The notes below the pieces were generated by a model. The model saw only the letters and a list, made by a program, of their open reading frames with translations, made no database searches and had not been told where the DNA came from. Shown here piece by piece: positions 1 through 42,803 of a stretch of 42,803 bases of DNA; the stretch's first letter is position 1, and every line of letters starts with the position of its first letter. The translations under genes and the position numbers were made by a program. Origin of the DNA: Chloroflexota bacterium (GTDB taxonomy: Bacteria > Chloroflexota > UBA6077 > JACCZL01); the NCBI GenBank assembly GCA_020850535.1, contig JADZEM010000032.1, positions 1 through 42,803 on the forward strand, in the 5' to 3' direction.

Positions 1-484
1 CACCGCCGTCGCCACGGGTTGGGATGGTGTAGCCACCACCGTCGCCACGGGTCGGGATGGTGTAGCCACCACCGTCACCACGGGTCGGGATGGTGTAGCC
101 ACCACCGTCACCACGGGTCGGGATGCTGTAGCCACCACCGTCGCCACGGGTCGGGATGGTGTACCCGCCGCCGTCGCCACGGGTCGGGATGCTGTAACCG
201 CCGCCGTCGCCACGCGTCGGGATCGTGTACCCGCCGCCATCGCCACGCGTCGGGATGCTGTAGCCGCCGCCATCGCCACGGGTCGGGATGCTGTACCCGC
301 CGCCGTCGCCACGCACAAACTGGAGATCGCTCTGCAGCGAGTAGCCGCCGCCGTCACCACGCACCACCTGGCTCTGAGCCGAGTTGGGCATCGAATAGCC
401 GCCGCCATCCCCTGCGGCGAACGCTGCGGTGCTGGACGCGGAAAGAAGAAACGCGCTGATCGCAATCGCCCGAAGTGCACGCAT
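1..484 (-). CDS. Secreted glycine-rich 11-residue repeat protein (partial, runs off left edge)
   Basis: The frame opens at an ATG at 484 with AGGAGG about 11 nt upstream and stays open to the window edge, so the C-terminus is missing. Residues 1-23 form a classical signal peptide (MRALRAIAISAFLLSASSTA then AFA), so the product is exported. The mature part starts with two irregular units and then holds about ten near-identical 11-residue units of consensus RGDGGGY[ST]IPT, encoded by 33-bp repeats. Differences between units are almost all synonymous (GGT/GGC/GGG, GAC/GAT, ACC/ACG); the only regular residue change is Ser/Thr after Tyr. I recognise no family. Composition suggests a low-complexity or beta-solenoid surface protein. 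It lies 323 bp downstream of the CHAT gene on the same strand. Function unknown. Confidence 0.85.
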   Translation of the reverse strand, partial: MRALRAIAISAFLLSASSTAAFAAGDGGGYSMPNSAQSQVVRGDGGGYSLQSDLQFVRGDGGGYSIPTRGDGGGYSIPTRGDGGGYTIPTRGDGGGYSIPTRGDGGGYTIPTRGDGGGYSIPTRGDGGGYTIPTRGDGGGYTIPTRGDGGGYTIPTRGDGG

Positions 485-807
485 GGCCCCAACATCCTCC
501 TGCGGAAGATCCCGGCGTTTTCGCCTGGGACTGGTCGCTCGTACTCGGAGACGCCGCGACCGTGTTGGGGTCGCATGCGCCGCTCTGACTGATCAGTGGC
601 GGCGCACGCGAGATTTCGTGCAGGGAGAAGAGCTACATCTTCGACATTTCGTCCGAATGGACAGTCAGATGGTCCACATGGGCATGCCAAAGCCCCTCTG
701 AGACGGCCTGAACGGCGGCCGGGCGGCGAACTACACCCCTCCGCCGTTCGCGCGACAGGCGACTGGGGCGGCGAGGTCTCGCCGGGCGCGGGGAGGCAGC
801 CTGACGC
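485..807. other. Intergenic region between CHAT gene and repeat protein
   Basis: This 323-bp gap lies downstream of the CHAT gene and upstream of the secreted repeat protein. It holds the ribosome binding site of the repeat protein near 496-501 and a 9-bp inverted repeat (710-749). Short open frames here on both strands have no ribosome binding site and no recognisable product. I see no clear promoter or RNA gene. Confidence 0.5.
710..749 (-). terminator. Inverted repeat, possible terminator after the CHAT gene
   Basis: A perfect 9-bp inverted repeat (GAACGGCGG at 710-718, CCGCCGTTC at 741-749) with a 22-nt loop lies about 60 nt past the CHAT stop codon. There is no T-run, so intrinsic termination is uncertain. 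Confidence 0.25.
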
Positions 808-3756
808 TTACGGCGCGCCGACAAGGATGAACGGCGCCCAGAAGTACGGGTGCGGTTCGCGCGAGCGGGTGCTGAGCGCAGCGGCCCGCAGGCTCGCGGC
901 CCGGCTCTGACCGTTCCGCAGGCCCCGGTAGAACGCAGTCATGAACGCGGGGGCCGTATCGTCGTTCGCGGCCCACAGGCTGGCCACCAGCGCCCCCACC
1001 CCGGACCCGAGCACCGCCCGCGTCAGCCCAAGCAGCTCGTCCCCCGGGCCGACCCCGCTCACAGCGGTGTGGCACGCGGACAGGCAGACCAGTTGCTGCC
1101 CACGGCTCAACTCGGCCAGCTCGCCGACGCTCAGCCAGCCGTCGGCCAGCTCCAGCGCGGAGTAGGTCGGGTTGTCGGCGCGGAAGACGCCGTGCGTGGC
1201 AAGGTGCAGGCTGTCGCGGTCGCGGGACTCGTGCCGCACACGCTCCAACGTCGCGTCACGCCCGCTCAGGATGAGCGCCCCCGGCAACTGCTCGGCGATG
1301 CGCCGCGCCTCGTCCTGGACCCACGGCAGATCCGCGATGTCCGGCGCCACGATCAGCGGCCGTTCGATGGCCGGCGATGGCCGCCCGGCCGTCGCCGCGA
1401 AGACGGCGGCGCTCGGCGCGTAGGAGACGGTCAGTTGATCCAGCAGCATCGCTTGCGCGTACGGGAGCGCATGGAGCGGGACGCCGTGCAGCAGGCTGTG
1501 TGGCACCACGACGAGGTGATCGGAGTCTGCGAGCGCGCCGGCAAGCGGCGCGACGAGCAGTTCGCCAAGCTGCTGCAAGGCCTGGTCAATCGCCCGGGCC
1601 AGCGAGCGCTGGTTGGCCCGCAGGAACTCCGCGCCGTACGTCCCCTTGCGGATGTGGAACCAGAACCAGCTCAGCGCCTTCTCGGCCTGCGTGCGCGTCC
1701 CCAGGTTGCGGAACACGGCGAAATGCTCGCGGCGTACGACAAAGCAGGCGATCTCGTCGCCCAGCACCACGTACTCGACCAGACAGGTCCGCTCGTCGAG
1801 CGCCGCCTGGACGCGCCCCACGTCGATCAGCGCCGTGATGTCCACCGCGCCGTCGCCGCGCATCAAGATCTGAAGCTCGCGCGTCGCCCGGCTCAGCTCG
1901 CGCTCGGTCCGCTCCAGATCGACGATCGGTGCGGCAGCCCCACGCGCCGCCGGCGTTTCGAGCGCGTACTGCTCGGTATAGGCCGCGTTGAGGCGGGCGC
2001 GCAGCTCTGCGACACGCTCGCGGGCGCGGCGCAGGCGCGGCGAGACGGTGGCAGCGTTCGGCTGCTTGCCAAGCGCGTCTTCGAGCAGCCCACGAGACTT
2101 CCCGCGTTCGAGCCACCGGAACGCGTCGCGGCCCCGTTTGGCCGTTGCGCGGTGGTAGTGGGGGGCGCACGATTCGCAGTAGGTGGTGACCGGGCCGAGC
2201 AGGAGCCGCGCAATGCGCTCGTAGAGGCTCTCGGCGCTGGCGCCGGCCCCCCCCACGACCGCCAGTTTGAGATCGTCGGCGCGGGCACGGGCGCGCAGCC
2301 GCTCGAGATGGATCACCGCCTGCTCGTAGGACGCGCGGGCCTCGTCGGGGGCGTTGGCTTCGAGCAGCGTGCCCTCAGCCTCGTGCGCCTGCGACAGGAC
2401 GGCATCGGACCCAAGACGAGCGCCCAGCGCCAGCGCCGCCTGGAGGTCGGCCTGTGCGCCGCGCAGGTTGCCGAGCCGCGCCTGAATCTCGCCGGCCAGC
2501 AGGTGCGCGTTGGCGGCATGCTCCGGCGCACCCAGCGGCTCCAGCCGGGCCGCCACCTCTCGCACCTCGTCCAGCAAGACGGGGAGCTGGCCGAGCGTCG
2601 CCTCAATGGCCGCGAGGCGCAGGCCGGCCAGTTGCGCGATCGTCTCCCAGACGGCGTTGCCGATGCGCGCGTAGAACGCCCGGGACTCGGCCAGCTCCTG
2701 CCGCGCAGTGGCGAGATCGCCGCGCAGCTCGGCCACCTGTCCCGACAGCAGCAGCGACGTCCCCAGCTCGAACGGCATGTCGTTCGCGCGGAACGTGGCG
2801 ACGGCGTGGGCCACGGACTCGGCGGCCTCAGTGGCCAGGTTGAGCGCGCGGTAGGCGCGCGTCAAGTCCACGTCCACGGCCGCCCGCTTGCGGTCAAGCC
2901 CCAGCTCCTCGCACAGAGCGCGGCTCGCCAGCAGCGCTTCGAGGGCCTGCCCGTACTCACCTCGGCTGATGTGGAGCAGGCCCAGGTTCATCTGGACCGT
3001 GGCGAGCCGCTCACGGGCGTTGAGCGCCTGGAAGTCCTTGACGGCGGACAGGTCGGCCTTCAACGCTTCGCCGAACCGCCCCAGCTCGTTGAGCACCAGC
3101 CCGATGTTCATGCTGGCCGTGGCGGCCAGCTCGCGGATGCGCTCCTTGCGCCCGTAGTCCCGGGCGTCCGAGAAGCAGCGCAACGCCTCTTCGAGGTCTC
3201 CACGCCGCCAGCAGACCAGCCCCAGGTTGATGGTCTGCCGGGCCACGTCCAGCCCGAACGCCGGCCCGCGCGAGCGCAGATACTCGAGGTTCCGATGGGC
3301 CAGGGCTACGGCTTCGTCGTACCGCGCGAGGTACCGGAGCGCCTCGACGTGCCCGATCCTCGTCCGCGCGGCGTCGTCGCGCAGCCCGAGCGCGTCGAAT
3401 GCCGCCTCGGCCTCGGTGAAGCACGGCTCGGCCCGCTCGTAGAGGCCAGCGGTTCGCAGCGCATACGCCGCGGCCCGCAACGCCCGCGCCTGTCCCTCGC
3501 CGCCAGCCTCCTCAGCCTGCCACGCCTCGGCCAGGGCCACGCCGGCGTGCGGATCGGTCTGGTAGCAGCCTTCGACCTCGCGGGCGCGGGCTGCCCAACG
3601 CTCGCGCAGCGCGTCGAGGCTCGGCTCGCTCACCGCCGCCGTATCTGAAATGCTGACGCTCGGCTCCGGCCCTGTCGCCTCGGCGCGGCTCCCCGGCTCG
3701 CCACGCTCAGGCATGCGAGATTCGGTGGCAACCGACTGCGAGGTCGCGCCTGTCAT
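808..3756 (-). CDS. TPR-CHAT domain protein (caspase-like cysteine peptidase)
   Basis: About 982 residues, no signal peptide, so probably cytoplasmic. Residues about 60-490 are consecutive TPR-like helix pairs (for example TASMNIGLVLNELGRFGEAL). Residues about 690-982 form a CHAT domain ending in PYFWAPFILVG. The expected catalytic pair is present: His855 in LHLATHGVF and Cys895 in LVCLSACHTA. CHAT proteins are caspase/separase-like peptidases in which the TPR part usually binds a partner or substrate. The start chosen is the ATG at 3756; AGGAGG lies 19 nt upstream, which is far, and the frame is open 34 codons further. The gene is divergent from a histidine kinase and is followed on the same strand by the secreted repeat protein. 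The substrate cannot be told from sequence. Confidence 0.9.
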   Translation of the reverse strand: MTGATSQSVATESRMPERGEPGSRAEATGPEPSVSISDTAAVSEPSLDALRERWAARAREVEGCYQTDPHAGVALAEAWQAEEAGGEGQARALRAAAYALRTAGLYERAEPCFTEAEAAFDALGLRDDAARTRIGHVEALRYLARYDEAVALAHRNLEYLRSRGPAFGLDVARQTINLGLVCWRRGDLEEALRCFSDARDYGRKERIRELAATASMNIGLVLNELGRFGEALKADLSAVKDFQALNARERLATVQMNLGLLHISRGEYGQALEALLASRALCEELGLDRKRAAVDVDLTRAYRALNLATEAAESVAHAVATFRANDMPFELGTSLLLSGQVAELRGDLATARQELAESRAFYARIGNAVWETIAQLAGLRLAAIEATLGQLPVLLDEVREVAARLEPLGAPEHAANAHLLAGEIQARLGNLRGAQADLQAALALGARLGSDAVLSQAHEAEGTLLEANAPDEARASYEQAVIHLERLRARARADDLKLAVVGGAGASAESLYERIARLLLGPVTTYCESCAPHYHRATAKRGRDAFRWLERGKSRGLLEDALGKQPNAATVSPRLRRARERVAELRARLNAAYTEQYALETPAARGAAAPIVDLERTERELSRATRELQILMRGDGAVDITALIDVGRVQAALDERTCLVEYVVLGDEIACFVVRREHFAVFRNLGTRTQAEKALSWFWFHIRKGTYGAEFLRANQRSLARAIDQALQQLGELLVAPLAGALADSDHLVVVPHSLLHGVPLHALPYAQAMLLDQLTVSYAPSAAVFAATAGRPSPAIERPLIVAPDIADLPWVQDEARRIAEQLPGALILSGRDATLERVRHESRDRDSLHLATHGVFRADNPTYSALELADGWLSVGELAELSRGQQLVCLSACHTAVSGVGPGDELLGLTRAVLGSGVGALVASLWAANDDTAPAFMTAFYRGLRNGQSRAASLRAAALSTRSREPHPYFWAPFILVGAP

Positions 3757-3883
3757 GTATCCATTGTAGCGAGATCCTCCTCCGCCGTTGTGCAGAACAG
3801 CGTATTGACGAATGCACAAAATGGCCCATAATGGGCACAGTGGACACCTGGACTGCACGCTTCCGCGCGTATCGTGCTACTGA

Positions 3884-5044
3884 ATGTCTGCTAGTTCATG
3901 TGAACCTGAGCGTAAGTTGAGGATCTGCGTGCGCGTCAACCAGTTGCAGGCATCGCGGCTATCCCCCCGCCCGGGGCATTCCAGACCGTCTGTCACTCGG
4001 TCCGCTGGTGAGATTCTGGCGCTTGCCGCGCTGCTGCTCTCCGCGCTGGCGCTGGTCGTCGTCCTGGACGACGCCGACGCCCCCGGCTCCCTCCGCGAGC
4101 AGGCGGCCGGTTTGCTGATCCGTCTGCACGAGCAGATGAACGCCCTCACGGCGCTCGCGACCGTGGTCGGTCTGGTACTGGCCGTCGCGCTGCTGATCAC
4201 GATGCGTGCACGGGACGTGGCCGCTGCGCGTGCCGACGAAGCGACTTATGAGCTTGCCGACGCCAGCCAGGAAGCGGACCGCTGGCGTGGCGCTGTCCGC
4301 TCGCGCGATGCCGCGCTGCTGGCGGTCGTCCACGAGCTCCGAAGCCCGCTCACGCACGTCGTCGGCTACGCCGAGCTGCTCACCAGCCGCCGGCGGCCCC
4401 AGCACCTGGACTCGCCGGAAGAGATGACGGAGGCCATTCGCGCCGCCTCCGGGACGATGCAGCGCCTGCTGGACGACCTGGTTGAGGCGACGCGGGTGCA
4501 GGCACAGGGGTTCAGCCTCCACACGCGGCCGGTGGACCTCGGCGCCCTGATTCACGGCATCGTCTCCGGCTTCGGCGCGCACCACCCGACGCACCGGCTG
4601 GCGGTGGACATGCCGGAGCATCAGCTTGTGACCCGCGCCGATCCGCAGCGGATCCACCAGATCCTCGCCAACCTGCTGACCAACGCCATCAGCTACTCGC
4701 CGGCCGCCAGCGAGATCGTGGTCCGGGCGCTGCTCCAGAGCCAGCAGGTCCGCGTAGAGATCGAGGATCACGGCATCGGCCTGGACGCCGACGATCAGGA
4801 GCGCGTCTTCGACCGCTTCTTCCGGGCGCCAGACGGCAGGCGGCTCCGCGAGCAAGGCAGCGGCTTGGGGCTTGCCATCGTCAAAGACCTTGTCGAGGCG
4901 CATGGCGGGAGCGTCGGCGTGTCGAGCGTGCGTGGCGCGGGCAGCACCTTCTGGTTCACCCTGCCGCTGGCCGAGGAGCGCCCCGCAACCGCCGACGTGC
5001 CCGTCGGCGCACCGGCGGCCCAGGTCGCCCGCGCGCTGCCGTAG
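3884..5044 (+). CDS. Membrane sensor histidine kinase
   Basis: Autophosphorylating sensor kinase of about 386 residues. Two membrane segments (about 42-61 and 87-107) enclose a short loop of only about 25 residues, so there is almost no outer sensor domain. Then come a coiled linker, a HisKA domain with His150 in VVHELRSPLTH, and a HATPase domain with N box NLLTNAISYSP (Asn267), G1 DHGIGLD, F box RVFDRFFRA and G2 GSGLGLAI. All key residues are intact. No response regulator is adjacent, so it is an orphan kinase. The ATG at 3884 lacks a ribosome binding site; a GTG at 3929 preceded by GAGG is an equally good start and keeps both membrane segments. It is divergent from the CHAT gene and convergent with the glycosyltransferase. 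Confidence 0.9.
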   Translation: MSASSCEPERKLRICVRVNQLQASRLSPRPGHSRPSVTRSAGEILALAALLLSALALVVVLDDADAPGSLREQAAGLLIRLHEQMNALTALATVVGLVLAVALLITMRARDVAAARADEATYELADASQEADRWRGAVRSRDAALLAVVHELRSPLTHVVGYAELLTSRRRPQHLDSPEEMTEAIRAASGTMQRLLDDLVEATRVQAQGFSLHTRPVDLGALIHGIVSGFGAHHPTHRLAVDMPEHQLVTRADPQRIHQILANLLTNAISYSPAASEIVVRALLQSQQVRVEIEDHGIGLDADDQERVFDRFFRAPDGRRLREQGSGLGLAIVKDLVEAHGGSVGVSSVRGAGSTFWFTLPLAEERPATADVPVGAPAAQVARALP

Positions 5045-5073
5045 CCGCGCTGCCGCAACCGCGCTGCCCGGCG

Positions 5074-6885
5074 CTACTGCCGCACGTAGATCAGGAAGTT
5101 CCCGTACTCGCCAGCGTACTGGTAGCCGTTGCGCAGCAGCAGCCCGTCGTAGGCCCAGCGCAGCGACTGCTCGCCGACCTCCAGCGCCAGCACGCGGATC
5201 GGGTAGCCCTCGTAGGTGTAGTCCCAGCGGGCGCCGTTGACCTCCCAGGTCACGTACTGCCAGGAGTCCTGATCCACGTAATGCTTCTCGCGGGCGTACC
5301 AGGCCGCCTCCTTGGAGGCCACGTACACCTCGCCAGGGCGCAGGAGCCTGTCCAGCGCCTCGGCGGCCTCGTGCTGCCCGATGCGGCCATAGAAGTATGT
5401 CGACGAGCCTTTGCGGTCCCGTTGCACCACGTCGAGCGCCATCGACCAGACCAGCGTCAGCACCAGGAACGCCACCGGCAGCGCCCCGAGCAGGTTGCGC
5501 CGCCCGGCCACGGCCAACAGCAGTGCAACGCCGAGGCCGATGGCCAGCGGGATCAGGATCAGCTCGACGTTGAGCGTAACCTCCCACACGATGGCCCACA
5601 GGTCTTCGGTGCGCGGGTACATCCACGCCCACAGGACGCCCCCGCCGAGCATCACCACGGTGTACTGGAGCAGCGTCGGGCGGCCGGCCAGCCGTGCCAC
5701 CAGCGCGCCGCTGGCAGCAGCCCACAGCGGCAGCATCGCCGCGTGGTACTTCGGGAAGTTGCCGGCCAGCTTGAAGATGTACGCCAGGTAGATCGCCGCG
5801 CCCAGCACCACCAGCACGTCAGCGGCGTCCAGCCCCTTGCCGCGCAACAGGCTCCAGAGGCGCGGCAGGCCGGCCGAGACAAACAGCAGGCAGAAGAACG
5901 GGCCGATCCACAGCAGGGCCGGCGCGACGCCATACACAAACGCCTGCAAGCTCACCAGCCGATCCCGCGAGCTGAGGCTGCTCTCCAACGCCTCGTTGTG
6001 GACGACCTCCAGCGTGTACTCGATGGGGAACCCGGCCAGCGCGCTGATGCCAAGCCACGTCACCGTGAAGATGGCCCATCCGAGCGCAGCCACCGCCAGC
6101 GCCTGGAGTGCGCCACGCCAGCCGACCGGCTGGAAGAGCCGGGTAAACGCCAGCGCCACGGCCAGCGCCAGGGGCGTCGTGAGCTTGGCCCAGAGGCCGA
6201 GCGCGTACAGCAGCGCCAACCCGACGATGATGGACACGCTCCATGAACCGGGCAGCCGGACGGCCAGCCATACCACGCTCACCAGCAGCACCATCAACAC
6301 CGTGTTGTCGATGTCCAGCACCTGGGCCGCCTGAATCGCCAGCGGATTGAGGGCGTAGACGGCCACCGCCAGCACCCCGGCCACCAGGGCCCGGTCGGCG
6401 CTGCCGCCTCGCAGCAGCACCGTCCGGCGGGCCAGGTCAAACGCGAACCCGGCCGCGATCAGCATGCAGAGGACGCTCAGGCCGCGCGCCGCCCGCTCGC
6501 CGTCTCCGAACAGCTTGACGGTCAGCCCGAGCGCGTACAGGTACAGTGGGGGATGCCAGAGCGCCCACTGCTCGCGCTCGTGGTAGAGATGCAGCAGGTA
6601 GCCCTGATTCCCGAACGGCCGGCCCGTGTCGGCGACGGCCCGCGCGCCCAGGATGAAGTTCACGTCGTCGTAGACGTAGGCCTTGTCGATCTGCCCATCG
6701 ATGAGCCAGAGCGCCGCGCCAAGAATGGCCAGCACGGCGACGAGTGCGAAGATCCGCACGCGCGGCGAGGCGGCGGCGCCCGCGCCGGCCCGACCAGCGG
6801 CACGGGCCGGGTGCCGCGAATCTGACGGAGCGCGCTCGGCGGCGGCGCTCATGGCTGGGGCGTCCACACGGCGGGGCATCCTCAC
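5074..6885 (-). CDS. GT39/PMT-type membrane glycosyltransferase
   Basis: A polytopic membrane protein of about 603 residues with about ten to twelve hydrophobic segments. After a charged cytoplasmic N-terminus and the first membrane segment comes the loop with the acidic pair of the GT-C fold (VYDDVNFILGARA) and then WHPPLYLYALGL, both typical of the ArnT/PMT group, which transfers sugars from polyprenyl-phosphate donors outside the membrane. The C-terminal 100 residues form a soluble outer domain (EVYVASKEAAWYAREKH). The donor and acceptor cannot be read from the sequence. The frame begins with GTG AGG ATG; the start is uncertain within a few codons. A gap of 90 bp separates it from the upstream YihY-type gene on the same strand. 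Confidence 0.85.
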   Translation of the reverse strand: MRMPRRVDAPAMSAAAERAPSDSRHPARAAGRAGAGAAASPRVRIFALVAVLAILGAALWLIDGQIDKAYVYDDVNFILGARAVADTGRPFGNQGYLLHLYHEREQWALWHPPLYLYALGLTVKLFGDGERAARGLSVLCMLIAAGFAFDLARRTVLLRGGSADRALVAGVLAVAVYALNPLAIQAAQVLDIDNTVLMVLLVSVVWLAVRLPGSWSVSIIVGLALLYALGLWAKLTTPLALAVALAFTRLFQPVGWRGALQALAVAALGWAIFTVTWLGISALAGFPIEYTLEVVHNEALESSLSSRDRLVSLQAFVYGVAPALLWIGPFFCLLFVSAGLPRLWSLLRGKGLDAADVLVVLGAAIYLAYIFKLAGNFPKYHAAMLPLWAAASGALVARLAGRPTLLQYTVVMLGGGVLWAWMYPRTEDLWAIVWEVTLNVELILIPLAIGLGVALLLAVAGRRNLLGALPVAFLVLTLVWSMALDVVQRDRKGSSTYFYGRIGQHEAAEALDRLLRPGEVYVASKEAAWYAREKHYVDQDSWQYVTWEVNGARWDYTYEGYPIRVLALEVGEQSLRWAYDGLLLRNGYQYAGEYGNFLIYVRQ

Positions 6886-6975
6886 ACGACGACGGGGGAC
6901 AGGATGGCCCGAACGGTACCGGGCCGCGCGGGCGGTGCGCCAGTGGGCGGCCCTGCAGGCCGCACCCCGGCGCGG

Positions 6976-8007
6976 CTACACCGTGGACGGCGGATCTTGC
7001 CGGGTCATCCCCCGCCACAGCAGCACGGCCAGTCGGCGCGTCAGCAGCAGCACGACGCTCGTGGTGGCGGCGGTCAGGCCCGTCCAGACCAGCACCTTGA
7101 CCGGCCCGCCCGAATCCGCCTCAGCCTGACGGGCCATCACCTGGGCCGCCGCCGCTTCGGCCTCCCGCTTCGGCTTCGAGGGCGCCGGGCAGAGGCCAGA
7201 GTTGAGCGCATTCACCAGCGCCCCCAGGCAGAGGATCATCCCCAGGAAGTAGAACCAGGTCATCAGCAGCAGGAACACCCCGAGCGCCTTGTACGCGGCG
7301 AAGCCCCCACCCAGGAAGCGCAGGTAGATCGGGAATATCTGCGTCAGCGCCACGAACAGGAGGCCGGCCAGCACCGCCCCGCGCCAGACATTCCACAGGC
7401 GCATGCGGGCGTTCGGCACCACCCGGTAGAGCACCAGGAACATCAACACGGCGGACCCCAGCGAGATCAGCCAGCCGAGCAGGAAGGCGAACGCCGGGAT
7501 GCGGAACGGCAGCACGTTCTCCGACAGGCCGATCACCACGCCCGTCAGGCTTGTGCTGGCAACGGACACGGATACCAGCACGGTGTAGACCGCCATCATG
7601 ATGAACGCCACCAGCTTCTGCGCCACGAACGTGCGGTCCTCGACGCCGTAGAACCGGTTGAAGACCGCGCCCATCACGCCGAACAGGTTCGAGCCGCTCC
7701 AGAGCAGGCCCAGGACGCTGATCACGCCGATGACCCCGCCAAACTCACGGGTCTCGGTGATGAAGCCGACGAGGTCGCTGGCCTGCTCGGGGAACTGCTG
7801 CGAGATCGTGGAGGCCAGCGCCGCCAGCCGGTCCGGGTTCCGCAGCACCAGCCCCACGATCGCCAGGAGCCCGACAACCAGCGGCAGCAGTGAGAACAGC
7901 AACTGCCAGGCGATGAGCACCGCGCCCTCGCCAGCCCGCAGCTCGCCCCAGGCAGCGGCAAACCGACCGACGGGCGTCCGGTAGAAGCGATCGAGCAGCA
8001 TGTTCAT
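6976..8007 (-). CDS. YihY/virulence factor BrkB family membrane protein
   Basis: About 343 residues. It has the hydrophobic pattern of the YihY/BrkB family: an N-terminal amphipathic part (LLDRFYRTPVGRFAAAW), a first membrane helix with AWQLLFSLLPLVVG, then five more, including LGLLWSGSNLFGVMGAVFNRFYGVE and the C-terminal YKALGVFLLLMTWFYFLGM segment, both characteristic. An extra membrane helix follows near the C-terminus after a charged stretch. The family has no settled biochemical function; it was once annotated as RNase BN in error. The start used is the ATG at 8007; an upstream in-frame ATG at 8046 adds 13 polar residues. It is divergent from the RidA-like gene. Confidence 0.88.
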   Translation of the reverse strand: MNMLLDRFYRTPVGRFAAAWGELRAGEGAVLIAWQLLFSLLPLVVGLLAIVGLVLRNPDRLAALASTISQQFPEQASDLVGFITETREFGGVIGVISVLGLLWSGSNLFGVMGAVFNRFYGVEDRTFVAQKLVAFIMMAVYTVLVSVSVASTSLTGVVIGLSENVLPFRIPAFAFLLGWLISLGSAVLMFLVLYRVVPNARMRLWNVWRGAVLAGLLFVALTQIFPIYLRFLGGGFAAYKALGVFLLLMTWFYFLGMILCLGALVNALNSGLCPAPSKPKREAEAAAAQVMARQAEADSGGPVKVLVWTGLTAATTSVVLLLTRRLAVLLWRGMTRQDPPSTV

Positions 8008-8214
8008 CGGCGAAGCCCCTACGGAGCAGCGATCTCGCCGCCGCAATCTGAGCGCGTATGCGTGTGGCGACAGGATAGCGCGCCGTGGCCTTCAAGAGCA
8101 GAGCGCCGGCGATGTCCGAACGCCGCTGTCCTGACTGTGCCGTCCCGCCGCCTCGCCGTCGATGCTGCTCGCCTGCTACGCTGCCGCGAACTTGTGCGCC
8201 CCCGGAGGCATGCG

Positions 8215-8688
8215 ATGACCCAGGTCGAAGCGAAGCTCAAGGCCCTCGGCCTCTCTCTTCCGACTCCCCCGGCACCGGTCGCGAACTACGTCCGCTGTGT
8301 GACGGTTGGCACCCTCGTGTTTCTCTCGGGCCACGGCCCCACGCTCGACGGCGCGCCAGCCTTTCAGGGGAAGGTCGGGAAGGAGCGCACCGTCGAAGAG
8401 GGCTACCAGTCGGCGCAGTTGACCATGCTCAACTGCCTGGCCTCCCTCAAGCAGGAGATCGGCGACCTTGACCGGGTCACGCGGATCGTCAAGCTGCTCG
8501 GCATGGTCAACTGCACGGAGGAGTTCGGCCAGCATCCGGAGGTGATCAACGGCGGCTCGGACCTGCTGGTGCAGCTGTACGGCGACCGTGGCCGGCACGC
8601 GCGCTCGGCGGTCGGGATGCAGAGCCTGCCGCGCGGGATCACCACCGAGATCGAGATGATCGTGGAGATCGACGGCGGGCTGGACTGA
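8215..8688 (+). CDS. RidA/YjgF family protein
   Basis: A 157-residue cytoplasmic protein of the YjgF/YER057c/UK114 fold (VANYVRCVTVGTLVFLSG near residue 20, then SAVGMQSLPRGITTEIEMIV at the end). The longer form of about 150 residues, with the N-terminal LKALGLSLPTPP, matches the subgroup often annotated as RidA family rather than short canonical RidA. Canonical RidA deaminates reactive enamine/imine intermediates from PLP enzymes; the C-terminal Arg of the canonical active site may be the one in SLPRGITTEIE, but I cannot confirm activity. The start at ATG 8215 has GGAGG 8 nt upstream. The frame is open further upstream, but those residues are not family-like. Confidence 0.88.
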   Translation: MTQVEAKLKALGLSLPTPPAPVANYVRCVTVGTLVFLSGHGPTLDGAPAFQGKVGKERTVEEGYQSAQLTMLNCLASLKQEIGDLDRVTRIVKLLGMVNCTEEFGQHPEVINGGSDLLVQLYGDRGRHARSAVGMQSLPRGITTEIEMIVEIDGGLD

Positions 8689-8752
8689 CCCGTTGCCCTG
8701 CCGTGTCATTGCGCGCGGCGCACCCGGCGCGACGTCCCGCACGCTGCCGACG

Positions 8753-9607
8753 CTACACCCACTCTTCCCAGCGGTCGAAGACTCCGCCGAGCGCGGCCAG
8801 AAAGACGCTGTCATGATCCCACCGCGTGATGAAGGTGCGCGGCGTCGTCTCGTTCGGCCGGGTCTCCTCAGCCTGCGCGTAGACCGTGGTGTAGCCTGCC
8901 GCCCGCGCCGCGCGGCCGGCCTCGGCCGTCCAGTTGGCGGACTGGCCCAGCGGGATCGCAAACGTGGCCGGCGTCAGCCCGATCCGGGACGCGATGGTCC
9001 GGCGCGACTCGCCCAGCTCCTGCGCGACGGCGGCCGGCTCCAGCGCGCCGAAGTTCGGATGCGTCACCGAATGGCTGCCGATCTCGACGCCGTCCCGCGC
9101 GAGGCTGGCGATCTCGTCCCAGTCAAGCATCACGTCGTCGCCAAAGGCGTGGCGGCCGTCCGCCCAGTCCGACACCGCGAACAGCGCCCACGGGATGTCG
9201 TACTCCGCCAGGATCGGCGCGGCCACGGTGCGGACGGACTTCAGCCCGTCGTCAAAGGTGATGGCGAGGTCGCGCGGGCCGCCGCCGGAGGCCGCGATCT
9301 CCGATGGCTGCACGAACCGATAGCCGGCCCGCATCGCCGTCTCGATCTGGCGGCGGAACTGGTCCGGATGCACGTCGTTGACGCCCCACATCGGCTGCCC
9401 CACCGAGTGGTAGCAGAGAATGCGCCCGCCAGCGCGTGGCTGTCGTCGCCCCACTCTGGCCAGCACATTGCGCTCGCAGCACATCCTGGCTGCAGCGACC
9501 GTCGAGCGGCGCAGGCCAGTCCATCTGACCAGCTTTCTGAGCACCTGTTTCACGGTGTTGCCATTCCCCTGTCCGTTCAGCCATGCGGCCCCCGGGCTGC
9601 TCCCCAT
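8753..9607 (-). CDS. Polysaccharide deacetylase (NodB homology, CE4)
   Basis: About 284 residues with the NodB fold. Motif 1 is TFDDG (117-121) with the metal-binding Asp; motif 2 is HSVTH (179-183) with the two metal-binding His; the GRILCYHSVG lead-in at about 61-70 is typical of the family. The usual RxPYG motif is replaced by FAIPLGQSANW, so the third motif is divergent. Such enzymes remove N- or O-acetyl groups from cell-surface polysaccharide. The start at 9607 has GGAGAG 9 nt upstream; an ATG at 9652 is possible. It is the third gene of a run with the aminotransferase and epimerase, with a 59-bp gap, so it probably modifies the same surface sugar. Confidence 0.87.
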   Translation of the reverse strand: MGSSPGAAWLNGQGNGNTVKQVLRKLVRWTGLRRSTVAAARMCCERNVLARVGRRQPRAGGRILCYHSVGQPMWGVNDVHPDQFRRQIETAMRAGYRFVQPSEIAASGGGPRDLAITFDDGLKSVRTVAAPILAEYDIPWALFAVSDWADGRHAFGDDVMLDWDEIASLARDGVEIGSHSVTHPNFGALEPAAVAQELGESRRTIASRIGLTPATFAIPLGQSANWTAEAGRAARAAGYTTVYAQAEETRPNETTPRTFITRWDHDSVFLAALGGVFDRWEEWV

Positions 9608-9666
9608 GGCCGCCATCTCTCCGCATATCCGCGGGACGCGACTGCCCCGCACCGCGCCAGCGCGCG

Positions 9667-10812
9667 CTAGAGCGCCTCGAGCAACGCGGCTGCCGCCTCG
9701 TCCTGCTCGGCCTCGGTCATGCCGACGTACAGCGGCAGCAACAATGTCTCGGCGGTCGCGGCCTCCGTCACCGGCAGGGAGAGCGTCGGGTACAGCTCGC
9801 GGTAGAATGGCTCCAGGTGGCTCGCCATCACGCCGCGCCGGCTGGCGATGCCTCGGTCCGCCAGCGCGGCCATGATCCGCGTGCGAGACGCGCCGCCCTG
9901 CAGCCGCACGCAGTACGACTGGTAGGTGTGCGGCCGGCTGGCCGGCACGAACGGCGTCTGGATGCGTGGCTCAGGCGCGAACAGCTCGTCGTAACGGCGC
10001 GCAAGGCGACGGCGCTCGTCCAGAATGCCGTCGAGCTTCCGCAGCTGCACGCGCCCCACGGCTGCCTGGATGTCCGTCATGCGGTAGTTCCAGCCGACTT
10101 CGTTGTAGACCTCGATGTCGGTGGTGCCCGAGGCGTGCCGCGCGAACGCGGAGGTCGAGACGCCATGCGAGCGGATCGCCCGGAGCCGCTCAGCCGCCAC
10201 GTCGTCGTTCGTGGCGATCAGGCCGCCCTCGCCGGTCGTGATGCTCTTGCGCGGGTGGAAGCTGAAGCAGGTGAAGTCGGCAAACGTGCCGACCTTCTGC
10301 CCGTTGACCGTCGCGCCGAGCGTCGGGGCGGCGTCCTCGACGACGGCCAGCGAGCGGCGCTTTGCCAGGGCCATGATCGCCGGCATATCCGCTGCCAGCC
10401 CGATCTGATCGACCGGCATCAGCGCCCGGGTCTTGGCTGTGATGGCCGCTTCCAGCAGCTCTGGCGTGGTGTTGTAGGTCTGTCGGTCGATATCCACGAA
10501 GACCGGCGTCGCGCCAGCGTGCAGGATGGCGTTGGCCGTCGCGATGAAGGAGAACGACGGGCAGATCACTTCGTCGCCGGGGCCGACGCCGGCCGCGACC
10601 AGCGCCAGGTGCAGCGCGGTGGTGCAGTTCGAGGTCAGCACGGCGTTCCTGACGCCGATGTAGGCGGCCAGCTCTCGCTCGAACTCCTGGACCTGCCGGC
10701 CCTGCGAAAGCCACCCCGAGCGAACGGCCTCGGCGGCGGCGTTCCCCTCTTCCTCGCCGACACACGGGCGGGTGATCGGGATGCGCACCGGGTGTGCAGC
10801 ACTGACCGTCAT
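9667..10812 (-). CDS. DegT/DnrJ/EryC1/StrS-family sugar aminotransferase
   Basis: A 381-residue PLP enzyme that aminates a keto sugar on a nucleotide carrier. The Schiff-base lysine is Lys189 in FSFHPRKSITTGEGG, and Asp160 in VVEDAA should bind the pyridine nitrogen; SNCTTALHLAL (61-71) fits the phosphate-binding part. Closest in character to WbpE/WlbC and FdtB type enzymes, which make 3-amino sugars, but the exact sugar cannot be assigned. ATG 10812 is preceded by AGGGGAAGG six nt upstream and starts 14 nt after the stop of the epimerase gene, so the two are very probably co-transcribed. A matching acetyltransferase and dehydrogenase lie about 6 kb upstream, beyond a low-GC insert. Confidence 0.9.
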   Translation of the reverse strand: MTVSAAHPVRIPITRPCVGEEEGNAAAEAVRSGWLSQGRQVQEFERELAAYIGVRNAVLTSNCTTALHLALVAAGVGPGDEVICPSFSFIATANAILHAGATPVFVDIDRQTYNTTPELLEAAITAKTRALMPVDQIGLAADMPAIMALAKRRSLAVVEDAAPTLGATVNGQKVGTFADFTCFSFHPRKSITTGEGGLIATNDDVAAERLRAIRSHGVSTSAFARHASGTTDIEVYNEVGWNYRMTDIQAAVGRVQLRKLDGILDERRRLARRYDELFAPEPRIQTPFVPASRPHTYQSYCVRLQGGASRTRIMAALADRGIASRRGVMASHLEPFYRELYPTLSLPVTEAATAETLLLPLYVGMTEAEQDEAAAALLEAL

Positions 10813-10826
10813 GGTGAGCCTTCCCC

Positions 10827-11849
10827 TCAGGATGCCGACGGACCGCTGCCGGCCGGCGGCGTCGAAACGGATGTGGATGCGGTTGACGCCATCAGATCGC
10901 GGTGCCAGCGGACCAGCCGTTGCAGCCCCTCCGCGAGGGAGGTGCGGGCCTCCCAGCCCACCCGCTCGCGGGCCAGTCTGGTGCAGGCTTGCCGCCGTCG
11001 CACGTTGTTCACCGCCCGTGCGGGCGCGAACGTCGGCTCGATGTCCGGGTGGCCTGCCGCGATGCACAACTGCTTGCACAGCTCCAACAGGCTCGTCTCG
11101 ACGCCCGTGCCGCAGTTGAAGACCTCGTCGCTCACGTCGGAGGCCATCGCCTTGAGGTACGCCTCGGCCACGTCCTCCACGTAGATGAAGTCCATCGTCT
11201 GGAGGCCGTCCCCGAAGATCACCGGCGGCTCGCCCCGGCCCAGCCGCTCCAGCCAGCGGATCATCACCTCGGTGTACGCGCCGAACACGTCCATGCGCGG
11301 CCCGTAGACGTTGAACGGCCGGAACATGACATACTGGAGGCCGTACATCTCGTTGTAGGCCCGCAGGATCTGCTCGTTGGCGATCTTCGCCGCGCCGTAC
11401 AGGGTGCGGTTGTTGAACGGGTGCTGCTCGTCCATCGGCAGGTAGGACGGGTCGCCGTAGACCGAAGCCGTCGACGCCGCCGCGATCTTCTTGATGCCGT
11501 GCTTGCGGGCCGCTTCCAGAATGTTCTGGGTGCCGTTGACCATCACCTGGACCGCGCGAACGGGCTCCTCGGCGGACTGGGTGATGCGCAGCGCCGCCTG
11601 GTGAAAGACGAGGTCTCGCCCCGCGGTGAGGCGGTCAACCAGCGCGGTGTCACGGATGTCGCCCTCAACAACCTCGACCCGGCCCGTCCCGACGGCGTCC
11701 GCCACGTTCTCATGGCGGCCGCGTACGAAGTCGTCCACAATCGCGATGTGCTCAGCGCCGGACTCCAGCAGCTGATCCACGATGTACGAGCCGATGAAAC
11801 CGGCTCCACCGGTGACGAGCACGCGTGCGCCACTCAGCTCGATACTCAT
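10827..11849 (-). CDS. NAD-dependent epimerase/dehydratase (extended SDR, NDP-sugar)
   Basis: A 340-residue extended short-chain dehydrogenase. It has the NAD-binding GGAGFIG (14-20), an acidic residue after strand 2 (IVDD), the active-site ASTASVYG (125-132) and YGAAK (Tyr151, Lys155). NVYGPRMDVFGAYTEV and DGLQTMDFIYVEDVAEA are typical of UDP-hexose 4-epimerases of the WbpP/GalE type and of dTDP-glucose dehydratase relatives. The product probably supplies an NDP-sugar for surface polysaccharide. It opens the epimerase-aminotransferase-deacetylase operon; a possible promoter lies at 11981-12008. The last 20 residues are a Ser/Thr/Pro-rich tail of no clear role. Confidence 0.9.
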   Translation of the reverse strand: MSIELSGARVLVTGGAGFIGSYIVDQLLESGAEHIAIVDDFVRGRHENVADAVGTGRVEVVEGDIRDTALVDRLTAGRDLVFHQAALRITQSAEEPVRAVQVMVNGTQNILEAARKHGIKKIAAASTASVYGDPSYLPMDEQHPFNNRTLYGAAKIANEQILRAYNEMYGLQYVMFRPFNVYGPRMDVFGAYTEVMIRWLERLGRGEPPVIFGDGLQTMDFIYVEDVAEAYLKAMASDVSDEVFNCGTGVETSLLELCKQLCIAAGHPDIEPTFAPARAVNNVRRRQACTRLARERVGWEARTSLAEGLQRLVRWHRDLMASTASTSVSTPPAGSGPSAS

Positions 11850-12237
11850 CGATTACCCCTGCCTGTGCGCTCGTCCAAGAGAAGTATCGCGCCGTCGTGC
11901 TCCGCCGATGGGCACGTGGCTGCAACCAATCTGCGTGAGGATAGGACGCCTGATCTGGATGTCACGACCGTCACCTGCACAGCATATCGAATGAACGCAG
12001 CGATCCAAGATGATGTGACGTTGTGATCCCGTTTCAGGCATTTTGCACGGCGGCCTCCGCATGCCGGCGTGGACGCGAGACACTGCAGTGCATCATCCTG
12101 AACGTGCAAATGTCCAGACCGGCGGCAGAGAGTACGACGCTCAGGCCGTGTGACCTGGGCACCGGCGGCCACGCTCATGAAGCCGGGCGGCAGAGCCCAC
12201 GGAGCCACGCTCGACTCGCGGAATTACGGTGCGCCGT
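11850..12237. other. Intergenic region upstream of the epimerase operon
   Basis: A gap of 388 bp between the stop of the S8 protease gene and the start of the epimerase gene, both on the minus strand. It holds a plausible promoter (11981-12008). GC is lower than in the neighbouring sugar genes. I see no RNA gene or strong terminator hairpin. Confidence 0.5.
11981..12008 (-). promoter_or_regulatory. Possible sigma-70-type promoter for the epimerase operon
   Basis: Read on the minus strand, TTGGAT (12008-12003) is followed after 16 nt by TATGCT (11986-11981). That gives a leader of about 125 nt before the epimerase start. The match is imperfect and rests on sequence alone. Confidence 0.3.
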
Positions 12238-15015
12238 CTAGCGAACAGCGGACGTGAGCGCGCTAGAGAAGCCCGTCGCGGAATTCGTCCACGACGCTCC
12301 GTTGTCTGTTGAGGAGAAGATCGTCGTTCCTGAGGCGGCCCACCAATTCGTAGGTTGCGCCGATTCGTAGCGCATACCAAGCGTTGGGCTAAACCCCCCG
12401 GTCACCAGGGTATAGGTCGATCCTCCGTCCTCAGATATGTAGTGACCAGTTGTGCTCCATGGTGGGGGGATGTAGAACAGGGCATGATTCTTTGTGTTGC
12501 TCGCGAAATTGCCTGCTCCGAGTCCAAATGGACCAGCCTGAGCGCCAGTAGCGGATGTCTGACTGGTCCAGTCGAATCGATACAGGTTTCCCGAGCTGTA
12601 GCCCATATACACCCGCGTGGGATCGGGACTAGCCACCAGGCTGTGCCCAGCGCTGGACCACCCACCGTATCCGCCCCACCAACTAGCTCCCTCGTCATCC
12701 GTGTAGTGGAGCATCTGATCGCAGTTGGATCCATTCGAGTTAGGAGTGGCGTGGGCACGTCGGAACCAGACCCGGTTGCTGCCTGGAGCCGTCGGCAAGA
12801 CGAACGCATGCAGACCCGTCGTGATTCCTCGGTGCAGGCAATGATTCGGGACCGTATACGTTCCGAGCGCCGTTTGGGTCCAAGTTCCGCCTCCCTGAGA
12901 CTTCCAGAGGGCACCCGCAGCGGCTGCATACCGAGTGTCCGCATCGGGCCGAATTTTCACGTCGTTTGTGGCCAATGGTGAGTCCGCAATCTGAGTCCAG
13001 GTCACGCCGCTGTCGGTCGAGCGATACTCTTTCCTGGTTCCGGGCGAACCATTCGTCCTACCAATGATGTACATCAGATGTGGCATATGCGACGGCGCGA
13101 GCACGACATCAATCTTGGTGAGGTCGTTGCCAGCATTTGCATGGATCCAGTTCGACGCTCCGCCAGCCCCACCACGAGCCATCAGTCCACTACCACTTGT
13201 ACCGATGAACACCACGCGACTCAAGCTTAAGGGGGGCAAGCCCAGTAGCCTAAATCGGCCGTTTCCGACACGATACTCCTCAGCAGTTACAACAGGCACA
13301 GCATTGGTCTTCACCACTGCAGCGATTTGAGCTCCTGTTAGTCCAGGTTGAGACTGCAGAAGGAGAACTGCACCTGCAGCCACGATCGGCGCGGATGCGG
13401 AGGTACCTATAAACGGCCCGCCAACTACGTCAAGGCCAGTCAACGTTACAATGTCTGGCTTGCTGCGACCGTCAGTAGTCGGTCCAGCGCTACTATATGC
13501 CGCAAGTTGATCAGACCCGCCCTTCAGAAGACCGCCGACCACGACGACGCCAGATCCTTTAGCGTCAGCAGGGTGCAGGAAGCTACCGGCGGCTGTCCCA
13601 AATCCGGAGGCGAAAGAATTCACTGAGACGCCCATCGCCACGAGATCAAGCGTCACGTTGTCAGGTCCGCTGATCCATTTCACACTTATCGTCGTGTTCG
13701 GACTCGCATTGTTCACGAGTTCAATAGGGCGCAGGAGCGACGGACCACCAACGCAGAACTGGCTATTCTCCGACTTTCGCGAAAACAGGCCCGTGCCAAC
13801 ATGTAGATCCAGGTTCGTGCAAGGATCCCCCCATTCCGCTACACCGTCGGTTCCTGTCGTGCGCCATCTCAGTGCTATGCTCCCGTTAGGAGAAGCCCAC
13901 TGCGATGTGCTCAACGTCAAGCTGTTGCCCTGCGGCTGACCAAGCGCATCGGTAAAGTTCAGCCAGCCATCTAGATCTGTATCTGCCCACGACCCTGTCC
14001 AGAAGCGTGTTCCAGAGTTCCCAATAGAATGGGTAACAAGGATTCCGAGACTAGAAGCGTAGTCAAAAGCAAATACCGAACCGCCGGATACACCATCGCC
14101 GTTGCCTGGTCCTTCGAGAGACGCATAAGGGAATCCCATGGACATATTTATGATCTTCACACCCTTGGTGTGGAAACAATCAATCGCCGGAACGAGTTGA
14201 GGCGTTATATCTGCTGCTGCAACAAAGATCTCAACATCCGGCGCAATACCCTTGATAACCTCAGCTACCATTGACCCGTGGTCTGTCATTGTCGTATTGG
14301 ACATCTGGTGACAAGAGTGATTGCCATCAATCGGAGTCAGGCCACGGGCTGCGTTGGAGTAGTCTTCAAAGCCACCATCGAGAATGCCGATCTTTACACC
14401 GGTTCCCTTATATCCATTATCCGACCACGCCTTCGAAAGAATATCGGTAATCACATCATTGTCGATATTCGAAGGCTCCCCGCGATAAGCTCGCTCAATG
14501 TAGCGAACTGCTGAGCTCTGGCTCAGGCTTTCAAGCAGCCTGATGGGCACTTCGGCACCGATCACATCTCTGGTGCGCCCGAGCGCAGGTATGGAGAGAC
14601 CCTTCAGGAGACGGTCAACCTGGTCCCCTTGTGTGGGATTTGCTTGAATATTCACAAGGACTGGTTCGTTAAAATGCAAACTGTACTGTCGACCTTGTTC
14701 GGCGGAAATTTCTCCCTTTTCTGCCCGAGTGATCTGTACGAGATTATTCTCCATTTTTGGGTGTACGTTCCGTTGCGGAACCGCCGCACTCGGAGTGCCT
14801 GGCTTGATCGGTTCGCCATTTGCTGGAGGTGTACCGGCAGAGGCTGGTGATGGGGCAGGCCGAGCCGTCTGGGGTGAAGGACTCGCGACAGGAGACGCTT
14901 GGCGAAGGGTTTGTGGAGAACTTTGGGCAACGGCGGGAGCGGCCTGCGCCGTGAGTGCAAGCAACATGGCCAGGCACAAGACTCTGTTCAGCGTCGGTAT
15001 CCAGGTGCGATGCAC
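12238..15015 (-). CDS. Secreted S8 (subtilisin-like) serine protease with Asp-box repeat C-terminus
   Basis: About 925 residues. The GTG at 15015 is chosen because AGGAGG lies 7 nt upstream and a signal peptide follows (WIPTLNRVLCLAMLLALTAQ, then AAPAVAQ). Next are a Pro/Ala/Ser-rich linker, a prodomain-like part (about 115-180), and a split subtilase domain with Asp213 (VKIGILDGG), His246 (TDHGSMVAEV), oxyanion Asn333 (SIGNSG) and Ser539 (FIGTSASAPIVAAG); an insert of about 150 residues precedes the Ser block. The last 280 residues carry Asp-box motifs of sialidase/BNR type (STDSGVTWTQI, TDDEGASWWGG, SEDGGSTY, STDNGASWTN), a beta-propeller fold. Exported protease; target unknown. GC is clearly lower than in neighbours (31 of 60 bases at 14041-14100), which suggests acquisition. 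Its ribosome binding site overlaps the stop codon of the upstream small gene. Confidence 0.92.
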   Translation of the reverse strand: MHRTWIPTLNRVLCLAMLLALTAQAAPAVAQSSPQTLRQASPVASPSPQTARPAPSPASAGTPPANGEPIKPGTPSAAVPQRNVHPKMENNLVQITRAEKGEISAEQGRQYSLHFNEPVLVNIQANPTQGDQVDRLLKGLSIPALGRTRDVIGAEVPIRLLESLSQSSAVRYIERAYRGEPSNIDNDVITDILSKAWSDNGYKGTGVKIGILDGGFEDYSNAARGLTPIDGNHSCHQMSNTTMTDHGSMVAEVIKGIAPDVEIFVAAADITPQLVPAIDCFHTKGVKIINMSMGFPYASLEGPGNGDGVSGGSVFAFDYASSLGILVTHSIGNSGTRFWTGSWADTDLDGWLNFTDALGQPQGNSLTLSTSQWASPNGSIALRWRTTGTDGVAEWGDPCTNLDLHVGTGLFSRKSENSQFCVGGPSLLRPIELVNNASPNTTISVKWISGPDNVTLDLVAMGVSVNSFASGFGTAAGSFLHPADAKGSGVVVVGGLLKGGSDQLAAYSSAGPTTDGRSKPDIVTLTGLDVVGGPFIGTSASAPIVAAGAVLLLQSQPGLTGAQIAAVVKTNAVPVVTAEEYRVGNGRFRLLGLPPLSLSRVVFIGTSGSGLMARGGAGGASNWIHANAGNDLTKIDVVLAPSHMPHLMYIIGRTNGSPGTRKEYRSTDSGVTWTQIADSPLATNDVKIRPDADTRYAAAAGALWKSQGGGTWTQTALGTYTVPNHCLHRGITTGLHAFVLPTAPGSNRVWFRRAHATPNSNGSNCDQMLHYTDDEGASWWGGYGGWSSAGHSLVASPDPTRVYMGYSSGNLYRFDWTSQTSATGAQAGPFGLGAGNFASNTKNHALFYIPPPWSTTGHYISEDGGSTYTLVTGGFSPTLGMRYESAQPTNWWAASGTTIFSSTDNGASWTNSATGFSSALTSAVR

Positions 15016-15026
15016 GAGGCGGCCTC

Positions 15027-15431
15027 CTACGGAAATATCGCTGAGGGAAGGTGAATTACGTGGACGACTTGCGGCAGGTTGGAGAGGGCGCACGCCCGGT
15101 TCAATGGGACACGAAGCACAAGTTCGCTGTCACGTCTTGAAAGTTGCTCGGCGTCGAACTTAGCTGGAATCATTGCATCTGCTGGGGCCACATAGACCAT
15201 CAACGACACCCTTTGTTGAGGATCTCTTTTCAAGCGCGACTCGTAGTACACTTCGTTTGGAAGCCGAGGGCAGTCGCGAAGATGGTCCTGGCGCGTCGGC
15301 TCGCGCCACATGCCAGATAAGTGGGGGAGCGGGATTGTGGAGAGCAACGCATAGGATGCGAGCACAAGCACTGGTAAACACCCAGCCACCAATGCGGTCG
15401 TAGTCCTCCTGCTGATCCAGTCTCGCCTCAT
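15027..15431 (-). CDS. Small membrane-anchored protein, prodomain-like, coupled to the S8 protease
   Basis: A 134-residue protein; ATG 15431 has AAGAGG 5 nt upstream. One hydrophobic segment (about 11-31) anchors or exports it. The stop TAG is part of the ribosome binding site of the protease gene (TAGGAGG), so translation of the two is coupled. The last 60 residues, from VSLMVYVAPADAM to VPLNRACALSNLPQVVHVI, can be aligned by eye with the prodomain part of the protease (VLVNIQANPTQ ... VPIRLLESLSQSSAVRYI): both have a beta-strand, then VP[IL], a helix, and V-x-[HY]-[VI]. I infer a stand-alone I9-like inhibitor or folding helper; no family was recognised outright. Confidence 0.7.
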   Translation of the reverse strand: MRRDWISRRTTTALVAGCLPVLVLASYALLSTIPLPHLSGMWREPTRQDHLRDCPRLPNEVYYESRLKRDPQQRVSLMVYVAPADAMIPAKFDAEQLSRRDSELVLRVPLNRACALSNLPQVVHVIHLPSAIFP

Positions 15432-15923
15432 TCTCGCCTCTTGAAGCAGCGGGTAGCCGGATCTGTGGACCACGTGGATAGGACTCGTCTCGCCGGAGCG
15501 CAGTGCGCTAAAATTGAGATGTTTACCATTTCCGAGTCCGAAAGCGCTTGGCTAATTGGGGCTTCTCAGCACCGACGTTAGACTCGCAGGCGGGGCATGC
15601 CGTTCGCAGCTTGACGGAAGCAAACATGATCGTATGCGAATGCCTGGGGCGTGTCAATGGTGCAACGTGCCATTCTTAAATTCTTATCTGAATTTCCACC
15701 ACGAATTCTTGAAGGCGTCAGTATATCGTCGAATACGCTCGCTCCAGTCCGGCTGACGCTTAGGATCTGGAGGGTCCTGTGCGAGTAAGCGCTGTAGCAT
15801 AGGCATGGCTCTGCGAAGTTGCTACATTGGAATATGCGACTAAGGCATCGATACTGTCAAGAATGAGGCTCAGGTTCGCTGGAACTTCGTGCTTGGCACG
15901 TGAGAGCTAGAGGCAATGCACGC
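15432..15923. other. AT-richer intergenic region, no gene seen
   Basis: This stretch of 492 bp lies between the divergent small membrane protein and the hypothetical gene at 15924. Its GC is the lowest in the window by eye (for example the stretch near 15670-15710). The only open frame of note (15556-15756, plus strand) has no ribosome binding site and no protein-like composition. It presumably holds promoters for both flanking genes; I could not place them with confidence. Confidence 0.5.
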
Positions 15924-16352
15924 ATGGGATTTGATCGGCATCACGTCATCGCGGTGACGAGCTACAGCAGAGCAGACATCGACCGAGCACACGGTGCTGC
16001 GATACGCATCTTCGAAGTAGAGGATCCGCACCTCGGCTTCGGCCTGGGGATGCTCACGCCGATCCAAACATCACCGTCGAACGGCTGGTTTACCTTCTTC
16101 GTCGGGCCGGACGGTGGCAAGGAGTCCGGTGACGCATCGAAGTTGGGCGATGCGCGGCGGGCAGCGTTTCGTGCGTGGCTGAAGTCGCAGAACTACGAGC
16201 ACGGCGAGAGTCGGTACGCCTGGGTCGAGGTCTACTACGGGGACGACATGCTCCAGGCCGCCATCGTGGACGACGGAGACGCCGAGCAGCGCGCGGCAGG
16301 AGTCCATCTGCCGCACCCCTACTTTGGGGACAAGCCGGAGGGGCCGACGTAG
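15924..16352 (+). CDS. Hypothetical protein
   Basis: A 142-residue soluble protein without signal peptide or membrane segment. I do not recognise it. The start at 15924 is preceded by GAGG 10 nt upstream; an ATG at 15900 is also in frame. The sequence is rich in aromatic and acidic residues (NGWFTFFVGPDGGKESGD, RYAWVEVYYGDD), which suggests a compact alpha/beta domain. It is convergent with the small gene at 16367, with only 14 bp between the stop codons, and sits in the group of small orphan genes between the S8 protease and the acetyltransferase. Confidence 0.65.
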   Translation: MGFDRHHVIAVTSYSRADIDRAHGAAIRIFEVEDPHLGFGLGMLTPIQTSPSNGWFTFFVGPDGGKESGDASKLGDARRAAFRAWLKSQNYEHGESRYAWVEVYYGDDMLQAAIVDDGDAEQRAAGVHLPHPYFGDKPEGPT

Positions 16353-16366
16353 CGCTCGCCTGCGCG

Positions 16367-16630
16367 TCAGCCTACCGGGGCGTCAGCGGGCTGCTCGGAG
16401 CGCGTGGGGCGCTCCCGAGGCTTCAACGGTGCCGCTCCAGAGGCGCTGATGAACCGCATCAGGTCACGCAGCTCACGCTCGACCCACGGAACGATAGTGG
16501 GGTCGGTGCTGAGGCTTTCGGCCACAGAAGCGTAGATGCCGACGAGGCGCGTGTGAACCTCGTCAAGCGTCTCAGCCGGTGACGGGGGCGTGGCCTGCGA
16601 CTCTCGCCTTGGTGTTTCCATCACTATCAT
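16367..16630 (-). CDS. Small protein, possible partner of the toxin-like gene
   Basis: An 87-residue soluble protein with one predicted helical core (about 22-64: LDEVHTRLVGIYASVAESLS and VERELRDLMRFI) between Pro-rich ends. The start ATG at 16630 has GAGG 4 nt upstream, and this site overlaps the stop codon of the upstream toxin-like gene (GAGTGAGG); the gap is 6 bp. Translational coupling to a toxin-like gene is what one expects of an antitoxin or immunity protein, but I recognise no antitoxin family and there is no DNA-binding motif. A second ATG at 16621 is possible. Confidence 0.65.
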   Translation of the reverse strand: MIVMETPRRESQATPPSPAETLDEVHTRLVGIYASVAESLSTDPTIVPWVERELRDLMRFISASGAAPLKPRERPTRSEQPADAPVG

Positions 16631-16636
16631 CGTACC

Positions 16637-16927
16637 TCACTCTTCCCAATACGTGCTGCGCTTCAAGCGGTACACGTCATCCTCGTCAAGTCGGTGGTGC
16701 GTCACGATGAATCCCTGCACGTCCGAACCCACAAAGCGTGCGGAGTCGCGATGGTAGTAGCCTACGCGCGGCTCGTTGGTGCGGCTGTCCACATAGGTGA
16801 ATCGTGTACCCAGGACAATGGTCTCTTGAGCGCTGTCGTCATATTCGTCAACTGAATGGGTTCCGAACTGACCACGGTGCTTGCCGTAGTGGTCTTCCAG
16901 ATGCTGTGCCGTCTTCCACGTCGCCAT
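16637..16927 (-). CDS. Candidate BECR-fold RNase toxin-like protein
   Basis: A 96-residue protein. The arrangement HLEDHYGKHRGQFG (9-22), then an EY (28-29), then three beta-strand-like stretches ending in RFVGSDVQGFIVTHHR (64-79), resembles by eye the Barnase-EndoU-ColicinE5/D-RelE-like nucleases found as phage and contact-dependent toxins. In these, an N-terminal His pair and a C-terminal G-x-I-x-T strand form the active site; here His13, His17, Thr76 and Arg79 would be candidates. The usual toxin carries a secretion or pre-toxin domain, which is absent here. The start ATG 16927 lies 13 nt after the acetyltransferase stop and has only a weak ribosome binding site. The next gene is 6 bp downstream. 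Family assignment is by pattern only. Confidence 0.6.
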   Translation of the reverse strand: MATWKTAQHLEDHYGKHRGQFGTHSVDEYDDSAQETIVLGTRFTYVDSRTNEPRVGYYHRDSARFVGSDVQGFIVTHHRLDEDDVYRLKRSTYWEE

Positions 16928-16940
16928 CTCGTGCGCCGGG

Positions 16941-17426
16941 TCAGGGCTTTGACGCTGGCGGCCACGGTCCGACCACCCGCGCCGGGTTTCCCACCACCAG
17001 CGTGTGCGGCGGCACATCCTTCGTGACCACGCTCCCCGCGCCCACCAGCGCCCCCGCGCCAATCGTCACGCCGCAGACAATCGTGGCATTCGCGCCGATG
17101 GCCGCCCCGTCCTCCACCACCGTTGGCGTGATCTCCCAGTCGTCCGGACCGAGCAGTTCGCCGTCAGCAGTCACCGCCGCCGGGCGCCTATCGTTCGTGA
17201 AGCAGACGTGCGGCCCGATGAAAACCCCGTCGCCGATGGTCACCCCAGACGGGATGAAGGCGAACGCCTCCACCTTCACCCGCCGCCCGAGCGTCACGCC
17301 GCGCTGGATCTCGACGAACGTGGCGATCTTGCTCTCGTCGCCCACGGTGCAGCCGTACAGGTTGACGAGATCCGGGTGGAAAATGACGACGTTCTGACCG
17401 AGCTTGACATCTGCGCTGATCGGCAC
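16941..17426 (-). CDS. Left-handed beta-helix (hexapeptide) N-acetyltransferase
   Basis: About 161 residues made of hexapeptide repeats ([LIV]-G-x(4)), for example VTLGRRVKVEAFAFIPSGVT, VTIGDGVFIG and VTIGAGALVGAGSVVTKDVP, ending in the typical VVGNPARVVG. This is the fold of acetyltransferases such as WbpD/WlbB and FdtC, which N-acetylate a 3-amino nucleotide sugar using acetyl-CoA; His/Asn residues around PHVCFTNDRRPAA probably line the active site. The GTG at 17426 is preceded by GGAGG 6 nt upstream and is a better start than the ATG at 17441. It is divergent from the Gfo/Idh gene. Together with the DegT aminotransferase these make the dehydrogenase-aminotransferase-acetyltransferase set for a 3-acetamido sugar. 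Confidence 0.9.
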   Translation of the reverse strand: MPISADVKLGQNVVIFHPDLVNLYGCTVGDESKIATFVEIQRGVTLGRRVKVEAFAFIPSGVTIGDGVFIGPHVCFTNDRRPAAVTADGELLGPDDWEITPTVVEDGAAIGANATIVCGVTIGAGALVGAGSVVTKDVPPHTLVVGNPARVVGPWPPASKP

Positions 17427-17919
17427 GAAAGTCCTCCGCATTCTGCTGGGCGCGTCAGGCAGAGTGTCGCAGATTCGCCCGGCAGCATCCCGTCTTCGAT
17501 GATGTCAAGCGAGGTCTCCGAAAGATGACCGTCCCGTTACGGCGGCGTCACGACCTGTCTCGCCGGTGCGCGCTCGTCTTGAAAACGCAGGCAACCATCG
17601 AAACAGAAGATACCTCGTCGACAGAAGCGACCATCCAGCTCGTGCAACTCTTCAGGTACTCTCGTCCCATGTGCTCGGTATCCCCGGTGACGCATCGGGT
17701 ATTCCATGCAGAAGGGCGCTAGAATATGAAGATCCGTCGCAAGAAGATGGCACTTCTTCTGTCGCTGCCTCGTTAGCATGAGTGACGAGACCTCCGTCCG
17801 TGGTAACCGTTTCTCGACCACGGCAGCACTCTCCAGCGACAGCCGTCGCCTAGACTCCGAGAAGTGCGGGCTGTGTCTCTGTCCAAACCTGTTCGTCATG
17901 AGCGTAGGGGGAAAGCAAC
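17427..17919. other. Divergent intergenic region between acetyltransferase and Gfo/Idh genes
   Basis: A gap of 493 bp between two divergent sugar genes, presumably with promoters for both. Open frames here (for example 17537-17899 minus, 17525-17722 plus) lack ribosome binding sites and have arginine-rich, low-credibility products. GC is lower than in the flanking genes. No hairpin or repeat stands out. Confidence 0.45.
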
Positions 17920-19020
17920 GTGGCGGCGTCGTTAGGACCCGTAACCCGATTGGCCCCAGCCACCTATGAGCGCGTCTACGGCGCGCCGGTCCAGCCAGAG
18001 CGGGTGGTTGGCATTGGCGTCGTGGGGTACGGCTACTGGGGTCCGAATCTGGTTCGCAACTTCACTCTGACGCCCGGTGCGCGCATGGTCGCCGTCAGCG
18101 ACCTGTCGCACAACCGGCTGGTGGACGTGCAGGCGCACTATCCATCCATCAAGACGACGCCCTGCTACGAGGATATGCTCCTCGATCCGGAGATCGACGC
18201 CGTCGCCATCGCGACGCCTGTCTCCAGCCACTTCCGCCTCGCCATGCAGGCGATGGAGGCCGGCAAGCACGTCCTGGTGGAGAAGCCGCTCGCGCTCAAC
18301 AGCGCCCAGGCGGCCCTGCTGGTCGAAGAGGCCGAGCGCCGTGGCCTGACCCTGATGGTGGACCACACGTTCGTCTACCATGGCGCGGTCCGCAAGATCC
18401 GCGACCTGGTCAAGAGCGGGCAGATCGGTCGCCTTCACTACTTCGACTCCACGCGCGTCAACCTCGGGCTCTTCCAGCGCGATGTGGATGTGCTCTGGGA
18501 TCTCGCCGTCCACGACCTCTCGATCATGGACTACGTGATCGGAGAGACCCCGCACGCGGTGGCCGCCACCGGCGCGGCGCACGTCCCAGGCCAGCCGGTC
18601 AACATCGCCTACCTGACCTGCTTCTTCGCGGACAGCCTGATCGCCCACATCAACGTGAACTGGCTGGCCCCCGTCAAGGTCCGGCGCACGCTCATCGGCG
18701 GTGACCGCCAGATGATTGTCTACGACGACCTCGAGCCGAGCGAGAAGGTCAAGGTCTACGACCGTGGCATCACCCTCGGCGACGGCCCGGCCGGCCCGGA
18801 CGGCCCCTACGAGATGTTCGTCGGGTATCGGACGGGCGACATGTGGGCGCCGAAGGTCAGCAGCACCGAAGCCCTCTCCCTGGAGGCCGCCCACTTCGTG
18901 GAGTGCATCCGCGAGCGGAAGGCGCCGCTCACGGACGGCAAGGCGGGCCTGCGGATCGTCCGCATCCTCGAAGCGGCGACACAGTCCCTGAAGCAGGGCG
19001 GCTGCCCCGTCGATCTGTAA
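17920..19020 (+). CDS. Gfo/Idh/MocA-family NAD(P)-dependent sugar oxidoreductase
   Basis: A 366-residue protein with GTG start; AGGGGG is 9 nt upstream. The Rossmann motif is GVVGYGYWG (33-41), followed by the family signature VEKPLAL with Glu121-Lys122-Pro123; the lysine is catalytic. WDLAVHDLSIMDYVIG holds the conserved H-D pair that follows in the substrate domain. The GYGYWGPNLVRNF variant is common in the WbpB/WlbA type, which oxidises C3 of a nucleotide sugar before amination. Its position, divergent from a hexapeptide acetyltransferase and close to a DegT aminotransferase, supports that role; the exact NDP-sugar is not shown. A strong hairpin terminator follows. Confidence 0.9.
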   Translation: MAASLGPVTRLAPATYERVYGAPVQPERVVGIGVVGYGYWGPNLVRNFTLTPGARMVAVSDLSHNRLVDVQAHYPSIKTTPCYEDMLLDPEIDAVAIATPVSSHFRLAMQAMEAGKHVLVEKPLALNSAQAALLVEEAERRGLTLMVDHTFVYHGAVRKIRDLVKSGQIGRLHYFDSTRVNLGLFQRDVDVLWDLAVHDLSIMDYVIGETPHAVAATGAAHVPGQPVNIAYLTCFFADSLIAHINVNWLAPVKVRRTLIGGDRQMIVYDDLEPSEKVKVYDRGITLGDGPAGPDGPYEMFVGYRTGDMWAPKVSSTEALSLEAAHFVECIRERKAPLTDGKAGLRIVRILEAATQSLKQGGCPVDL

Positions 19021-19052
19021 GCCGCTCAGCCCCCAGCAGGACCGGCAATTCT

Positions 19053-19098
19053 GGTCGCGAACGTGAAATTGCACGTTCGCGACCTATTCATTTGGCTT
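19053..19098 (+). terminator. Rho-independent terminator after the Gfo/Idh gene
   Basis: A perfect 13-bp inverted repeat (GGTCGCGAACGTG at 19053-19065, CACGTTCGCGACC at 19072-19084) with a 6-nt loop begins 32 nt after the stop codon and is followed by the T-rich TATTCATTTGGCTTGT. Confidence 0.75.
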
Positions 19099-19280
19099 GT
19101 CGCAGCCGATGATCTAAGGGACGGTGCGGTCTCTCCTGCTCGGGGCGTCGCTGGGCGTCCCTTCGGCCCGTTATACCGGTTGGGGCGTCGATTCCTCGAC
19201 GCCGGAACTGTCGACCGGCCGACAGCGGGTGGCGGCCCGTCATGAGATGCTCGTTATGAACAGATCGCGCGGCGAAGGCT

Positions 19281-19976
19281 ATGGACACCACATCCGCTCC
19301 CAACTCCACATCACCGCTCCAGCCGACTGACCGGGCCGCCCATCGGCCTTCTCACCGGGCGCGCTGGCGGATGCGCTGGCACTGGCAGGCGATGCTCGCC
19401 GTGCTGCTGGCCCTCGTCGTCGTGGATGGCCACATCGTCGCCGACACCTACGCCGCCTCGGGGATCGCCGCGCGCGCTGCCGACGTGGCGCGGCGTGTCG
19501 GGACGCCGTCGCCCTGGCCCCAGACCGGGCTGTCAGCGTCCCCCTCGCCGACCGGCGGCGAGCTGCTCAGGGTCGATGCCCGCCCGGACTTCCAGATCGC
19601 TTTCGTGCGGGTGGCGGACGGCCAACCCGGCATGGCGGTCAGCTACACCATCCAGATTCGCAATGAGGGCAACGACGGCGGCATGCTGACGGTCAGCACC
19701 GTTGTGCCGGTCTTGCTGACGAACGTGCGGGCCAGCGCGCCCGGCTTCGGCTGCACCCGCCGCTTCACGCCCAGCGGCGAACAGGCAGGCACCCTGGTGA
19801 CCTGCACGCGGAACGACCTGGAGTCGGGCGCGACAGCCGAGCTGACCGTCGAGGCGAACGCCTCCGACATGGCCGGCAGCTACGCGCTGACGGCAACCGT
19901 GGACCCGCGCAACGAGGTCGCCGAGACGGACGAGGCCAACAACGCCGCGACCGCGACGCTCCGCGTCCACGCGTAG
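19281..19976 (+). CDS. Membrane-anchored or secreted CARDB/DUF11-like protein
   Basis: A 231-residue protein. A basic cytoplasmic start is followed by one hydrophobic segment (about 38-60: AMLAVLLALVVVDGHIVADT), which is a signal anchor or a late signal peptide. The rest is one immunoglobulin-like domain of the CARDB/DUF11 type: VSYTIQIRNEGNDGG ... ATAELTVEANA ... VDPRNEVAETDEANNAATA. The last motif (N-x-V-x-E-x-x-E-x-N-N) is the CARDB hallmark. Such domains are structural adhesion modules on the cell surface. No enzyme signature is present. It stands alone between a terminator and an inverted-repeat element. Confidence 0.82.
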   Translation: MDTTSAPNSTSPLQPTDRAAHRPSHRARWRMRWHWQAMLAVLLALVVVDGHIVADTYAASGIAARAADVARRVGTPSPWPQTGLSASPSPTGGELLRVDARPDFQIAFVRVADGQPGMAVSYTIQIRNEGNDGGMLTVSTVVPVLLTNVRASAPGFGCTRRFTPSGEQAGTLVTCTRNDLESGATAELTVEANASDMAGSYALTATVDPRNEVAETDEANNAATATLRVHA

Positions 19977-20009
19977 TGCTGTCCCAGGCCTCAGCTGCAG
20001 GGTCGCTCA

Positions 20010-20135
20010 GTTCCCGTCGTCATCCCGATTGCAGCGAGGAACGAGCGGAATGGAGGGATCTTCCTGGTAGGCGTGTACGAGAGAAGATCCCTCGACGGCG
20101 CTCGCAAGCTCGCTCCGCTCGGGATGACGGGGAAC
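20010..20135. repeat. Palindromic intergenic element, family A copy 1
   Basis: A 126-bp imperfect inverted repeat. The outer arms are GTTCCCGTCGTCATCCCG (20010-20027) and CGGGATGACGGGGAAC (20120-20135), complementary with one 2-nt bulge. An inner perfect 10-bp pair, GAGGGATCTT (20053-20062) and AAGATCCCTC (20084-20093), sits inside. The right end CTCCGCTCGGGATGAC nearly matches the right end of the element at 21304-21435, so both belong to one family, of MITE or REP type. It has no coding capacity. Confidence 0.7.
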
Positions 20136-20265
20136 GTGTCGGCAGTGACCCAACCCCGTCATGCACGACTGCCAGGCCGCCAGATTGTCAGGGCGTTCAG
20201 CTTGGCGGCATCGCCTCTCCGCGCGGCATGATCCCTCCCGGATGTGAACGGGAGGATGGATCACG

Positions 20266-21249
20266 ATGCCTGAGCCAAAGATCGTCTTTGCGCCGATCCT
20301 TGATCCTGAAGTGCGCGCCATCGCCGACGGCCTCTTGCCGCCCGGCTTCATCTTCGAGAACGTGGCCGCCTCCGATGTGCCAACGGCCATTCAGGACGCC
20401 GATTTCCTCTGCGGCTTCATCGGCAACATCTCCACCGATGCGCTGCTCAGGGCCGCCGGCAACCGCCTCAAGCTCGTCCAGTTGATGAGCGTCGGCTACG
20501 ACAAGTTCAACCTGGATGGCGCGCGCGCCGCGAAGCTGCCGGTCTCGGTCAACGGCGGCGCGAACGCCATCGCCGTGGCCGAGCACGCCATCATGATGAT
20601 CCTCGCCTCGCTCAAGCAGTTGACGGCCCTGGACGACGCCGTCCGCCGAGGCGGCTGGCGTGATCCCTCGTTTGGCTCGCTGCGGCTCTACGAGGTCTGG
20701 CACTCCACCGTCGGCATCGTCGGGATGGGGCGCATCGGGCAGGAAGTGGCGAAGCGGCTCCAGGGCTGGGACGCCGACCTGATCTACTACGATCCGTTCC
20801 GCCTCCCGGCCGAGCGCGAGCAGGCCCTCGGCGTGCGCTACGTGGAGCTGGACGAGCTGCTGCGGACCTCGGATGCCGTGACGGTCCACGTACCGCTCAA
20901 CGCGAAGACTCGCCACCTGATCGACGCCGAGTCGCTCTCGATCATGAAGCCAACGGCCGTCCTGGTGAACACGGCGCGCGGCGAGCTGGTGGACGAAGAG
21001 GCCCTGGTTGAGGCGCTGGGGAAGGGCACGATCCTCGGGGCCGGCCTGGACGTGCTCAACGAGGAGCCGCCCCCCGCCGATCACCCCGTCTTCGCGCTGA
21101 AGAACGTCGCCCTGACGCCGCACATGGCCGGCCCGACGTGGCAGTCGTTCCCGCGCCGCTTCGCGAACTGCTTCGCCAACATCGAGCGCGTCTCAAAGGG
21201 TGAAAAGGCCCAGTGGGTGGTCCCGGAGCTGGCGGACCTGTTCGAGTAG
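20266..21249 (+). CDS. D-2-hydroxyacid dehydrogenase family protein
   Basis: A 327-residue NAD(P)-dependent enzyme that interconverts a 2-keto acid and a D-2-hydroxy acid. The Rossmann motif is GIVGMGRIG (150-158), followed by Asp176 in YYDPF. The catalytic triad is present: Arg238 (NTARGELVDEEAL), Glu267 (LDVLNEEP) and His286 (LTPHMAGP). Length and motifs fit the glycerate/phosphoglycerate dehydrogenase-like group, but substrate is not fixed by sequence. ATG 20266 is preceded by GGGAGG. It converges with the enolase-superfamily gene at 21482, and both may belong to sugar-acid catabolism. Confidence 0.9.
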   Translation: MPEPKIVFAPILDPEVRAIADGLLPPGFIFENVAASDVPTAIQDADFLCGFIGNISTDALLRAAGNRLKLVQLMSVGYDKFNLDGARAAKLPVSVNGGANAIAVAEHAIMMILASLKQLTALDDAVRRGGWRDPSFGSLRLYEVWHSTVGIVGMGRIGQEVAKRLQGWDADLIYYDPFRLPAEREQALGVRYVELDELLRTSDAVTVHVPLNAKTRHLIDAESLSIMKPTAVLVNTARGELVDEEALVEALGKGTILGAGLDVLNEEPPPADHPVFALKNVALTPHMAGPTWQSFPRRFANCFANIERVSKGEKAQWVVPELADLFE

Positions 21250-21303
21250 CCAGAAGCCACGGGCCAGGAGTCGTGGGACATAGTGGGCGAGGCATCCCAC
21301 CCT

Positions 21304-21435
21304 GTCATCCTGAGCGGAGCGAAGGACCTCACCCGCTGACGCGAATGTTGACGGTCCGCGAGCAATGCACAAGCTGACCGTCAGCGGGTGACGCGAGCGC
21401 CCCACCCTGTCGTCCTTCGCTCCGCTCAGGATGAC
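21304..21435. repeat. Palindromic intergenic element, family A copy 2
   Basis: A 132-bp element with perfect 24-bp outer arms (21304-21327 and 21412-21435; the ends read GTCATCCTGAGCGGAGCG and its complement). Inside is a perfect 12-bp pair, TCACCCGCTGAC (21329-21340) and GTCAGCGGGTGA (21380-21391). It lies between two convergent genes and could also act as a bidirectional terminator. No transposase is encoded; structure fits a small non-autonomous mobile or REP-like repeat. Confidence 0.8.
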
Positions 21436-21481
21436 AACGGCAAGTCGCATGCGTTCTCAAGCATGCCCTGATCACTGACCA

Positions 21482-22576
21482 CTACCCGACGCGGTACTTC
21501 TCCACCGCCTTCGGGTTCAGCTCCAGGCCCAGGCCCGGCTTGTCCGGGTACGGCGTCCACATGCCGTTCTTCGGCTCGGGGAACTCCGTGTAGAAGATCT
21601 TGTCCGTCTCCTCGGAGACGCCCAGGTACTCGACTACGCGCAGGTTCGGGGTGGCGCAGGCCAGGTGCAGGTGCACCAGCTGCACGGCGTGCGGCGCGAC
21701 CGGCAGGTTGAACGCGTGCGCCAGGTGCGCTACTTTCATCCACTCGGTGATGCCGCCCACCCGGCCCACGTCCGGCTGCACGATGTCCGCGCCGCCCTGC
21801 GCGATCAGCTCTTTGAACCCGTACTTCGTGTACTCGTGCTCGCCGGTGGCCACCGGGATGTCGATGGCCTTCGCGATGGCCGCCAGCCCCTGGATGTCGT
21901 CCGCGAGGACCGGCTCCTCGAACCAGCGGACGTTGTAGTCCTGGAAGCGGCGGCCCATCGCGATGGCCTGCTTCGCGTAGTAGCCGTTGTTGGCGTCCAC
22001 GAAGATCTCGACGTCGTCGCCGACAGCCTTGCGGACCGCTGCCAGCCGCTTCAGATCCTGCGCCTCGTCCTTGCCGAAGTCGATGGCCACCTTCATCTTG
22101 ACGCGTGGGATGCCCCGCTCGACGTACCCCGTCTGCTCCTTGACCAGCTCGGCCTCGCTGAAGCTCGTCCAGCCGCCCGAGCCGTAGATCGGCACCGTGT
22201 CCGTGTACGGGCCAAGCAGCCGGTAGAGCGGCACGCCGAACGCCTTCGCCTTCAAGTCCCAGAGGGCGATGTCGAGGCTGGAGATCGCGCAGAACGCCAC
22301 GCCCTTCCGACCGTAGCCACGGACCTTCCAGAACATATCGTCCCAGAGCTTCTCGTGGCAGAGCGGATCCTGGCCCACCAGCACCGACTTGAGCTGGCGC
22401 TCGATGACGCCCTTCGACTCGCCAATCCCGACGCCGAACCCTTCAATCCCCTCGTCGGTCTTGATGTGCACGAAGAGTCCGCCGCGCCCCTTGCCGGCCG
22501 TCCGGATCGTCGAGTCCTTGATGCCCGGCAGGTCGGGGATCAGCAGCTGCGTCGTGGTGACATCGGTAATCCGCAT
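21482..22576 (-). CDS. Mandelate racemase/muconate lactonizing enzyme family protein
   Basis: A 364-residue enolase-superfamily enzyme. It removes a proton next to a carboxylate, with Mg2+. Residues match the mandelate racemase subgroup almost number for number: Lys160/Lys162 (RVKMKVAID), metal ligands Asp194 (FVDANNGY), Glu220 (RWFEEPV) and Glu246 (ATGEHEY), and the Asp269-His296 dyad (QPDVGRVGG, APHAVQ). This residue set is that of sugar-acid dehydratases and racemases; the substrate is not evident. ATG 22576 has GGGAGG 4 nt upstream. The opposite-facing hydroxyacid dehydrogenase may act in the same catabolic route. Confidence 0.9.
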   Translation of the reverse strand: MRITDVTTTQLLIPDLPGIKDSTIRTAGKGRGGLFVHIKTDEGIEGFGVGIGESKGVIERQLKSVLVGQDPLCHEKLWDDMFWKVRGYGRKGVAFCAISSLDIALWDLKAKAFGVPLYRLLGPYTDTVPIYGSGGWTSFSEAELVKEQTGYVERGIPRVKMKVAIDFGKDEAQDLKRLAAVRKAVGDDVEIFVDANNGYYAKQAIAMGRRFQDYNVRWFEEPVLADDIQGLAAIAKAIDIPVATGEHEYTKYGFKELIAQGGADIVQPDVGRVGGITEWMKVAHLAHAFNLPVAPHAVQLVHLHLACATPNLRVVEYLGVSEETDKIFYTEFPEPKNGMWTPYPDKPGLGLELNPKAVEKYRVG

Positions 22577-23120
22577 GAAGCCTCCCACTGTGCGCGTCGT
22601 CGGGTGGTGCAGGGTAGGCCGGCCGTCGACTTCGCGGCGGCCACACCACCTGACGACGCCGTCAGGCTGCCGAGCGGGCGTCCTGGCCGGCCCGGCGCGG
22701 CAGTATAGACCGGACACGCCGGGCTGATGGTTCACCCGCACCCGTTCGCATCCCAACAGCCCGAGTGTTGCTGGCAGAACAGCGCGCCCGCTGCCCGGTC
22801 TGCTCGAATATAGAGGGGGCCGGTATCTGGCCGGAGGGGTGATGGCGTTCGGCTATCATGACCAGAGGGGCGCGCGTGAGGCGTTGGGTTACCAGCCGGA
22901 TGGCGCCGTGCTCGCGGAGGCGGGCGGCGAGCCGGCACGCGCGGCGCTGCCTGTGGCAGGCTCTGCGCGGCCACACCCACGGTCCCCGGCCCTGGAGGAT
23001 CGATCATCAGCTGGATGGCGCGGTGTCCCCAACGAGCGGAGATCGCATCATGAAGGTGGCGCTGCCGGGAGTGGGGCCGGCCGGCATCAGGCCCGGCCGC
23101 TGCATGGTTCGGGACGCCGT
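22577..23120. other. Divergent intergenic region upstream of the Ser/Thr kinase
   Basis: A gap of 544 bp between the enolase-family gene and the kinase gene. The kinase frame is open back to a GTG ATG pair at 22839-22844 with GGAGGG just upstream, so an N-terminal extension of 93 residues cannot be excluded; its composition (Gly/Arg/His/Pro-rich, no fold) argues against it. I see no repeat or RNA gene. Confidence 0.45.
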
Positions 23121-26081
23121 ATGAGCGGGACGCCCCTGCCGGAGTCGTTCGGGCGGAACGGTGCGTACAAGGTCGTCGGGATCATCGGGCGCGGCGGCTT
23201 CGCGACCGTCTACAAGGCGTACCATGCCGCGCTGGATCGGCACGTCGCCATCAAGGTGTTGCGGCCAGAGATGGTCGAGCCGGAAGGCGCGCGGAATCGA
23301 TTCCAGATCGAGGCGCGCGCCTCGGCCCGGCTGGCCGGCCACCCCAACATCGTCACCGTCTACGACTACGGCGAGGAGGACGGCTCGGCCTACCTTGTCC
23401 TCCAGTTCGTCGACGGCCTCACGCTCGACAAACGGCTCGCCAAACCGATCACCGCCCGGGAGATCGACAAGATCGTCAGCGGCGTGGCGTCGGCGCTCGA
23501 CTTCGCGCACCGCAACAGCCTGATCCACCGCGACATCAAGCCGTCGAACGTGCTGCTGGAGCAGGACGGCACCGCCATCCTCTCCGACTTCGGCATCGCC
23601 AAACTGCTCGACGCCACCGCCTCGATGACCAACACGCTGCTCGGCACGCCCGACTACATGTCGCCCGAGCAGATCACCGGCTCGCCGCTCGACGCCCGCA
23701 GCGACGTCTACGCCCTCGGCGTGATGGTCTACCGGATCTTCGCCGGCAAGACGCCGTTCCAGGGCGCGCCGATGGCGATCCTCCATCAGCACGTCCATGC
23801 GCCCGTCCCGGAGCTGCCCCCCAACCCGCTGACGGGACGTCCCGCGCCGGCCGCCGTCGAGGCCGTCATCCGCCGCGCGCTGGCGAAGCACCCGGAGGAC
23901 CGGCAGCACACGGCCGGGCAGCTTGCCGCCGAGCTGCGGCAGGCACTCCGCCCGCTGATCCTGGCCGAGCAGGCCCAGGACGCCCTGCGCGCCAGCGACA
24001 TGAGCCGCGCCGAGGGGCTGGCCGCCGAGCTGGTCCGGGACCACCCCAGCTACCCGGAAGGCTCGCAGATCCAGCAGGAGATCGCGCGGCAGCGGGCGCG
24101 GCTGGCCCAGCGCTCGCGGGTGCAGGGGCTGATCGACGCCGAGCAGTGGCAGACGGCCGCCGAGGAGATCGACCGCTTCGGACTGCGCGGCGACCGGGAC
24201 ACCGGCGTCCAGGGGCTGATCCGGCAGGCGGACGCCGGGCTGGCCGCCGAGCGCGCTCGTCAGGAGGCCGCGCGCCGGACCGAGCAGGAGCGCCAGCGCC
24301 GGGAAGCCGAGGCCCGCGAAGCCCAGCGCCGCGAGCAAGAGGCGCAGCGCCGCGAGCAGGAGGCCCGGCAGGCCGCCTGGCGCGAGCAGCAGGCGCGCGA
24401 AGCGGCCCAGCGCGAGGCCGAGGCGCGGGAGGCTGCCCGCCGCGAGCAGGAGGCCCGCGAGCAAGCTCGGCGCGAGTTTGAGGCCCGCGAACAGGCCCGC
24501 CGTGACGCCGAAGCCCGCGAGCAAGCCCGTCGAGAGGCCGAGGCCCAGGAACAGGCCCGCCGCGACGCCGAGGCGCGCGAGCAGGCCCGGCGGGAGTTCG
24601 AGGCCCGCGAACTGGCCCGACGACAGCAGGAGGCCCGCGAGGCCGAGGAGCGCCGACAGCAGCAAGAGCAGGCCGAGCGCGCCCGCCGCGAGCAACAGGC
24701 CCAGGCTGAGCGCGAGCGCCGCGAACGCGAGCAGCAGGATGCCCGTGAGCGCGCCGAGCGCGAGCGGGCCCGCCTCGCGCATCTGGAGGAGCTGGAGCGG
24801 CAGGTCGATCGGGAATCTGGCCTCTCCTCCGAGGAGATCGAGGCGCGGGCCGGCGAGCGCACCCGCCAGCGGCAGGCGAAGCTCGGGCCGGCCGCCGCGG
24901 CCGCCGCGGCCCCGGGATCGGCCGGCGCGGGGGGGCGCTCGCCGGTCCTGCCCGTGCTCGTCGGGCTGGTGGCCGTCGCCCTGCTGGTCGCTGGCGGCAT
25001 CTTCTTCGTGCCGGGGGTGCTGCCGGCCCTGATGGGCCGCTCCGCGACGGCGACCCCGTCGGCGTCCCAGCCGACGGCCACGCCGGCCGCCGCGAAGCCG
25101 ACGGCCGGGCCGACCACGGCCCCCGCCGCGAAGCCCACTGAGCCGGCGGCGAAGCCGACCGACCCAGCCGCGAAGCCGACGCAGCCGGCGGCGAAGCCGA
25201 CCGAACCAGCCGCGAAGCCGACCGAACCAGCCGCGAAGCCGACGACCCCGCCGACCGTCGCGGAGCAGAAGCCCGTCGCGCCGACGACCGCCCCGGCCAA
25301 GCCGGAGCCACCGACCCCGGTCCCGCCGACGCCCACCGTGGCCCTGCCCGGGCGGATCACCGCCCAGGATGGCGCCGAGATGGCGCTGATCGCGGCCGGC
25401 GGCTTCCAGATGGGCCAGGATGGCGATGCATCCACGGGACCGCGCTTCACGCTGGCCTTGCCGGCCTTCTACATCGACGTGACCGAGGTCACCAACGCCC
25501 GCTTCCAGCAGTACGTGCAGGAGACCGGCAGCAAGCCCGAGGGCGACTGGCGGCGGTTCTTCGACGCCGCCAACTTCGACGCAAAGTTCTACGATGTCGA
25601 GCGGAACGACCATCCCGTCGTCAACGTCACCTGGAAGGACGCCGACAGCTACTGCCGCTGGGCTGGCAAACGTCTCCCGTTCGAGGCCGAGTGGGAGAAG
25701 GCGGCGCGCGGCGTGGACGGCCGGCTCTGGCCCTGGGGCAACGAGCCGCACCCCGAGTTCGCTAACATCGAGAACCAGACCGAGGGTGAGCCGGATACCC
25801 GGCGCGTCGGCAGTTTTCCACGCGGCGCCAGCCCGTATGGCATCCTCGATATGACCGGGAACGCCCGTGAGTGGACAGACAGCTCACTCCAGCCGTACCC
25901 CCTGACCCAACCCACCGGCAGCGCGGCCGGGGCCGGCTCCCGCGTCACGCGGGGCGGCTCCTGGCTGAGCCTGCCGAATTCGATCGAACTGACCCGTCGA
26001 CTGGCCGAGCCGGTGACCATCGCAGCCAAGGATCTCGGATTCCGCTGTGCGGTCTCGGCAGACCAGGCCAGAGGGAGGTGA
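23121..26081 (+). CDS. Transmembrane Ser/Thr protein kinase with helical stalk and outer SUMF1-like domain
   Basis: About 986 residues from ATG 23121. Hanks-type kinase domain at about 15-280: glycine loop GRGGFATVYKA, Lys45, HRDIKPSN (Asp138), DFG (156-158), GTPDYMSPEQ; all catalytic residues are present. Residues about 375-565 are a Glu/Arg/Gln/Ala stretch with seven tandem 10-residue units (431-500, such as REFEAREQAR), suited to a long single helix. A membrane segment follows (about 607-637), then a Pro/Thr linker with EPAAKPT repeats, then a SUMF1/FGE-sulfatase-type domain (about 745-980). That domain lacks the active-site Cys pair of formylglycine-generating enzymes (RGGSWLSLPNSIELTRR), so it probably binds a ligand. 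Inferred role: a receptor kinase with an outer sensor. Two envelope genes follow. Confidence 0.9.
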   Translation: MSGTPLPESFGRNGAYKVVGIIGRGGFATVYKAYHAALDRHVAIKVLRPEMVEPEGARNRFQIEARASARLAGHPNIVTVYDYGEEDGSAYLVLQFVDGLTLDKRLAKPITAREIDKIVSGVASALDFAHRNSLIHRDIKPSNVLLEQDGTAILSDFGIAKLLDATASMTNTLLGTPDYMSPEQITGSPLDARSDVYALGVMVYRIFAGKTPFQGAPMAILHQHVHAPVPELPPNPLTGRPAPAAVEAVIRRALAKHPEDRQHTAGQLAAELRQALRPLILAEQAQDALRASDMSRAEGLAAELVRDHPSYPEGSQIQQEIARQRARLAQRSRVQGLIDAEQWQTAAEEIDRFGLRGDRDTGVQGLIRQADAGLAAERARQEAARRTEQERQRREAEAREAQRREQEAQRREQEARQAAWREQQAREAAQREAEAREAARREQEAREQARREFEAREQARRDAEAREQARREAEAQEQARRDAEAREQARREFEARELARRQQEAREAEERRQQQEQAERARREQQAQAERERREREQQDARERAERERARLAHLEELERQVDRESGLSSEEIEARAGERTRQRQAKLGPAAAAAAAPGSAGAGGRSPVLPVLVGLVAVALLVAGGIFFVPGVLPALMGRSATATPSASQPTATPAAAKPTAGPTTAPAAKPTEPAAKPTDPAAKPTQPAAKPTEPAAKPTEPAAKPTTPPTVAEQKPVAPTTAPAKPEPPTPVPPTPTVALPGRITAQDGAEMALIAAGGFQMGQDGDASTGPRFTLALPAFYIDVTEVTNARFQQYVQETGSKPEGDWRRFFDAANFDAKFYDVERNDHPVVNVTWKDADSYCRWAGKRLPFEAEWEKAARGVDGRLWPWGNEPHPEFANIENQTEGEPDTRRVGSFPRGASPYGILDMTGNAREWTDSSLQPYPLTQPTGSAAGAGSRVTRGGSWLSLPNSIELTRRLAEPVTIAAKDLGFRCAVSADQARGR

Positions 26082-26218
26082 CGTCACCGAGCATAGCCCG
26101 CCCCGTCTACCCCGACCCCAGGAAGCACACTGCGCCCATCGCATTGGGCACCAGGATCGCAGCGGCGGTGGACGGCGACGTCCAGCCCGTCGGCGGACAC
26201 TGATAAGAGAGGGAGACC

Positions 26219-26800
26219 GTGGCAAAGCGACTTCTGCTTTCGCTCGCAGCCCTGGCGTTCGGCTTCATGCTGGTGGCTCCAGCGCCGGCCTTCGCACGCA
26301 TGCACTTCACCACGACGAACGAGCGTCTGAGCGCCCTGGCGCAGCGGGCGCAGTCCAGCGTGAGCCTGACCAACCCGGCCGAGATCGCCACCCAGCTGAA
26401 CGAGATCACCACCCAGGCCCAGGCCGCCAAGGCCGCCGCCGACGAGGCTGCCCAGCGGCCCGCCAGCGGTGCTGAGGACAAGTCTGTCCTGGCGAAGGTC
26501 GGCACGGACATGGATACCGTCGTGGCGACGGCCAACCGTGCCAAGACCCTCACCGGCACCGATCAGCAGAATGCGCTGAAGGACATCCAGACCAAGTCCC
26601 AGGAGTCCCTCAAGGCGGTTCAGGATCGGATCGCGGCGCAGCTGGCGGCCCCGCCGGCCCAGGCGAGCCCGTCCGTCCTGCCGGCGTCGGGCTACGCCGA
26701 TGCCTCCGGCCCGGCTCCGAGCCTGCTGCTGCTCGGCTTCGGCTTCCTCGTCGTCGGCGTGAGCGTCCTCGGCGTCGCGCGGCTGCGCCGGACGGCGTAG
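26219..26800 (+). CDS. Secreted helical protein with LPASG-type C-terminal anchor
   Basis: A 193-residue protein with GTG start (GAGGGAG upstream). A signal peptide (1-27, ending PAPAFA) is followed by an Ala/Gln/Thr-rich, probably helical, region (35-145). The C-terminus has LPASG (154-158), a hydrophobic segment (about 168-187) and RLRR, the layout of a sortase sorting signal, although Ser replaces the usual Thr. If that reading is wrong it is simply a C-terminally membrane-anchored protein. No sortase gene is in the window. It lies 137 bp after the kinase gene and 19 bp before the beta-propeller gene, so the three are probably one operon. Function unknown. Confidence 0.82.
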   Translation: MAKRLLLSLAALAFGFMLVAPAPAFARMHFTTTNERLSALAQRAQSSVSLTNPAEIATQLNEITTQAQAAKAAADEAAQRPASGAEDKSVLAKVGTDMDTVVATANRAKTLTGTDQQNALKDIQTKSQESLKAVQDRIAAQLAAPPAQASPSVLPASGYADASGPAPSLLLLGFGFLVVGVSVLGVARLRRTA

Positions 26801-26819
26801 GCTGGCCGACGAGCACACC

Positions 26820-27935
26820 ATGCGACGCGCACGGATCTCCCGGCCCACGCAGTCCCCGCCGCGCTGGCGGGGGCCGCTGGCCGGGCGGTCCGGCCTGCGG
26901 GCCATCCGCCTGACGGTCCTGACGGTGCTCGCCGCGCTGCTCTGCGGTGTGTCCGGCAGTCCGTCTGCCTACGGACAGGAGCCGGCCGCCATCATCGAGC
27001 CGTGGACCTACGGCCCGATCGGCACCATCGCCGCGCCCCACGGGGCCGGCGTGCTCCTGACCAACGTCGCCACCGGTGGAGAGCAAGAGCTGGCTGTTCT
27101 GCCGCCAGTCGGCGTCTCCGGCCACGCCGTGTGGTCGCCGGACCGCGCCAGTCTGGCGATCAGCCGCTTCGGACGGCTGCCCGGCGAGCGCGTCGGCGGC
27201 TCAGACATCCTGGTGCTGCCGGCCCAGGGCGGCGAAGCCTTGCCGATCGCCCAGCATGACAAGGACGGCGCGTTGCTCGGCGGGCCAGCGTGGCTCCCAG
27301 ACGGGACCGGCCTCTACTACGATCACCTGCCGCCGTCCGGTGGCGCGACGAACACCCAGGTGATGTTCGCGCCCATCGACGCCAGCCAGGCGACCCGGAC
27401 GATTGCCGTTGGCGGCTGGCCGACCGTCTCACCCGATGGCCGCTTCCTGGCCTACGTGCGGCCGTCGCCCACCTCTGGCTTCCTGAACGAGCTGGTGGTG
27501 ATCGACGCCACGGGCGTCATGTCCCGCACGATGATCCCTGCCGATCACCTCGTCCAGATCTCGTCGCCGCGCTTCTCGCCCTCCGGGACGGAGATCGCGT
27601 TCATCGGCAGCACCTCGGTCGGCGAAGCCATGTCGCCGCCCGGCCCGGCCGATCTCACCGCCCTGTTCGGCAAGATCGGCCCCCGGCCATCCGAGTCTGT
27701 GCGCGGCCCGCTGGCCCACGGCCCGCCCGGCGACGTCTGGGTGATGAACCTCTTCGGCAGCGATGCCACCCGCCTGACCTCCTTCGACGAGGACGAGCCG
27801 ACGCTGGCCTGGTCCCCTGACGGCTTCTGGCTGGCGATGATGGGCGGCGGCGGCCTGTACGTGCTCCCGCGCGACCTCTCGCAAGCGCCGCGTCGGGTTG
27901 GGAAAGGCGGCTTCGGGGGCATCGACTGGCGGTAG
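26820..27935 (+). CDS. Exported TolB-like/PD40 beta-propeller protein
   Basis: A 371-residue protein with a basic start and a signal peptide ending at about residue 52 (LTVLTVLAALLCGVSGSPSA, then YGQ). The mature part repeats the WD40-like PD40 pattern: HAVWSPDRASLAISRF, PAWLPDGTGLYYD, PTVSPDGRFLAYVRP, SPRFSPSGTEIAFIGS and LAWSPDGFWLAMMGG, five to six blades. Such propellers outside the cytoplasm bind proteins or peptidoglycan-linked partners. No catalytic motif is seen. It begins 19 bp after the LPASG gene, and may work with it and the stalked kinase. Confidence 0.85.
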   Translation: MRRARISRPTQSPPRWRGPLAGRSGLRAIRLTVLTVLAALLCGVSGSPSAYGQEPAAIIEPWTYGPIGTIAAPHGAGVLLTNVATGGEQELAVLPPVGVSGHAVWSPDRASLAISRFGRLPGERVGGSDILVLPAQGGEALPIAQHDKDGALLGGPAWLPDGTGLYYDHLPPSGGATNTQVMFAPIDASQATRTIAVGGWPTVSPDGRFLAYVRPSPTSGFLNELVVIDATGVMSRTMIPADHLVQISSPRFSPSGTEIAFIGSTSVGEAMSPPGPADLTALFGKIGPRPSESVRGPLAHGPPGDVWVMNLFGSDATRLTSFDEDEPTLAWSPDGFWLAMMGGGGLYVLPRDLSQAPRRVGKGGFGGIDWR

Positions 27936-27988
27936 GCCGCCGTGGTGGGCTGACGGCTGTGGCCCCACAGTCTCCTGCACGGGCCGGC

Positions 27989-28876
27989 TCAGATGTCGAG
28001 CAGCGACCGGGCGTGCTCGCCGACCATCCGCGTGACCTCGCCCGCGCTGATGCCGTTCTCCAGCATCCCGGCGATGTACATCTCCAGCCCTTCGGCTGGC
28101 AGCGGGCTTGTCGGCTGGCCGAAGTCCGTGGCCATGATCGTGCTGCCGATGCCGACCTCGCGGATGCGGGCGGCGAGTTCTGGGACTGTCAGCGTGGCGT
28201 ACTGCGGCTGGGTGACGTTGAAAGTCCGCTCGAAGTAGATGCCCCGCTCGGAGAGCTTCTTCTGCAGCTCGACGGGCATCGAGATCGCTGGCAGATCCGG
28301 GTGGGTCGAGACGATCCTCTTCAGCCCCATCTCGATGGCCCGCGCCGAGAGCCGGTCGACCTCGTCGGGCGTCAGGTGGCCCGTGGCCAGCACCATGCCA
28401 CGGTCGCGGATGATCTCCAGCACCAGCTCGGTGTCGGTGGTCGGCGAGCCATCGTCGTCGAAGACGCGGACGCCCGCATGCCGGCCCGGCAGGTGCATGG
28501 CGGCCGGGTGGGCGCGCACGCCGGGGGCCGACTCGTGCGCCAACTGGTTCTCCGAGTGGGCCGTCGGCATCCAGACGACCTTCGCGCCGCCGCGCCCGGC
28601 CGCCTCGACGGCCCAGGGGTTGATGCCGCCCTGCGGCTGGTTCAGCACGATGGAGCCGATCACCGCGATGCCGGGCGCCTGCATCGAGACCAGCCTCGCG
28701 CGGAGGGCCGTCGTGAAGAAGTGGTTCTTGAGCACCAGCCCGGCCATGCCGCGCTCACGGGCCTGCCGAACCAGCTCGTAGTCGTCCAGCTTGCGCTCGA
28801 CGAGGTCCGGCGAGCTGTGTACGTGTGTGTCCACCGCGCCTACAAGCAGCGCGCGCGCCTCTGCCCTGTCAGCCAT
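27989..28876 (-). CDS. DUF6282 family metal-dependent hydrolase (amidohydrolase-like)
   Basis: A 295-residue TIM-barrel-type protein. The metal-binding motif DTHVHSSPD (Asp16, His18, His20) opens the barrel; later candidates are VLKNHFF, ATGHLTPDEV, VSTHPDLPAI and MATDFGQP, in the order expected of the amidohydrolase/PHP-like superfamily. I recall this pattern from proteins annotated as DUF6282. The substrate is unknown. ATG 28876 is preceded by GGGAGGG. It is convergent with the beta-propeller gene and stands alone on its strand. Confidence 0.82.
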   Translation of the reverse strand: MADRAEARALLVGAVDTHVHSSPDLVERKLDDYELVRQARERGMAGLVLKNHFFTTALRARLVSMQAPGIAVIGSIVLNQPQGGINPWAVEAAGRGGAKVVWMPTAHSENQLAHESAPGVRAHPAAMHLPGRHAGVRVFDDDGSPTTDTELVLEIIRDRGMVLATGHLTPDEVDRLSARAIEMGLKRIVSTHPDLPAISMPVELQKKLSERGIYFERTFNVTQPQYATLTVPELAARIREVGIGSTIMATDFGQPTSPLPAEGLEMYIAGMLENGISAGEVTRMVGEHARSLLDI

Positions 28877-28960
28877 CCGAGTCCCTCCCAGGTGCAGGGG
28901 ATGGTCGCACGCGCCGGGCGCGCTGTCCAGGGAGCGTGCAGTCAGCGGCCAGAATCAGGG

Positions 28961-29059
28961 CGATTGCATGTTGAGCGCGTCGTTGCAGCGTGGTCGGGGC
29001 TTTCAAGCCCCGACCGCTCGCTCGACGGCGTTTCGGGAACACCAGTGAACATGCAATCG
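28961..29059. repeat. Palindromic intergenic element, family B
   Basis: A 99-bp element with perfect 12-bp outer arms (CGATTGCATGTT at 28961-28972, AACATGCAATCG at 29048-29059) and an inner perfect 10-bp hairpin (GGTCGGGGCT at 28992-29001, AGCCCCGACC at 29006-29015). It lies upstream of the glycosyltransferase gene. It has the same two-level plan as family A but different sequence. Confidence 0.7.
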
Positions 29060-29097
29060 TTCTACGGTCAGGGTGCGGGCAGCCGGTACAATGCCGC

Positions 29098-30225
29098 GTG
29101 CCGATCTCCCCATCTGCCGCAGCCTCCCTCCCGGCTGTCGTGGTCTACACCAGCAGCCACGGGTTCGGGCACGCCGTCCGCTGCGCCGGTCTGTGCCGGG
29201 CGCTGCTGGCGCTCCGCCCCGATGTCCAGGTGGTGGTGCGGACGATGGCCCCGGCCTGGATCTTTCCGCCGGGCGTCGTGGTGGAGTCGTGCGCCATCGA
29301 CGTCGGCGTACTGCAGCGCGACAGCCTGACCATCGACGCGCAGGCCACACTGGAGCGGTACGCTGACTGGGTTGCCCACGAGCCAGCCGCCATCGAGGCC
29401 GAGGCCGCCCACCTTCGACGGATCGGGGCGCGCGCGGTGGTGGCCGATGTGCCATCGGCGGCGTTCGCCATCGCGGCGCGGGCCGGCGTGCCGGGCATCG
29501 CACTGGCCAACTTCTCCTGGGACTGGATCTACGAGCCGTTCGTGGAGGACGCGCCCGGGCATGCCCACCTGATCGAGCACATTCGGGCCCAGGAGGCGCT
29601 GGCGACCGTGCTGCTGCGCCTGCCGTACCACGCCGGCCTGGACGCCTTCCCGACGGTTGAGGATGTGCCGCTGCTGGCCCGTCAGGCCATGGCCGGCCGC
29701 CAGGAGACGCGCCGACGCCACGGCCTGCCGCTCGACGCGCCGCTGGTGCTCTTCAGCTTCGGCGGGCACGCCAGCACCGACCTGGACCTGGACGCGCTGG
29801 CCGCGCTGCACGAGTACGCCTTCGTCGCGACGTGCGCCACGCTGTCATCTGACAGACTGGCCGAGCGGCGCGGTCAGAATCTCTTCCTGCTGCCGCCGCT
29901 GGACGATCGCTACGTCGATCTGCTGGCCGCGTGCGACGTGGTCGTCACGAAGCCGGGCTACGGGATCGTGGCGGACCTGATCGCCAACCGGGTGCCGGCC
30001 CTGTACGCCTCGCGGAGCGGCTTCCGCGAAGAGCCGGTGCTGGTGCGCGCGCTGGAGACCGAGGCGCGCGCCGTGCCGCTCGAGCGCGCGGCGCTGGACG
30101 CTCTCGCGCTGCGGCCGGCCCTGGATCGGCTGGCCGTCCTCGACCGTCCCTGGACGGACCGCCCCCTCAATGGAGCGGAGGTTGCCGCGCGGCGGGTGCT
30201 GGCGCTGGCCGGCCTCCAACCCTGA
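29098..30225 (+). CDS. GT-B fold glycosyltransferase (MurG/UGT-like)
   Basis: About 375 residues, soluble. The N-terminal domain starts VVVYTSSHGFGHAVRCAGL, the glycine-rich loop typical of MurG-like and L-arabinokinase N-terminal domains, then VVVRTMAPAWIF. The C-terminal domain has LVLFSFGGHAS, LFLLPPLDDRYVDLLAACD and VVTKPGYGIVADLIANRVP, the nucleotide-sugar binding loops of GT-B enzymes. It should transfer a sugar from an NDP donor; acceptor unknown. The GTG at 29098 is preferred because the in-frame start at 28990 lies inside a palindromic repeat element; no good ribosome binding site is seen for either. Confidence 0.8.
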   Translation: MPISPSAAASLPAVVVYTSSHGFGHAVRCAGLCRALLALRPDVQVVVRTMAPAWIFPPGVVVESCAIDVGVLQRDSLTIDAQATLERYADWVAHEPAAIEAEAAHLRRIGARAVVADVPSAAFAIAARAGVPGIALANFSWDWIYEPFVEDAPGHAHLIEHIRAQEALATVLLRLPYHAGLDAFPTVEDVPLLARQAMAGRQETRRRHGLPLDAPLVLFSFGGHASTDLDLDALAALHEYAFVATCATLSSDRLAERRGQNLFLLPPLDDRYVDLLAACDVVVTKPGYGIVADLIANRVPALYASRSGFREEPVLVRALETEARAVPLERAALDALALRPALDRLAVLDRPWTDRPLNGAEVAARRVLALAGLQP

Positions 30226-30352
30226 CCTGAAGTCGGCGAGTCGGTGACCGGCTGGCCGATGGCGTGGTACGGGGGCCTGTCCCGCGCCGGTCCGGTGTGG
30301 AGGGTGGCGGGAGATAAGCCCCCGCGCCGCAGGGCGATGTCTTGAATCGGTC

Positions 30353-33025
30353 TTACGCGGCGTCCGTTTTCGTGGTCGACGTGTCTTCGCCGTCGAGGAG
30401 GGCCGTCACCGCGTCGCTGGTCAGCGGGTGTGCGAAGAAGAACCCCTGACCCTGATGGCAGCCCAGCGCTCGGAGCCGGTGCAACTGCTCGGGCGTCTCG
30501 ATGCCCTCGCCGGTGACGGCCAGGTTCAGGCCCCGCGCAAGGTCGATCACGCTCCGCACGATCATCACGCTCTGGTCGTCGTTGCCGAGGCCGCTGATGA
30601 ACGAGCGGTCGATCTTGAGCGTATCGACGGGGAACCGCAGCAGGTAGTTCAGCGACGAGTAGCCGGTCCCGAAGTCGTCGATGGCCAGCCGGACGCCAAG
30701 CTCCTTCAACTGCCAGAGGATGCGGACGGCCTCATCACCTTCCTGGGTGACGACGCTCTCGGTGATCTCCAGCTTCAGGCAGCCAGGGTCCAGGTCCGCC
30801 TCGTGCAGCGCCCGCACGATGTCATCGGCAAGGCCCGGGTGCCGGAACTGCCGCACCGACAGGTTGACGCTGACGATCAGCGGCGGGTCCATCGGCGCGG
30901 CGCGCTGCCACGCCTTCGCCTGCCGGCACGCTTCTTCGATGACCCACTGGCCGATGGGCACGATCAGGCCGGTGGCCTCGGCAAGCGGGATGAACTGCAT
31001 CGGCGAGACGACGCCACGCTCCGGGTGGACCCAGCGCAGCAACGCCTCGACCTCGCGGATGCCGCCGCCTTCGAGCCCGAGGATCGGCTGATACATGACC
31101 CGCAGCTCGTTCCGCTTGATGGCGTGGCGCAGGTCCGCTTCGAGCTGCAGCCGGTCGAGGGCCGTCGCGCTCATGCTCTGATCGAAGACCTCGTAGCGGC
31201 CCTTGCCGCCAGACTTCGCGCCGTACATGGCGAGGTCGGCGTCGCGGAGGAGCGTCTCGGTGGTGTCCACGCCGGGCCGGCTCAGGACGATGCCGATGCT
31301 GACGCCCGGCACGAACTCGCGGCCGTCGAGCGGGATCGGCTCGCGCATCGTCTCCTGGATGCGCTCGGCCACAACGATGGCGTCTGCCTCGTTGCCCACG
31401 TCGTTCAGGAGGACGGTGAACTCGTCACCTCCAAGCCGCGCCGCCGTCTCCTGGCTGCGCAGGCAGGCCTTGAGCCGCCCGGCGATGGTGACCAGCAACG
31501 CATCGCCGGCCTTGTGCCCCAGCGAGTCGTTGACCACCTTGAAGTTGTCCAGGTCGAGGAACATGACGGTCAGGCGTTGCTGATTCCTGGCTGCGCCCTG
31601 GAGCGCGTGCTCCAGCCGATCCAGGAAGAGCGCCCTGTTCGGCAGGCCAGTCAGGCTGTCGTAGAAGGCGAGGTGCTCCAGCTCGCGCTCGGCGCGCCGC
31701 CGTTCGCCGATCTCGCGGGTCAGCAGCTCGTTGGCCTCGGACAGGTCGGCTGTGCGCTCCTGGATCCGCTGCTCCAACTGGTTCCGGGAGACGGTCGTCT
31801 CGCGCAGCCGCCGTACCATCTCGTTGAACGACTCGGCCAGCACTTCCAGCTCGCGGTCGGCGTGCAGCCCGAGCTGAATGTTGACGTGCTCCAGGTCGCC
31901 GCTGGTGATGCGGCGGGCGGCGACGGTGACCGCCGAGAGCGCACTGCTAATGCGCCGGGCCAGCACCACGCCGACGGTCGCGGAGATCGCCAGCGCCAGC
32001 GCCGCCCAGAGGAGCGCGTGGCGCAGGAAGTCGTTGGCCGCCGCCTGGAACGTCGCCACGGGCAGGGCTGCAACGTAGCTCCAGGAGGTCGTACTGAGCG
32101 GCACGGCGACGGCCCGCAGCTCGGAGGACCCGTTGCTCCAGGTGAGCGTCGTCGGATGCTGAATGCCGACGGCTGGGACCAGATCGGCCTCGCCGAGCGG
32201 GCCGGGCGCTGGATTGTTGCCCCAGCGCTTGTCGCTGGCGAGCGCGGCGCTGACGGTTGGTTGGAGGGGTACGATGGGCCGCAACAGCCAGGAGGGGTCG
32301 CTGCTGCTGCTGATGACCAGCCCGCTCTCGTCCAGCAGGATGCCCGTTGCGCCGGCTCCGACCCGTGCCTGCGCCGATTGGACGATACCCTGCACCCAAT
32401 CGAGCTTCGAGCGGGAGCGCAGGATGCCGACGACGATGCCGCGCTCGTTGGTCACCGGGAACGAGTGGAAGATGGACGGGGCGTTGGTGATGGTCGAGAT
32501 GCTGACGCCGGAGATGAACGGCCGCCCGAACATCGCCTCGGCGAAGTAGTCGCGCTGACTGACGTTCTGGCCGATATCGGTCGGGCTGCTGCTGGCGATG
32601 AAGGTGCCGTTGGCGTCGGCCAGGGCGATCGAGTCAACGTCCGGGGCGATGCTGGCGTGCCCACGCAGGATGTCGAAGATCGGCTCAAGCCGGGCCGGTC
32701 GCTGCTCGGGGGCCGTCAGGACGAAGTCCCCGATGACATGCATGCTGGCCAGGGCGCGCAACTGGTTCATGCGCTGAGCATGCCAGGCGTCGATGCCGCT
32801 GGCGACGCCTCGCGCATCGGCGGTGAGCGCCGCTTGCGCCTGCTCGTCCAGCCCACGGATGGCGCGGTAGGTGCCGAGCCAGGTGAGGGCAACGGCCAGC
32901 GTCGCGCAGAGCATGATGTTCAGCAGGCCGATGCGCGCGGCCAGCGACATGGTGGCCCGCCGAGGGCTCCCTCGCTCTGAGATTTCCGGTCCAGTCGCCG
33001 TCCCGTTCGTCGTGCCAGCCGTCAT
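30353..33025 (-). CDS. Membrane GGDEF-EAL protein with dCache and HAMP domains (c-di-GMP turnover)
   Basis: An 890-residue protein. Two membrane segments (about 31-52 and 337-357) enclose an outer dCache-type sensor (about 55-330). HAMP (about 358-412) and a coiled coil follow. The GGDEF domain (about 450-612) has an intact GGDEF at 532-536; the inhibitory I-site position has RSQE instead of RxxD. The EAL domain (about 630-875) has intact EALLRW (660-665), ITES and DDFGTGYSS. It may therefore make and degrade c-di-GMP, with the net activity set by the sensor. ATG 33025 has GAGG 5 nt upstream. It is divergent from the CDF transporter gene. Confidence 0.93.
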   Translation of the reverse strand: MTAGTTNGTATGPEISERGSPRRATMSLAARIGLLNIMLCATLAVALTWLGTYRAIRGLDEQAQAALTADARGVASGIDAWHAQRMNQLRALASMHVIGDFVLTAPEQRPARLEPIFDILRGHASIAPDVDSIALADANGTFIASSSPTDIGQNVSQRDYFAEAMFGRPFISGVSISTITNAPSIFHSFPVTNERGIVVGILRSRSKLDWVQGIVQSAQARVGAGATGILLDESGLVISSSSDPSWLLRPIVPLQPTVSAALASDKRWGNNPAPGPLGEADLVPAVGIQHPTTLTWSNGSSELRAVAVPLSTTSWSYVAALPVATFQAAANDFLRHALLWAALALAISATVGVVLARRISSALSAVTVAARRITSGDLEHVNIQLGLHADRELEVLAESFNEMVRRLRETTVSRNQLEQRIQERTADLSEANELLTREIGERRRAERELEHLAFYDSLTGLPNRALFLDRLEHALQGAARNQQRLTVMFLDLDNFKVVNDSLGHKAGDALLVTIAGRLKACLRSQETAARLGGDEFTVLLNDVGNEADAIVVAERIQETMREPIPLDGREFVPGVSIGIVLSRPGVDTTETLLRDADLAMYGAKSGGKGRYEVFDQSMSATALDRLQLEADLRHAIKRNELRVMYQPILGLEGGGIREVEALLRWVHPERGVVSPMQFIPLAEATGLIVPIGQWVIEEACRQAKAWQRAAPMDPPLIVSVNLSVRQFRHPGLADDIVRALHEADLDPGCLKLEITESVVTQEGDEAVRILWQLKELGVRLAIDDFGTGYSSLNYLLRFPVDTLKIDRSFISGLGNDDQSVMIVRSVIDLARGLNLAVTGEGIETPEQLHRLRALGCHQGQGFFFAHPLTSDAVTALLDGEDTSTTKTDAA

Positions 33026-33254
33026 GCGATCCTCATCGAGCTGTCTGTGCGTAGACAGCCGCTCGGTGGAATGTGGCGTCAGATGCTCGGCGCATTCCCC
33101 TCATCGGCGCGTCGGAGCGCCAAGGCTGAGCCAGCAAGACGACCATGGAGGTGCTGCTACGCAATATATCGGCGGAAGTGGGGCACTGAGATAGTGTTGG
33201 CGTCATGGTGATGCGGCGCGCACGCGATCCGGGACCGCTCGGCCATCTCGTGCG

Positions 33255-34313
33255 TTGTCTCATCTGAGGGCCAGTCCGTATCATTACGGGGACGGAGCCA
33301 GGGGCAGGCGTCATGACGATGCAGGCCCGCCCGCCAACCTTCGGAGAGCAGCCACGCACCAGCACCAGCACGGTCACGACCCGCACGCTGGCCCGCACGG
33401 ACCCCACGATGCGACGGCGGCGAACCAGCGGCGGCTGCTGGTGGTTCTCGGTCTCACTACGGCGTACCTGCTGGCGGAAGTCGTCGGCGGCCTCCTCTCC
33501 GGCTCGCTGGCCCTGCTGGCCGACGCCGGCCACATGCTCACGGATGTGTTTGGCCTGACGATGTCGCTGGCGGCGTTGCGTATCGCTGCGCGGCCTGCGA
33601 CGCCCTCCAAGACCTACGGCTTCCATCGTGCCGAGGTGCTGGCCGCCGTCGCCAACGCGATCCTGCTGTTCGGCATCGCCGTCAGCGTGCTCTACGAGGC
33701 CTGGCACCGCTTTGCCGAGCCGGAGGCCGTCGCCAGCGTGCCGATGCTGGTGGTGGCTGTGGGCGGCCTGATCGTCAACGCCGTCGGCTTCAAGGTCTTG
33801 CATGGGGCGGCGCACAGCAGCCTGAACATGCGTGGCGCGATGCTGGAAGTCGTCGCGGACATGGTCGGGTCAGTCGGCGCGATCCTCGCCGCCGTCACCA
33901 TCATGCTCACGGGCTGGACCCAGGCCGACCCGCTGGTCTCGGTGCTGGTGGCACTGTTCATCCTGCCACGGGCCTGGGCGCTGCTCCGGAGCGGCCTCGA
34001 CGTGCTGCTGGAGGCGACGCCCGCGCACCTGGATCTCAAGAAGGTGGTCGGGGCGATGGCCCTGGTGCCGGGCGTGGCGGCGGTGCACGACGTGCACGCC
34101 TGGACGATTGCCAGCGGGTACGTCGCCATGAGCGCCCACGTCCAGGCGACGGGCCGCCCCTCCGCCGACGTGCTGCACGACCTGCAGCGGCTGCTGCGCG
34201 ACGACCTGCACGTCGGGCATATCACCCTGCAAGTTGAGAGCGCCGACCACATCGATGACGGCGCGTGCTGCGTGGTCGATCCGCGCTGCCTCCCCACCGG
34301 CTTAGGGTCGTAG
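33255..34313 (+). CDS. Cation diffusion facilitator (CDF) metal transporter, uncertain start
   Basis: About 352 residues if read from a TTG at 33255. Six membrane helices run from about 60 to 245 and a cytoplasmic C-terminal domain follows (VHDVHAWTIASGYVAMSAHV), as in CzcD/ZitB-type Zn2+/H+ antiporters. The first metal half-site is normal (His93, Asp97 in DAGHMLTD). The second reads LEVVADMVGS, so Glu198 stands where His is usual, with Asp202 kept. A His-rich N-terminus (HQHQHGHDPHAGPHGPHD) precedes helix 1. No ATG or GTG with a ribosome binding site lies in this frame before helix 1. The good-looking ATG at 33313 is in another frame, so a frameshift or TTG start must be considered. Confidence 0.85.
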   Translation: MSHLRASPYHYGDGARGRRHDDAGPPANLRRAATHQHQHGHDPHAGPHGPHDATAANQRRLLVVLGLTTAYLLAEVVGGLLSGSLALLADAGHMLTDVFGLTMSLAALRIAARPATPSKTYGFHRAEVLAAVANAILLFGIAVSVLYEAWHRFAEPEAVASVPMLVVAVGGLIVNAVGFKVLHGAAHSSLNMRGAMLEVVADMVGSVGAILAAVTIMLTGWTQADPLVSVLVALFILPRAWALLRSGLDVLLEATPAHLDLKKVVGAMALVPGVAAVHDVHAWTIASGYVAMSAHVQATGRPSADVLHDLQRLLRDDLHVGHITLQVESADHIDDGACCVVDPRCLPTGLGS

Positions 34314-34326
34314 ATCGCAAGTCATA

Positions 34327-34389
34327 GGTTCTGGGTTTCAGGTTTCGGGTCTCGGCTGATGTGTCCCCCGAAACCTGAAACCCAGAACC
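34327..34389. repeat. Long perfect hairpin, family C element or terminator
   Basis: Perfect 23-bp arms (34327-34349 and 34367-34389) with a 17-nt loop; the left arm begins GGTTCTGGGTTTCAGG. It starts 14 nt after the CDF gene stop codon and ends 44 nt before the next gene, so it could terminate transcription, although no T-run follows. The AT-containing arm sequence differs from the surrounding genes. Confidence 0.65.
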
Positions 34390-34433
34390 GCTCCGTGCTA
34401 CCGTCTCCCTGAACGTACTCATGGGAGAGTCAG

Positions 34434-35450
34434 ATGCCAACGAAGGATGGACGCGTCGGCTTTGGCGTCATCGGGCTGAACTTCGGCCTGGGACGCTGCC
34501 GCGCGATTCAGCAGGTGCCCGAGGCCGAACTGGTCGCCGTGGCCTCGCGGACCGAGCAGACGGCCCAGCGCGTCGGCGCAGAGCTGGGGGTCGACGCGTA
34601 CAGCGACTACCATCGCCTGCTGGCCCGCGACGATGTGGATGTCGTCTGCGTGTTCACCCCGAACGCCTTCCACCGCGACATCGCCATTGACGCCGCCAGG
34701 GCCGGCAAGCACCTCGTGGTGACGAAGCCGCTCGAGATCACCCTGGACCGGGTGGATGCCATCATCGAGGCGGCCGAGGCGCACGGCGTCAAGCTGGCGA
34801 CGGAGTACATGGAGCGGTTCAAGCCCGGGCACTACCTGGGGTATCAGGCCATCGCCGACGGCTCGCTGGGCCGGCTGGTGACCGGCGAGTTCACCTACAA
34901 ATGCTTCCGTCCGCAGAGCTACTACACCGGCACCCGTGGCACCTGGGCCGTGGACGGCGGCGGCGTGATGCTGCTCCAGGCGATCCACTCGCTGGACGTG
35001 ATGCTCTGGTACCTGGGCGAGGTCGAGAGCGTGGTGGCGCGCACGGCCACCCTGACCCATGCGATGGAGACCGAGGATACGGCGCTGGCGCTGGTCACCT
35101 TCACCAGCGGCGCGATGGCGACGCTCGTCGGCACCACGACGTTCCACAACGACCGCCCGGCCGGCCAGTACGGCGGCGGCTCGATGACGCGCATCGAGAT
35201 CGGCGGGGACAAGGGCAGCCTGATCCTGACCGATGGGCAGGTGGCGATGTGGAAGTCGCTGGAGGCCGACCAGCCGCCAGAGGCCGTGTCGCCGGTCCTG
35301 AACACGTTCCAGGACATGGCGCGCTGGGTCCGCGACGACGCCTACACCTCGCCGACGCTGGTGAAGGCGGCAGACTCGCGCAGGGCCATCGAGCTGATCC
35401 TGGCGATCTACGAGTCGGCGCGGAGCGGGCAGGTGATCCGGCTCAAGTAG
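34434..35450 (+). CDS. Gfo/Idh/MocA family oxidoreductase
   Basis: A 338-residue NAD(P)-dependent oxidoreductase. The Rossmann motif is GFGVIGLNFGLG (9-20), less regular than GxGxxG. The family EKP motif appears as VVTKPLEI, keeping the catalytic Lys but with Thr for Glu. The substrate domain has GGGVMLLQAIHSLDVMLWYLG with the conserved His-Asp. This pattern fits dehydrogenases of sugars, inositols or their acids. GGGAGAG stands upstream of ATG 34434. It differs clearly from the WbpB-like Gfo/Idh at 17920 and is not next to other sugar-nucleotide genes. Confidence 0.88.
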   Translation: MPTKDGRVGFGVIGLNFGLGRCRAIQQVPEAELVAVASRTEQTAQRVGAELGVDAYSDYHRLLARDDVDVVCVFTPNAFHRDIAIDAARAGKHLVVTKPLEITLDRVDAIIEAAEAHGVKLATEYMERFKPGHYLGYQAIADGSLGRLVTGEFTYKCFRPQSYYTGTRGTWAVDGGGVMLLQAIHSLDVMLWYLGEVESVVARTATLTHAMETEDTALALVTFTSGAMATLVGTTTFHNDRPAGQYGGGSMTRIEIGGDKGSLILTDGQVAMWKSLEADQPPEAVSPVLNTFQDMARWVRDDAYTSPTLVKAADSRRAIELILAIYESARSGQVIRLK

Positions 35451-35472
35451 CACGGGGGCCGCCACCCCGGAT

Positions 35473-35585
35473 GGCCCTCACCCCCCAGCCCCCTCTCCCT
35501 GTGCGCGGGCGAGGGGGAGACACACGAGACTGGCGTTGCTCCCCCTCTCCCGCGCACAGGGAGAGGGGGCAGGGGGGTGAGGGCC
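35473..35585. repeat. Long palindromic element, family D (C/G-rich)
   Basis: Two 47-bp arms (35473-35519 and 35539-35585), complementary except for two positions, enclose a 19-nt loop. The left arm starts GGCCCTCACCCCCC and contains CCCCTCTCCCTGTGCGCG. It begins 22 nt after the Gfo/Idh stop codon. A near-perfect hairpin of this size without coding capacity fits a MITE-like repeat. I recall similar CCCTCACCCCC-type repeats as common in genomes of this kind, but could not search. Confidence 0.8.
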
Positions 35586-35686
35586 TTCCGCGTCGTGGAG
35601 CGGAGCGTATGCGCGGGGAATTAGCCTCCTGTCTCATCGGCGCAACGTTCTAGCAAGTGACAGGCTCCCGGTGGGATACTCCAGCC

Positions 35687-36433
35687 ATGCAGACGCTCCC
35701 CATGACCAATGGTGGTCAGGTTCTACCGAACGGTGAGGTTCGGGCGGAGGATGCTGGCCCGCGTCCGGTCCGCATCCTCGCCATCTGCGACGAGGTCGAC
35801 AAGCGGCTGTACGGCCAGGGCATCGAGGCCAGGCGCGGCCACTACGACCTGCTCCTGACCTGCGGTGACCTGCCGGCCTACTACATCGACTACATCGCCA
35901 GCATCCTCGGGGTGCCGACCTACGGGATCCACGGCAACCATGACGGCTCGTTGGCGCGCAACCAGGATGAGAACGGGCACGGTGCAGACTGGGGCTTCCA
36001 CGAGCTGCATGGGCGGACCGTCAAGGAGCAGGGGCTGCTGATCGGCGGTTTCGACGGCTCGCTACGCTACAACCAGGGCTCGTACCAGTACAGCGAGTTC
36101 GGGATGCGGACGGCGATCTGGGGCATGATCCCGCAGCTGTTGACCAACAAGCTGCTGTATGGCCGCTACCTCGACATCTTGCTGACCCACGCCCCGCCCC
36201 GCCACATCCACGATCAGGAAGACCGTCCGCATCGTGGCTTCGAGGTGTTCCGCTGGTTCTTGCGTACGTTCCGCCCGCGCTACCACCTGCACGGGCACAT
36301 CCACATCTACAACAACCGCACCACGACGCGCACCGTCTACCACGAGACCGAGGTGCTCAACGTCTTTCCGTATCGGGATCTGCTGGTGACGCCGCCGGGC
36401 CGCCGTCAGTCGGCGTCGCTGGGGCCGCCGTAG
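35687..36433 (+). CDS. Calcineurin-like metallophosphoesterase
   Basis: About 248 residues. Phosphoesterase motifs run in order: AICDEVD (Asp35, standing in for the usual D-x-H), LTCGDLPAYY (Asp61), GIHGNHDG (Asn85/His86 in GNHD), LLTHAPP and HLHGHIHIYN. Binuclear metal site residues are thus present, with the first motif in the DEVD variant. Substrate unknown: nucleotide, protein phosphate or lipid-linked. ATG 35687 is chosen; a GTG at 35657 also lies in frame and neither has a strong ribosome binding site. The 3' end overlaps the 3' end of the opposite gene by 77 bp. Confidence 0.85.
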   Translation: MQTLPMTNGGQVLPNGEVRAEDAGPRPVRILAICDEVDKRLYGQGIEARRGHYDLLLTCGDLPAYYIDYIASILGVPTYGIHGNHDGSLARNQDENGHGADWGFHELHGRTVKEQGLLIGGFDGSLRYNQGSYQYSEFGMRTAIWGMIPQLLTNKLLYGRYLDILLTHAPPRHIHDQEDRPHRGFEVFRWFLRTFRPRYHLHGHIHIYNNRTTTRTVYHETEVLNVFPYRDLLVTPPGRRQSASLGPP

Positions 36434-37673
36434 GCGCTGGGGCCGCTGTCGGCGTGGAGGTCGGCGCCGGCGTCGCGGTCGGCGCAGGTGCGGCCTGGCT
36501 GCTCCGGCGCCGACCCGGCCGCCCGGCCTGATCCCGCGCGACGTGCTCCGATTCGAGCGTCGCCACGAACCCTTCGAGGGCGGCCTCCCATGAGACGGCC
36601 GGCGCGCCGTGCTCCAGCATCTCGCTGCGCCACGCTCCGATGCGCGCGACGAAGTCGGCCGAGCGGTCCCCTGGGAAGTACCGGGTGAACCGTTCCTCGC
36701 GGATGCGCTGCCAGAGCGGCCGGAAGACCGAGCCGTACCAGCGCTGCGCAGCGTCGGGGTAGTCGCGGATGCCCTGCTCGGCCTGGAACTCCGCGATCAT
36801 CTCGCCGAGCCGCTTGTAGCTGTCCGGGTGGATGGCCCCCACGTCCCTGAGGCCCGTCGAGCCTTCGAAGGCGCGCCGCTCGGCAAAGGTCCGTGCGGCC
36901 TCCGGATCGGCCAGCGGCACGAACTCGGTGACCTCGGCCTCCATCTCGACCACGTCGATCTCGCGGGCGGCGGCGACGCGGTGATGGCCGTCCAGCACGT
37001 AGTAGCCGAACCCGAGCTTGTACAGGTCCAGCGGCGGCAGCGTTCGCCCCTCCTCCATCGCCTTGCGGATGCCGGCCAGCCGCTCTTCGTCGCTCTTGCG
37101 GCGCTTGAGCGGGCGGAAGTCGGGGCCGAGCTCGCGCACCCGGCCGACCGTGCCGATGATCCGCCCGACCTCGATGGTCCGCAGCCCGAGCGTGCGGCGT
37201 CGGAGCGGGCCAGCCCGGGCGGCGTCGTCGTCAAAGCTGCGGAGAGGGGCGGCGGCTGCCGAATCCAGCTTCGGGCGGACCAGCAGCACGGGGCAGTGGG
37301 CCGCCCGCACGACCTCGTCGGCCACGCTGCCGATGACGACGCTCCGGAGGACCGGCCGCACGTTCGCGCCGAGGATGATCAGGTCGACTTGCTGCTCCCA
37401 GGCCTCGTCCACGATGGCGGCGGCGGTGGAGCCGGTGCGGATCATGCCGGCCGCGCGGACGCCGGCGGCGGCCATCCCGGCCACCAGGATGTCGAGGTAG
37501 GCGCGGGCGGTGGCCTCGGCCGGGCTGATCACCTCGGCAGTCACGGCCCTGGCCGGCAGAATGTGCAACAGGAGCACGTCGGCGTTGAACGCGCGCGCAT
37601 ACTCCTGAGCCACCGGCAGCTTGGCCTCGCCGAGTGGCGTGAGATCGACCGGGATCAGGATCCGTTTGACCAT
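36357..37673 (-). CDS. Universal stress protein fused to a ParB-like domain
   Basis: About 438 residues. Residues 1-133 are a UspA fold (KRILIPVDLTPLGEAKLP ... IIGSVADEVVRAAHCPVLLV type ending). The ATP motif GxxGx(9)G[ST] is altered: GANVRPVLRSVVIGS has Val where the second Gly is expected. Residues about 165-255 form a ParB/Srx-type domain with DLYKLGFGYYVLDGHHRVAA (DGHHR at 228-232). A further helical domain (270-385) and a Pro/Thr/Ala-rich tail follow. ParB-like folds bind nucleotides or cut nucleic acid; a sensor-effector fusion is inferred. ATG 37673 has AAGGG 7 nt upstream. A 17-bp palindrome lies just upstream (37693-37709). Confidence 0.83.
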   Translation of the reverse strand: MVKRILIPVDLTPLGEAKLPVAQEYARAFNADVLLLHILPARAVTAEVISPAEATARAYLDILVAGMAAAGVRAAGMIRTGSTAAAIVDEAWEQQVDLIILGANVRPVLRSVVIGSVADEVVRAAHCPVLLVRPKLDSAAAAPLRSFDDDAARAGPLRRRTLGLRTIEVGRIIGTVGRVRELGPDFRPLKRRKSDEERLAGIRKAMEEGRTLPPLDLYKLGFGYYVLDGHHRVAAAREIDVVEMEAEVTEFVPLADPEAARTFAERRAFEGSTGLRDVGAIHPDSYKRLGEMIAEFQAEQGIRDYPDAAQRWYGSVFRPLWQRIREERFTRYFPGDRSADFVARIGAWRSEMLEHGAPAVSWEAALEGFVATLESEHVARDQAGRPGRRRSSQAAPAPTATPAPTSTPTAAPAPTAAPATPTDGGPAASPADPDTERR

Positions 37674-37692
37674 CACGTCACCCTTTCAGGCG

Positions 37693-37709
37693 GGCCGGCT
37701 CAGCCGGCC
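37693..37709. promoter_or_regulatory. Palindrome upstream of the Usp-ParB gene, possible operator
   Basis: GGCCGGCT-C-AGCCGGCC is a perfect 8-bp inverted repeat around one base, about 20 nt upstream of the start codon. In such GC-rich DNA a chance origin is possible. Confidence 0.2.
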
Positions 37710-37797
37710 GCCGCCCGTGCGCTCTAAGGCTACCAGCGCGCGGCAGTGAGCGTCACCGGGTTCAGGGGTGAACGCCCTGCGTACGAGGCTCACGAGG

Positions 37798-38784
37798 CTA
37801 CGGTATGCTCGGGGCGTGCCCCGGTGCGGCGAGGTCGTCCAGGTTCAGCCCCAGGCGGGCGACGACCTCGCGGACCGGCTCGAAGTCGGCATCAGCGGCT
37901 GGCGCAAACCCGTCGATATTGTCCAGCGCGCGAAGCGCTCGAGCGCCCTCGGCGCTCGCGGCGATTCGCAGCAGCCCCTCCTGCAGGGTTTGCGCCAGCG
38001 CTGCCGGCAGCTCCTTGCGAGCGACGAGTGCGCCGTTTGGGACGGGGGTGGTGCGGGCCAGCACGCGGACACGGGTCAGCACGTCTGGGAGCGACGCCTG
38101 AACCGCCAGGCGAGCGTCGTCGCCGGCGCCGGGGCGGCGCTCGCCAAACGTTGCGCCGCTCTCCACCTCTCGGCGGTAGACTGCCATGACGACACGTTCC
38201 GGCGTGCCGAGGAACGGCGTCTCGGAGAAGGCGCTTGCGGGATCCAGTCCCGCGGACAGCAGCAGGGCGCGCGGCAGCAGGTTGCCCGTCACGGAGGCTG
38301 GCTCGACGAAGGCGATGCGCTTGCGCCGCAGCCCCTCGAGCGTGGTGATGCCGCTGTCGGCGTGCACGACGATCTGCCCGGCGATGGTCCGGCTGCCAGC
38401 GCGCACGCTGGTCAGGAGCGGCTGTGCGCCGACGCGTTCGCGCGCCAGCACGTAGGCGAACGGTCCGAGCCAGCCGACGTCCACGTTGTGCGTGCCCAGC
38501 CCTTCGATGACGGCGGCGTGCGAGGTGGGCGCTGTGAGCTTGATGCGGAGGCCCGTCGCGGCCTCCAACTGCCGCACGAGCGGCTCGCCCGTCGTCACGA
38601 TACGTTGCGGCTCGATGGTGGCGGCGAGGGCTAGCTTGAGCGGGTTGCGCTCGGCGCCGAGCGGGGCGGTCCGCGGCTGCACCATGGTGCAGCCGGCCAG
38701 GACGAAGAGCGTGCAGACCAGGACGGCGCAACGCAGCGGGCTGGGGGGTGAGGTTGCGTCAGGCGTGCGCCACGGAAACCGCAT
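37798..38784 (-). CDS. PhnD-type substrate-binding lipoprotein
   Basis: A 328-residue lipoprotein: signal peptide with lipobox LAGC (29-32), Cys32 being the lipid site. The mature part resembles the phosphate/phosphite/phosphonate-binding PhnD family (VTTGEPLVRQLEAATGLRIKL, VDVGWLGPFAYVLARE, VVHADSGITTLEGLRRKRIA, FVEPASVTGNLLPRALLLSAGLD would be the usual Y/SGY region). It should bind a small ligand outside the membrane. No ABC permease or ATPase is nearby. Instead it starts 10 bp after the stop of a receiver-domain gene, itself preceded by a histidine kinase, so it may act as a ligand-sensing partner rather than a transporter part. Confidence 0.83.
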   Translation of the reverse strand: MRFPWRTPDATSPPSPLRCAVLVCTLFVLAGCTMVQPRTAPLGAERNPLKLALAATIEPQRIVTTGEPLVRQLEAATGLRIKLTAPTSHAAVIEGLGTHNVDVGWLGPFAYVLARERVGAQPLLTSVRAGSRTIAGQIVVHADSGITTLEGLRRKRIAFVEPASVTGNLLPRALLLSAGLDPASAFSETPFLGTPERVVMAVYRREVESGATFGERRPGAGDDARLAVQASLPDVLTRVRVLARTTPVPNGALVARKELPAALAQTLQEGLLRIAASAEGARALRALDNIDGFAPAADADFEPVREVVARLGLNLDDLAAPGHAPSIP

Positions 38785-38794
38785 CGACTCGGCG

Positions 38795-39172
38795 CTACGC
38801 CGAGACGTCGCCGTCCAGCACCCAGGCCAGGGCGTCGCGCAGCTCGGCGGTGCGGAACGGCTTCGACACATAGGCAGTCGGGCCGTGGCCGTTGCCCGGC
38901 TCGCGGAGGCCGCGCTGCGCGGACGCGCTCAGGAAGACGACGGGAATGTGCGCCAGGTCGGCTCGCTCACGGACGGCGGAGGCCAGCTCGGTGCCACTCA
39001 TCCGGGGCATGGTCACGTCCGTCAGGATCGCATCGGGCCGCTCGCGCTCGATCAGCGCCAGCCCCTCGACGCCATCGTGCGCTACCAGCAACTCGTAGCC
39101 GGTGTCTCGCAGAGAGACCTGTAACAGCTTGAGGATGACCGGGTCATCCTCGCAGACGACAATGCGTGCCAT
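38795..39172 (-). CDS. Single-domain response regulator (receiver only)
   Basis: A 125-residue CheY-like receiver without output domain. The acidic pocket is Asp9/Asp10 (CEDDP), the phosphorylation site is Asp52 (LTDVTMPRMSG), with Ser82 (FLSAS) and Lys104 (YVSKPF). All conserved positions are intact. ATG 39172 is preceded by GGAGAAG. It lies 25 bp after the kinase stop codon, and 10 bp before the PhnD-type gene, so the three form one operon and this is the likely phosphoacceptor of the kinase. Confidence 0.92.
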   Translation of the reverse strand: MARIVVCEDDPVILKLLQVSLRDTGYELLVAHDGVEGLALIERERPDAILTDVTMPRMSGTELASAVRERADLAHIPVVFLSASAQRGLREPGNGHGPTAYVSKPFRTAELRDALAWVLDGDVSA

Positions 39173-39197
39173 GCTCAGTCTTCTCCCCGGCGAGGTG

Positions 39198-41414
39198 TCA
39201 GCTGCCTGCCGCCTCTGATGTTTCGTCGAGCGGCAATCGAACGTGAAACGTCGAGCCGTGCCCTGGAGTGCTCTCTGCCCACACGTTGCCGCGATGCAGC
39301 TCGACGATCTGCCGCACAATCGGGAGGCCGAGTCCCGTCCCACGAATTGTGCGATGCTGCTCGGCCAGCGGCAACCGACGGTACCGCTCGAAGATGTGCT
39401 CCAGCGCCTCCGGCGGGATGCCGAGTCCCTGATCCTGAATCCGCAGGCGCGCATGCGCGCCTTCGATCCAGCCGGCGATCGCGATCTCCCCGCCGTCCGG
39501 CGAGTACTTGATGGCGTTGTCCAGCAGGTTGATCAGCACCTGGGTCAGCCGGTCGGCGTCGCCGGGGACAGCAGCCAGGGCCGAATCGAGATTCAGGGTG
39601 ATGACGTGGCGCTGGGACTGCCGCCCGATGGTCGCGGCCACCTGTTCGAGCGTGGCGCAGAGATCGACCTGGGAGATCTGGAGGTTCATCCGCCCGGCCT
39701 CCAGCTGATCGAGGTCGAGGAGCACGGCGATCATCCGTTGCAGGCGCTCGGCCTCGCGGTAGATGTCGCCGGCGTACTCCTGCATCTCCTGTTTGGACAG
39801 GTTCCCGGCGTGTATCAGCTCGCTGAAGCCCTGGATGCTGGTCAGCGGGCTGCGGAAGTCGTGGGAGACGATCGACACGAAGTCGCTCTTGGCGCGGCTC
39901 AGCTCCTCAAGCTGGGTGTTGGCGTCGCGCTGTGCAGCCAGGGCGGCGGCCATCTCCTCCTCAGATTCCTTGCGGAAGGTGATGTCGGTGGCGATCGTGC
40001 AGACCGCGTACGGTTGTCCGTCGCCGCCGGTCAGTGGGAACTTGACGGTGAGGTAGGTGCGCCGCTCGCCGTGCTCGACGATGGTCGTCTCGTACTCCAC
40101 GGGGCGCCCGGTGGTCAGGACGTCGAGGTCGTGCGCGCGCGTCTCGCTGGCCCGGTTGGGCGGGAACAGGTCCGCGTCTGTCCGCCCGAGCGGGCCACGC
40201 TCGTCTACCGTGCCGTCGTCGGCCAGAAAGCGCTGCCGCCAGCGCCGATTGGTGAGCAGGTAGCGGCCGTGGCCGTCTTTCAGGGAGATCGTGGCCGGGG
40301 AATGGTCGATGATCTGCTGGAGCTGCTCCTGGCTGCGGCGCACTGAGGAGAAGAGCGACGCGTTCCGGATGGCTGCCGCGGCCTGGCCTAGGAAGCCTTC
40401 CACCACCTCGCTGTCGGCGACGTCCAGGCGGAACGGCTTCGGCCCGGCCATCGACAACACCGCCACCAGGGACGTGCCGTGCAGCACCGGCAACGTCAGC
40501 GACGAGGTCATGCCGGTGAGTCGCCAGAGATCGAGATTCTGACTGCGGCCGTCCGCCAGAACGTCGTCGATGTTGAGCGGCTCGCGTCGCTGGGCCACGA
40601 ACCCTGCCGCGCCCTCGCCGTAGCGGATCTGGCGCTGATCCAGCAGGGCGGCAAGTCGCTGGTCGGAGACGCCTGCGAGTCGCACGACCTGGTGGGCCTC
40701 GTCCGCGAGCCAGAAGACGGCGAGCGCGGCCCCGGTGAGCTGGACCGCCGCCTCGGCGATGCGCGGCAGGATGTAGTCCAGGTCGAGCGAGTCTGACACC
40801 AGGCGGACCATGGCGTTGAGCGCCCGGATCCGTGCGAGGCGCGTCTCCAGCTCGGAGTACAGCTCGGCGTTCTCCCAGGCCACGGCGACGATGGAGGCGA
40901 ACAGCTCCAGCAACTGCGCGTCCTGCTGATCGAACGTGCGGTGCTCGTCGTAGGAGCCGACGGACAGGATGCCCCGGCGGTGGGCGCCGGAGGCGATGGG
41001 CACCGCCACCGCGCTGCGCAGCCCGGCCGCCCGTGAGACGGTCGTCCCAACGTTCGAGGCCTGGTAGTCGTTGAGGATCATCGGCGTCTGGGCGACGAAC
41101 GTTTGCCCGGTGACGCCTTCGCCAGGGCGCAGATCCTGCCGAACCAGCGGCTCGGCCTGTCCATGCGCGATGACGCAGCGCAGCCGCTCGGCGTCCGGCA
41201 GCCAGCGGTGGACCGATCCAGCGTCGGCACCGACCAGCTCGACGGCGCTCTTGAGGGCTTCCCTGAGCACGTCGTCGGTCTGGCGCTGCTGTGCGACCAG
41301 CGTCGAGACGCGGTGCAGCGCCAGCAGCCGGTCGCGCTCGCGGTCGGGCACGCGCCAGCCCGACACGCGCGCGCTGCCGTCGATGACTGGCTCACGCTCA
41401 GGCCCGGGCCTCAT
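39198..41414 (-). CDS. Soluble GAF-GAF-PAS sensor histidine kinase
   Basis: A 738-residue kinase with no membrane segment. GAF domains at about 45-185 and 205-355, PAS at about 362-482, HisKA with His518 in IVSHDFRSPLTSIQGF, and HATPase with NLLDNAIKYSPDGG (N box), DQGLGIPPEALEHIFERYRR (G1/F) and GTGLGLPIV (G2). All kinase motifs are intact. GAF/PAS domains sense small ligands, light or redox; there is no conserved chromophore Cys motif that I can identify, so the signal is unknown. First gene of the kinase-receiver-PhnD operon; divergent from hemB. The ribosome binding site at 41414 is weak. Confidence 0.92.
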   Translation of the reverse strand: MRPGPEREPVIDGSARVSGWRVPDRERDRLLALHRVSTLVAQQRQTDDVLREALKSAVELVGADAGSVHRWLPDAERLRCVIAHGQAEPLVRQDLRPGEGVTGQTFVAQTPMILNDYQASNVGTTVSRAAGLRSAVAVPIASGAHRRGILSVGSYDEHRTFDQQDAQLLELFASIVAVAWENAELYSELETRLARIRALNAMVRLVSDSLDLDYILPRIAEAAVQLTGAALAVFWLADEAHQVVRLAGVSDQRLAALLDQRQIRYGEGAAGFVAQRREPLNIDDVLADGRSQNLDLWRLTGMTSSLTLPVLHGTSLVAVLSMAGPKPFRLDVADSEVVEGFLGQAAAAIRNASLFSSVRRSQEQLQQIIDHSPATISLKDGHGRYLLTNRRWRQRFLADDGTVDERGPLGRTDADLFPPNRASETRAHDLDVLTTGRPVEYETTIVEHGERRTYLTVKFPLTGGDGQPYAVCTIATDITFRKESEEEMAAALAAQRDANTQLEELSRAKSDFVSIVSHDFRSPLTSIQGFSELIHAGNLSKQEMQEYAGDIYREAERLQRMIAVLLDLDQLEAGRMNLQISQVDLCATLEQVAATIGRQSQRHVITLNLDSALAAVPGDADRLTQVLINLLDNAIKYSPDGGEIAIAGWIEGAHARLRIQDQGLGIPPEALEHIFERYRRLPLAEQHRTIRGTGLGLPIVRQIVELHRGNVWAESTPGHGSTFHVRLPLDETSEAAGS

Positions 41415-41703
41415 CGCGGCGCCGCCCCATCAGCCGGTGGAATGCTGGACCGCCGCCTGCTCATAGACACGACTCGGATGTCACTGCTGCGACGCGGATG
41501 ACGGTGACTGCAACCCGTACGTCTCCCCTAACTCTCGCATGCGCGATCAGTATGCGTCAACCGAGATGGTGCGGCACATCGCAGGCGTATCCTCCTCGCC
41601 ATTGGTTCGGAGTTGTTATCTCGTCTGCCTGAGGGCGGGCCGATCCGCTACGATTTTCCTGGTGTTCCGACGATGTCCGGAGATTTCCCCGCTGAGGTCC
41701 GCC

Positions 41704-42690
41704 ATGTCCCCCATCTCCACCTTCCCGACCTTTCGTCCCCGCCGGCTGCGCCGCACCGATGCGCTCCGGACGATGGTCCGCGAGACGACGCTCGCGCCGA
41801 GCGATTTCATCCTCCCGTTCTTCGTGACCCACGGGCGAGGCGTGCGCGACGAGGTCAGCTCGATGCCGGGGGTGCATCAGCTCTCGGTGGACGAGCTGGT
41901 CAAGGACGTGCGGGCGCTGCCGGGCCTGGGCATCCCCTCAGTGCTGCTGTTCGGCCTGCCCTCGGAGAAGGATCCGGTCGGGAAGGAGGCGTACGCGCGG
42001 GATGGCATCGTGCAGCAGGCGATGCGCGCCATCAAGGACGCCTGCCCGGAGATCATCGTCGTCGGAGATGTCTGTCTCTGCGAGTACACGGACCACGGCC
42101 ACTGCGGCGTCGTCGAGAACGGCGAGGTGCTGAACGATCCGACGCTCGAGCTGCTGGCGCAGATGGCGGCCGTGCAGGCCGAGGCCGGCGCGGACATCGT
42201 CGCGCCGTCCGACATGATGGATGGGCGCGTCGGGGCGATCCGCGCGGCCCTGGATGCGCGCGGTCGGACGGATGTGCCGATCATGGCCTACTCGGCCAAG
42301 TTCGCGTCTGGCTTCTACGGTCCGTTCCGGGAGGCCGCTGACTCCGCGCCGCAGTTTGGCGACCGCCGTGCCTACCAGATGGACCCGGCCAACGGCCGCG
42401 AGGCGATGCGGGAGATCGCGCAGGACGTGGCCGAGGGGGCTGACATGATCATGGTCAAGCCGGCCCTGGCGTACCTCGACCTGATCCGCCGGGCGCGGGA
42501 TCTGGTGGAGTTGCCGGTCGTCGCCTACAACGTGAGCGGCGAGTACTCGATGGTGAAGGCTGCCGCGCGGAACGGGTGGATCGACGAGCGGCGGGTGACG
42601 ATGGAGATCCTGACGGGGATCAAGCGGGCGGGCGCTGACCTGATCATCAGCTACCACGCCCGGGAGGCAGCAGCCTGGCTCAGCGAGTAG
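41704..42690 (+). CDS. hemB: Delta-aminolevulinic acid dehydratase (porphobilinogen synthase)
   Basis: A 328-residue cytoplasmic enzyme that joins two 5-aminolevulinate molecules to porphobilinogen in haem and related tetrapyrrole synthesis. Active-site lysines are Lys199 ([18 protein letters not shown]) and Lys252 ([12 protein letters not shown]), which forms the Schiff base. Cys124, Cys126 and Cys134 in [14 protein letters not shown] mark the zinc-dependent type. [12 protein letters not shown] and YNVSGEYSM are also typical. The start at 41704 has GAGG 6 nt upstream; the frame is open upstream but those residues are not HemB-like. No other hem gene is in the window. A tandem heptamer array begins right after the stop codon. 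Confidence 0.97.
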
Positions 42691-42692
42691 GT

Positions 42693-42803
42693 CGTGGATC
42701 GTGGATCGTGGATCGTGGATCGTGGATCGTGGATCGTGGATCGTGGATCGTGGATCGTGGATCGTGGATCGTGGATCGTGGATCGTGGATCGTGGATCGT
42801 GGA
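42693..42803. repeat. Perfect 7-bp tandem array (GTGGATC), runs off right edge
   Basis: The unit GTGGATC is repeated without error about 16 times from 42694 to the window end, beginning 3 nt after the hemB stop codon. It has no spacers. Since 7 is not a multiple of 3, it is not made for coding. The full length is unknown because it runs off the window. Confidence 0.95.

Follow-up and report, generated by a model that had tools for sequence, protein, structure and literature searches.

The gene studied here lies in a 42,803-nt stretch of Chloroflexota DNA (contig JADZEM010000032.1; hereafter, the window) and encodes a protein in which a Hanks-type Ser/Thr kinase domain is followed by a long helix rich in Glu and Arg, a single membrane segment, a Pro/Thr linker and an FGE/SUMF1-fold domain that lacks the catalytic cysteine pair (Table 1). 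The combination of a kinase with an outer FGE fold is a known plan, and it is the long charged helix alone that is unusual. We put at about even chances the reading that the protein is a receptor kinase combining a ligand-binding, FGE-like sensor with a charged single-helix tether. If the helix is truly single, the protein would be a clear example from bacteria of a receptor kinase whose catalytic domain is joined to the membrane through a molecular ruler or leash, and it would lend itself well to asking if the substrates of a membrane kinase are set by reach alone.

Table 1. Features of the gene and the encoded protein, in window coordinates
Feature	Position	Strand	Basis
Whole gene	23121..26081	+	ATG 23121, stop 26079-26081; 986 aa plus stop (translation)
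Ser/Thr kinase domain, residues 16-261	23166..23903	+	Pfam PF00069 (Pkinase), 6.5e-51
Short helical segment 3' of the kinase, residues 277-362	23949..24206	+	Model helices 265-290, 294-307, 312-352
Long charged helix, residues 363-565	24207..24815	+	Model helices 363-481 and 485-565
Charged core of the helix, residues 384-563	24270-24809	+	Sequence
30-nt tandem repeats within the helix	24318..24671	+	Nine overlapping in-register copies, 61-100% identity; repeat search, TRF
Hinge, residues 566-609	24816..24947	+	Sequence, model, pLDDT
Single membrane helix, residues 610-629	24948..25007	+	Hydropathy; model helix 610-629
Outer Pro/Thr/Ala/Lys linker, residues 630-744	25008..25352	+	Repeat searches, model
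21-nt (AKPTEPA) repeats inside the outer linker	25121-25253	+	Repeat search
FGE/SUMF1-fold domain, residues 752-977	25374..26051	+	Pfam PF03781 (FGE-sulfatase), 9.8e-54
Sites equivalent to the FGE catalytic Cys pair, S950 and I955	25968..25985	+	Loop comparison

Domain layout and kinase domain

The reading frame, the Pfam matches and an AlphaFold2 model of the full-length protein agree on this layout, as it had been described in an earlier note on the window. GC3 values of 0.85-0.98 in all six parts of the gene measured agree with the reading frame. This full-length model, weak overall at pTM 0.43 and of low confidence in residues 484-491, contains one membrane helix and leaves the outer Pro/Thr linker disordered. 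The segment that follows the kinase appears TPR-like by eye.

The kinase domain matches Pkinase with 173.7 bits (Pfam cut-off 31.7), and residues G23, G25, K45, E64, D138, N143, and D156 are all present. It is thus a Hanks-type Ser/Thr kinase, defined here by a Pfam score above the cut-off together with the P-loop, Lys, Glu, catalytic Asp, Asn and the DFG Asp; K45, N143, and D156 are invariant across 23 aligned kinase rows. The NCBIfam equivalog for the PASTA kinase PknB/Stk1 (NF033483) scored 292.7 bits, below its cut-off of 450, and covered residues 14-297 only; by Pfam, no PASTA repeats were found in the 986-aa protein. In a tree of 73 kinase rows, in which the bootstrap was not settled, the window kinase falls, together with five FGE-fused rows, in an open set of 49 rows, and it is neither joined to the FGE-fused rows nor separated from them. 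The 13 FGE-fused rows in this tree need three changes, and a single origin of FGE-fused kinases is still compatible with it.

The genome (7.65 Mb in 227 contigs) has 14 kinase matches and five FGE-fold matches. A genome-contig scan with the FGE domain gave six loci, and at none of them did a single ORF contain both a kinase and an FGE domain. When ten sister kinases were scanned with Pfam, PASTA was found after the kinase in two, WD40 in one and TPR in one, the remainder having a weak second domain or none. Judged from these matches, the sister kinases appear to be built on the common plan of receptor kinases, in which the partner parts are exchangeable. By analogy with that plan, the window protein would have its kinase inside the cell and its FGE fold outside.

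The earlier note had called the order of domains unusual. This did not hold up: fusions of a kinase, a membrane segment and an FGE-like domain recur in the phylum sample, and kinase-DUF323 proteins (DUF323 being the older name of the FGE-sulfatase domain) are already in the literature. In excerpts of the two papers concerned, such proteins are described in Chlamydiae (PMC1262709, from 2005) and in cyanobacteria, among which Trichodesmium erythraeum shows the highest prevalence of the domain (PMC2176072, from 2007). The window protein resembles them in having a Hanks-type kinase with an added FGE-fold domain, which in those proteins is mostly C-terminal, but the excerpts describe neither a membrane helix nor a long charged helix for them, and one places Chlamydiae among the groups without membrane kinases (PMC1262709).

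FGE-domain matches were present in 191 of 400 phylum genomes. Forty phylum regions, picked for long open frames, were read closely for kinase-FGE fusions and yielded 17 full-length ORFs with both domains (including four near-copies, L078, L079, L080, and L100); a membrane segment lies between the two domains in 14 of these. Like them (L070, L072, L098, and L105 among others), the window protein consists of a kinase and an FGE-like part with a membrane segment in between, and in the rows compared they too lack the FGE Cys pair. Unlike them, it has 337 residues, 0.43 of them charged, between the kinase and the membrane segment or FGE domain, a gap that spans 31-97 residues in 16 of the 17 fused ORFs. 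The exception is L097, with 396 residues, 0.16 of them charged; L072 has 97 residues, 0.39 of them charged.

The outer FGE-fold domain

The C-terminal domain belongs to the FGE/SUMF1 fold family (183.1 bits to FGE-sulfatase; Pfam cut-off 23.3). Modelled alone with AlphaFold2 from a 78-row alignment, it gave a confident structure (pLDDT 90.9, pTM 0.90), which in VIA-align superimposed on Streptomyces FGE (2q17) with Z 28.9 and rmsd 2.7 over 230 residues, and matched human FGE (Z 28.5), Treponema TvpA (2y3c; Z 27.9), and the human paralogue SUMF2/pFGE (Z 27.0). The loop that carries the catalytic cysteines, GGSYMCHRSYC in human FGE, reads GGSWLSLPNSI here: the Cys pair is replaced by S950 and I955 in a loop that is three residues shorter than that of FGE. 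The only two cysteines of the whole protein, 845 and 976, are both away from the FGE active-site position. Hence the domain has the fold of SUMF1/FGE but, fused to a receptor kinase and without the Cys pair of the GGSxxCxxxxC loop, it differs from catalytic formylglycine-generating enzymes. The structural comparison bears out the earlier note, which had read the domain as SUMF1-like and devoid of the active-site cysteines.

The Cys pair was present in eight of the 78 rows of the FGE alignment (which comprises the window protein and 77 out of 103 FGE-like stretches), counted by motif rather than by column, since Cys-pair FGEs have the three-residue longer loop. All eight genes are stand-alone ORFs, and two of them, L008 and L002 of the same genome, keep the pair as xLCxxxYC. 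The pair is absent from all 20 rows that come from kinase-fused loci, one of these rows (L045:637-1464) being a wrongly cut non-FGE stretch; two further flaws of the alignment are L051:2008-2796, which is without the catalytic loop, and L021, which ends in odd sequence. Across these rows, loss of the pair thus appears to be usual among kinase-fused FGE folds and not peculiar to the window protein, which adds to the evidence for Cys-less FGE folds as outer parts of receptor kinases.

The likeliest reading of such a domain is that it would bind a ligand outside the cell. A different enzyme type, whose chemistry the kinase would report, is suggested by the presence of PvdO, EgtB, OvsA, SenA, and CalU17 among the fold matches, as the fold serves other pathways; EgtB-type relatives, though, employ an additional (DinB-like) domain, and Pfam reveals no further domain of this kind in the protein. 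We regard an enzymatic role as very improbable.

Treponema TvpA, whose fold the domain shares, is known as a target of a diversity-generating retroelement. This role was considered for the window protein and rejected: unlike the TvpA case, the window contig has no reverse transcriptase (RT) match (the five in the genome lie on contigs C90, C136, and C74), and no template-like repeat was found at 22000-30500, where direct repeats of at least 40 nt comprised two tandem arrays only. In the available part of PMC10907252, which cites the TvpA paper, FGE domains on conflict-system proteins are discussed as putative sensors that have undergone diversification. A viral fold library returned phage FGE-like and tail-fibre proteins, which is uninformative here.

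Composition, periodicity and origin of the charged stretch

In the whole protein, the one run of more than 40 residues without Pro or Gly is 374-566, and the AlphaFold2 model places two long helices there, in line with the E/R-rich helix of about 190 residues seen in the earlier note. Four residue types dominate 384-575: R and E at 26.6% each, A at 21%, and Q at 15%. The core (residues 384-563) is 56% charged with a net charge of -1, has no P or G, and contains eight large hydrophobics (VILMFYW) among its 180 residues.

Charge pairing was compared with 2000 shuffles of residues 384-575 of the same composition. Acid-to-base pairs at i,i+4 are strongly enriched (28 observed vs 14.4 +/- 2.9 in shuffles, z = 4.8), base-to-acid pairs number 20 (vs 14.4 +/- 2.8), and like-charge pairs at this spacing are depleted (10 vs 28.4 +/- 4.3, z = -4.3). 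No enrichment was observed at i,i+3 (17 vs 14.5 and 15 vs 14.3). The many i,i+4 Glu/Arg pairs noticed earlier are therefore real, and the pattern goes beyond an effect of composition.

Heptads were sought over the same region. In the best register, large hydrophobics occupy 0 to 0.125 of the a/d positions in windows over residues 381-548, and a period of 3.5 is not significant (power for hydrophobics plus Ala 0.5, vs 34.6 in a tropomyosin sequence; p = 0.62 by shuffle). A continuous hydrophobic heptad is therefore missing; a short Leu cluster at 552-562 is all that was found, with 0.375-0.5 of a/d filled in windows 535-562 and 549-576. Including Ala among the hydrophobics brings the occupancy of a/d in the best register to 0.375-0.625. 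The alanines have a significant period of 3.33, reached in none of 1000 shuffles, which comes from a 10-residue repeat and might permit unusual packing.

These observations bear on whether the stretch is instead a dimeric or trimeric coiled coil joining two kinases. PknB-type kinases are activated by dimers, and the Leu cluster would suit such an arrangement. In addition, charged single helices and coiled coils can be cross-predicted (PMC5302728, in excerpt), so that the sequence by itself does not decide the matter. The near-empty a/d positions over 381-548 and the missing 3.5 period speak against a coiled coil, as does the 10-residue repeat, which is no multiple of the heptad, and we consider it unlikely. 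Computation thus upholds the earlier preference for a single helix, which a clear heptad pattern would have overturned.

Rich in E and R, with opposite charges at i,i+4 and no hydrophobic heptad, the stretch fits a charged single alpha-helix, and this would presumably be its state in solution. Its score is modest: on a home-made, uncalibrated scale it reaches 0.229 of an ideal AEEERRR repeat (shuffles, 0.167 +/- 0.019; 1 of 1000 reaches it), and tropomyosin, with a mean of 0.07, has a best window of also 0.23, so this scale does not tell the two apart cleanly. The main argument for a single helix therefore seems to be the missing heptad, with the charge network, which is not extreme, contributing less. 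According to the accessible text of PMC5378345, single helices in myosins have a mean length below about 80 residues and a maximum of about 200, and are about 76% charged; the 56% of the core counts against a single helix. Among solved structures, the helix had two chance-level matches only (E 0.88 and 0.9).

The tandem repeats of the stretch raise the question of its origin. Between adjacent 10-codon units from residue 443, differences at codon positions 1/2/3 number 13/15/42 over 70 codon pairs, the changed codons comprising 26 synonymous and 22 nonsynonymous ones. This excess at third positions suggests that the protein of the charged stretch is under constraint; the repeats of the outer linker show a milder bias (10/5/21 over 42).

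A 50-residue, Pro/Gly-poor segment that is more than 50% charged is found in the window protein only (0.62; next 0.44) among 74 distinct kinases, a set taken from best-match lists and this genome rather than at random, with six rows, including that of the window, cut at the 3' end. By eye, a comparable helix was seen in none of the stretches of 12 of the 13 other kinases of the genome. The kinase plus the following segment (385 aa) matched in 323 of 400 phylum genomes, as kinases, and among the matches listed a few extend to residues 320-347. Within the class (29 genomes, with one for the genus of the window, a thin sampling of close relatives), 23883-24276, the kinase end and following segment, matched this genome only. 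No orthologue was found in these searches, so that the helix may not have been kept over time, a point against the proposed reading.

The stretch may hence be young, as it has no counterpart in the 73 other kinases compared and the segment preceding it no relative in 28 other class genomes. Along with the in-register 30-nt repeats, this would suit a spacer grown by tandem duplication of 30-nt units, with no role beyond sparing the kinase. The divergence of the repeat units chiefly at third positions argues against a mere spacer; i,i+4 spacing that beats composition-matched shuffles does so more weakly, because duplication itself copies favourable spacing. On balance, we think a spacer of this kind rather unlikely.

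Hinge, reach and a possible leash

At 0.15 nm per residue, the 180-203 residues of the helix correspond to 27-30 nm. The earlier note listed the membrane segment directly after the charged helix, but 44 residues separate the two, with a short modelled helix (570-587) followed by a Gly/Ala/Ser/Pro-rich run. Rigid coupling of the rod to the membrane helix is thus improbable, and the hinge favours a leash over a simple push-rod. Since a rod hinged next to the membrane could lean over or lie flat, 27-30 nm would be the reach of the kinase and not a fixed distance. Of the earlier proposal that the kinase is held tens of nanometres from the membrane, the length therefore survives as reach, and the fixed stand-off does not.

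We propose a single-pass receptor Ser/Thr kinase in which the outer, Cys-less FGE fold would bind a ligand on the cell surface, with the disordered Pro/Thr/Lys linker keeping this fold clear of the membrane. Inside the cell, the PknB-like kinase would hang on the hinge and the charged single alpha-helix. By analogy with known single helices, the helix could serve as a semi-stiff leash, with the kinase reaching substrates well away from the membrane.

The closest parallel is INCENP-Aurora B; in the portion of PMC4571873 available, Aurora B owes its reach to a single helix of 213 aa whose resting length is about 32 nm. Both systems have a charged helix of about 200 residues that gives, or would give, a kinase long reach; INCENP differs in being eukaryotic, in having the kinase on a separate protein, and in its anchor, which is chromatin and not a membrane. 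An excerpt of PMC5378345 names M4K4 and INCENP among known single-helix cases, so helix-and-kinase combinations exist in eukaryotes, and reports single helices in many prokaryotic proteins. Among the titles listed, from a literature with few subscription papers, none dealt with a single charged helix in a receptor kinase of bacteria.

A charged helix might also act as a binding rod for a protein or nucleic acid partner, the kinase being its cargo. INCENP single helices bind microtubules (PMC4571873) and the CAF-1 single helix binds DNA (PMC10335832), both according to excerpts, but the net charge of -1 in the core gives no evident affinity for DNA and no partner is known; we consider a binding rod quite improbable.

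For the leash, a force-responsive role is possible by analogy, given that single helices unfold at low force and act as constant-force springs (PMC4183817, in excerpt). The fuller picture, in which a monomeric helix of about 30 nm is a long-reach, possibly force-responsive leash and an independent counterpart of INCENP-Aurora B, joined to a Cys-less FGE surface sensor, is tentative and in our view somewhat doubtful. The genome also has six sortase matches, which agrees with a walled surface.

Charged helix and relatives of the kinase

Alanines and hydrophobic residues in the charged helix (window:24270-24809) recur with a 10/3-residue period (power 8.2), which was matched by 0 of 1000 shuffles; this period falls outside the usual coiled-coil periods. 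Among the matches listed, the relative with the highest identity to the window kinase is L141 (53%), while L145, at 42% identity, reaches deepest into the post-kinase segment, its alignment with the window protein extending to residue 347. In L141/L170 and L145/L171 (same order), what comes after the kinase resembles TPR repeats by eye.

Other genes of the window

Features outside the kinase-FGE gene
Product	Window position	Strand	Basis or location
Subtilase-family protein	12238-15093	-	in stretch of reduced G+C
193-aa protein	26219-26800	+	just 3' of kinase-FGE gene
PD40/TolB-like beta-propeller protein	26820-27935	+	profile matches; follows 193-aa gene, same strand
dCache-HAMP-GGDEF-EAL protein	30353-33025	-	Pfam domain matches

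The N terminus of the 193-aa protein resembles a signal peptide, and its tail, LPASG-hydrophobic-RLRRTA, has on visual inspection the look of a sorting signal for sortase. Six sortase matches occur in the genome. The dCache-HAMP-GGDEF-EAL product is likely a membrane c-di-GMP enzyme. G+C is 0.57 at window:12001-15000, compared with 0.69 at lower and 0.61 at higher coordinates, and the subtilase stretch was perhaps acquired.
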